Of a stretch of 39,987 nucleotides of DNA, positions 1-39,987 are shown piece after piece. Source of the stretch: Natronohydrobacter sp. (GTDB lineage Bacteria; Pseudomonadota; Alphaproteobacteria; Rhodobacterales; Rhodobacteraceae); contig JAFIEM010000021.1 of NCBI GenBank assembly GCA_020832555.1, forward strand, positions 1 to 39,987, read 5' to 3'. The stretch's first letter is position 1. Each line of letters starts with the position of its first letter. A program made the position numbers and the translations under genes. The notes under the pieces were generated by a model. It saw only the letters and a list, made by a program, of their open reading frames with translations, did no database searches and was not told where the DNA came from.

Positions 1-29
1 CCCAACAGGGTCTGCCGGGACAGGCGGAA

Positions 30-308
30 ATGACCCTCCATGTCGCGGGCGATGTGCTCACCATCGACGGCACACCCCATGATCTGAGCGCCGTGCCCGA
101 AGGCGGCGAAGGCTGGCACGAGGGTGAGAGCCCCTTCCTCGGTCCGATCACCCGGCAAGGCGGTATCATCCATTGCACCATCATCGCGCGTCTGGGCGAC
201 ACCGCCGCGCCCGATCAGGGCGGGCCTTGGGTGATCGAGGATGCCGAGGGCGCGATCGAGATACCCGCCGAGATGCTGCCTGTCCTGGAAGAGGAGGATG
301 ACGAATGA
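30..308 (+). CDS. Prophage-type hypothetical protein, possibly 5'-truncated
   Basis: A 92-residue acidic protein with no signal peptide or membrane segment. Its pattern (a 'GDVLTIDGTPHDLSAVPEGG' core, then a 'GPITRQGG' strand) resembles small proteins encoded near tail-fibre genes of alphaproteobacterial prophages; this is recognition by pattern, not a domain hit. The ATG at 30 has a modest GGCGG Shine-Dalgarno 5 bases upstream, but the reading frame stays open to the left edge (codons from base 3), so the true start may lie outside the window. The stop overlaps the next start as ATGA, showing translational coupling to the following phage-like gene. Function unknown. Confidence 0.6.
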   Translation: MTLHVAGDVLTIDGTPHDLSAVPEGGEGWHEGESPFLGPITRQGGIIHCTIIARLGDTAAPDQGGPWVIEDAEGAIEIPAEMLPVLEEEDDE

Positions 309-616
309 ACCTGCTGATCAAAACCGCAGAGGACAAGGCGCAGGAAGCGCTACTGGCGCATCAGGCGGCGTTGACAGCGGCCATTGATGCGCATGTCGAA
401 GCACAGGCGCGCGCCATGCAATACAACAGCGCCGCGCATCTGGCATCCTATGTGGCCAGCACGAAGCCGGAATGGGAGGCGGAAGCACTGGCGTTTATCG
501 CGTGGCGCGATCAGGTCTGGGAGGCGGCATTGCAGCTGCTGGCCGGTGTGCAGTCAGGCGGTACGGTGCCCTCGATCGAGGATGTGATTTCAGGACTGCC
601 GCTGTGGGGCGGGTAA
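305..616 (+). CDS. Prophage tail-region hypothetical protein
   Basis: A 103-residue mostly helical, Ala-rich protein. The segment 'AHLASYVASTKPEWEAEALAF' followed by 'WRDQVWEAALQLLAGV' is characteristic of small proteins at the end of phage tail modules, often downstream of tail fibre genes. It starts in the ATGA overlap with the preceding phage-like gene, so the two form one transcript. No integrase, attachment site or further phage gene follows, so this is the right-hand end of the element or of a remnant. Biochemical role unknown; a tail or tail-assembly role is inferred only from context. Confidence 0.65.
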   Translation: MNLLIKTAEDKAQEALLAHQAALTAAIDAHVEAQARAMQYNSAAHLASYVASTKPEWEAEALAFIAWRDQVWEAALQLLAGVQSGGTVPSIEDVISGLPLWGG

Positions 617-762
617 GATGAAAAGGGACCAGTGAACGCCTATTGAAGGCCAGTTTCAGCCCCCGTTTAAGCAGGGCTATCAAAAACTCGTTTGCTGCAA
701 ATATCTCTGTCAAACAGTGCAAAATTTGCTGTCACGCCACACACAAAAAAGTTTCGCGGGCC

Positions 763-792
763 CTTGAACGAAGTTTCTTGCCTCCCATCTAT
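763..792 (+). promoter_or_regulatory. Possible RpoH (sigma-32) promoter of the DUF2852 gene
   Basis: CTTGAAC (763-769), a 14-base spacer and CCCATCTA (784-791) match the heat-shock sigma factor pattern CTTGAAA-N(11-16)-CCCCATNT closely. It sits 45 bases upstream of the DUF2852 start in an otherwise AT-rich gap. A sigma-70 reading of the same bases gives a poor -10. Prediction only. Confidence 0.45.
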
Positions 793-836
793 GTAAATGT
801 TAATAACATTCACACCGCGAAGAGAGGGAAGACAAC

Positions 837-1232
837 ATGACAACAGCAACTGCACACCTGTCCTGGCCCCGGCGGGCAGAGACCTGGCTTGACGGTTACG
901 GCAAGCCCGGCTGGATCGCCGCGATGGTTCTGGGATTCATCCTGTTCTGGCCCATCGGGCTGGCACTTCTGGCTTACATGATCTGGGGAAAACAGATGTT
1001 CGGAAAATCCTGCCGCTCGAAACTGCACCATGGCTCCGGCGCGATGCGCAGTTCCGGCAACAGTGCTTTTGACGCCTACAAGAGCGACATGCTCAAGCGC
1101 CTCGAAGATGAACAGGCGGCTTTCGATGCTTTCCTGACGCGCCTGCGCGAAGCGAAGGACAAATCGGAATTCGACATGTTCATGGAAGAGAATCGCCGCC
1201 GTCGCGAGACCGAGACCCGCGAAGAAGCGTGA
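837..1232 (+). CDS. DUF2852 family membrane protein
   Basis: A 131-residue protein. An N-terminal amphipathic stretch leads into one strong transmembrane helix (about residues 26-48, 'GWIAAMVLGFILFWPIGLALLAYMIWGK' region), followed by a Ser-rich linker and a charged helical tail containing 'NSAFDAYKSDMLKRLEDEQ', the signature of DUF2852. The ATG follows GAGAGGGAAG, a good ribosome binding site. The family is common in Rhizobiales and Rhodobacterales and has no assigned function. It is monocistronic: a possible heat-shock-type promoter lies upstream and a hairpin terminator downstream. Likely an inner-membrane protein with a cytoplasmic coiled tail; a stress role is only suggested by the promoter. 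Confidence 0.9.
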   Translation: MTTATAHLSWPRRAETWLDGYGKPGWIAAMVLGFILFWPIGLALLAYMIWGKQMFGKSCRSKLHHGSGAMRSSGNSAFDAYKSDMLKRLEDEQAAFDAFLTRLREAKDKSEFDMFMEENRRRRETETREEA

Positions 1233-1252
1233 CAACCCGTTCGTCGTATCGC

Positions 1253-1278
1253 ATGGCCGTCCTCTTCGGGGCGGCCAT
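1253..1278 (+). terminator. Hairpin terminator after DUF2852 gene
   Basis: ATGGCCGTCC pairs with GGGCGGCCAT (10 base pairs including one G-U), with a six-base loop. It lies 20 bases after the stop. The following bases (AATCTTGTGTG) are only weakly U-rich, so efficiency is uncertain. Confidence 0.5.
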
Positions 1279-1369
1279 AATCTTGTGTGATCAGTGAAAT
1301 ACCCGGTTGGCAGAAAGCGGCGTCTGACCTAGGGTGACGATAGTTAAAAGAGGATCAGGACGCCCGATC

Positions 1370-2575
1370 ATGGCCAGATCCCAATTTGGGGTGCAGACGC
1401 AGTTTTCCCGACCCGTGCGCCAGATCGTAATGATGCTGGTTGTGCTTGTGCTTGTGACCGTGGGCACATGGTTTGCCCTGCCACGGGTTGCAGGCATCTT
1501 CCTTGCGAATATCTGGCTGAACGGTTTCATCTTTCTGGTTTTCGTGCTGGGGGTTTTCGCGACCTTCTGGCAGGTGATCCAGCTCAATCGTTCGATCATC
1601 TGGATCGAAGGTTTTGCTGCCGACCGCGCAGGCCATGAAGCGACCATCCCCCCGGCGCTTCTTCTGCCACTCGCAGCACTTTTGCGCGGGCGCGGGCGCG
1701 GCAGCAAGATCAGTTCCAGTTCCGCCAGTTCCATTCTGGACTCCGTCGCAACGCGGCTGGACGAATTGCGCGACATCACGCGCTATATCATTTCGCTGCT
1801 GATCTTTCTTGGCCTGCTCGGCACATTCTACGGGCTGGCGACGACAGTGCCCGCTGTTGTGGACACGATCCGTTCGCTCGCGCCAGAGGACAACCAGACC
1901 GGTATTCAGGTTTTTGAGAACCTGATGACCGGGCTGGAAGCGCAGCTTGGCGGCATGGGCACCGCGTTTTCCTCATCGCTTCTGGGGCTTGCGGGCTCGC
2001 TTGTGGTGGGGATGCTCGAGCTTTTCGCAGGGCATGGCCAGAACCGGTTTTACCGCCAGCTTGAAGAATGGCTCAGCTCCATCACCCGGCTGGGCGTTGC
2101 AGGCGAGACCGAAGCTGGTGGCGAGATGGGCGCGATCATTCAGGTGCTGGACGGCATGGCCGAGCAGATGGAAGCCATGCACCGTCAGCAACTAGAGGCA
2201 GATCGCGAACGCGCGCAACTGGATCAGGCGCTGGGCTATCTGGTCGATGCCATCGACAGATTGGCGGAAAGCGGTGGAATTGGCGGGGGCGATGATTCGC
2301 CTGCATCGGGCGCGGCGCTTGATCGTCTGGCGCGCGTGCAGGAAGAGTTGCTTCTGCATTTCCGCGAACATGCCGCCGAATCCGGCCCTGCGGCGCAGGC
2401 CGAAATCCGTTTGCGCCTGCGCAACATGGACAGCCAGCTTCTGCGTATCGCCGAAGAAGTCTCGGCCGGGCGTCTGGAAAGCACCACCGATCTGCGCTCG
2501 GATCTGGCCAATCTGACGCTCGCGGTGCGCCAGCTTGCGCGCACGGGGATGGGCGCGCGCCGGGACGAGGGCTAG
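1370..2575 (+). CDS. MotA/TolQ/ExbB-like proton channel family protein
   Basis: A 401-residue inner-membrane protein with transmembrane segments near residues 17-36, 48-68, 140-165 and 196-222. The last two flank the conserved Gly/Ala-rich MotA/ExbB core ('LGLLGTFYGLATTV' and 'GMGTAFSSSLLGLAGSLVVGM'). The C-terminal third is a charged coiled-coil. The ATG at 1370 is preferred because AGGATCAGGA lies 9 bases upstream; an in-frame GTG at 1334 has no ribosome binding site. The next gene, 3 bases downstream, encodes an OmpA/MotB-like partner, so the pair probably forms a proton-driven stator-like complex linking inner membrane and peptidoglycan. It is not clearly a flagellar stator, since no flagellar genes are nearby. 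Confidence 0.9.
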   Translation: MARSQFGVQTQFSRPVRQIVMMLVVLVLVTVGTWFALPRVAGIFLANIWLNGFIFLVFVLGVFATFWQVIQLNRSIIWIEGFAADRAGHEATIPPALLLPLAALLRGRGRGSKISSSSASSILDSVATRLDELRDITRYIISLLIFLGLLGTFYGLATTVPAVVDTIRSLAPEDNQTGIQVFENLMTGLEAQLGGMGTAFSSSLLGLAGSLVVGMLELFAGHGQNRFYRQLEEWLSSITRLGVAGETEAGGEMGAIIQVLDGMAEQMEAMHRQQLEADRERAQLDQALGYLVDAIDRLAESGGIGGGDDSPASGAALDRLARVQEELLLHFREHAAESGPAAQAEIRLRLRNMDSQLLRIAEEVSAGRLESTTDLRSDLANLTLAVRQLARTGMGARRDEG

Positions 2576-2578
2576 GCC

Positions 2579-4501
2579 ATGGCGCTGGCGCGCAAATCCG
2601 GGCAACGCCGCGATGTCTCGGGCGCGATCTGGCCGGGTTTCGTCGATGCGATGACAGCACTTCTGCTGGTGCTGATGTTCGTGCTGTCGATCTTCATGAT
2701 CGTGCAATTCGTGTTGCGCGACACGATTTCGGCACAGGATACCCAACTTGAGGGGTTGAGCGCCGAAGTGGCAAGCCTCGCCAATGCGCTGGGCCTGTCG
2801 CGTGCGCGGGTCGCCTCGCTTGAAGGGCAGGTCAGCGACCTGACGGATGATCTGGACCAGTCCCGCGCCCTTGCTGCCGCCCAATTGGCGCAGATTGCAG
2901 CCCTTGATCGCGATCTTGCGGCGCGCGGGGCCGAACTTGATGCGGCTCAGGCGCGCATCACTGATTTCGAAGCGCAGGTTGCCGCCCTGATCGCAGCACG
3001 CGACACGGCAATCGCCGAAGGGCAGGCGCTTGCCGCCGATGTCGCGGCGCTCGAAGACGCGCAGGCCCGCGCACTCTCGGAACAGGAAGCGCTGCAACTG
3101 GCGCTCGCCTCCTTGCGCGATGAACTCAGCCTGGAGGCCGAAGCCGCGCGTCTGGCCGCAGCCCGCGCCGATGCGGTCGAGGCCGCACTGGCGCAAGCAC
3201 AGGCCGAGGCTCTGGCGCAAGAGGCGACACTGGCGCAGCTTTCCGCAGCGCTTGCAGCGGCGCAGGATGAGGCAGCCAGCAGGGAAACCTCGCTTGCCGA
3301 GCTTGCGGCGGCGCTTGCTGAATCTGAATCGGCGCGGCGCGACCTGTCCGAGACAGATGCTACCTTGCGCGCGGAACTGGATGTCGCCGAAGCCCAGGCC
3401 CTTGCGGAAGCCGCCGCTGCCGAAGCCCTTCGCGCGCGGCTGGCCGATGCCGAGTTGCAGTTGAGCGAGGAAGAACGCCTGCGTCTGGCCGAAGCCGCCG
3501 CCACAGAGGCGCTGCGCGCACAGCTTGCCGATGTCGAGACGCAACTCTCCGAGGAAGAGCGCCGCCGACTGGCGGATGCCGCCGCTGCTGAAGCCCTGCG
3601 CGCACGGCTGGAGGATGCTGATGCAGAACTGACCGCCATGACGCTTGCGCTTGAAGAACAGCGCCGCCGCGCCGAGGAAACCCTTACGCTGCTGGCTGCA
3701 GCGCGGGCAGGGCAAGAGGAACTTGCATCCGCGCTTGAACTGGAAATCAGCGAGCGCGAACGCCTTGCCGCATTGCGCGCCCTTGCCGAATCCGCACTGG
3801 CCGAGCGGGAAGCGCAAAGCCTTGACGACCAGCGCCGACTGGAGTTGCTGAACCAGCAGGTTGCGGCCCTGCGCGGGCAGGTGGGCGGATTGCAGGATCT
3901 GCTGGGCGAGGCGCGCGCGCGCGAGGAAGCCGCCCAGACCCAGATCGAAAGCCTTGGCGCGGATCTGAACCTCGCGCTGGCCCAGCTCGCCGCCGAAGAA
4001 CGCCGCCGCGCCGATCTCGAAGCGGCCGAGCGCGAGCGGCTGGAAAGCTTCCGCTCCGAATTTTTCGGCCAGTTGCGGCAGGTGCTCGAAGGTCGACAGG
4101 GCGTCGAAATCGTGGGCGACCGTTTCGTATTCTCGTCCGAGGTGCTGTTTGAACTTGGCTCTGCCGATCTGGCCGCCGAGGGGCGCGCGCAGATTGGCGA
4201 TGTGGTTGCGATCCTCAATGACGTGGCCGACCGTATCCCGTCCGATATCGACTGGATCCTGCAGGTTGAGGGCCATACCGACAACCTGCCCATTGCACCG
4301 GGCGGGCGGTTTGCCGATAACTGGGCGCTTTCGCAGGCGCGCGCCTTGTCTGTCGTGCGCTACCTGACCGAAGAACGCGGCTTTCCGGCCTTCCGCCTGT
4401 CAGCGGCTGGCTTTGGCGAATACCGGCCCGTGGATCCGCGCAACACGTTCGAAGCGCGCTCAAGGAACCGGCGGATCGAGTTGAAACTGACCGAGCGCTG
4501 A
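2579..4501 (+). CDS. OmpA/MotB-like peptidoglycan-binding protein with long coiled coil
   Basis: A 640-residue protein. One N-terminal transmembrane helix with a MotB-like 'WPGFVDAMTALLLVLMF' (Asp25 is the candidate proton-carrying residue) is followed by about 450 residues of Ala/Glu/Leu/Arg-rich coiled coil. A C-terminal OmpA-like peptidoglycan-binding domain (about 510-638) carries 'VEGHTDNLPI', 'LSQARALSVVRYL' and 'RSRNRRIEL'. The coiled coil contains three 28-residue tandem repeats (275-358). It starts 3 bases after the MotA/ExbB-like gene, so the two are surely co-translated. It would span the periplasm from the inner membrane to the wall; the exact process served is unknown. Confidence 0.9.
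   Translation: MALARKSGQRRDVSGAIWPGFVDAMTALLLVLMFVLSIFMIVQFVLRDTISAQDTQLEGLSAEVASLANALGLSRARVASLEGQVSDLTDDLDQSRALAAAQLAQIAALDRDLAARGAELDAAQARITDFEAQVAALIAARDTAIAEGQALAADVAALEDAQARALSEQEALQLALASLRDELSLEAEAARLAAARADAVEAALAQAQAEALAQEATLAQLSAALAAAQDEAASRETSLAELAAALAESESARRDLSETDATLRAELDVAEAQALAEAAAAEALRARLADAELQLSEEERLRLAEAAATEALRAQLADVETQLSEEERRRLADAAAAEALRARLEDADAELTAMTLALEEQRRRAEETLTLLAAARAGQEELASALELEISERERLAALRALAESALAEREAQSLDDQRRLELLNQQVAALRGQVGGLQDLLGEARAREEAAQTQIESLGADLNLALAQLAAEERRRADLEAAERERLESFRSEFFGQLRQVLEGRQGVEIVGDRFVFSSEVLFELGSADLAAEGRAQIGDVVAILNDVADRIPSDIDWILQVEGHTDNLPIAPGGRFADNWALSQARALSVVRYLTEERGFPAFRLSAAGFGEYRPVDPRNTFEARSRNRRIELKLTER
3401..3652 (+). repeat. Three 84-bp in-frame tandem repeats in coiled-coil gene
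   Basis: Units at 3401-3484, 3485-3568 and 3569-3652 encode 28-residue repeats beginning 'LAEAAAAEALRARLADAE' and its variants. The third unit diverges in its last third. 28 residues are four heptads, so copy number can change without breaking coiled-coil phase. Confidence 0.85.
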
Positions 4502-4525
4502 CAGCAAGCATTCGTTGCTCACGCG

Positions 4526-4545
4526 GCTGGCAAGTGCTAGCTTTT
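4526..4545 (+). terminator. Weak hairpin terminator after OmpA-like gene
   Basis: GCTGG and CTAGC (five pairs including a G-U) around a six-base loop, followed by TTTT. Short stem; low confidence. Confidence 0.3.
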
Positions 4546-4576
4546 CAGGAGTTTCATTCTGGAATGTGAGCCCAAG

Positions 4577-4714
4577 ATGGCGCGTTTTTTTCTCGGTCTT
4601 GTGATCCTGCTCGCTGCCTGCCGCATGCCGACAGAGGACAGCCCCGCCATGACCCATAGCTGCGTGACTGCGCCTTCGGGGCTTGTCGAATGCAATGAAA
4701 TTCAGGCCCCTTAA
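4577..4714 (+). CDS. Tiny predicted lipoprotein (45 aa)
   Basis: An ATG-initiated 45-codon frame encoding a signal peptide 'MARFFLGLVILLAAC' that ends in a clear lipobox (Leu12-Ala-Ala-Cys15). It is followed by a 30-residue mature peptide with two further cysteines (Cys29, Cys39) that could form a disulfide. The ribosome binding site is weak. It lies in the gap between the OmpA-like gene and mdh. Small outer-membrane lipoproteins of this size are common and often missed. I do not recognise a family. The lipobox and signal peptide are visible; expression is inferred. Confidence 0.5.
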   Translation: MARFFLGLVILLAACRMPTEDSPAMTHSCVTAPSGLVECNEIQAP

Positions 4715-5965
<1,251 letters not shown>

Positions 5966-5992
5966 GCCGTTCGACGACTCAATTCTGCTCAG

Positions 5993-6019
5993 GGCCGCGC
6001 CGAAAGGTGCGGCCTTTTT
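5993..6019 (+). terminator. Strong intrinsic terminator after mdh
   Basis: GGCCGCGCC and GGTGCGGCC form a nine-pair stem (one G-U) with a GAAA tetraloop, followed directly by TTTTT. It lies 27 bases after the mdh stop and is the best Rho-independent terminator in the window. Confidence 0.9.
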
Positions 6020-6077
6020 CGTCGAAGCGCCATGTTTGCGGTCACAAGTCACAGGGCCTTGAGCATGGGCCGATTTA

Positions 6078-6108
6078 TGTGATCACACTTTTCAAAACTG
6101 TGATCACG
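6078..6108. promoter_or_regulatory. Twin palindromic operators upstream of sucC
   Basis: TGTGATCACA (6078-6087, a perfect palindrome) and TGTGATCACG (6099-6108) are 21 bases apart, two helical turns, about 110 bases before sucC. This arrangement implies two dimers of a transcription factor bound on the same DNA face. The short-spacer palindrome is of a type bound by GntR-like regulators, but the protein is not identified. Confidence 0.55.
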
Positions 6109-6217
6109 AAGTTTCGATTTTCCGCCCATCGCCTCAATTTGCAGCAGATTATCGTTGTTTTTCGCGCTCAGTCTGCCATGCACGGGGCGCAAGATATGTC
6201 AGAAACGGGACAGGTCC

Positions 6218-7411
6218 ATGAACATTCACGAATATCAGGCCAAGGGGCTGCTGCGCTCTTACGGGGTGCCGGTCTCGGATGGCCGCATCGTTTTCAAGGC
6301 GGAAGAGGCGAAATCGGCAGCCAGTGAAATGGACGGCCCGCTCTGGGTGGTCAAGGCACAGATCCATGCAGGCGGTCGCGGCAAGGGCAGCTTCAAGGAA
6401 GCCTCTGCCGGGGAAAAGGGCGGGGTGCGTCTGGCCAAATCCGTGGCCGAGGCCGAAGAGCACGCGAAAGCCATGCTGGGCCGCACGCTGGTCACGCATC
6501 AGACCGGTCCCGCGGGCAAGCAGGTCAACCGTATCTATATCGAAGACGGCTCGGATATCTCGCGCGAACTCTATCTCGCGCTGCTGGTGGACCGTGTATC
6601 CTCGCGTATCAGTTTCGTCTGCTCGACCGAAGGCGGCATGGATATCGAGGAAGTCGCGGCATCAACGCCCGAGAAAATCCTCTCCTTCTCCATTGACCCG
6701 GCAACCGGCATCCAGGGCTTCCACGGTCGTCGCGTAGCCTTCGCGCTGGGGCTGGAAGGCAAGCAGGTCAAGCAATGCGTCGATCTGCTGAACAAGCTCT
6801 ACAAGCTCTTTGTCGAGCGTGACGCCGAAATGGTCGAGATCAACCCGCTGATCGTGACCACCGATGGCGATCTGAAATGCCTTGATGCGAAGATGGGTTT
6901 CGATTCCAACTCGCTCTACCGTCAGCCCGACATTCTGGCGCTGCGCGACGAGACCGAGGAAGACCCCAAGGAACTGGCAGCAAGCAAATACGACCTGAAC
7001 TATATCGCGCTCGATGGCGAGATCGGCTGCATGGTCAATGGCGCGGGCCTTGCGATGGCCACGATGGATATCATCAAGCTCTACGGGGCCGAGCCTGCCA
7101 ACTTCCTCGATGTGGGCGGCGGGGCAACCAAGGAAAAGGTGACGGAAGCCTTCAAGATCATCACCTCGGACCCGAATGTGAAGGGCATTCTGGTCAATAT
7201 CTTCGGCGGCATCATGCGCTGCGACATCATCGCCGAAGGCGTGATCGCGGCCGTCAAGGAAGTCGGTCTGCAAGTGCCGCTGGTGGTGCGTCTGGAAGGC
7301 ACGAATGTCGATCTGGGCAAAGACATCATCCGCAATTCGGGTCTGAACGTCATCGCGGCGGATAACCTGAAGGATGGTGCCGAGAAGATCGTGAAAGCGG
7401 TCAAGGGCTGA
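6218..7411 (+). CDS. sucC: Succinyl-CoA ligase (ADP-forming) beta subunit
   Basis: A 397-residue protein, the normal family length. It starts '[12 protein letters not shown]' and has the ATP-grasp nucleotide site ('[12 protein letters not shown]'), the Mg-binding '[10 protein letters not shown]' and the C-terminal ligase domain with '[11 protein letters not shown]'. With SucD it converts succinyl-CoA, ADP and phosphate to succinate, CoA and ATP. The start at 6218 fits the family N-terminus and has a purine-rich GGGACAGG upstream. It is the first gene of the suc operon, controlled by the twin-palindrome region. A sulfotransferase gene separates it from sucD, which is unusual. Confidence 0.98.
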
Positions 7412-7432
7412 AGGGCGCAAGGGGCCAGTGAC

Positions 7433-8116
7433 GTGATCGCAGCTTTCGACAGCTATGGAGTGGCCTTTGTGGGGGTGCCGAAATGCATGTCCACATCGGT
7501 CCTGCGCAGCTTCTACAAGTTGGAACACGGCACTGCCTTTGATCGCGCGGCATTCGGCGGCAATATCCACCGCTTCTACCGCCAGCGTGTTGCGGACCGG
7601 ATTGCGAGCATCGAGCCGCCCGATCTGGCAGGGCTGGCGGGGCTGTGGATCTTCACGATCATCCGCAACCCGATCCGCCGTCTGCTCTCGGTCTATACCA
7701 ACCGAGTGTGCGATCACCGCGACATCGCCAAGGCGCTGGAAAAGGCGCCCGACGCGACGCTCGATCCGATGCCCTCGGCGGATGCCTTCTTCCGTGACCT
7801 GCCGCGTTACCGCGCGCAGGTGCCCTCGATCAAGCATCACACGGACAATTTCGCGCAATTCCTTGGCCCTGATCTGGCACGCTTTGACGCCGTGTACCGG
7901 GTCGAGGATGCAGACGCGATCCAAGACACGCTTTCGGAACGGCTGGGCCAGCCCTTCGTTCTGGAAAATGAACAACGGTCCCGCGTGGCCCTCGGTTTTG
8001 ACGATCTGTCACCCGAGGCACAGGCGCAGATCGTCACCCATACACACCCCGATTTCGAGCTGCTGGCCCCGTTCTACAGCTTGGAAACCTCTTTGCGCCC
8101 CCGAACGCGCGCCTAA
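7433..8116 (+). CDS. Sulfotransferase family protein
   Basis: A 227-residue cytoplasmic protein. It contains a PAPS 5'-phosphosulfate loop ('VPKCMSTS', 15-22) and a 3'-phosphate motif ('[13 protein letters not shown]', 76-88, with Arg78 and Ser86), matching the sulfotransferase family 2/carbohydrate sulfotransferase group. It would transfer a sulfuryl group from PAPS to an unidentified acceptor, probably a glycan or lipid. It starts with GTG and lies 21 bases after sucC and 21 bases before sucD, so it is co-transcribed with them. No PAPS-synthesis gene or glycan locus is in the window. Family is fairly sure; substrate unknown. Confidence 0.85.
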
Positions 8117-8137
8117 TTCACAGGAGTTCAGACCCCA

Positions 8138-9022
8138 ATGGCCGTTCTTGTCGATAAACATACCAAAGTCATCTGTCAGGGCTTCACCGGCTCGCAGGGC
8201 ACATTCCATTCCGAACAGGCCATTGCTTATGGCACGCAGATGGTGGGCGGCGTAACCCCCGGCAAAGGTGGAAGCACGCATCTCGACCTGCCCGTTTTCA
8301 ATTCGGTGCATGAAGCGAAAGCCAAAACCGAAGCCAATGCGTCCGTGATCTATGTCCCGCCGCCCTTCGCTGCCGATTCCATCTTGGAAGCCATCGACGC
8401 AGAAATGGAACTGATCGTCTGCATCACCGAAGGCATCCCGGTGCTGGACATGATGAAGGTCAAGCGCGCGCTCGAAGGGTCGAAATCCATCCTCGTCGGC
8501 CCGAACTGCCCTGGCGTCATCACGCCCGACGCCTGCAAGATCGGTATCATGCCGGGCCATATCCACCGCCGCGGGTCGGTCGGCGTGGTGTCGCGTTCGG
8601 GCACGCTGACCTATGAGGCCGTCAAGCAGACGACCGATGTGGGTCTGGGTCAATCGACCTGCGTAGGTATCGGTGGCGACCCGATCAAGGGGACCGAGCA
8701 TCTCGACGTGCTGGAATGGTTCCTCGCCGATGACGAAACCGAATCCATCATCATGATCGGCGAGATCGGCGGCAGCGCCGAAGAAGAAGCCGCACAATTC
8801 CTCAAGGATGAGGCCAAGCGCGGGCGCTCGAAGCCGGTCGCAGGCTTCATTGCAGGCCGCACGGCCCCTCCGGGCCGTCGCATGGGCCATGCCGGTGCGA
8901 TTGTCGCAGGCGGCAAGGGCGGCGCGGATGACAAGATCGAGGCGATGAAATCCGCTGGCATCATCGTCGCCGACAGCCCCGCAGGTCTGGGCGAGGCGGT
9001 GCTGAAAGCCATCGGCAAGTAA
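8138..9022 (+). CDS. sucD: Succinyl-CoA ligase (ADP-forming) alpha subunit
   Basis: A 294-residue protein. It has the N-terminal CoA-binding Rossmann motif ('[14 protein letters not shown]'), 'VGPNCPGVI', '[12 protein letters not shown]' and the phosphohistidine '[10 protein letters not shown]' with His251. It partners SucC in the TCA cycle and carries the phosphorylated intermediate. CAGGAG upstream is a good ribosome binding site. Separated from sucC by the sulfotransferase gene; the DUF805 gene follows 28 bases later. Confidence 0.98.
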
Positions 9023-9050
9023 TCCGTCAACGGCGCTGGGAGGGCCGGAC

Positions 9051-9548
9051 ATGACTTTCGTGGATGCAGTGAAAAGCGGCTTCCGGAACGCCCTGAAATT
9101 TTCAGGGCGTTCACGGCGGCCTGACTACTGGTGGTTCTTCCTGTTTGTCTTTGCCGGGGCCTTCGTGCTCAGTGTCATTGATGCATTGATCTTCGCCGAA
9201 GGCCGCGTGATCCTTGCGCGGGTCTTCCAGATCGTCGTGTTCGTGCCCTTCCTTGCGGTCGCCTGGCGGCGCTTGCAGGACACCGGCAAGCCCGGTTGGT
9301 GGGTGCTGATCCCCTCTGCCATTGTCACGATCAGCGCGATCGTGGCCGGCTCGATCAGTCGTCAGGTGATGGCAGGTCTGACCGATAGCGGGGTGCCATC
9401 CACGGTGCTCAGCGCGCAATCCGGGGTGCTTGTCATCCTCTCTCTGGCACAGGTCATCGCGGGGATCCTGATCATCTGGTGGATGACCCGGCCCAGTCAG
9501 AAAGGGGCCAATGCCTATGGTCCCGAACCGCGCGTGCGCGGCAAATAA
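9051..9548 (+). CDS. DUF805 family membrane protein
   Basis: A 165-residue inner-membrane protein with about four hydrophobic helices. The DUF805 signatures are visible: 'FSGRSRRPDYWWFFLFV' near the N-terminus and 'VAWRRLQDTGKPGWWVLIP' in the middle, then 'GANAYGPEPR' at the end. The family has no established function. It lies between sucD (28 bases) and sucA (36 bases) and so belongs to the suc operon. The same placement is familiar from related alphaproteobacteria, suggesting an ancestral arrangement rather than a recent insertion. Confidence 0.93.
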   Translation: MTFVDAVKSGFRNALKFSGRSRRPDYWWFFLFVFAGAFVLSVIDALIFAEGRVILARVFQIVVFVPFLAVAWRRLQDTGKPGWWVLIPSAIVTISAIVAGSISRQVMAGLTDSGVPSTVLSAQSGVLVILSLAQVIAGILIIWWMTRPSQKGANAYGPEPRVRGK

Positions 9549-9584
9549 GACACTCCAGTTTCTCTCTGTCACAGAGGTGCCAAA

Positions 9585-12545
9585 ATGAATGATCACAGCC
9601 CAGGCCCGCTTCAGGGCGAAACCTTCCTCGAAGGGCAGAACACGGCTTATGTCGAAGCGCTGCAGGCACGCCATGCGCAAGACCCGACCTCCGTCGATGA
9701 GGTCTGGTCAGAGTATTTCCGTGCATTGGGCGAAGGGGCGCAGGACGCCGCCCGCGCGGCACAGGGGCCCAGCTGGGCACGGCGCGACTGGCCGCCGCAG
9801 CCCACCGATGAGCTGACCTCGGCGTTGACGAGCGAATGGCCCGCCGCGCCCGCCGCCGAGAAAAAGGCCGCAGGCGAAAAGATCGCCGCCAAGGCCGCCG
9901 AGAAAGGCATTTCGCTGTCGGATTCGCAGGTTCGCGCTGCGGTGATCGACAGCCTCCGCGCACTGATGATCATTCGTGCCTATCGCATCCGGGGCCATCT
10001 GGTCGCCGATCTGGACCCGCTGGGCATGCGCAAGGAAGAGCCGCATCCAGAACTTGACCCGCGCTCCTATGGCTTCACCGAAGCCGATATGGACCGGCCA
10101 ATTTTCATTGATAACGTGTTGGGTCTGGAAGTGGCCAGCCTGCGCCAGATCATCGACATCCTGCAACGCACCTATTGCGGCACATTCGCGCTGCAATTCA
10201 TGCATATTTCCGACCCTGAACAGGTAACCTGGCTGAAAGAGCGCATCGAGGGGCTGGGCAAGGAGATCCAGTTCACCAAGCAGGGCCGGCGCGCGATCCT
10301 GAACAAGCTGGTCGAGGCCGAGGGTTTCGAGAAATTCCTGCATGTCAAATACATGGGCACCAAGCGCTTCGGCCTTGATGGCGGCGAGGCGCTGATCCCG
10401 GCGATGGAACAGATCATCAAGCGCGGTGGCGCGCTGGGGCTGAAGGAAATCGCCATCGGCATGCCGCATCGTGGCCGCCTGTCGGTGCTTGCGAATGTGA
10501 TGGGCAAACCCTACCGCGCGATTTTCAACGAGTTTCAGGGCGGCAGCTTCAAACCCGAAGATGTCGATGGTTCGGGCGATGTGAAATATCACCTTGGCGC
10601 ATCCTCTGACCGCGAGTTCGATGGCAACAAGGTGCACCTTTCGCTGACCGCGAACCCCTCGCATCTGGAAGCGGTCAATCCGGTGGTTCTGGGCAAGGTG
10701 CGTGCGAAGCAGGACCAGATGCACGACAGCGAACGCCGTCAGGTCATGGCCGTGCTGCTGCACGGGGACGCGGCTTTCGCAGGTCAGGGTGTTGTGGCCG
10801 AGGGGCTTGGCCTGTCAGGTCTGCGCGGGCATCGCACGGGTGGCACGATGCATATCATCGTCAACAACCAGATCGGCTTCACGACTGCGCCGCATTTCTC
10901 GCGCTCCTCGCCCTATCCGACGGATATCGCGCTGATGGTCGAAGCGCCGATCTTCCATGTGAATGGCGATGACCCGGAAGCGGTTGTGCATGCCGCGCGT
11001 GTGGCGACCGAATTCCGGCAGAAATTCCTCAAAGATGTCGTGCTCGACATCTTCTGCTACCGTCGTTTCGGCCATAACGAAGGCGACGAGCCGATGTTCA
11101 CCAATCCGGCGATGTATACCCGGATCAAGAAACACAAGTCGACGCTGCAACTCTATACCGAACGGCTGGTCGCGGATGGGCTGATCCCCGAGGGCGAAAT
11201 CGAGGATCTGAAAGCCGCGTTTCAGGCATTCCTGAATGACGAGTTCGAAGCTGGCAAGGCCTATAAGCCCAACAAGGCCGACTGGCTGGACGGGCGCTGG
11301 TCACATCTGAATCGCGAAGGAGAGGAATACCAGCGCGGCGAGACATGGATCGCCAAAGAGACGATGCAGAATGTCGGCGCAGCGCTGACGCGCGTCCCCG
11401 AAGGCTTCAACATCCACAAGACCGTCGCGCGCCAGCTCGAGGCCAAGAAAGCCATGTTTGAGAGCGGCAAGGGCTTTGACTGGGCGACGGCCGAAGCATT
11501 GGCTTTCGGTTCGCTCACGACCGAGGGCTATCCGGTCCGTCTTGCCGGACAGGATTCGACCCGTGGCACCTTTTCGCAGCGCCATTCTGCCTTCATCGAC
11601 CAGCAGACCGAGGACCGCTATTACCCCTTGAACAACATCAAGGAAGGTCAGGCGCGCTACGAGGTCATTGACTCGATGCTGTCCGAATACGCGGTGCTGG
11701 GTTTCGAATATGGCTATTCTTTGGCCGAACCCAATGCGCTGGTGATGTGGGAAGCGCAGTTTGGTGATTTCGCCAATGGCGCGCAGATCATGTTCGACCA
11801 GTTCATCTCGTCCGGCGAAAGCAAATGGTTGCGCATGTCGGGGCTTGTGATGCTCTTGCCGCACGGGTTTGAGGGCCAAGGGCCGGAACACTCCTCTGCG
11901 CGTCTGGAACGTTTCCTGCAAGGCTGTGCACAGGACAACTGGATCGTCGCCAACTGCTCGACGCCGGCAAACTATTTCCACATCCTGCGCCGTCAGATCC
12001 ATCGCAGCTTCCGCAAGCCGCTGGTGCTGATGACCCCGAAATCACTGCTGCGCCACAAGCTCTGCATTTCCGAGGCCGAGGATTTCCTTGAAGGCTCCAG
12101 CTTCCACCGGGTGCTATGGGACGATGCACAGAAGGGCAACAGCGATACGCAACTGGTCTCGGATGACAAGATCCGTCGCGTGGTCATGTGCTCCGGCAAG
12201 GTCTATTATGACCTTCTGGAGGAGCGCGACGCTCGCGGAATCGAGGATTTCTACTTGCTGCGGGTCGAACAGTTCTATCCTTTCCCGGCCATGGCGCTGC
12301 TGAAGGAACTGGAGCGCTTCGCGAATGCAGAAGTGATCTGGTGTCAGGAAGAGCCCAAAAACCAGGGCGCCTGGTCCTTCATCGAACCCAATATCGAATG
12401 GGTCCTGAACCGGCTGAACGGGGTGAGCAAGCGACCGCGCTATGTCGGTCGCGCGGCTGCCGCATCTGTCGCCACCGGGCTGGCCAGCCAGCATAAAGCA
12501 CAACAAGAGGCGCTCGTGAACGAAGCGCTGATAATCGAGGGATAA
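9585..12545 (+). CDS. sucA: 2-oxoglutarate dehydrogenase E1 component
   Basis: A 986-residue thiamine-diphosphate enzyme, full length for E1o. It decarboxylates 2-oxoglutarate and passes the succinyl group to the lipoyl domain of SucB. Visible: the N-terminal docking segment ('[16 protein letters not shown]'), '[16 protein letters not shown]', the ThDP/Mg region '[16 protein letters not shown]' with '[11 protein letters not shown]', and the C-terminal transketolase-like domain ('[19 protein letters not shown]', '[12 protein letters not shown]'). Only 7 bases separate it from sucB. It acts in the cytoplasm as the core input of the complex. Confidence 0.98.
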
Positions 12546-12552
12546 CAAGCAC

Positions 12553-13764
12553 ATGTCCACCGAAGTTCGAGTCCCAACCCTGGGTGAAAGCGTCTCGGAA
12601 GCCACCGTCGCCACATGGTTCAAGAAGCCCGGTGATGCGGTCGCGGTCGATGAAATGCTCTGCGAATTGGAAACCGACAAGGTGACGGTCGAAGTGCCGT
12701 CGCCGATGGCAGGCACTCTGACCGAAATCCTTGCCGATGAGGGCAGCACGGTCGCGGCAGGCGGCTTGCTGGCGATGATCAGCGAGGGCGGTGCAGCCGC
12801 GACCCCGGCTCCTGCGAAAGCCGCAGAGCCCGCGCCCGCGCCCGCCGAGGGCTCCGGCACACGCGATACCGAAGACGCTCCCTCGGCCAAGAAGCTGATG
12901 GCCGAGAAGGGCCTTTCACCCGATCAGGTGACAGGCACCGGGCGCGACGGGCGCATCATGAAGGAAGATGTGCAAAAGGCCGCGTCGGCCCCGGCGGCTG
13001 CCCCGACTGTGCCCGCCCCGGCAGCCCAACAAGCCCCGCGCGGCCCTGTTTCGGCGGATGACGCCTCGCGCGAAGAGCGCGTCAAGATGACCCGCCTGCG
13101 CCAGACCATCGCGCGCCGCCTGAAGGAAGCGCAGAACACCGCCGCCATGCTGACCACCTATAATGAGGCGGATATGGGCGGCATCATGGAGCTGCGCAAC
13201 GAATACAAGGACGCCTTCGAGAAGAAGCACGGCGTGAAGATGGGCTTCATGTCCTTCTTCGTGAAGGCCTGCTGCCATGCGCTGATGGAAGTGCCCGAGG
13301 TCAATGCCGAGATCGATGGCACGGATGTCGTCTACAAGAACTACGTCCATATGGGCGTCGCGGTGGGCACGCCCTCGGGCCTTGTCGTGCCGGTCCTGCG
13401 CGACGCGCATACGATGGGTTTTGCCGAGATCGAAAAGCGGATCGGCGATTTCGGCAAGCGCGCGCGTGACGGCAAGCTGTCGATGGACGAAATGGCAGGC
13501 GGCAGCTTCACCATCTCGAATGGCGGTGTTTATGGCTCGCTGATGTCTTCGCCCATCCTGAACCCGCCGCAATCGGGCATTCTGGGGATGCACAAGATCC
13601 AGGAGCGCCCGATGGTCGTGAAAGGTCAGATCGTCGCGCGCCCGATGATGTATCTGGCGCTGAGCTATGATCACCGCATCGTGGATGGCAAAGGCGCCGT
13701 GACCTTCCTTGTGCGCGTCAAGGAAGCGCTGGAAGACCCGCGGCGTCTGCTGATGGATTTGTAA
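12553..13764 (+). CDS. sucB: Dihydrolipoyllysine succinyltransferase, 2-oxoglutarate dehydrogenase E2
   Basis: A 403-residue E2 protein. The domain order is: lipoyl domain (1-77, lipoylated Lys43 in '[11 protein letters not shown]'), Ala/Pro linker, peripheral-subunit-binding domain (about 109-145, '[11 protein letters not shown]'), second Ala/Pro linker, and catalytic acyltransferase domain ending with 'SYDHRIVDG' (His374, Asp378). It transfers succinyl to CoA and forms the core of the complex with SucA and Lpd. The catalytic C-terminus 'DPRRLLMDL' is typical of E2o. A perfect palindromic repeat follows it before the MAPEG gene. Confidence 0.98.
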
Positions 13765-13777
13765 GACGAGCTGCCCA

Positions 13778-13802
13778 AGGGTGCGTGCATAGCACGCACC
13801 CT
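13778..13802. repeat. Perfect REP-like palindrome between sucB and MAPEG gene
   Basis: AGGGTGCGTGC and GCACGCACCCT form an 11-pair perfect hairpin with an ATA loop. There is no U tract, so it is less likely a simple terminator than a mobile palindromic (REP-type) element or an mRNA-stabilising hairpin within the operon. Confidence 0.7.
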
Positions 13803-13841
13803 ACGATTCCGTCCGGCCAGAAACTCGAGGGAAAGGCTCCC

Positions 13842-14237
13842 ATGACCCCCGAACTCACTGCCCTCACTCTCGCCGCCCTCCTGCAAGCCGTGCAGTTCAT
13901 CCTATACGCCATCCCGGCCAATCTCGAACTCGGCACGCGCTACACGGGCGGCAGCCGTGACTATGCCCCTGATAAACCCATGTCCAAGCGCACCGCCCGC
14001 CTTGGCCGCGCGCTGGAAAACCATTTCGAGGGGCTGATCCTTTTCGGCATCGCTGCCACCGTGATCAGCGTCTCGGGCCAGTCCAGCGCCCTGACTGCGG
14101 TTTGTGCCTATACCTATCTGGCCGCTCGCGTCCTCTACATCCCAGCCTATGCCTACGGCCTGAACCCCTGGCGCTCGCTGATCTGGTTCGTGGGCTTTTT
14201 GTCCACTTTGACCATACTCTTGGTTGCACTCTTCTGA
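13842..14237 (+). CDS. MAPEG family membrane protein
   Basis: A 131-residue protein with about four transmembrane helices ('ALTLAALLQAVQFILYAIP', 'LENHFEGLILFGIAATVI', 'TAVCAYTYLAARVLYIPAYAYG', 'SLIWFVGFLSTLTILLVALF'). The MAPEG hallmark 'A..NHFEGL..F' and 'AARVLYIPAYAYG' are present. MAPEG proteins are membrane enzymes for glutathione or eicosanoid metabolism in eukaryotes; bacterial members are mostly uncharacterised. Start at 13842 chosen for its GGGAAAGG and because the upstream in-frame ATG at 13785 lies inside the palindrome. Located inside the TCA cluster between sucB and lpd. Confidence 0.88.
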   Translation: MTPELTALTLAALLQAVQFILYAIPANLELGTRYTGGSRDYAPDKPMSKRTARLGRALENHFEGLILFGIAATVISVSGQSSALTAVCAYTYLAARVLYIPAYAYGLNPWRSLIWFVGFLSTLTILLVALF

Positions 14238-14243
14238 TGCGCC

Positions 14244-14309
14244 TTTCATTCTTGTCCAAATATCCTCGGGGGGGCGGGCCATTGGCCCGACGGGGGCAGA
14301 CAGCCCCCG
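14244..14309 (-). repeat. Dispersed intergenic repeat, copy A
   Basis: On the - strand this reads a GC-rich hairpin block followed by a 20-base tag ending AAGAATGAAA. The tag (14244-14263) matches copy B at 34401-34420 in 19 of 20 positions. The block includes CGGGCC-ATT-GGCCCG (14275-14289) and CGGGGGC-AGACA-GCCCCCG (14291-14309). It may act as a terminator or processing hairpin between the MAPEG gene and lpd. Confidence 0.7.
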
Positions 14310-14339
14310 ACTTCTCCGCTCGAAAACAGGAGACACCCT

Positions 14340-15725
14340 ATGTCCTATGATCTGATCGTCATTGGCGCCGGTCCCGGCGGCTATGTCTGCGCCATCCGTG
14401 CGGCCCAACTCGGGCTGAAAGTGGCCTGTGTCGAAGGCCGCGAGACGCTGGGCGGCACCTGCCTGAACGTCGGCTGCATTCCGTCCAAGGCGCTTTTGCA
14501 CGCCACGCATCAATTGCACGAGGCTGAGCATAATTTCGACGCCATGGGCCTGACCGGGGCCAAGCCCAAGGTCGATTGGAAGAAGATGCTTGGCTACAAA
14601 TCCGACGTGATCGGCCAGAACACCAAAGGCATCGAGTTCCTGTTCAAGAAGAACAAGGTGGACTGGATCAAAGGCTGGGCCTCGATCCCTGCACCGGGCA
14701 AGGTACAGGTCGGCGAGCAGACCTATGAGGCGAAAAAAATCGTCATCGCTTCGGGATCAGAGTCGAGCCCCCTGAACGGGGTCGAAGTCGATGAAACCAC
14801 CATTGTTACCTCGACCGGCGCGCTGGAACTGGGCAAGATCCCGAAGAAACTGATCGTGATCGGCGCAGGCGTGATCGGGCTGGAAATGGGCTCTGTCTAT
14901 GCCCGTCTGGGGGCCGAAGTGACGGTTGTCGAATATCTCGACCGCATCAACCCCGGCAATGATGGCGAAGTGGCCAAGACCTTCCAGCGCATGCTGACCA
15001 AGCAGGGCATGAAATTCATACTTGGGGCTGCCGTGCAATCCGCGAGCGCGTCCAAGGGCAAGGCCAAAGTCACCTACAAGCTGCGCAAGGATGACAGTGA
15101 ACACACGCTGGACGCAGACACAGTGCTTCTGGCTACAGGCCGCCGCCCCTTCACTGCCGGTCTGGGGCTGGATGCACTTGGCGTCGAGATGACCCCGCGC
15201 GGTCAGATCGCGACCGACAAGCATTACAAGACCAGCGTGGACGGGATCTATGCCATCGGTGACGCCATCGAAGGCCCCATGCTCGCGCATAAGGCCGAGG
15301 ATGAGGGCATGGCGGTTGCCGAAATCCTCGCCGGTCAGGCAGGTCATGTGAATTACGGTGTCATTCCGGGCGTGATCTACACCTGGCCCGAGGTCGCCTC
15401 GGTGGGCGAGACCGAGGAAAGCCTGAACGAGCAAGGCCGCGCCTACAAGGTCGGCAAGTTCAGCTTCATGGGCAATGGCCGCGCGAAAGCCAACTTCGCG
15501 GGCGACGGGTTTGTGAAGATCCTTGCGGACAAGGCCACGGACCGCATCCTTGGTGCGCATATCATCGGTCCCTATGCAGGAGATCTGATCCACGAGGTCT
15601 GTGTCGCGATGGAGTTTGGTGCTGCGGCGGAAGATCTGGCGCGCACCTGTCACGCGCACCCGACCTATTCCGAGGCCGTGCGCGAGGCTGCCCTTGCCTG
15701 CGGCGATGGGGCCATTCACGCCTGA
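14340..15725 (+). CDS. lpdA: Dihydrolipoyl dehydrogenase (E3)
   Basis: A 461-residue flavoprotein disulfide reductase. It reoxidises the dihydrolipoyl groups of SucB and passes electrons to NAD. Features: FAD motif GAGPGG (9-14), redox-active disulfide Cys41/Cys46 ('GGTCLNVGC'), NAD motif '[12 protein letters not shown]', the second FAD motif 'GIYAIGDA', and the C-terminal His440-Glu445 dyad in 'HAHPTYSE'. It completes the 2-oxoglutarate dehydrogenase complex encoded here. The gap from the MAPEG gene holds a dispersed repeat. A strong hairpin follows, closing the cluster. Confidence 0.98.
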
Positions 15726-15733
15726 ACACTAAA

Positions 15734-15760
15734 CGCGGCGCGCTGCACTGGCGCGTCGCG
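15734..15760 (+). terminator. Hairpin terminator after lpdA
   Basis: CGCGGCGCGC pairs with GCGCGTCGCG (ten pairs, one G-U) around a seven-base loop. It is 8 bases after the lpdA stop and followed by GTACTTTC. The stem is strong but the U tract poor. Confidence 0.6.
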
Positions 15761-15780
15761 GTACTTTCAGAAATTCGACA

Positions 15781-15794
15781 TTTCGCGCGCGAAA
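15781..15794. promoter_or_regulatory. Perfect palindrome, possible operator of the GlcG/HbpS-like gene
   Basis: TTTCGCGCGCGAAA is a 14-base perfect palindrome ending 19 bases before the start codon. It is well placed for a repressor. No protein can be assigned. Confidence 0.4.
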
Positions 15795-15813
15795 CATCGT
15801 AAATCAGAGGCTC

Positions 15814-16239
15814 ATGATGACACTTTCTCTCGATCACGCCCGCACCATCATTGCAGCCACCCGCGCAAAAGGGCGCGAGATGGGGCTCAAGCCCCTCTCG
15901 GTCGTGGTGCTCGATGCTGGCGGGCATGTGCTGGCCTTCGAGCGCGAGGACGGGGCCGCGCCGGGCCGTTTCGCCATCGCGCATGGCAAGGCATATGGCG
16001 CGGTGATGCTGGGCATGGCGGGACGCGCGCAAATGGCGCGCGCCGAAGCACAGGCCTATTTCATGGCGGCGGTGAATGGCGTCTATGGCGGGCAGGTGGT
16101 TCCGGTTCCGGGCGGAGTCCTGCTGCGCGAGGAGGGCCAGGTGATCGGCGCTGTCGGCGTGACGGGCGACACCTCGGACAATGACGCCGAAGCCGCCCTA
16201 GCAGGGATCACTGCGGCCGGGCTGACGGGCGAGGCGTAG
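15814..16239 (+). CDS. GlcG/HbpS family (heme-degrading-like) protein
   Basis: A 141-residue cytoplasmic protein of the GlcG/HbpS (DUF336) fold. It contains 'KPLSVVVLDAGGHVLAFEREDGA', 'AIAHGKAYGAV' and the C-terminal 'GAVGVTGDTSDNDAEAA', all typical. Members bind heme or corrinoids or occur in catabolic operons without a clear reaction; none can be assigned here. Tandem ATG codons (15814, 15817) make the exact start uncertain. The gene stands alone between lpdA and the convergent polyferredoxin gene, behind a palindrome that may control it. Confidence 0.88.
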   Translation: MMTLSLDHARTIIAATRAKGREMGLKPLSVVVLDAGGHVLAFEREDGAAPGRFAIAHGKAYGAVMLGMAGRAQMARAEAQAYFMAAVNGVYGGQVVPVPGGVLLREEGQVIGAVGVTGDTSDNDAEAALAGITAAGLTGEA

Positions 16240-16252
16240 GCACATCGTCCGA

Positions 16253-16283
16253 CCCCGCAGCGCCGCTGATCAGCGTTGCGGGG
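16253..16283. terminator. Shared hairpin between convergent genes
   Basis: CCCCGCAGCGC pairs with GCGTTGCGGGG (11 pairs, one G-U) around a nine-base loop. It lies between the GlcG-like gene and the stop of the convergent polyferredoxin gene, partly inside its last codons. It has no U tract on either strand. Confidence 0.45.
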
Positions 16284-18216
16284 CCTCATGCGGGTCAAAG
16301 CCCGCCATCACCACTTCGCGCGTGCGGCAATCGTCGCACATGGTCAGAAGCGCGCGCCGCTGCGCGCCCGCCTCGCCGCTGAACATCCAATGCCCGTCAA
16401 GCTTCGCCATCACCCGCGCGATGCTGGACCGCGTGCCGAACAGCTTGCCGCAGGACGTGCAGGCGAAAGGCACTTCTTCCTTCAGCACACGCTTCGGGGC
16501 AGCCCATGCATTCAGGTCGATCTGCGGCGCAATGGTGATCGCTTTCTCGGGGCAGGTCGCTTCGCAAATCCCGCATTGCACGCAGGCGCTTTCGGTAAAG
16601 CGCAGCATCGGCTTGTCGGGATTGTCCGACAGTGCGCCCGCCGGGCATGCGCCCACGCAGGACAGGCACAGCGTGCAGGCGTCCAGATCAAGATTGACCG
16701 TCCCGAAAGGCGCGCCTTTCGGCAGGGGCAGCGCTTTGGTCGGGGCAGGCGCTGTGCGGATCATCTCTTCCACCGCCACCAGCAAAAGCCCGCGCTTGTC
16801 CTCGGGGGGCAGGAAGCTCGCGCGGTTCGGGCGCGGTTTTGCGGCAGGATGCCAGAGCGCGGCCTCCAGTGCCTCGGGATCGTCGGACTGGATCAGCGCG
16901 CAGGCATCGCCATAGCCCGTGGCCGCGCTGATCGCCTGCATCAGATCAAGACTTGTCACCAGCCCGTCCAGATCATGCGCCGGGCGCGCTTTCGCCAGCA
17001 CCCGCACAGCGCCCGCGCCATAGGCCAGCGCGGTCGCCATGATCTCTGGCCCGATCTGGGTCGGTTCATTCACCTGCACCGGGATCACATGCGCGGGCAG
17101 CCCCCGCCCGAAGCGCGCGCTCGCGTCGATCAGCGCCGCCCCATGATCGCCGTCATGGAACAGGATCACCGGGGCGTCCTTCGCGCCTGCGTCAAACCAC
17201 GCGCGCAAGCCCGCGCGCAACCGCGCTGCGATATTCTCGACCACGGGCAGGGCATAGGATGCCGCCCCCGTCGGGCAGGCCGCCGCGCATTGCCCGCAGC
17301 CCGCGCAGATATAGGGATCAATCGCGACCGTATCGCCTGCGGAGGTGATCGCGCCAGTAGGGCACAGGTTCAGGCAGCGCGTGCAGCCCGTCAGCGTGTT
17401 GCGCGAATGGGCGCAAAGCTCGGGTGCGAAGTTGATGAATTTCGGCTTGTCGAAGGTGCCGGTCATCTGGCTTGCGTCCCGCACCAGTTGCGCCACCGCG
17501 ACCGGATCGCGCGGATCGGCGCGGAAATAGCCGGGACGACCCTCGACAAACAAGGGTCGCGCGCCTGTCAGGTCGATCACCAGATCGCAGCGCGACACCG
17601 CGCCGTCGCGGCCCGCGTCAAACTCCAGTTTCGTGCGCGAGGAGGGGGCAGGGGCCGCGTAGGCATCGACCACCATCTCGAACGCGCCCAGATGTCCGCT
17701 GCCCTTGCGGATGCGCCCTTGCAGCACAGGCCATGTCGTCTGGCGCGGGGGCGGGAGATCCGCGCCGGGAAGCACCAGAACAGTGATATCAAGGCTTTCG
17801 GACAGTTTCTCTGCCACATCCAACGCCACCTGATCGCGACCAAGGATCAGGGCCACGCCGCCACTGTCCATGCTGATGATCTCGAAATCCGATGCCGCAG
17901 TTTCCGCCATCGCCAGAAGCGCGGCCATTTTGGGCGCGGCGCGCTTGCCATCCTCGGACCAGCCCGCTGTCTCGCGGATATTGGCGAAACGCAACGCGCC
18001 CGCATAGCCCGCATCCTCGGCGACTTCCGCAAAAAGCGGCGCTTCCTGCGTGCAGGCCACAGTGATTTCGGCAAATTCGCCAAGGGCTGCACGGAAATGG
18101 TCAAGCTGGGCGCGGCAAAGCTGGCTTGCAGGGCGGTCGCCGCTGCCCAGTCGGGGGGCGTCCAATGTCATCGTGTCTTCGCAGGTGCAGATCAGGCGGG
18201 TCTTTGTGTCTGGCAT
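16270..18216 (-). CDS. Polyferredoxin (4Fe-4S binding protein) of the formate dehydrogenase locus
   Basis: A 648-residue cytoplasmic-type protein without signal peptide. The middle holds a ferredoxin pair (Cys278/281/285 with Cys268 nearby, and Cys304/307/310/314). The C-terminal part holds a second pair ('CTLCLSCVGACP' and 'CVQCGICEATCP'), so up to four [4Fe-4S] clusters. A rubredoxin/zinc-ribbon-like 'CTSCGK...CDDC' ends the protein. The N-terminal 250 residues carry Cys10/Cys12 ('LICTCED') and are not recognised. It is divergent from the formate dehydrogenase accessory genes and probably shuttles electrons for them or for maturation of the enzyme. The partner is inferred from context; no NAD or flavin motif is visible. 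Confidence 0.88.
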   Translation of the reverse strand: MPDTKTRLICTCEDTMTLDAPRLGSGDRPASQLCRAQLDHFRAALGEFAEITVACTQEAPLFAEVAEDAGYAGALRFANIRETAGWSEDGKRAAPKMAALLAMAETAASDFEIISMDSGGVALILGRDQVALDVAEKLSESLDITVLVLPGADLPPPRQTTWPVLQGRIRKGSGHLGAFEMVVDAYAAPAPSSRTKLEFDAGRDGAVSRCDLVIDLTGARPLFVEGRPGYFRADPRDPVAVAQLVRDASQMTGTFDKPKFINFAPELCAHSRNTLTGCTRCLNLCPTGAITSAGDTVAIDPYICAGCGQCAAACPTGAASYALPVVENIAARLRAGLRAWFDAGAKDAPVILFHDGDHGAALIDASARFGRGLPAHVIPVQVNEPTQIGPEIMATALAYGAGAVRVLAKARPAHDLDGLVTSLDLMQAISAATGYGDACALIQSDDPEALEAALWHPAAKPRPNRASFLPPEDKRGLLLVAVEEMIRTAPAPTKALPLPKGAPFGTVNLDLDACTLCLSCVGACPAGALSDNPDKPMLRFTESACVQCGICEATCPEKAITIAPQIDLNAWAAPKRVLKEEVPFACTSCGKLFGTRSSIARVMAKLDGHWMFSGEAGAQRRALLTMCDDCRTREVVMAGFDPHEAPQR

Positions 18217-18231
18217 GGGGCTTTTCTCTGA

Positions 18232-18294
18232 CCTCTGGCGGGACTAGTTTAGTGCGATATAATCTGCAACCGATATCAAGTGTAGCGCCAGAGG
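18232..18294. promoter_or_regulatory. Divergent promoter region with long-spaced inverted repeat
   Basis: Between the polyferredoxin gene (-) and the ligase-like gene (+) lie CCTCTGGCG (18232-18240) and its exact complement CGCCAGAGG (18286-18294). A perfect TATAAT (18258-18263, + strand) lies between them, though no good -35 is seen 17 bases upstream. The paired arms suggest a regulator controlling both directions of the formate dehydrogenase locus. Confidence 0.5.
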
Positions 18295-18316
18295 ATAAGG
18301 AAATGCAGGAGAATGC

Positions 18317-19045
18317 ATGGAGATTCTGACAGTCCATCAGACCGCGATCCCCTTGCCGCCCCCCTACACGTTGCACCGGCTGGACAGCGGCGATGCCTTG
18401 GCAGAGGCCATGCGTCTCGCCCCCAGCTATGGCGCGGGCACCTTGGTCCTGCGTCAGGTTCAGGGGCTTTTGTCCTTCGCGGTCGTGCTGGAACCCGAGC
18501 AACCCCTGCGCGAAGCGCAGATGGCTTTCGCCTTGGGCATGGTCGCACTGGGCGATGCGCTGGCCGCCCATTGCCCGCCGGAACGGTCGGTGCGGCTGGT
18601 CTGGCCGGATGAAATCCGCTTCGACAAGGCGCGGCTGGGCGGTGGGCGTTTTGTTGTGGCCCCCGGCGCCGGACCTGACGATGTGCCCGATTGGCTGGTT
18701 TTCGGGGCAGAACTGATTGCGGATCGCGACCATATCGACGAACCGGGGCGTTTTCCGGACTCGACTTCGCTGAAAGAGGAAGCCTTTGACCCGCCCGAAG
18801 ATATCCTCTCGACCTTTGCCAGCTACATGATGCTTTATTTCGACCGCTGGGCGCATGACGGGATCGAGGCGGTGACCAACCGCTATCTGATGCGCATCGA
18901 CCCGCCGCTCTTGCGCGGTGTGCGGCGGATCGAAGGGGATCGGCTGGTGGAATTCACCCCTGCGGGCGGAGGCAAACGCTCGGCCCCGCTTCTGGAAGCC
19001 TTGGGCAGCACTGGCTGGCGCGACGCAAAAGGGCCGGTCTTGTGA
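18317..19045 (+). CDS. Biotin/lipoate-protein-ligase-fold protein with C-terminal DUF4444-like domain
   Basis: A 242-residue protein. The first about 170 residues follow the biotin/lipoate A/B ligase fold, with 'VRLVWPDEIRFDKARLGGG' aligning to the WPND...GRK region of biotin ligases. The remaining about 70 residues ('LMRIDPPLLRGVRRI') resemble a DUF4444 domain. By eye, the position of the catalytic lysine appears to be Arg, so activity as a ligase is doubtful. AGGAG precedes the ATG. It is the first + strand gene of the formate dehydrogenase accessory set and overlaps the next gene (GTGA). Its role in enzyme maturation is inferred only from context. Confidence 0.8.
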   Translation: MEILTVHQTAIPLPPPYTLHRLDSGDALAEAMRLAPSYGAGTLVLRQVQGLLSFAVVLEPEQPLREAQMAFALGMVALGDALAAHCPPERSVRLVWPDEIRFDKARLGGGRFVVAPGAGPDDVPDWLVFGAELIADRDHIDEPGRFPDSTSLKEEAFDPPEDILSTFASYMMLYFDRWAHDGIEAVTNRYLMRIDPPLLRGVRRIEGDRLVEFTPAGGGKRSAPLLEALGSTGWRDAKGPVL

Positions 19046-19590
19046 TCCGCCTGCCGCGCACGATCCGGCTGGACCCGTCCGACAAGGTGGTGTTCGCGCA
19101 GGCGGCGGAACCCGGTGAATGGGCCGTGGTCGGCACTTTCCTGTTCTGGGGGCGCAGCCCGGAGGGGCTGTCGCGCAAGGAACAGATCGCCTTCCGCTCG
19201 GGGTTTCTGGGGGTCGAGAGTTTCGGCTTTTCCACGCTTGTCACAGTGCAAGAGGCGCGGCCCGAGGAACGCGCGGCACTGGTGGACGCGCTCGCGAAGC
19301 AACTGGTCACGCATCTGGGCGCGCCCTCGCTGGACGCAGCCTGCCCCGCAGCGGAAGAAGAGGTCGCTCTGGCCGAAAGCCTCTGCGCGGGTCATGCGCT
19401 GAATACCCTGATCGCGCTGCATCGCAAGCATGAGGATGGCGCGATCCGCGAACAGTTCCGCACGCTCAAGCCGCGCGATGAAACCGCGTTTTCGGGCAGC
19501 CATCTGCAAGGCCATGACCGCGCCTTTCACTTCATCGAGGAAGAGGTCGAGGATCATGTGGATATCTTCAGCCTGAGGGGGAGCGACTGA
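19042..19590 (+). CDS. DUF6505 family protein (formate dehydrogenase locus)
   Basis: A 182-residue soluble protein beginning 'MIRLPRTIRLDPSDKVVF' and containing 'PGEWAVVGTFLFWG', features I associate with DUF6505. It starts with GTG overlapping the previous stop and ends in a 1-base overlap with the next start (TGATG), so all are translated together. No catalytic motif, signal peptide or membrane helix is visible. The family recurs with formate dehydrogenase accessory genes and its function is unknown. Confidence 0.75.
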   Translation: MIRLPRTIRLDPSDKVVFAQAAEPGEWAVVGTFLFWGRSPEGLSRKEQIAFRSGFLGVESFGFSTLVTVQEARPEERAALVDALAKQLVTHLGAPSLDAACPAAEEEVALAESLCAGHALNTLIALHRKHEDGAIREQFRTLKPRDETAFSGSHLQGHDRAFHFIEEEVEDHVDIFSLRGSD

Positions 19591-20576
19591 TGCCAGAGTT
19601 CTGGGTGGCCTCTGGCCATCACCTCACGCGGCTGAACCCGCAAGGCCGGATGCTGGTCACGGATGAGTTGATCCTCGCCTGGCTGGCACGTCCGGAAGTG
19701 CTGCCGCCTGCGGATGCCTGCAACGCCGAGCGCAGCCTGCATAAGCGCCTGATGCAGACCCCGCGCGCCAAAGTCTCCGAATTGGAACTGACCGCGCTAA
19801 AAGACGCTGATGCGCAGGAAAACTGGCGCTTCCTGCTGGGCCTGCGCGACCGGCTGATCGCGGCGGGCACCATTGAAGAAGGGTACGCCCGGATCGTGGC
19901 CGAGGGGGTGAGCCTGCCGCAGGTCTTCATGTCCCAGCTTGTGCAACTGATCCTGCGCAATGCGCTTGATGGGTGCGACAGCCCCCAGACCCTGCGCGCG
20001 GCTGAATGTTTCTTCCGCCCGCAGCGCAGCCATATCAAGGATGACAAACTGCTGCTGGCGGATGAGGAACTGGTCACGCTTTATGAGCAGGAAATGCACG
20101 CCTCGCCGCTGACGGCGATGTTTTCGGGCGGCGTGAACAGTCTGGATGTGCTGGGCGGCGGCAATGACTGGACCTATTGGAGCCGCTCTGACGCGCATAC
20201 GATGGTCCTGAATTTCGGCGGCGACCCGGAAGCCCGGCGCGGCATGGCCGATGCCATCGCCGCTTTCCTGCGGCATATGTTGGGTCTGGACTGCACGGTC
20301 ACGCCGGAAACCCGCGCCGATGACATTGACCTGCGCTGGTTCATCGGGCTGGACCCTGCTGGCACGGCGATCGGCAATGCGCTCTGGCATGGCAAGCCCA
20401 TGCCTTCGACACTGGTGGGGCTGTTCCGGCTGGAAAGCGACGATGCCCGCATCCGCCCGGACTTGCGCGGCCAGCCCATCTGGCTGATCCTTGGGCTGGG
20501 GGCAGATGGCGCGGTCCGCATGAAGCCGCAAAACCTGCTGACAGGTCTGCCGCTGGCGGAACCTGTCCTGAACTGA
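19590..20576 (+). CDS. DUF6352 family protein (formate dehydrogenase locus)
   Basis: A 328-residue soluble protein starting 'MPEFWVASGHHLTRLNPQG', with 'QLVQLILRNALDGCDSP' and 'AAECFFRPQR' in the middle, consistent with DUF6352. No known catalytic motif is visible. It overlaps the preceding gene by one base and precedes the DUF3305 gene by 13 bases. It probably serves assembly of the formate dehydrogenase, by context only. Confidence 0.77.
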   Translation: MPEFWVASGHHLTRLNPQGRMLVTDELILAWLARPEVLPPADACNAERSLHKRLMQTPRAKVSELELTALKDADAQENWRFLLGLRDRLIAAGTIEEGYARIVAEGVSLPQVFMSQLVQLILRNALDGCDSPQTLRAAECFFRPQRSHIKDDKLLLADEELVTLYEQEMHASPLTAMFSGGVNSLDVLGGGNDWTYWSRSDAHTMVLNFGGDPEARRGMADAIAAFLRHMLGLDCTVTPETRADDIDLRWFIGLDPAGTAIGNALWHGKPMPSTLVGLFRLESDDARIRPDLRGQPIWLILGLGADGAVRMKPQNLLTGLPLAEPVLN

Positions 20577-20589
20577 AAAGGGGAGAGCC

Positions 20590-21120
20590 ATGCCCGAGAA
20601 AACTCTGCGAGTCGGTGTACTGGCGATCCGCCGTCCCCCGGTCACGAAATGGGGGGCAGGGGAGCTGCGCGCTTCTGGCGTGCTGCCGCAGGAACCAGAG
20701 GCAGCGCCGAATACGCTTCTGGCGACGGACAGCGGCGTGGAGACCTGGTATCTGGGCGCACGCGATCTGGTGCTGTATTCGGGCGATACCAGCCATCATC
20801 GCGACAACCTGACCTCTGGCCGCCCGTCGATCTGGGTGGCGCTGCGCGGGCATGATCCGGCAAAGGTACAGATCATCAATGTGACTGCGGACCCCTATGA
20901 GGGCGAAGGCTATGCCTCTGACCTCGATCTGAAGGTCGAAGCCGTGCCGATGCCAGAGCCGATCCGCGCGACTGTGGCGGCGTTCATCGACGCCCATCAT
21001 GTCGAGATGCCCTTCAAGAAACGCAAGCGCCTGCCGGTCGATCCCAATGCCATGGTCGCGCGCGCCCCGCGTGTGCTGGCGGAAGCCGACAAATGGGTGA
21101 ACAACCCGCGCAAGAGGTAA
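20590..21120 (+). CDS. DUF3305 family protein (formate dehydrogenase locus)
   Basis: A 176-residue protein. The DUF3305 pattern is clear: 'VGVLAIRRPPVTKWG', a strand-rich body with 'LVLYSGDTSHHRDNLTSGRPSIWVALR', then 'VTADPYEGEGYA' and a basic tail ('FKKRKRLPVDPNAM'). AAAAGGGGAGAG provides the ribosome binding site. DUF3305 and DUF3306 genes occur together at formate dehydrogenase loci; neither has a known biochemical activity. The DUF3306 gene starts 3 bases after its stop. Confidence 0.88.
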   Translation: MPEKTLRVGVLAIRRPPVTKWGAGELRASGVLPQEPEAAPNTLLATDSGVETWYLGARDLVLYSGDTSHHRDNLTSGRPSIWVALRGHDPAKVQIINVTADPYEGEGYASDLDLKVEAVPMPEPIRATVAAFIDAHHVEMPFKKRKRLPVDPNAMVARAPRVLAEADKWVNNPRKR

Positions 21121-21123
21121 GCC

Positions 21124-21762
21124 ATGGCCCAGCCCCCTGATGACGAATCCTTCCTTGCGCGCTGGTCGAAACGCAAGCGGGCCGAGGCGGTGGAACCTGC
21201 GCCCGAACCCGCCCCGGAGCCGCCCGCGCCGCCGGAAGTGGATGATTCGATTTCCGAGGAAGAACTCGCCGCGCTGCCCGCGCTTGAGGACTTCACCCCG
21301 CACACCGATATCCGCCCGTTCCTGCGCAAGGGCGTTCCGAATACGCTGCGCAATGCGGCCCTGCGCAAGATCTGGCTTCTGACCCCGGCGATCCGCGACC
21401 ACAAGGACCCGGCGGTGGATTACGCCTGGGACTGGAATACGCCCGGCGGTGTGCCTGGTGACGGGGCAGCACCGACGCCTGAACGCGCGGCGCAGATGCT
21501 GCGGGATCTGATCACGCCTCGCCGCAGTGCAGAAGATGAAATGACGCTGGAAACACGCGAGAATATGCCGCCGGAACTGGCCGCAGAGGCAGAGCGTGCC
21601 GCAGTGCAAAATCCGCCATCTGACGCCACAGATCAGACCGTCGCGCCCCTTTCCGAGGAGTCTGCAACTGTCAAAGCTGTGACCAGTAAAACCAAAGAAA
21701 ATCAGTCAACTAATGAGCCTGACACCCCGCGCAGGCGACATGGCGGCGCATTGCCGTCTTAG
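21124..21762 (+). CDS. DUF3306 family protein (formate dehydrogenase locus)
   Basis: A 212-residue protein with the DUF3306 hallmarks 'ESFLARWSKRKRAEA' at the N-terminus, a Pro/Glu/Ala linker, then 'EEELAALPALEDFTPHTDIRPFLRKGVPNTLRNAALRKIW'-type conserved core and 'IRDHKDPAVDYAWDWN'. The C-terminal 60 residues are low-complexity and AT-richer than the rest. It is coupled to DUF3305. Function unknown; an assembly role for the formate dehydrogenase is inferred from conserved context. Confidence 0.88.
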   Translation: MAQPPDDESFLARWSKRKRAEAVEPAPEPAPEPPAPPEVDDSISEEELAALPALEDFTPHTDIRPFLRKGVPNTLRNAALRKIWLLTPAIRDHKDPAVDYAWDWNTPGGVPGDGAAPTPERAAQMLRDLITPRRSAEDEMTLETRENMPPELAAEAERAAVQNPPSDATDQTVAPLSEESATVKAVTSKTKENQSTNEPDTPRRRHGGALPS

Positions 21763-21836
21763 ACTTTGGTCGTAGAAATACGGCGCTGAAAATCGACACG
21801 GAGTGACTGGACAGGCTGTCTTGCCGGGGTTACATT

Positions 21837-21866
21837 TTGCATACTGTTGCATATCTTTGCAGACAG
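21837..21866. repeat. Three 10-bp direct repeats upstream of torD-like gene
   Basis: TTGCATACTG, TTGCATATCT and TTGCAGACAG follow each other without gaps, giving TTGCA every 10 bases, one helical turn. They end 22 bases before the chaperone start, in the 126-base gap that separates the accessory genes from the structural genes. Possible binding site array. Confidence 0.5.
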
Positions 21867-21888
21867 CGCGAACAGGACTTTGACAGCG

Positions 21889-22494
21889 ATGACAGATAGC
21901 CAGCCCCGGACCGGGCCAGCAATCGATCCGATCGACGCTGCACGAAGCGAGCAGTATCGCTTTGTTGCGCGGATGTTGGCGGCCCCGCCTGAAGCCGCAT
22001 TGCTTGACCAGATCGCAGCACTTAGTGGTGATGACAGCGCGATGGGGCAAGCCTTTGCTGCGCTTGCTCGTTCCGCAAAGCAAGTCGATTCCGACAAGGT
22101 CGCGCGCGAGTATTTCGAGCTTTTCGTGGGTGTCGGACGCGGCGAATTGCTGCCTTATGCCAGCTTCTATCTGACCGGCTTCCTGAACGAGCGCCCGCTG
22201 GCCGATCTGCGCAGCGATCTGGCGCAGTTGGGTGTCGCGCGCGCCGAGGGGCGGCACGAGCCCGAGGATCATATCGCGCTTTTGTTCGAAGTCATGGCCG
22301 ACATGGCTGCGGGCCAAATCGCCGCCGATACGCAGACACAGGCCGCGTTTTTCGCGCGCCATATCGCGCCCTGGGCGGCGCAGTTTTTCGATGATCTGGC
22401 GGTTGCGCCAAGTGCGGATTTCTACAGACCACTGGCCGAAATTGGTCGGCTGTTGACAGATATCGAGTCGCGGGCCTTTTCGCTCGCGGCTTGA
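21889..22494 (+). CDS. TorD/DmsD-family chaperone for formate dehydrogenase
   Basis: A 201-residue cytoplasmic all-helical protein. The TorD-family core is seen in 'VAREYFELFVGVGRGELLPYASFYLTGFLNERPLADLR' and 'HEPEDHIALLFEVMADMAAG'. Such chaperones bind the Tat signal of molybdoenzymes and hold them until the cofactor is inserted. Start at 21889 chosen because AGGAC lies upstream and an in-frame start at 21847 falls within the 10-base repeats. It directly precedes the small Tat protein and FdhA, its likely client. Confidence 0.88.
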   Translation: MTDSQPRTGPAIDPIDAARSEQYRFVARMLAAPPEAALLDQIAALSGDDSAMGQAFAALARSAKQVDSDKVAREYFELFVGVGRGELLPYASFYLTGFLNERPLADLRSDLAQLGVARAEGRHEPEDHIALLFEVMADMAAGQIAADTQTQAAFFARHIAPWAAQFFDDLAVAPSADFYRPLAEIGRLLTDIESRAFSLAA

Positions 22495-22561
22495 CGCAAG
22501 ATTGACGAAACCCGGATGCGCGGAGGGGGGCCGTGACATCCACCAACACGGGAGGGCTCTG

Positions 22562-22777
22562 ATGGCTCAGGACAGACACACACCAATCAGCCGCCGCGCG
22601 TTCTTTGGCGTCGCGGCAACGGGAGCGGCATCGACTGTTGCAATCACGGCAGGCAGCGCCCGGCCTACTTTCGCGCAGCAGACCGGCGATGAGCGCACAC
22701 GTGCCCGGTATCAGAAGACCGAGCATGTCGAGACCTTTTACCGGACCAACCGCTACTATCCACGGGGGGACAACTGA
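22562..22777 (+). CDS. Small twin-arginine protein of formate dehydrogenase locus
   Basis: A 71-residue protein with a twin-arginine motif 'SRRAFFG' (Arg11-Arg12 region), a hydrophobic segment and an AxA-like cleavage region ('PTFAQQ'). The short mature part ends 'HVETFYRTNRYYPRGDN'. This matches the 'formate dehydrogenase region TAT target' family, always just upstream of fdhA. Its function is unproven; it may be a small periplasmic or membrane subunit. GGGAGG precedes the ATG. Its stop overlaps the FdhA start by one base (TGATG). Confidence 0.88.
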   Translation: MAQDRHTPISRRAFFGVAATGAASTVAITAGSARPTFAQQTGDERTRARYQKTEHVETFYRTNRYYPRGDN

Positions 22778-25737
22778 TGCTTGTCAAACGCAGACATCGT
22801 GACGCGGCCACCACAGGCCGCCTGAGCCAGATGGCCGCTGGCATGGCCGCAAAGCCGCTCGATCGCCGCAGCTTCCTGCGCGCATCGGGGCTCGCGGTGG
22901 GCGGTCTGGCCGCCATCTCGACGCTCGGCGCTGGCATGACCCGGCGGGTGGAAGCGGCAGGCTTCACCGACATGAGCCAGCCCATCGAGGTCAAGACCAA
23001 TATGTGCACCCATTGTTCAGTGGGCTGCACGGTCAAGGCCGAAGTGCAAAACGGCGTTTGGGTCGGTCAGGAACCCGCCTATGGCAGCCCGATCAACCGT
23101 GGCACGCATTGCGCCAAGGGCGCGTCGGTGCGCGAGCTGGTGCATGGCGACCGGCGCATCAAATACCCGATGAAGAAGGTGGGCGGTGAATGGCAACGCA
23201 TCACCTGGGATCAGGCGCTGGACGAAATCGCTGAGAAAATGGGCGAGATCCGCAGCAATTCGGGCGCGGATTCGGTCTATCTGTTGGGTTCGGCCAAATT
23301 CTCGAATGAAGGCGCGTATCTGTTCCGCAAATTCGCGGCCTTCTGGGGCACGAACAACGTGGACCATCAGGCGCGTATCTGCCACTCGACCACTGTGGCC
23401 GGTGTGGCGAATACCTGGGGCTACGGTGCACAGACCAACAGCTATAATGACATCCGCAACGCCAAGACCGTGATCTTCATGGGCTCGAACGCGGCAGAGG
23501 CGCATCCCGTGTCCTTGCAGCACATCCTGGAAGGCAAGGAAACGCAGCGCGCGAATGTCATCGTGCTGGACCCACGCTTCACGCGCACGGCAGCCCATGC
23601 CACCGAATATGTCCGCTTCCGTCCGGGCACCGATATCGCGGTCATTCACGGGATGCTTTACCACATCTTCGAGAATGGCTGGGAAGACAAGGAATACATC
23701 GCTCAGCGCGTCTGGGGGATGGATCAGGTCCGCGAGGTGGTGAAGGATTACACGCCCGACGTGGTCGAGAATATCTCGGGCATCGATGGCGAGACCCTCA
23801 AGCGCGTGGCACAGCAATTCGCGCAGGAACGCCCCTCAACCTTCATCTGGTGCATGGGCGGCACGCAGCACACGGTCGGCACGGCCAATGTGCGTGCCTA
23901 TAACCTGCTGCTGCTGGCCACCGGCAATGTGGGTTATGAAGGCACCGGCGCCAACATCTTCCGCGGTCATTGCAACGTGCAGGGGGCGACGGATTTCGGC
24001 CTCGATGTGGGCAACCTGCCTTGCTATTATGGGCTGGGTGCGGGCGCATGGCGGCACTGGTCGCGTGTATGGGACGTGTCGTATGAGTATTTCGTGTCCC
24101 GCTTTGACGCGGTTCCAGCGAAAGGTGGGCGCGACGCGCGCACGCCCGAGCAGAATATGGAAATCCCCGGCATCACCTCGACCCGCTGGTTTGATGCTGT
24201 CACCATCGACAGCGAGGAAATCGACCAGCAGGACAATATCAAGGCGATGATCGTCTTCGGCCACGGTGGCAACACGGTACCCCGGATGCAGGACGCGCAG
24301 CGCGGAATGGATGCGCTCGATCTGCTGGTGGTGGCTGACCCGCATCCGACGACCTTTGCCGCGCTGCACTCGCGGACGGATAACACCTATCTGCTGCCGA
24401 TCTGCACGCAGTTCGAGTGCTCGGGCTCGCGCACCGCGTCCAACCGCTCGATCCAGTGGGGTGAGAAGGTGGTCGATCCGATCTTCGAGTCGGACAATGA
24501 CTATGCCGTGATCTACGCCCTGTCGGAGCGTCTGGGCTTTGCCGATCAGATGTTCAAGAATTACGAGATGGTGCAGGGCAAATTCGGGATGGAACCGACC
24601 CCGGAATCCATCTTGCGCGAGATCAATCGCGGGGGCTGGTCGACGGGCTATACGGGTCAGTCGCCGGAACGCCTGAAGGCCCATATGGCCAATCAGGAGC
24701 ATTTCGACCTGATCACCCTGCGCGCCAAGCCGGATGCACCGGCGGAAATTCAGGGCGATTACTACGGTCTGCCCTGGCCCTGCTGGGGGACACCGGAACT
24801 GCGCCATCCGGGGACGCATATCCTGTATAACACCAACCTGCACCCGATGGAGGGCGGCGGCGCCTTCCGTCCGCGCTTCGGGCTGGAGCGCGATGGCGAA
24901 ACGCTGCTGGCCGAAGGAAGCTGGCCGCAAGGGTCCGAAATTCAGGACGGCTACCCTGAATTCACCTATGCGCTGCTGGAACAGCTTGGCTGGGAAGGTG
25001 ATCTGACACCGCAGGAAATGGCGGTGATCGAGCGTATCGGCGGCGAGAATATCGGTGGTGTCAGCTGGTCCATCGACCTGTCGGGCGGTATCCAGCGTGT
25101 CGCGCTGGAACATGGCTGCGTGCCCTTCGGCAATGGCAAGGCCCGCGCGGTCGCTTGGAACCTGCCCGACCCGATCCCGGTCCACCGCGAACCGATCTAT
25201 TCGTCGCGTCCTGATCTGGTGGCGGAGTATCCGACAAATGCGGATCGTCGTCAGCAGCGCATGCCCAATATCGGGGCTGTGGTTCAGGCCGACGTGGTGG
25301 AGCGTGGTGTCGCGCGCGACTTCCCGATCATCCTCACCTCTGGCCGTCTGGTCGAGTATGAGGGCGGCGGCGAGGAAACCCGTTCGAACCCGTGGCTGGC
25401 TGAACTCAAGCAGGACATGTTCGTGGAAATCAACCCCGAGGACGCGGCCGCACGCGGCATCGTCGATGGCGGTTGGGTCTGGGTGACAGGCCCCGAGGGC
25501 GGATCACGCGCCCGCGTCAAGGCGCTGGTCACAGAGCGGGTGAACAAGGGTCTGGCCTTCATGCCCTTCCACTTCGCGGGCTGGTTCCAGGGCGAAGATC
25601 AGCGGGGCAATTACCCGGCTGGCACGGACCCGATCGTTCTGGGCGAATCCGTCAATGTCATCACGACATATGGCTATGACCCGGTGACTGGCATGCATGA
25701 AGGCAAGGTCACGCTTTGCCAGATCGCAGCGGCGTAA
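22777..25737 (+). CDS. fdhA: Formate dehydrogenase catalytic (molybdopterin) subunit, Cys type, Tat-exported
   Basis: A 986-residue periplasmic enzyme. A Tat signal ('DRRSFLRASGLAVGG', Arg30-Arg31) is followed by a [4Fe-4S] site (Cys77, Cys80, Cys84, Cys112), Lys114 between the cluster and cofactor, and the active site 'ARICHSTTVAG' with Cys202-His203. In selenoenzymes this Cys is selenocysteine, so this is a selenium-independent form. The molybdopterin domains continue to a C-terminal MopB-binding domain ('FMPFHFAGWFQGEDQRGNYP'). It oxidises formate to CO2 and passes electrons to FdhB and then FdhC in the membrane. It may use Mo or W; the sequence does not decide. No FdhD gene is nearby. Confidence 0.97.
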   Translation: MLVKRRHRDAATTGRLSQMAAGMAAKPLDRRSFLRASGLAVGGLAAISTLGAGMTRRVEAAGFTDMSQPIEVKTNMCTHCSVGCTVKAEVQNGVWVGQEPAYGSPINRGTHCAKGASVRELVHGDRRIKYPMKKVGGEWQRITWDQALDEIAEKMGEIRSNSGADSVYLLGSAKFSNEGAYLFRKFAAFWGTNNVDHQARICHSTTVAGVANTWGYGAQTNSYNDIRNAKTVIFMGSNAAEAHPVSLQHILEGKETQRANVIVLDPRFTRTAAHATEYVRFRPGTDIAVIHGMLYHIFENGWEDKEYIAQRVWGMDQVREVVKDYTPDVVENISGIDGETLKRVAQQFAQERPSTFIWCMGGTQHTVGTANVRAYNLLLLATGNVGYEGTGANIFRGHCNVQGATDFGLDVGNLPCYYGLGAGAWRHWSRVWDVSYEYFVSRFDAVPAKGGRDARTPEQNMEIPGITSTRWFDAVTIDSEEIDQQDNIKAMIVFGHGGNTVPRMQDAQRGMDALDLLVVADPHPTTFAALHSRTDNTYLLPICTQFECSGSRTASNRSIQWGEKVVDPIFESDNDYAVIYALSERLGFADQMFKNYEMVQGKFGMEPTPESILREINRGGWSTGYTGQSPERLKAHMANQEHFDLITLRAKPDAPAEIQGDYYGLPWPCWGTPELRHPGTHILYNTNLHPMEGGGAFRPRFGLERDGETLLAEGSWPQGSEIQDGYPEFTYALLEQLGWEGDLTPQEMAVIERIGGENIGGVSWSIDLSGGIQRVALEHGCVPFGNGKARAVAWNLPDPIPVHREPIYSSRPDLVAEYPTNADRRQQRMPNIGAVVQADVVERGVARDFPIILTSGRLVEYEGGGEETRSNPWLAELKQDMFVEINPEDAAARGIVDGGWVWVTGPEGGSRARVKALVTERVNKGLAFMPFHFAGWFQGEDQRGNYPAGTDPIVLGESVNVITTYGYDPVTGMHEGKVTLCQIAAA

Positions 25738-25751
25738 GGGAGGAAAACAAA

Positions 25752-26348
25752 ATGGCACGAATGAAATTCCTTTGCGACGCGGATCGCTGCATCGAATGTC
25801 AGGCCTGCGTCACGGCCTGCAAGAACGAGCATGAGGTGCCCTGGGGCATCAACCGCCGCCGGGTCGTGACCATCAATGATGGTCTGCCCGGTGAACGCTC
25901 GGTCTCGATGGCCTGCATGCATTGCACAGACGCGCCCTGCGCGGCGGTCTGCCCGGTGGCGTGTTTCTACACCACCGATGACGGGGTTGTGCTGCATAAC
26001 AAGGACACCTGCATCGGCTGCGGCTATTGCAGCTACGCTTGTCCCTTCGGCGCTCCGCAATATCCGCAGACCGCCAATTTTGGCACGCGCGGCAAGATGG
26101 ACAAATGCACCTATTGCTCGGGCGGACCGGAACCGGACATGTCTCAGGCCGAATATGTCAAATACGGCTCCAACCGCCTGGCCGAGGGCAAGCTGCCGCT
26201 TTGCGCCGAAATGTGCTCGACCAAGGCGCTGCTGGCAGGGGATGGCGACATCATCGCGGATATCTACCGCGAGCGGGTGGTGACGCGCGGCTATGGCTCG
26301 GGTGCCTGGGGTTGGCGGACGGCTTACGGCGAAACCGTGACAGTGTAA
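25752..26348 (+). CDS. fdhB: Formate dehydrogenase iron-sulfur (beta) subunit
   Basis: A 198-residue electron-transfer subunit with four [4Fe-4S] cysteine sets: 13/16/19/23, 55/58/63/67, 87/90/93/97 and 119/122/151/155. The sequence 'CIECQACVTACKNEHEVPWGINRRRVVT' is typical of the beta subunit of three-subunit formate dehydrogenases (FDH3 type). It has no signal of its own and would be co-exported with FdhA. Start at 25752 follows GGGAGGAAAAC; the in-frame ATG at 25716 falls inside fdhA. It bridges FdhA and the cytochrome b subunit. Confidence 0.97.
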   Translation: MARMKFLCDADRCIECQACVTACKNEHEVPWGINRRRVVTINDGLPGERSVSMACMHCTDAPCAAVCPVACFYTTDDGVVLHNKDTCIGCGYCSYACPFGAPQYPQTANFGTRGKMDKCTYCSGGPEPDMSQAEYVKYGSNRLAEGKLPLCAEMCSTKALLAGDGDIIADIYRERVVTRGYGSGAWGWRTAYGETVTV

Positions 26349-26360
26349 GGAGCAAGGCAC

Positions 26361-27353
26361 ATGACCATTCTTTCCAGACTGCTCACGGCTCTCTCGCTTG
26401 TTCTTGCGCTGTCGCTGAGCGCACCTATGGCGCAGGCTCAGGTCAACCCGACCCAAAGTTCGGTGTCGGAAGATGCGCTGTTTCAGGCCCTTGGCACCGC
26501 GCCCGTCGCGGGGCGGGTGACGATCCCTGACGCCAATGCGGGCTATCTGATCAAGCCGGAAAACAAGAGTTGGGCCGCGCTTCAGGGCCAGACATTGCAC
26601 ACGCTTTCAATCGTGGCCGTGGTCGGCATGATCGCGATACTGGCGCTGTTCTACCTGATCCGGGGCAAGATCCGCATCGATTCCGGCTTCTCCGGCCGCA
26701 AGATCCTGCGTTTCAACGCCATCGAGCGTTTCGCGCACTGGACCCTGGCCACGACCTTCATCATCCTCGCGCTGACCGGGCTGAACCTGATCATCGGCAA
26801 GTCCGTGATTCTGCCGCTCTTTGGCGAAGCTGCTTTTGGCACGCTCTCGACCTGGGGCAAGATCGCGCATAACTACCTGGCCTGGCCATTCATGGCGGCG
26901 CTGATCATGATCGTGCTTTTGTGGATCATCCACAATGTGCCGAACAAGCTTGATCTCGAATGGATCAAGATGGGAGGCGGTCTGTTCAAGAAAGGCGTTC
27001 ACCCGCCCGCGCGCAAGTTCAATGCCGGGCAGAAGCTGATCTTCTGGTCCGTGGTTCTGGGCGGGGCCGCGCTGTCCTATACGGGGATCATGCTGCTCTT
27101 CCCGGCAGAAGCGGGCACGGCAGCGGACTGGCAATTCTACCAGACCATTCATGCCCTTGTTGCGGCTGGCCTGTCGGCCATCGTCATTGCGCATATCTAT
27201 ATCGGCTCGGTCGGGATGGAAGGCGCGTTTGATGCGATGGGCTCGGGCGAGGTCGATGAGAACTGGGCCAAAGAGCATCACGGGCTCTGGGTCGAGGAAG
27301 TGCAGTCCACTCAGGCGCGCAACACCGCGCAGGTGACGACACCGGCGGAATGA
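26361..27353 (+). CDS. fdhC: Formate dehydrogenase cytochrome b (gamma) subunit
   Basis: A 330-residue membrane protein. A Sec-type signal peptide (cleavage near 'AQA', residue 26) is followed by a periplasmic segment and about five helices (81-100, 126-146, 170-191, 226-247, 262-283). His126, His170, His191, His264 and His278 are candidate heme b ligands. It takes electrons from FdhB and reduces quinone at the inner membrane. The soluble N-terminal part ('SEDALFQALGTAPVAGRVTIPD') is typical of this gamma type. It closes the structural operon fdhABC. Confidence 0.96.
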   Translation: MTILSRLLTALSLVLALSLSAPMAQAQVNPTQSSVSEDALFQALGTAPVAGRVTIPDANAGYLIKPENKSWAALQGQTLHTLSIVAVVGMIAILALFYLIRGKIRIDSGFSGRKILRFNAIERFAHWTLATTFIILALTGLNLIIGKSVILPLFGEAAFGTLSTWGKIAHNYLAWPFMAALIMIVLLWIIHNVPNKLDLEWIKMGGGLFKKGVHPPARKFNAGQKLIFWSVVLGGAALSYTGIMLLFPAEAGTAADWQFYQTIHALVAAGLSAIVIAHIYIGSVGMEGAFDAMGSGEVDENWAKEHHGLWVEEVQSTQARNTAQVTTPAE

Positions 27354-27375
27354 TCGCAAGCGCGCGACAGCAAAC

Positions 27376-27407
27376 CAGACCCGGTGCCAGAAATGGGGCC
27401 GGGTCTG
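27376..27407 (+). terminator. Inverted repeat after fdhC, possible attenuator
   Basis: CAGACCCGG (27376-27384) and CCGGGTCTG (27399-27407) are exact complements with a 14-base loop. They lie 22 bases after the fdhC stop. There is no clear U tract, so it may only partly reduce expression of the following mrp-like gene. Confidence 0.45.
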
Positions 27408-27430
27408 TCTGAATGAAAGACGGATCACGG

Positions 27431-28522
27431 ATGAACGGATCAGACAGCCCTTCGGATGCGGATCTGCGCGTCGTTCTTGGCAGGATTGCGCTGCCGGGAG
27501 GCGGGACGCTGGGCGCGTCCGGGCGCATTACGGGCCTGAGCGCTGCGGGCGGGCGCGTCAGCCTGTCGATCCAGATTGCCCCGGATGAGGCACAGACCTT
27601 CGCAACGGTCCGTGACGAAGCCGAGACCGCGCTGCGCGCGCTGCCCGGTGTGACATCGGTCTTTGCGGTTTTGACATCGGAACGCCCGGTGCCGCCGAAA
27701 CTGACCCCTGACCACCCGGCCAAGCCGGACCCTCTGGCCGGGATCGGCCATGTTATCGCGGTTGCGTCCGGCAAGGGCGGGGTCGGCAAATCGACCACCA
27801 CAGTCAACCTTGCGCTTGCGCTGCGCGCGCAGGGGTTGAGCGTGGGCATACTCGATGCAGATATCTACGGCCCCTCGCTTCCCACTTTGCTGGGGCTGCA
27901 CGGCAAGCCGGGCATGGGCGCGGGGCGCAAGCTGAAACCGATGCAGGCTTACGGGCTGAAAGCCATGTCGATGGGTCTGTTGGTGGATGCCGAAACCGCG
28001 ATGGTCTGGCGCGGACCGATGGTCATGTCGGCGATCACGCAGATGATGGCCGATGTGGACTGGGGCGCGCTGGATGTGCTTCTGGTCGATATGCCCCCCG
28101 GCACGGGCGACGCGCAGCTTGCGCTGGCGCAGGGCACGCGGCTTGCCGGGGCGGTGATCGTCTCGACCCCGCAGGATCTGTCGCTGATCGATGCACGGCG
28201 CGGGATTGCGATGTTTCGCAAGGTGGACGTGCCGATCCTTGGCATTATCGAGAATATGAGCCATTTCATCTGCCCCGATTGTGGTGGCAAGCACACGATT
28301 TTCGGCCAAGGCGGGGCCGAGGCTGAGGCCGCGCGCCTCTCTGTCCCCTTCCTTGGCGGTGTGCCGCTGACGATGGACTTGCGCGCGGCCTCTGACGCGG
28401 GCCAGCCTGTAACAGCGCGCGACCCGGATGGGCCGTTAGGCCGGATTTACCAGCAAATCGCCCGGACCATAATGGCCGGGCTGACCACCTTGCCACGGGC
28501 ACAACGCCCCGGCCAACCCTGA
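27431..28522 (+). CDS. mrp: Mrp/NBP35-type Fe-S cluster carrier ATPase
   Basis: A 363-residue cytoplasmic protein from this start. The N-terminal DUF59/MIP18-like domain ('LPGVTSVFAVLTSE') is followed by a P-loop ATPase domain with the deviant Walker A 'SGKGGVGKST', 'DADIYGPSLP' and the C-terminal 'CPDC' that binds a labile [4Fe-4S] cluster. It inserts clusters into Fe-S apoproteins. With 12 or more Fe-S sites among FdhA, FdhB and the polyferredoxin, a dedicated role is plausible. Start at 27431 preferred over 27413, which lies 5 bases after a strong hairpin and has no ribosome binding site. Confidence 0.93.
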   Translation: MNGSDSPSDADLRVVLGRIALPGGGTLGASGRITGLSAAGGRVSLSIQIAPDEAQTFATVRDEAETALRALPGVTSVFAVLTSERPVPPKLTPDHPAKPDPLAGIGHVIAVASGKGGVGKSTTTVNLALALRAQGLSVGILDADIYGPSLPTLLGLHGKPGMGAGRKLKPMQAYGLKAMSMGLLVDAETAMVWRGPMVMSAITQMMADVDWGALDVLLVDMPPGTGDAQLALAQGTRLAGAVIVSTPQDLSLIDARRGIAMFRKVDVPILGIIENMSHFICPDCGGKHTIFGQGGAEAEAARLSVPFLGGVPLTMDLRAASDAGQPVTARDPDGPLGRIYQQIARTIMAGLTTLPRAQRPGQP

Positions 28523-28540
28523 GAAACAGGAGATCAGACC

Positions 28541-28696
28541 ATGAAAGCCTTTCTTGCCGCAATCGTTTTCGCCGGGATTGTTGCCTTTGTCGCGGCAACT
28601 GTTCTGGATGGCAGCTATCAGCAACCTGCCTATTCCGCCTTCACCACCGAAGGCGCGCGGGTTGACAATCCGGGCAGCAATCTGATCGGCAACTGA
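28541..28696 (+). CDS. Small single-pass membrane protein (51 aa)
   Basis: A 51-codon frame with a good AGGAG 8 bases upstream. A hydrophobic N-terminal helix (about residues 3-23, 'AFLAAIVFAGIVAFVAATVL') precedes a polar tail ending 'VDNPGSNLIGN'. It may be a signal peptide or an uncleaved anchor. It lies 18 bases after mrp and 5 bases before the WD40-cytochrome gene, so it is probably part of the same transcript. No family recognised; a small component of a periplasmic electron-transfer complex is possible. Confidence 0.7.
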   Translation: MKAFLAAIVFAGIVAFVAATVLDGSYQQPAYSAFTTEGARVDNPGSNLIGN

Positions 28697-28701
28697 TCTG
28701 C

Positions 28702-29952
28702 ATGAAGGCGTTCTGCCTTGCAGCCCTGCTGGCCCTGACCAGCCCGGCATTCGCGCAGGATCTGAGCGGTCATGGCGGGCCTGTCGGTGCGCTGGATGTG
28801 GCGGGCGATGTGCTGCTCTCGGGCAGTTTCGACACGCGCGCGATTCTGTGGGATCTGACCCATGCCAGTGCCCGCAATGTCACGCGCTTTCACGACGGCA
28901 ATGTGACGGGGGTCGCGCTTCTGCCGGATGGCGGGTTTGTGACGGCAGGGCAGGACGGGCGCATCGCGCTTTGGCTGGCAGATAGCCGCATGCCGGATTT
29001 CGCCACGGAACCCGGTGTTTCGGCAATCGCGGCTCTGGCCGTCTCACCTGATGGCATGCGGGTTGCGGCGGGTTTCTGGGACGGACAGGTGCACGTGCTG
29101 GAGCGCGCTACCGGCCGGGTGCAAAGCCATCAGGCCCATAGCGACCGCGTGACAGGGCTTGGCTTCCTGCCCTCGGGCGATCTGGTCACGGTTGGCGGCG
29201 ATCTGCGGCTGGTGCGTTGGGATGACGGGTTCACCCCGCTTGCGCGTGCGGAATTGCCAGACCTGCCCAATGGACTGGCGATCAGCGAAGGCCGGATTGC
29301 CGTGATCTTCGCAGAAGGGGCGCTGCGGCTTTTTGCGCCTTCGGGTGAAATGCTGCCGGAACGGTTCCTGACGGACCGTCCGCTGGTCGCGCTGGCGGCA
29401 CGGGGCAACGATATCGCTGCCGGGGCGATTGATGGCACGGTCTGGTATCTGACAGCCGACGCCCTTGCGCAGCGCGTGATGTTTCGCGCGGCCACTGGTC
29501 CGGTCTGGGCGCTTGCGCTCGATGCGCGGCAGGCCTTCACCGCCGGGGCGGATGGGGTGATCCGGCGTTGGTCGCTGGAGGATGGCACGGCCCTTGGGGA
29601 CGATGCCGCGCCGGTGCAGGCGGAATACACCGACGACAGCCGAGGCGCAGAGATCTGGCGGGCTTGCGCGGTCTGCCATTCGCTGATCCCCGAGGATCAC
29701 AGCCGCGCAGGCCCCAGCCTGCATGGCATCTTTGGCCAGCGGATCGCCATGCAACCCGGCTACGACTACTCGCCCGCGCTCGAAGCGCTCGATATTGTCT
29801 GGACCCCGCGCACGGTGGCCGAGCTTTTCGAGCACGGCCCCGAAGCCTATACGCCCGGATCACGCATGCCAGAGCAGCGAATCGCTGATGCGGCGGATCG
29901 CGTGGCGCTGGTCGAATTTCTCGCCCGCGCAAGCGCGGAGACTGGCCAATAG
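28702..29952 (+). CDS. WD40-repeat protein fused to c-type cytochrome
   Basis: A 416-residue secreted protein. A Sec signal peptide ends near 'SPAFAQ' (19). Then come about six degenerate WD40 blades (20-300; 'LLSGSFDTRAILWDL', 'FVTAGQDGRIALWLA', 'FTAGADGVIRRWSLE'). A class I cytochrome c domain follows, with heme motif Cys322-Ala-Val-Cys325-His326 and a probable axial Met389 ('PGSRMPEQ'). It would act in the periplasm, the propeller giving a protein-binding platform and the heme transferring electrons. Position directly after the formate dehydrogenase/mrp set suggests a link to periplasmic respiration, but the partner is unknown. Confidence 0.9.
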   Translation: MKAFCLAALLALTSPAFAQDLSGHGGPVGALDVAGDVLLSGSFDTRAILWDLTHASARNVTRFHDGNVTGVALLPDGGFVTAGQDGRIALWLADSRMPDFATEPGVSAIAALAVSPDGMRVAAGFWDGQVHVLERATGRVQSHQAHSDRVTGLGFLPSGDLVTVGGDLRLVRWDDGFTPLARAELPDLPNGLAISEGRIAVIFAEGALRLFAPSGEMLPERFLTDRPLVALAARGNDIAAGAIDGTVWYLTADALAQRVMFRAATGPVWALALDARQAFTAGADGVIRRWSLEDGTALGDDAAPVQAEYTDDSRGAEIWRACAVCHSLIPEDHSRAGPSLHGIFGQRIAMQPGYDYSPALEALDIVWTPRTVAELFEHGPEAYTPGSRMPEQRIADAADRVALVEFLARASAETGQ

Positions 29953-30040
29953 CGCGACACCTGCCCAAAGCACTTGTTTTTCCGTATTTCTTCGCGCGGC
30001 GTTTGCGCCTATAGTTGGCGCAGAAAAGAAAAGGACATCC

Positions 30041-30073
30041 ATGCAAGGTGTCTGGTTACCACGCGGGGAGTGA
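30041..30073 (+). CDS. Possible 10-residue upstream peptide of ihfB
   Basis: ATG at 30041 has a good AAGGA five bases upstream and encodes only 'MQGVWLPRGE'. Its last codons include the GGGGAG ribosome binding site of ihfB, whose ATG starts 4 bases after the stop. This would couple ihfB translation to ribosomes finishing the short frame. Speculative. Confidence 0.35.
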   Translation: MQGVWLPRGE

Positions 30074-30076
30074 CAC

Positions 30077-30364
30077 ATGATCCGATCTGAACTCATTCAG
30101 ATAATCGCGGATGAAAATCCGCATCTCTTTCAACGGGACGTAGAACGGATCGTGAATACGGTCTTCGGCGAGATCACAGAAGCCCTTGCGCGCGGCGAGC
30201 GCGTCGAATTGCGCGGTTTCGGGGCGTTCTCTGTCAAGAAGCGCGACTCGCGGCTTGGGCGCAATCCGCGCACGGGCGAGAGCGTCGAGGTCGAGGCCAA
30301 GGCCGTGCCCTTTTTCAAGACCGGCAAGCTGTTGCGCGAGCGGTTGAACGGAGTGGAAGGATAA
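30077..30364 (+). CDS. ihfB: Integration host factor beta subunit
   Basis: A 95-residue DNA-bending protein of the HU/IHF family: '[17 protein letters not shown]' N-terminal helices, the '[23 protein letters not shown]' beta arm with its intercalating Pro, and the C-terminal '[17 protein letters not shown]'. It pairs with IhfA to bend DNA at promoters and recombination sites. It lies 7 bases before the lapA-like gene, as usual in this family. The ribosome binding site GGGGAG overlaps a possible short upstream frame. Confidence 0.97.
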
Positions 30365-30371
30365 AGGCCCC

Positions 30372-30725
30372 ATGATGGCGTATCTGCGCTATGGTTTCGC
30401 TGCCCTTGTGGCGGCAGTTTTCATCACGATTGCGCTGGCCAATCGTGCAATCGTCGAGGTCAAGCTGCTGCCGGATGTACTCGCGGCGCTATTCGGCTTC
30501 AATCTGGATATTCGGCTGCCCTTGTTCCTGATGCTCGGGATCGCGATTGCCGTCGGTTTGCTGCTGGGCTTCATCTGGGAATGGGTGCGCGAGCATGGCT
30601 ATCGCGCCGAAGCCGCCCGGTTGCGCCGTGAGAAGGATGCGATGCGCGACGAGTTGAAGCGCGTCGAGAAGATCGCGCCGCAGACACGCAAGGATGACGT
30701 CCTTGCGCTGGTCGAAGGGAATTGA
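30372..30725 (+). CDS. lapA: LapA family (DUF1049) membrane protein
   Basis: A 117-residue inner-membrane protein. Two helices (about 5-25 and 45-70, the second '[22 protein letters not shown]') are followed by a charged coiled-coil cytoplasmic tail. This is the LapA/YciS pattern; in E. coli LapA works with LapB in lipopolysaccharide assembly control. Tandem ATGs (30372, 30375) leave the start uncertain by one codon. Located between ihfB and trpF with short gaps. Confidence 0.88.
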
Positions 30726-30735
30726 GCGCGCCCCG

Positions 30736-31389
30736 ATGGCTGACCCGGTTGCAGTCAAGATTTGTGGGCTGACCAGCCCACAGGCCGTTTCTGATGCGGT
30801 GACTGCGGGTGCGCGCTATCTGGGCTTCGTGTTCTTTCCCCGCTCGCCCCGGCATCTGGACATCGCAACGGCGGCAGAGCTTGTCGCTTCCGTTCCCATC
30901 GGGATCGCCAAAGTAGCTTTGACCGTAGATGCAGATGATCCGGCGCTGGATGCGCTTCTGGCCACTGTGCCCATCGACATGCTGCAACTCCACGGCCATG
31001 AACCCCCCGCGCGCGTCGCCGAGGTGAAAGCCCGTTTCGGTCTGCCGGTTATGAAAGCCGTGGGTGTGGCCGATCGCAGGGATCTGGCCATGCTTGGGCG
31101 CTATATGGAGGTGGCCGATCAGATTCTGGTTGATGCAAAACCCCCGAAGGGCGCTGATCTGCCTGGCGGAAATGGTTTGGCCTTTGACTGGCGGCTGATC
31201 GAAGGCCGCGAATGGAAAAAGCCCTGGATGCTGGCAGGCGGGCTGACGCCGGAGAATGTCGCTGACGCCGTGCGCCTGACCGGTGCGCGTCAGGTCGATG
31301 TGTCCTCGGGTGTGGAAAGCGCGCCGGGCGTGAAAGACCCGGCGCGCATCAAGGCGTTCATTCAGGCCGCGCAGCACGCTGCGGCCTGA
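30736..31389 (+). CDS. trpF: Phosphoribosylanthranilate isomerase
   Basis: A 217-residue TIM-barrel enzyme of tryptophan synthesis, converting phosphoribosylanthranilate to the carboxyphenylamino-deoxyribulose phosphate. Catalytic Cys in 'VKICGLTSP' and Asp in '[11 protein letters not shown]' are visible, as is the phosphate site 'VDVSSGVE'. Start at 30736 fits the family N-terminus, 10 bases after the lapA stop; an in-frame start at 30694 would overlap lapA and lacks support. trpB, its usual neighbour, is absent: the next gene is convergent, only 7 bases away. Confidence 0.96.
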
Positions 31390-31396
31390 GACAGAT

Positions 31397-32170
31397 TCAG
31401 TCCATTGCGCCCATCACCGTCATGTCGCGCAGAACCACATCCAGTCCGGCAATATCCCAGGAATTTGTGACGCCACCATTCTCAAGTGAAATCGTGTGGA
31501 TCTGGCCATTGGCATAGAGCCAGCCCGTGTTCATGCTTTCGGCATCGGTGGAGATGTCAAACGCGATCGGGCCTTCCAGCATGACGCCCAACTCGCCCAC
31601 CATTTCATTCGTACCGTCATTGGGCGCGGTCTGGCGCAGCAGCGCGGCGCGCTCCATGTCGATATTGAACATCGCGGTCGATTCGGGCGTGCCGACATTA
31701 TTGGTATAGGCCGTGCCTGCGATCATGGGCGCGCCCTCGGTCCCGTCACCGAAATGCAGTTCGCCATCGACCATCGCTTCGCCTGTGCTCAGGTTGATAC
31801 GGTGATTGGTTGTGCCCGACATGAAGCGCAGCGCATCAGGTACCGGGTTGATATCGACGATCACCGGGGCACCTTCGGCAATCTCCATGCCCGCGCTCAT
31901 TTCGACGATCAGATCCCAGGTCCCGCTCATCGGGTCAATCGAGACCACCTCGAAATTCTCGGTCACGCCGATCAGACCACCAGTCGCATTACGGTAGTCA
32001 ATGCCGAGCAGCCGACCGTCGAAATCGACATCCTGCATGCCCGTGACCTGACCGCTGTTCAGATCGATCATGACAAGCGTCCGGTCGCCTGCAAGCCCGA
32101 TGGCGGTATTGGCAACGGCAGGGGCTGCCATCAATGCGGCCAGACTCGCGGAAAGCGCGAAGGTTTTCAT
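31397..32170 (-). CDS. DUF4394 secreted protein
   Basis: A 257-residue protein. A Sec signal peptide ('MKTFALSASLAALMAAPAVA', cleavage near 20) is followed by a propeller-like DUF4394 domain ('IGLAGDRTLVMIDLNSGQVTG', 'LLGIDYRNATGGLIGVTENFEVVSIDP', 'NPVPDALRFMS'). It is secreted or periplasmic, possibly a beta-propeller; function unknown. GGAGAAAGAAC precedes the start. It lies convergently 7 bases from trpF and downstream of the Rrf2 regulator on the same strand with a 114-base gap. Confidence 0.88.
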   Translation of the reverse strand: MKTFALSASLAALMAAPAVANTAIGLAGDRTLVMIDLNSGQVTGMQDVDFDGRLLGIDYRNATGGLIGVTENFEVVSIDPMSGTWDLIVEMSAGMEIAEGAPVIVDINPVPDALRFMSGTTNHRINLSTGEAMVDGELHFGDGTEGAPMIAGTAYTNNVGTPESTAMFNIDMERAALLRQTAPNDGTNEMVGELGVMLEGPIAFDISTDAESMNTGWLYANGQIHTISLENGGVTNSWDIAGLDVVLRDMTVMGAMD

Positions 32171-32284
32171 GTTCTTTCTCCATTTTTACGAAGACCTCGT
32201 GGGTCACGCAAAGGCAACGGATGCCTGTTGGAGAAAGTTTCAGACCATCGGATAACAGCTTCGTGTGGCGTGATTTTTTCTGGC

Positions 32285-32803
32285 TCAGCCGGAAGCGGCA
32301 ACCAGTCGGGCCGACATGTCCGGGTCTGACACGGGCGCAGCGGGTACATGACAGGATGCCGAAAGGCGCGGCACTTCCATGTTCAGAATGGCTTGCAATC
32401 CCGCATTGCATTCAACCAGTTCCGAGAGCCAGACTTCGTCCAGCGCCGAGTAGAACGCCTCGACCGCGCGCGACAGATGCGGGCGCATCACGCAATGCGC
32501 CTTGAGCGGGCAAGTGTTGTTGGTCGAGAAGCATTCCATGAAGGGCAGGCCGGATTCAAACGCACGGAAGACTTCGCCGACGCTGATCGAGGATGCCGCG
32601 CGGGCCAGATGAAACCCGCCATGCCGTCCGCGCTGAGTTACGATGAACCCTTCCTGACCCAGTTTGTTGATGACCTGAGCCAGATGGTTTTCCGACGCAT
32701 TGACTGCCTTTGCAGCATCCTGCTTGCGCACGAGACTGTCCTTGTTGACAGCGCAGAACATCAAGGTGCGCAAGGCCAGATTCGTTCTTGTGGTCAGTCG
32801 CAT
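32285..32803 (-). CDS. NsrR-like Rrf2 family Fe-S transcriptional regulator
   Basis: A 172-residue regulator from the ATG at 32803. The N-terminal winged helix ('MRLTTRTNLALRTLMF', 'ENHLAQVINKLGQEGFIVTQRGRHGGFHLA') is of Rrf2 type. Cys91, Cys98 and Cys104 ('ECFSTNNTCPLKAHC') match the cluster-binding cysteines of NsrR, which senses nitric oxide via an Fe-S cluster. GAGGAGATAG upstream decides this start; an extension to 32923 is unlikely. It is divergent from sqr and has a well-placed FNR box, so it is probably made under low oxygen. Confidence 0.93.
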   Translation of the reverse strand: MRLTTRTNLALRTLMFCAVNKDSLVRKQDAAKAVNASENHLAQVINKLGQEGFIVTQRGRHGGFHLARAASSISVGEVFRAFESGLPFMECFSTNNTCPLKAHCVMRPHLSRAVEAFYSALDEVWLSELVECNAGLQAILNMEVPRLSASCHVPAAPVSDPDMSARLVAASG

Positions 32804-32863
32804 GGCTATCTCCTCGGTGCGGGGCTTGGCCGATCCGGCCCAAATGGTCTCCCTCGGATATGC

Positions 32864-32905
32864 ATTATCCGGTGCAAGCGGCCATGCGACATTGATCCGG
32901 ATCAA
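32864..32905 (-). promoter_or_regulatory. FNR-type box and -10 element of the NsrR-like gene
   Basis: TTGATCCGGATCAA (32892-32905) is a perfect FNR/FnrL palindrome. On the - strand, GATAAT (complement of 32864-32869) is a 5/6 match to a -10 element. It sets a start near 32857 and places the box at -41.5, the standard class II activating position. Confidence 0.75.
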
Positions 32906-32961
32906 ACACATGTCAGGTAGCATCGGGCCATATTGTCGCAGGTGGTGGAGATTGGCCGAAT

Positions 32962-32975
32962 TTGACTTGGATCAA
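32962..32975 (+). promoter_or_regulatory. FNR-type box upstream of sqr
   Basis: TTGACTTGGATCAA differs from the FNR consensus in one half-site base. It lies 64 bases before the sqr start codon, consistent with activation, though the matching -10 element is poor. An NNR/DNR-type regulator could also bind. Confidence 0.6.
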
Positions 32976-33038
32976 GGATAGCGTAATTGATATATGCGAT
33001 TGTGAACATATGTATGCCGGGGGAAAAGGGAGCGCCTC

Positions 33039-34361
33039 ATGTCCGATCTTGAACATCTCACAGCAAGCCGCAGGGGCTTTCTGGGCCTTGCCGGGGCGGG
33101 CGGCGCGGCTTTGGCTTTCGGTGCGGGGACCGCGCAGGCGCAGAAGGTGCGCACATCCGCACGCATCCTGATCCTTGGGGCCGGGGCAGGCGGGGCGGCG
33201 ATTGCCAACCGTCTGGCCGACCGGCTGGAGGGGGCGCAGATCACGGTTCTCGATGGCAAGCAGGAGCATTGGTATCAGCCGGGTTTCACGCTGATCGCGG
33301 CCGGGCTGAAACCGGCCAGTTATTCGGTGTCGTCGCTGACCGGCTGGTTGCCGCGCAACATCACCTTCGTCAATGATTACGCCGCCGAACTGGACCCGGA
33401 AGCCAACCGTGTGACCACGACCGGCGGGCAGCGGATCGAGTATGATTACCTGATCGTTTCGACCGGGGTGGTGCTGGACTGGGACGCGATCGAAGGCTTT
33501 GACCTGAGCATGGTTGGCCCGGAGAACGGCATCGGCGCGCAATATGCAGGCCCCGACTACGCCGCGAAAACCTGGGCCGCGATAGACCGCTTCACGAATG
33601 AGGGCGGCGTGGGCCTGTTCGGACGTCCCGAGACCGAGATGAAATGCGCGGGCGCGCCGGTGAAGATCACCTTCCTGGCCGAGGACATTGCCACCACCAA
33701 AGGCAATCGTGGCAAATGCGAATTCATCTACACGACGCCGGGCGGGGCGCTGTTCGGGGTGCCGGTGATCCATCACCGGGTCCGTCAGATCATGGATGAG
33801 CGCAATATCACCTATAACTACCGCTGGACGCTGAAAAGCATCGACCCGTCCGCCAAGACTGCGACCTTCGAGACACCGGATTTCGTCGAAACGCTCGATT
33901 GGGATTTCATCAACGTCATCCCGCCCCAGCGCGCGCCCAAGGTGATCATGGAGTCAGGGCTTTCGTGGGAAGATCGCTGGGTCGGCGAGGGCTGGATTGA
34001 GGTCGATCCGCAAACCCTGCGCCATGCCCGCTATCCCAATGTCTTTGGCATCGGCGATATTGCCGGGGTGCCCAAGGGCAAGACAGCGGCCTCGGTCAAA
34101 TGGCATCTGCCGGTGGTCGAGGATCACCTGATCTCGGAAATCGCCGGGCGCGAAGGGACGCGGACATTCGACGGCTACACCTCCTGCCCGCTGATCACCC
34201 GTGTGGGTCGCGCGATGCTGGTCGAGTTCGACTACAAGGACAATCTGGTGCCGTCCTTCCCCGGTCTGATCGCGCCCTTGGAAGAGCTGTGGATTTCTTG
34301 GTTGATGAAGGAAGTCGCGCTGAAAGCCACCTATAATGCCATGCTGCGCGGTCGCGCCTGA
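33039..34361 (+). CDS. sqr: Sulfide:quinone oxidoreductase, type II
   Basis: A 440-residue FAD enzyme. The N-terminus carries a Tat-like motif ('ASRRGFLGLAGAGGAAL', Arg11-Arg12). It is followed by the FAD motif GAGAGG (47-52), the redox cysteines Cys203 ('MKCAGAP') and Cys383 ('GYTSCPLIT'), and 'YPNVFGIGDIAG'. These match the SQOR/type II group, to which the human enzyme belongs. It oxidises sulfide and reduces quinone at the membrane; the Tat-like motif would place it on the periplasmic face. GGGAG precedes the ATG. It is divergent from the NsrR-like gene behind FNR-type boxes and followed by a DUF5368 membrane protein. Confidence 0.94.
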   Translation: MSDLEHLTASRRGFLGLAGAGGAALAFGAGTAQAQKVRTSARILILGAGAGGAAIANRLADRLEGAQITVLDGKQEHWYQPGFTLIAAGLKPASYSVSSLTGWLPRNITFVNDYAAELDPEANRVTTTGGQRIEYDYLIVSTGVVLDWDAIEGFDLSMVGPENGIGAQYAGPDYAAKTWAAIDRFTNEGGVGLFGRPETEMKCAGAPVKITFLAEDIATTKGNRGKCEFIYTTPGGALFGVPVIHHRVRQIMDERNITYNYRWTLKSIDPSAKTATFETPDFVETLDWDFINVIPPQRAPKVIMESGLSWEDRWVGEGWIEVDPQTLRHARYPNVFGIGDIAGVPKGKTAASVKWHLPVVEDHLISEIAGREGTRTFDGYTSCPLITRVGRAMLVEFDYKDNLVPSFPGLIAPLEELWISWLMKEVALKATYNAMLRGRA

Positions 34362-34370
34362 GACATAGCG

Positions 34371-34420
34371 CCGGGGGCTGCCGCCCCCGGACCCCTGCGG
34401 ATATTTGGGCAAGAATGAAA
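34371..34420 (+). repeat. Dispersed intergenic repeat, copy B
   Basis: A perfect hairpin CCGGGGGC-TGCC-GCCCCCGG (34371-34390), a CCCC tract, and a tag ATATTTGGGCAAGAATGAAA (34401-34420). The tag matches the reverse complement of copy A (14244-14263) in 19 of 20 bases. It lies 10 bases after the sqr stop and may end transcription. Confidence 0.75.
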
Positions 34421-34447
34421 ACACTGGCCCGGTGAAAGGATACGACA

Positions 34448-34804
34448 ATGGAAGAATTCAGCCTGATGACACTTCTGGCCGTGTTCGAGGAAATGTTCGG
34501 GCGCGGCTTGTTCTGGACGATGGTGGCCGTTGCGGTCGCGATCACGTCTGCCTATGCGTTTGTGCTGATCCGTGACCGGTCCATGTCGATGCGCAAATTC
34601 CTGCTCGCGCAACTGTCCATGCCCTTTGGCGGTGCTGCGGCGGTCTGGTTCGTGATGATGATGACCAATTCCGGCTTTCGTGACATTGGCGGGCCGATCG
34701 ACTGGATCGTGCTCTTGGGCGTTTTCGTCGCAGGCGCGATTGGCTTTGCGATCCTCGTCTATGTGGTGCAATCGCTGATGCGCGGCAAATCTGCCGAAGC
34801 GTGA
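34448..34804 (+). CDS. DUF5368 family membrane protein
   Basis: A 118-residue inner-membrane protein with about three helices ('LFWTMVAVAVAITSAYAFVLI', 'PFGGAAAVWFVMMMT', 'IDWIVLLGVFVAGAIGFAILVYVVQSL'). The 'AVFEEMFGRGLFWTMV' start and 'KFLLAQLSMPFGGA' are features I associate with DUF5368. It follows sqr in the same direction, separated by the dispersed repeat, and may support sulfide oxidation or quinone-linked electron flow. Its function is unknown. A strong terminator follows. Confidence 0.83.
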   Translation: MEEFSLMTLLAVFEEMFGRGLFWTMVAVAVAITSAYAFVLIRDRSMSMRKFLLAQLSMPFGGAAAVWFVMMMTNSGFRDIGGPIDWIVLLGVFVAGAIGFAILVYVVQSLMRGKSAEA

Positions 34805-34858
34805 CGCGCCCGGAACAGGGCGGCGGCTGCTCCTCCCGGTATCACGCCGCCCTTGTCT

Positions 34859-34897
34859 GCCCGTGCCCTTCCTCCCGAGGGCGCGGGCTTATCTTTT
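34859..34897 (+). terminator. Intrinsic terminator after DUF5368 gene
   Basis: GCCCGTGCCCT pairs with AGGGCGCGGGC (11 pairs, one G-U) around an eight-base loop. It is followed by TTATCTTTT. It isolates the cysS transcription unit from sqr. Confidence 0.85.
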
Positions 34898-34901
34898 GCG
34901 C

Positions 34902-34931
34902 TTGGCAGGGCGCGGGATTTGCGGTTAGTGT
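34902..34931 (+). promoter_or_regulatory. Candidate promoter of cysS leader
   Basis: TTGGCA (34902-34907) is a fair -35. With an 18-base spacer, TAGTGT (34926-34931) is a weak -10, giving a start near 34938, immediately before the leader peptide ATG at 34939. The leader peptide would then be translated from a nearly leaderless mRNA. Confidence 0.4.
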
Positions 34932-34938
34932 CGCGCGC

Positions 34939-34983
34939 ATGAAAACCTTGACCTGCATCATCCCCTGCTGCATTTGCCGCTGA
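34939..34983 (+). CDS. Cys-rich leader peptide of cysS (14 aa)
   Basis: The 14-codon frame encodes MKTLTCIIPCCICR with Cys at 6, 10, 11 and 13, all TGC. It begins right after the predicted transcription start and lacks a Shine-Dalgarno, as expected for leaderless translation. It ends inside the 5' arm of a hairpin (34977-34995). Such a cluster of the cognate amino acid directly upstream of its tRNA synthetase is the mark of ribosome-mediated attenuation. The peptide itself probably has no function. The frame is open upstream to 34801, but that would cross a terminator. Confidence 0.6.
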   Translation: MKTLTCIIPCCICR

Positions 34984-35039
34984 GTTTCTCGGCGGTTGGT
35001 CTTTTGGCATTCTCTTCTGTCTGACAGCACCTTCCGCCG
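34977..35039 (+). promoter_or_regulatory. Predicted attenuator with two competing hairpins upstream of cysS
   Basis: Hairpin A: CCGCTGAG (34977-34984, containing the leader stop codon), TTT loop, CTCGGCGG (34988-34995), followed by TTGGTCTTTT. Hairpin B: CGGCGG (34990-34995) with CCGCCG (35034-35039), extended by GGT/ACC across a symmetric TT/TT internal loop. They share bases and exclude each other. A ribosome stalled at the Cys codons would cover the 5' arm of A and favour B and cysS expression. Prediction by eye. Confidence 0.45.
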
Positions 35040-35063
35040 GGCCATTGCCCTGACGAGGACGCC

Positions 35064-36542
35064 ATGACCGAGATCCGCCTGCACAATTCCCGCACCCGCC
35101 GGAAAGAGCCGTTTGCGCCCATCGACGCGGAAAACGTGCGGATGTATGTCTGTGGCCCCACGGTCTATGACCGCGCGCATTTGGGCAATGCGCGCCCTGT
35201 GGTGGTGTTCGATGTGCTCTATCGGTTGCTGCGCCATGTCTATGGCGAGGCCCATGTGACCTATGTGCGCAATTTCACCGATGTCGATGACAAGATCAAC
35301 GCGCGGGCGCGGGCGATGCAGGAAGCGGGGGATGCCCGCTCGCTGAATGACATCATCCGCGCGCTAACCGATGAGACGATCGACTGGTATCATGCCGATA
35401 TGGATGCTTTGGGGGCGTTGCGGCCCGACCACGAGCCGCGCGCGACCGAGTTCATCGTGCAGATGGTGGCTATGATCGAAGGGCTGATCGCGAAGGGCCA
35501 TGCCTATGCGGCGGAAGGCCATGTGCTGTTCGATGTGCGCAGCTACCCCGATTATGGCAAGCTCTCGGGCCGGTCGGTCGATGACATGATCGCCGGCGCG
35601 CGGGTCGAGGTGGCACCCTACAAGCGTGATCCGATGGATTTCGTCTTGTGGAAGCCCTCGTCGGCGGAGGAACCCGGCTGGGACTCGCCTTGGGGCCGGG
35701 GGCGTCCGGGTTGGCATATTGAATGTTCGGCTATGAGCCACGAATTGCTGGGGCCTGCCTTTGACATTCACGGCGGGGGCATCGACCTGCAATTCCCGCA
35801 CCACGAGAACGAGATCGCGCAGAGCTGCTGTGCGCACCCGGAGGCGGATTTCGCGAATTTCTGGCTGCACAATGAGATGGTGCAGGTTGAGGGGAAGAAG
35901 ATGTCCAAGAGCTTGGGCAATTTCTTCACGGTGCGGGATTTGCTGGATCAGGGCTGGCCGGGAGAGGTGATCCGCTTCGTGATGCTGTCCACGCATTACC
36001 GCAAGCCGATGGACTGGACGGAGGAGAAGGCGCGGGAGGCATCGGAAAAATTACGGTCCTATGCGCGCGTTTTGTTAACGTCGCACTTAAGTTTCACTGA
36101 AAGCAATTTTGCGCTTTATCGAAAGCACGAAGCATATAAGCCCGACTCCTCTGTGGTCGCAGCATTGTCGGATGACCTTAACTCCCATTTGGCCATCACC
36201 CATGTTGACGCTTTGGTAAAGCGCGCAAAAGCAGGTGACACGCTTGCAACAAACTCTCTTCTTGGAAGCCTGATGCTTCTTGGGTTTTTCGAAGATCTCG
36301 CTTCTATTGCGCGTTTCGGTGGACCAGAAGCAACCCTTATGGATGAATACCCGTTCGAAGAGCTTGCATCACGTTTGTCGCTCTTGCGTAAGGGGGCAAT
36401 GCAAAACAAGGATTTCACCGCTGTAGACGATCTCAAGAGAGCATTGCTCGAAGCCGGTGTGGAAGTGCGGATGAGCAAAACTGATGTTTCTCTTTCTCCC
36501 GGCCCTAACTTCGACCCCGCTAAACTGGAAGAATTGAAATGA
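35064..36542 (+). CDS. cysS: Cysteinyl-tRNA synthetase
   Basis: A 492-residue class I synthetase charging tRNA-Cys. HIGH motif variant 'HLGN' (39-42), KMSKS (279-283), and zinc ligands Cys30, Cys221, His246 and Glu250 are all present, so the catalytic domain is intact. GAGGAC precedes the ATG. From about residue 328 (base 36045) to the stop the DNA becomes markedly AT-richer with different codon choice (more AAA, TTA, CTT, GCA), while length and frame are kept. The C-terminal helical tRNA-binding part may thus come from recombination. It is preceded by a Cys-rich leader peptide and hairpins suggesting attenuation. Confidence 0.96.
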
Positions 36543-36589
36543 CCCGCCCTCTCGTCACTGTCGCGCCCGGCCCGCACGGGAAGGAAGCG

Positions 36590-36643
36590 AAGCGCCCGCC
36601 CCGTGGGGGGGCGGGACGGGCGCTGCCCGCGCTTTGCGCGGGC
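36590..36643 (+). terminator. GC-rich hairpins after cysS
   Basis: CCCGCCCC can pair with GGGGCGGG (about 36593-36615). Immediately after, GCCCGCGC-TTT-GCGCGGGC (36625-36643) forms a perfect eight-pair hairpin followed by TTGG. They lie in the 151-base gap before cimA and probably end or slow transcription. No U tract. Confidence 0.5.
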
Positions 36644-36693
36644 TTGGTCAATGGTGAAGCGTGGTTCATCGCACAAAGCAATGAGGCCCACCA

Positions 36694-38322
36694 ATGACCC
36701 GCACCCGCCTCACCCTCTACGACACCACACTCCGCGACGGCCAGCAGACGCAGGGCGTGCAATTCTCGACCGCGGAAAAGCACCAGATTGCGGCCATGCT
36801 CGATACACTCGGCATCGACTATATCGAAGGCGGCTGGCCCGGCGCGAACCCCACCGACTCCGAGTTCTTCGCCGCCAAACCGCAGACCAGGGCCACGCTG
36901 ACCGCTTTCGGCATGACCAAGCGCGCGGGCCGGTCGGCGGAGAATGACGATGTGCTGGCCGCCGTCCTGAACGCAGGGACCAAAGCGGTCTGTCTGGTCG
37001 GCAAGACGCATGATTTCCACGTCACCACCGCGCTGGGCATCACGCTTGACGACAATCTCGACAACATCAAAGCCTCGATCCGCCATTGCGTCGCGCAGGG
37101 CCGCGAGGCGCATTTCGACGCCGAGCATTTCTTCGATGGCTACAAGGCGAACCCCGACTATGCCCTGCAAGCCCTCCACGCGGCCCATGATGCAGGCGCG
37201 GCTTGGGTGATCCTGTGCGATACCAATGGCGGCACCTTGCCAAGTGAAATCCGCGCGATCACGGAAGCCGTCATAAAAAGCGGCATCCCCGGCGAGAAAC
37301 TGGGCATCCATTGCCATGATGACACGGGCCAGGCGGTGGCCTGTTCGCTGGCCGCTGTGGAAGCCGGTGCGCGCCAGATTCAAGGCACGCTGAACGGGCT
37401 GGGGGAGCGCTGCGGCAATGCCTCGCTGACCACGATCATCCCGACGCTGCTGCTGAAACCCGCCTATGCGGACCGGTTTGAAACCGGGGTGACGCCGGAC
37501 GCGCTCACGCAACTCCTGAAAATCTCGCGCAAGCTCGATGATATCCTGAACCGCGTGCCCCTGCGCTCGCTGCCCTATGTCGGCGCCTCGGCCTTCGCGC
37601 ACAAGGCGGGGTTGCACGCGAGTGCGATCCTGAAAGACCCGACCACTTACGAGCATATCGACCCCGCGCAGGTCGGCAATGCCCGCATCGTGCCGATGTC
37701 CAATCAGGCGGGGCAATCGAACCTGCGGATGCGGCTTGCGGATATGGGCGTTGTGGTCGCCAAGGATGACCCGCGCCTTGGTGCGATCCTTGAGGATGTG
37801 AAGGCGCGCGAGGATCAGGGCTATGCTTACGACTCTGCGCAGGCCAGTTTCGAGTTGCTCGCACGGCGCGCGCTGGGGCAGGTGCCGGAGTTTTTCGAGG
37901 TCAAACGCTACCGCGTGACCGTCGAGCGGCGCAAGAACAAGTATAACGAGATGGTCACGCTCTCGGAGGCGGTAGTCGTGGTCAAGATCGGGGATGAGAA
38001 GAAGCTCTCTGTCTCCGAATCGATGGATGCAGCAGGCCATGATCGCGGCCCGGTCAATGCGCTGTCCAAGGCGCTGGCCAAGGATCTCGGCCCCTATCAG
38101 GCCGCGATTGATAATATGAAACTGGTCGATTTCAAGGTCCGCATCACCCAAGGCGGGACCGAAGCCGTCACCCGCGTCATCATCGATAGCGAGGACGGGC
38201 AGGGGCGGCGCTGGTCCACTGTGGGGGTTTCGCCCAACATAGTGGACGCGAGTTTCGAGGCGCTGCTCGATGCCGTGAACTGGAAATTCCTGCGCGATGG
38301 AGTAAGCCCATGTCGGACCTGA
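36694..38322 (+). CDS. cimA: Citramalate synthase
   Basis: A 542-residue enzyme of the HMGL/isopropylmalate-synthase family condensing pyruvate and acetyl-CoA to (R)-citramalate, a threonine-independent entry to isoleucine. The barrel starts 'YDTTLRDGQQ' (9-18), has 'GIDYIEGGWPGANPTD' typical of CimA, the metal site 'GIHCHDDTG' and 'LNGLGERCGNASL'. It ends in a LeuA-type regulatory domain that gives feedback control. No ribosome binding site stronger than GAGG is seen. Its stop lies 13 bases inside the following methyltransferase gene. Confidence 0.94.
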   Translation: MTRTRLTLYDTTLRDGQQTQGVQFSTAEKHQIAAMLDTLGIDYIEGGWPGANPTDSEFFAAKPQTRATLTAFGMTKRAGRSAENDDVLAAVLNAGTKAVCLVGKTHDFHVTTALGITLDDNLDNIKASIRHCVAQGREAHFDAEHFFDGYKANPDYALQALHAAHDAGAAWVILCDTNGGTLPSEIRAITEAVIKSGIPGEKLGIHCHDDTGQAVACSLAAVEAGARQIQGTLNGLGERCGNASLTTIIPTLLLKPAYADRFETGVTPDALTQLLKISRKLDDILNRVPLRSLPYVGASAFAHKAGLHASAILKDPTTYEHIDPAQVGNARIVPMSNQAGQSNLRMRLADMGVVVAKDDPRLGAILEDVKAREDQGYAYDSAQASFELLARRALGQVPEFFEVKRYRVTVERRKNKYNEMVTLSEAVVVVKIGDEKKLSVSESMDAAGHDRGPVNALSKALAKDLGPYQAAIDNMKLVDFKVRITQGGTEAVTRVIIDSEDGQGRRWSTVGVSPNIVDASFEALLDAVNWKFLRDGVSPCRT

Positions 38323-39035
38323 CCCCCGAGGAAGCGTTTCTGACGCTTTACAGTGACCTGAACCGCGAAGGGCCGGGCGCGCCTGCTGATCTTGGCTGGG
38401 CGCTGTCGGTCGCGGCAACGCCTGCAACCGCGCGGATCATGGATGCGGGCTGCGGGTCTGGCGCGGATACGGTGACGCTGGCCAAGAACCGGCCCCAGGC
38501 GCAGATCGCGGCCGTGGACAAGATCGCGCAATTCGTCGAGGCCGCGCAGAAGCGCACAGCGCCCTTTGGCGACCGCGTGCGGGTCGCGCAGGGCGACATG
38601 GCGCAACTGACCGGCCCCTATGATCTGATCTGGTGCGCGGGCGCGCTCTATTTTCTGGGCGTGACGGAAGGGTTGAAAGCCTGGCGTCCGGCGCTGGCAC
38701 CGGGCGGGGCGGTCGCGTTTTCCGAACCCTGCCTCTTGCCGCGCCCATCTGACGCCGCGCGCGCCTTCTGGGCCGAATATCCGCAGATCACCGATGTCGC
38801 AGGCATCCGCGCGCGTGTTCATGCGGCGGGCTACCGGGTCCTTGGCGAACAGATGCAGGTGGGCGATGCGTGGGAAGCCTATTACATCCCGATGGCCAAA
38901 CGCATCGAGAAGCTGCGCCCCGGCGCGACCGGCGCGCTGGCGGCTGCATTGGACGCGGCCGAGCGCGAAATCGCGCGCTGGCGGGCAGCGCCGTCTGAAA
39001 TCGCCTATGCGCTGATGGTGGTCGCGCCCGAATGA
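38310..39035 (+). CDS. SAM-dependent methyltransferase
   Basis: A 241-residue class I methyltransferase. Motif I 'MDAGCGSGADT' (44-54) is followed by an acidic strand end ('IAAVDK') and a motif near 'YDLIWCAGALYFLG'. The substrate cannot be read from the sequence. It overlaps cimA by 13 bases and the following synthase-like gene by ATGA, so all three are expressed together. Confidence 0.88.
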   Translation: MSDLTPEEAFLTLYSDLNREGPGAPADLGWALSVAATPATARIMDAGCGSGADTVTLAKNRPQAQIAAVDKIAQFVEAAQKRTAPFGDRVRVAQGDMAQLTGPYDLIWCAGALYFLGVTEGLKAWRPALAPGGAVAFSEPCLLPRPSDAARAFWAEYPQITDVAGIRARVHAAGYRVLGEQMQVGDAWEAYYIPMAKRIEKLRPGATGALAAALDAAEREIARWRAAPSEIAYALMVVAPE

Positions 39036-39802
39036 GCGATCTGGCCGAGAAGGTCCGGCAGGGCGATCCTGACCGTCATGCCGCGACCCTCGCCGCGCCA
39101 GAGGAGGCGCGCGACAAACTCTGGCCGATCTATGCGTTCAATCTGGAAATCGCGCGCGCGCCCTGGGTGACGCAGGAGCCGATCATCGCCGAAATGCGCC
39201 TGCAATTCTGGGCCGATACGTTGGACGGGATCGCTGCAGGTACGCCGCCGCGCGCGCATGAGGTGGCCGTACCGCTGGCACAGGTCTTGCGCGCAGGCGG
39301 GCTGCCGCTGGACTTGGGCCATGCGATGATCGCGGCGCGGCGACGCGATATCTATCGCGAAGCCTTTGCAGATAGCCAGGCTTTGACCGCCTATCTGGAT
39401 GCGACGAGCGGGAATTTGATGTGGCTGGCGGCTTTGCTGCTGGGCGCGGAACGCAGAGCAGAGACCACGGTGCGCGATATGGCCCATGCGGCGGGACTGG
39501 CCAACTGGTATCTTGCCGTGCCGGAACTGCAGGCGCGCAATCTCGCGGCCCTGCCTGATGACAGCGATGATGCCATTCGTGCTTCGGCGCAAGTGGCGCT
39601 GGACCGGCTGGAACGCGCGCGAAAGGCGCGCGCAACTGTGCCGGAAAGTGCTGCACCGGCACTGCTGACCGGCTGGCAGGCGGGGGCGATCCTGCGTCGC
39701 GCGGTTGCGAATCCCGCGCTTGTCCGCTCGGGCGGGCTGGCGCTCTCGGAATTCTCGCGCCGGGGCAGGCTTGTGCTGCGGGCGCTTTCAGGACGCTGGT
39801 AG
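39032..39802 (+). CDS. Squalene/phytoene synthase family protein, probably non-synthase
   Basis: A 256-residue helical protein of the squalene/phytoene synthase superfamily ('LWPIYAFNLEIARAPWVTQEPIIAEMRLQFWADTL', shown here only as the region 47-81; 'MIAARRRDIYREAF'; 'DATSGNLMWLAALLLG'). The Asp-rich DxxxD motifs that bind diphosphate in real synthases are not seen. It therefore resembles the NDUFAF6-like branch linked in eukaryotes to complex I assembly. A carotenoid or squalene role is unlikely. It starts in an ATGA overlap with the methyltransferase and is followed by yajC, an arrangement known in related genomes. Confidence 0.85.
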   Translation: MSDLAEKVRQGDPDRHAATLAAPEEARDKLWPIYAFNLEIARAPWVTQEPIIAEMRLQFWADTLDGIAAGTPPRAHEVAVPLAQVLRAGGLPLDLGHAMIAARRRDIYREAFADSQALTAYLDATSGNLMWLAALLLGAERRAETTVRDMAHAAGLANWYLAVPELQARNLAALPDDSDDAIRASAQVALDRLERARKARATVPESAAPALLTGWQAGAILRRAVANPALVRSGGLALSEFSRRGRLVLRALSGRW

Positions 39803-39866
39803 CCCGATCACGCGTTTTCGACAGGAAAGCCCCTGCAAAGCGCGTGGCTTCGCCTTGCCAATATCA

Positions 39867-39937
39867 CACCCTGCGACTAGGGTGCGCGCCAAATTGCCCC
39901 TTTTCGGGGCGTCAACGCATGCCCAGATAACTGGGCA
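39867..39937 (+). promoter_or_regulatory. Three consecutive small hairpins in yajC leader
   Basis: CACCCT/AGGGTG (39867-39884), GCCCC-TTTTC-GGGGC (39896-39910) and TGCCCAG-ATAA-CTGGGCA (39920-39937) follow each other in the 155 bases before yajC. The first two may terminate the preceding operon; the third lies 10 bases before the AGGAG of yajC and could affect its translation. Confidence 0.4.
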
Positions 39938-39957
39938 ATCAACTGACAGGAGCTTTC

Positions 39958-39987
39958 ATGTTCGTCACGCCTGCCTATGCGCAAGAT
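39958..39987 (+). CDS. yajC: Preprotein translocase subunit YajC, N-terminus (partial)
   Basis: Only ten codons are in the window, 'MFVTPAYAQD', cut by the right edge. This start is characteristic of YajC in Rhodobacteraceae, and ACAGGAG lies 7 bases upstream. YajC joins SecDF at the membrane in protein export; secD and secF are expected just beyond the window. Confidence 0.7.
   Translation, partial: MFVTPAYAQD

Follow-up and report, generated by a model that had tools for sequence, protein, structure and literature searches.

A Probable Ribosome-Mediated Attenuator with a Cysteine-Rich Leader Upstream of cysS in Natronohydrobacter and Its Alphaproteobacterial Relatives

Introduction

The closest described system is uORFC-8-2, a motif with 145 reported examples, all of them upstream of Rhodobacterales cysS genes, which its authors read as ribosome-mediated attenuation (Brewer et al. 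2021; PMC8632094). In the section of that survey devoted to it, the motif is an AUG-initiated uORF whose tandem cysteine codons usually occupy codons 14–15; it has two prominent stems, the first of which contains the Cys codons, and a U run at the 3′ end, while a three-stem junction is said to be rare and without covariation (PMC8632094). We found no other use of the name uORFC-8-2 in the open-license papers searched, and no other description of an alphaproteobacterial cysS leader among the matches listed there. Related arrangements have been described farther away. Mycobacteria have leaderless polycysteine short ORFs (Canestrari et al. 2020), which, as presented in passages of PMC9031893 and PMC9094748, carry contiguous Cys codons and mediate cysteine-responsive attenuation. 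Actinobacterial cys operons and cbs have short leader ORFs in which Cys codons form runs close to the stop, according to the relevant part of PMC1262725. The trpL/rnTrpL leader of Sinorhizobium meliloti, in the portion of PMC7298713 that concerns us, encodes a 14 amino acid peptide on an RNA that begins at the ATG and is subject to ribosome-dependent attenuation.

Here we analyze the region upstream of cysS in Natronohydrobacter sp. (contig JAFIEM010000021.1 of assembly GCA_020832555.1). The window is the whole stretch of 39,987 nucleotides that was analyzed. A sequence-only reading of it, which proposed a cysteine attenuator at this gene, knew of no description for an alphaproteobacterial cysS; Brewer et al. 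(2021) in fact propose the same for Rhodobacterales cysS (PMC8632094). The present work is an independent in silico test of a regulator for which our literature searches turned up a single section of a motif survey.

Results

The Leader and Its Surroundings

All elements from the upstream terminator through cysS lie on the forward strand. The cysS gene (35064–36542) encodes a cysteine–tRNA ligase, identified by a match to profile TIGR00435 (438.6 bits; cut-off 340), and it is preceded by a Shine-Dalgarno-like GAGGA at 35055–35059. A leader peptide ORF of 14 codons, MKTLTCIIPCCICR, runs from 34939 to 34983, with its ATG at 34939–34941 and its TGA stop at 34981–34983, and 80 bases separate this stop from the cysS ATG at 35064. 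Its four Cys codons are all TGC (codons 6, 10, 11, and 13, at 34954–34956, 34966–34968, 34969–34971, and 34975–34977). The upstream unit is closed by an intrinsic terminator at 34859–34888, with a 12-pair stem and the tail TTATCTTTTG. The sequence-only reading had described both this frame, with its four TGC codons 80 bases before cysS, and a strong upstream terminator, and it was correct in both.

Two other genes of the neighborhood may be mentioned. A gene for a Tat-signal flavoprotein (33039–34361), resembling sulfide:quinone reductases at a score below the model cut-off, lies two genes 5′ of cysS, and a citramalate synthase gene is found 3′ of cysS, at 36694.

We also considered known regulatory RNAs. 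Five Rfam matches were obtained in 34400–35400 at E up to 5, none of them a T-box, and no Rfam family matched the element; a T-box or another known riboswitch was thus rejected. The best of the five, ar14 at 34788–34893 (27.9 bits compared with a gathering threshold of 58.8; E 0.0047), lies 5′ of the element, over the upstream terminator, and is probably a chance match.

Conservation of the Cysteine Leader

We compared 110 cysS upstream regions from the window's family, the window included. The same-genus loci come from 25 of 36 genomes, the window's own among them; the loci outside the genus are the best 87 places among the matches listed from 292 genomes searched, and because these places were taken best first, the sample is tilted to closer relatives. 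Loci at contig ends (L006 and L010), in duplicate copies of sampled genomes (L033 and L034), and from other families (L027–L031) were excluded from this count. Separately, L210 is truncated by the end of its contig.

A Cys-rich short ORF, defined as an ATG-initiated frame of 8–25 codons with at least two Cys among the last ten, is present in 99 of the 110 upstream regions versus 4.2% of shuffled ones. A stricter form (12–16 codons with two Cys among the last eight and the stop between −130 and −60) is found in 93 of 110 versus 0.31% in shuffles; since the family loci share ancestry, these shuffle counts are not probabilities. An earlier automatic pass with other limits detected the leader in 96 of 110. 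Inspection of its 14 misses by eye revealed a leader in six (four of them with a single Cys) and none in eight, so that 8 of the 110 family upstream regions have no leader by the automatic test and inspection by eye. In genus g31, four loci (L052, L054, L055, L072) are without a leader, and on visual inspection a different frame appears to terminate there a short distance 5′ of cysS; a further member, L084, retains a one-Cys leader. Second, remoter CysS-like genes occur in two relatives (G033:C75, G033:C87, and G021:C4), with 53–57% identity over most of the protein.

The leader statistics and the promoter profile given below rest on 101 chosen leaders. These are the 96 automatic ones minus L083, which was dropped for its length of 10 codons and may be real, plus the six added by eye (L037, L084, L089, L098, L100, and L118). 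Selected as ORFs, they range from 11 to 19 codons in length and contain a mean of 3.1 Cys codons, versus 0.37 in shuffled leaders. TGC is strongly preferred over TGT (302 codons versus 12). Cys codons stand in tandem in 75 of the 101 leaders, and the commonest positions, counted from the stop, are −5 (80 leaders) and −4 (76).

In the close clade, which comprises 23 leaders including that of the window, Cys occupies codon 10 in 22, codon 11 in all 23, and codon 13 in 21. The sequence-only reading had named, as its check, conservation of the Cys codons, the stop, and both hairpins among relatives while the flanks drift. The alignment bears this out for hairpin A and its alternative pairing, for the leader stop, and for three of the four Cys codons, with drift at other codons; the exception is codon 6, which is Cys in just 14 of the 23 leaders. 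Together with the shuffles, this conservation rules out chance or artefact as the origin of the leader, and we regard the presence of a Cys leader upstream of cysS as confirmed.

A Predicted Leaderless Start

An alignment of the 101 chosen family leaders on their start codons shows TTGGC most often at −36 to −32, a T/A peak at −13/−12, and C at −1 in 91 leaders. In the window we assign a probable −35 hexamer, TTGGCA (34902–34907), and a probable −10 hexamer, TAGTGT (34926–34931), from the sequence and this family profile; the latter is off consensus, and the former is placed one base farther from the ATG than the family position. Transcription would then likely start at the leader ATG or one base 5′ of it, making the message leaderless. 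A sigma-70 consensus scan of 34500–35300 returned no promoter-like site and picked out neither TTGGCA nor TAGTGT. Across the window's family, the promoter-like hexamers at a near-fixed distance suggest a leaderless leader ORF.

RNA Folding of the Leader

The leader RNA can be folded as follows. In P1, GACC at 34950–34953 (leader codons 4–5) pairs with GGTC at 34998–35001, and in P2, TGCA at 34954–34957 pairs with 34969–34972; these two stems surround the Cys codons. Hairpin A (P3; 34976–34996), which we propose as the OFF hairpin, has nine pairs (34976–34984 with 34988–34996), and its 5′ arm contains the leader stop, as the sequence-only reading had noted. It is followed by TGGTCTTTT. The 3′ strand of P1 begins one base after hairpin A and lies immediately 5′ of a U run, UUUU, at 35002–35005. 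The 3′ arm of hairpin A belongs to segment 3 (34990–35000), which is also the 5′ side of an alternative hairpin B. The 3′ side of hairpin B is segment 4 (35029–35039), composed of ACC (35029–35031) and CCGCCG (35034–35039). The pairing of 34990–34995 with 35034–35039, already seen in the sequence-only reading, can be extended by three pairs between 34998–35000 and 35029–35031. Because hairpins A and B share segment 3, they are mutually exclusive in silico, and one of them is accompanied by a U tract. Taken by itself, the window folds only slightly better than shuffled sequences do (z = −1.5; 15 of 200 shuffles equal it). This fold and the promoter and terminator scans of the window are weak, and the support for the element comes from relatives.

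P1 is the best covarying stem. Averaged over the 101 loci, the P1 duplex reaches −10.1 kcal/mol with its own partner versus −7.5 kcal/mol with partners taken from other loci, and 90 loci favor their own partner. In the 23 close-clade sequences 98.9% of P1 cells are paired and three of the four pairs are invariant. The first paired base of P1 falls inside the start codon (nucleotides 1–3) in 75 of the 101 family loci and in 12 of the 23 of the close clade; P1 in the window starts at nucleotide 8, so that the start codon lies outside it. P2 is paired in 80% of close-clade cells, with no change on both sides of a pair.

Could the element be conserved purely as an RNA structure, with no regulatory peptide, the TGC triplets serving P2 pairing and the frame being incidental? 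The pairing of TGCA with TGCA in P2 would fit such a reading, as would TTGACC, in the region of codons 4–5, whose invariance in the close clade indicates a constraint on nucleotides. However, Cys codons are kept at positions that differ from leader to leader, at the mean count of 3.1 versus 0.37 in shuffles and in leaders of different lengths; P2 fails to pair in one of five close-clade cells; and leaders of another order, described below, retain Cys codons amid different sequence. We consider a purely structural role very improbable.

Hairpin A is conserved with little covariation. Its own partner beats foreign partners in only 43 of the 101 loci (18 of 23 in the close clade), and its covariation score was matched by 63 of 500 shuffles. 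For hairpin B, the duplex with its own partner averages −16.5 kcal/mol versus −15.2 kcal/mol with foreign ones, and the own partner is better in 76 of 101 loci. In alignment A2 (75 loci, from which the near copies L043, L051, and L060 are excluded), 91.6% of hairpin B cells are paired and 32 cells are changed on both sides; none of 500 shuffles comes up to hairpin B in paired percentage, in the number of such doubly changed cells, or in covariation score, whereas 52 and 5 shuffles, respectively, match it in number of pairs and number of pair types. Partners slid along the same alignment gave 32%–60% paired. At the variable outer position of hairpin B, 55 of 73 loci (the 75 minus L104 and L118) form a pair versus 31.6 expected from shuffles, a count that none of 20,000 shuffles attained. 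In the close clade 87% of hairpin B cells are paired; there, no pair is changed on both sides, no measure exceeds the shuffles, and three slid controls exceed hairpin B in covariation score. Hairpin B thus covaries in the wider family and not in the close clade; because these loci, too, are related by descent, the shuffle counts given for the stems do not amount to probabilities.

The position of hairpin B brings up translational control, in which the choice between A and B would open or close the Shine-Dalgarno site of cysS rather than terminate the transcript. Segment 4 lies just 5′ of that site, hairpin B is conserved though it is made after the U run, and the fold of the window pairs 35005–35014 with the Shine-Dalgarno region. 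When segment 3 was scrambled, the region became slightly less open (0.391 versus 0.407; lower in 59 of 101 loci; p-value 0.03). Against this reading, the presence or absence of segment 3 makes no difference to the computed accessibility of the region (0.407 versus 0.406; higher in 60 of 101 loci; p-value 0.14), and for the window the B state has the lower accessibility (0.24 versus 0.35). A Shine-Dalgarno switch was rejected as a candidate, since accessibility is equal in both states and only scrambling of segment 3 has a small effect; we think translational control of this kind unlikely.

A Putative Termination Signal

A terminator scan of the window found three terminator-like sites where 1.3 are expected, which is barely above chance, and the U run of the window is short (UUUU, then GG). 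Over the 101 loci the T fraction in the 20 nucleotides after hairpin A is 0.42, versus 0.12 after segment 4, and T content is higher after hairpin A in 97 loci; the T runs themselves are short, the longest one after hairpin A having 3 or 4 residues in 75 of the 101 loci and fewer than 3 in 21. Since the U-rich tract follows A and not B, it is A that looks like the terminator; and since segment 4 is made after the U run, hairpin B cannot itself decide termination there.

A different route to termination would be through Rho, acting in the pyrimidine-rich stretch 35007–35035 once the ribosome leaves the leader and exposes it, with hairpins A and B only tuning the outcome. The stretch is indeed rich in C and U, the intrinsic terminator is weak, and part of PMC1262725 proposes Rho for actinobacterial Cys leaders that have no terminators. 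Yet the U-rich tract immediately after hairpin A is a feature of the family, and we judge Rho-dependent termination to be improbable here.

A separate observation concerns the segment 4 region, 20–45 nucleotides after hairpin A (e.g., L064, L088, and L111). TTTCC-like and TAAG-like patterns both matched there in 60 of the 101 loci, and in 42 of these 60 they are exactly 23 nucleotides apart. We considered a second promoter in segment 4, for which this spacing would be suitable; the hexamers are poor, the −35 being without its G and the −10 without its last T.

A Proposed Mechanism for cysS Attenuation

We consider it quite likely that the element is a ribosome-mediated attenuator of cysS belonging to the published uORFC-8-2 kind. 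The short U run, the promoter and terminator scans of the window, the scant covariation of hairpin A, the behavior of hairpin B in the close clade, the position of segment 4 after the U run, and the eight family loci without a leader speak against it. From the sequence features above we infer the start of transcription, translation of the leader, termination, the order of events, and the response to cysteine. The RNA would begin at or beside the ATG, and the 14-codon leader would be translated without a Shine-Dalgarno sequence, close behind RNA polymerase. When charged tRNA-Cys is plentiful, the ribosome would pass the Cys codons and leave at the stop; after its exit P1, which involves the early codons, and hairpin A, which involves the last codons and the stop, could form before the U run, and transcription would end. 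When charged tRNA-Cys is scarce, the ribosome would wait at codon 10, 11, or 13 and cover the 5′ arm of hairpin A, so that hairpin A would be blocked, the polymerase would read through, and CysS would rise. The freed 3′ arm would, in our own reading, pair with segment 4 to give hairpin B and thereby prevent hairpin A from refolding. Where P1 extends into the start codon, as it does in many relatives, it might in addition halt further leaderless initiation on a finished leader.

The spacing of the codons agrees with this scheme. The conserved Cys codons 10, 11, and 13 of the window start 10, 7, and 1 nucleotides before hairpin A. A ribosome occupies a footprint of mRNA that extends beyond the codon being read, and at any of these three codons a waiting ribosome would cover the 5′ arm at least partly. 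The sequence-only reading had proposed that low charged tRNA-Cys stalls the ribosome, blocks hairpin A, and raises CysS, a proposal that is supported in silico and fits both the Cys spacing and the U tract after A.

Leaders Outside Rhodobacterales

Is the leader confined to the window's family? We built a covariance model, R1, from the 75 wider-family leaders. In the window's genome it gives one strong match, and the next (E 0.19) has no adjoining cysS. Matches were obtained in 8 of 289 genomes of the class. The leader was found in all five family genomes, one of which is in the model; in one genome of another family a leader before cysS was matched (L131, MSNAHTIFICPIICR), and two matches (L132, L133) have no adjoining cysS.

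The simple ORF test, applied outside the family, was positive at 10 of 34 and 15 of 60 loci, each versus approximately 3% in shuffles. Several of these candidates overlap an upstream reading frame; the one overlapped at L029 is presumably the end of gltX. With overlaps removed, a candidate is kept in 10 of 58 families (93 loci). The leaders of families f4 (3 of 3 loci), f108 (2 of 2; 3 of 3 with one added), and f91 (2 of 2) look real, and others may be due to chance. The short Cys ORFs before cysS in f108 (L167, L195, L304–L306), f4 (L136, L137, L143), and f91 (L163, L170) have different sequences (e.g., MKTAATIWCICCTIIIS), and the f4 leaders are longer, with 21–25 codons, and end in CCCA, CCA, or CRCA. 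Perhaps the Cys ORFs of other families are separate inventions.

We also inspected 80 named cysS loci, gammaproteobacteria included. A non-overlapping Cys-rich short ORF is present in 23, only an overlapping one in 10, and none in 47; a few of the 23 (L270, L287, L290, L298) look like chance. The automatic test was positive in Devosia sp. Leaf420, two Mesorhizobium, Ensifer adhaerens, and Martelella radicis. By eye we found a leader in Rhizobium sp. BK196 and R. leguminosarum, both excluded by the automatic test for an overlapping frame, and a single-Cys leader in Phyllobacterium, Stappia, and Roseibium. Ensifer and Devosia belong to Hyphomicrobiales by taxonomy look-up, and we take Mesorhizobium, Martelella, Rhizobium, Phyllobacterium, Stappia, and Roseibium to belong there as well. 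With cysS leaders in Hyphomicrobiales, the motif is not exclusive to Rhodobacterales.

A second covariance model, R2, was built from 10 Hyphomicrobiales loci and two f108 loci. It matches 69 of 150 genomes of Ensifer's order (the Ensifer genome itself being in the model), at one place each. Among the places viewed with their flanks, 29 of 30 lie directly before cysS and have a short ORF, with at least two Cys in 23 and one Cys in six. Two matches (L308, L309) are without cysS, and at L335 the cysS match is in the wrong place. R2 also detects a leader of the window's family (E 0.002). Over 35 loci outside the family, which include R2 sequences, the own partner is better in 27 for P1 and likewise in 27 for hairpin B, and the first paired base of P1 is at nucleotides 1–3 in 29. 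T makes up 33% of the sequence after A versus 22% after segment 4, and is higher after A in 31 of the 35.

These leaders raise the question of polarity. In the E. coli trp leader the roles are reversed, and by analogy a stall at Cys codons would leave hairpin A free to keep its 3′ arm, while hairpin B would be the OFF hairpin, forming with the ribosome on the stop. Among the 35 Hyphomicrobiales and f108 leaders, all from outside the family, 15 have their last Cys codon 15–16 nucleotides before hairpin A, approximately where a stalled ribosome ends, and a ribosome stalled there might therefore leave A free; some leaders (L304, L310, L311, L314) also have a T run after segment 4. In the window, by contrast, none of the conserved Cys codons starts more than 10 nucleotides before A, and the U-rich tract after A and not B holds in nearly all family loci. 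For the window we regard reversed polarity as doubtful and retain A as the OFF hairpin, although which hairpin is OFF may differ between orders.

Discussion

It is tempting to go one step further, to a view that we hold only tentatively and think less probable than its negation. The published Rhodobacterales motif could be one branch of an old alphaproteobacterial cysS attenuator common to at least Hyphomicrobiales, with an RNA that starts at the leader start codon. In most members the terminating fold would pair the first codons, start codon included, so that a leaderless ribosome would read the leader essentially once before it is locked, and on a stall segment 4 would capture the freed 3′ arm. 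The distance from the Cys codons to hairpin A would have shifted between the orders, and the ON and OFF roles of the hairpins may have been swapped.

If the attenuator is real, alphaproteobacteria would adjust the expression of a tRNA ligase to how fully its cognate tRNA is charged, and would do so with no T-box (none was found at the window's gene); in many relatives a single fold of the RNA may terminate transcription and at the same time occlude a leaderless start codon. The Hyphomicrobiales leaders, which include those of Rhizobium and Ensifer, would make the regulator accessible in strains with good genetics.

How does the locus compare with described systems? It has the sequence features of a trp-type attenuator, namely a leader rich in codons for the regulated amino acid and, in silico, exclusive hairpins of which one has a U tract. 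The mycobacterial polycysteine ORFs reportedly precede operons of cysteine supply. They are leaderless, as the window's leader is predicted to be, and like it have contiguous Cys codons, as far as the passages on them in PMC9031893 and PMC9094748 go; the window differs in its phylum, in preceding a tRNA ligase gene, and in having a conserved hairpin with a U-rich tract. The actinobacterial leaders with Cys runs, as treated in the relevant part of PMC1262725, stand before cys operons and cbs and have no conserved terminator hairpin, whereas the window's leader stands before cysS. With S. meliloti trpL the window shares a 14-codon leader, an alphaproteobacterial host, and a putative start at the ATG; in the portion of PMC7298713 considered here, trpL has Trp codons before trpE(G), and its peptide and RNA act in trans.

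The closest likeness is to uORFC-8-2, with which, by the section on it in PMC8632094, the window has in common a short ORF with tandem TGC directly 5′ of cysS, a Rhodobacterales host, stems, a 3′ U run, and the logic of control that is proposed. The tandem Cys codons of the window are at codons 10–11, unlike the usual 14–15 of that section, and the stem formed by the early codons covaries in the family here, unlike in the published account. Hairpin B and the leaderless start are added here and do not appear in what that section says of uORFC-8-2, and its statement that the motif is exclusive to Rhodobacterales is contradicted by the Hyphomicrobiales leaders. On these computed grounds the window's leader appears to be a further example of the described element, to which our analysis adds a spread beyond Rhodobacterales, a probable leaderless start, and a covarying hairpin B.
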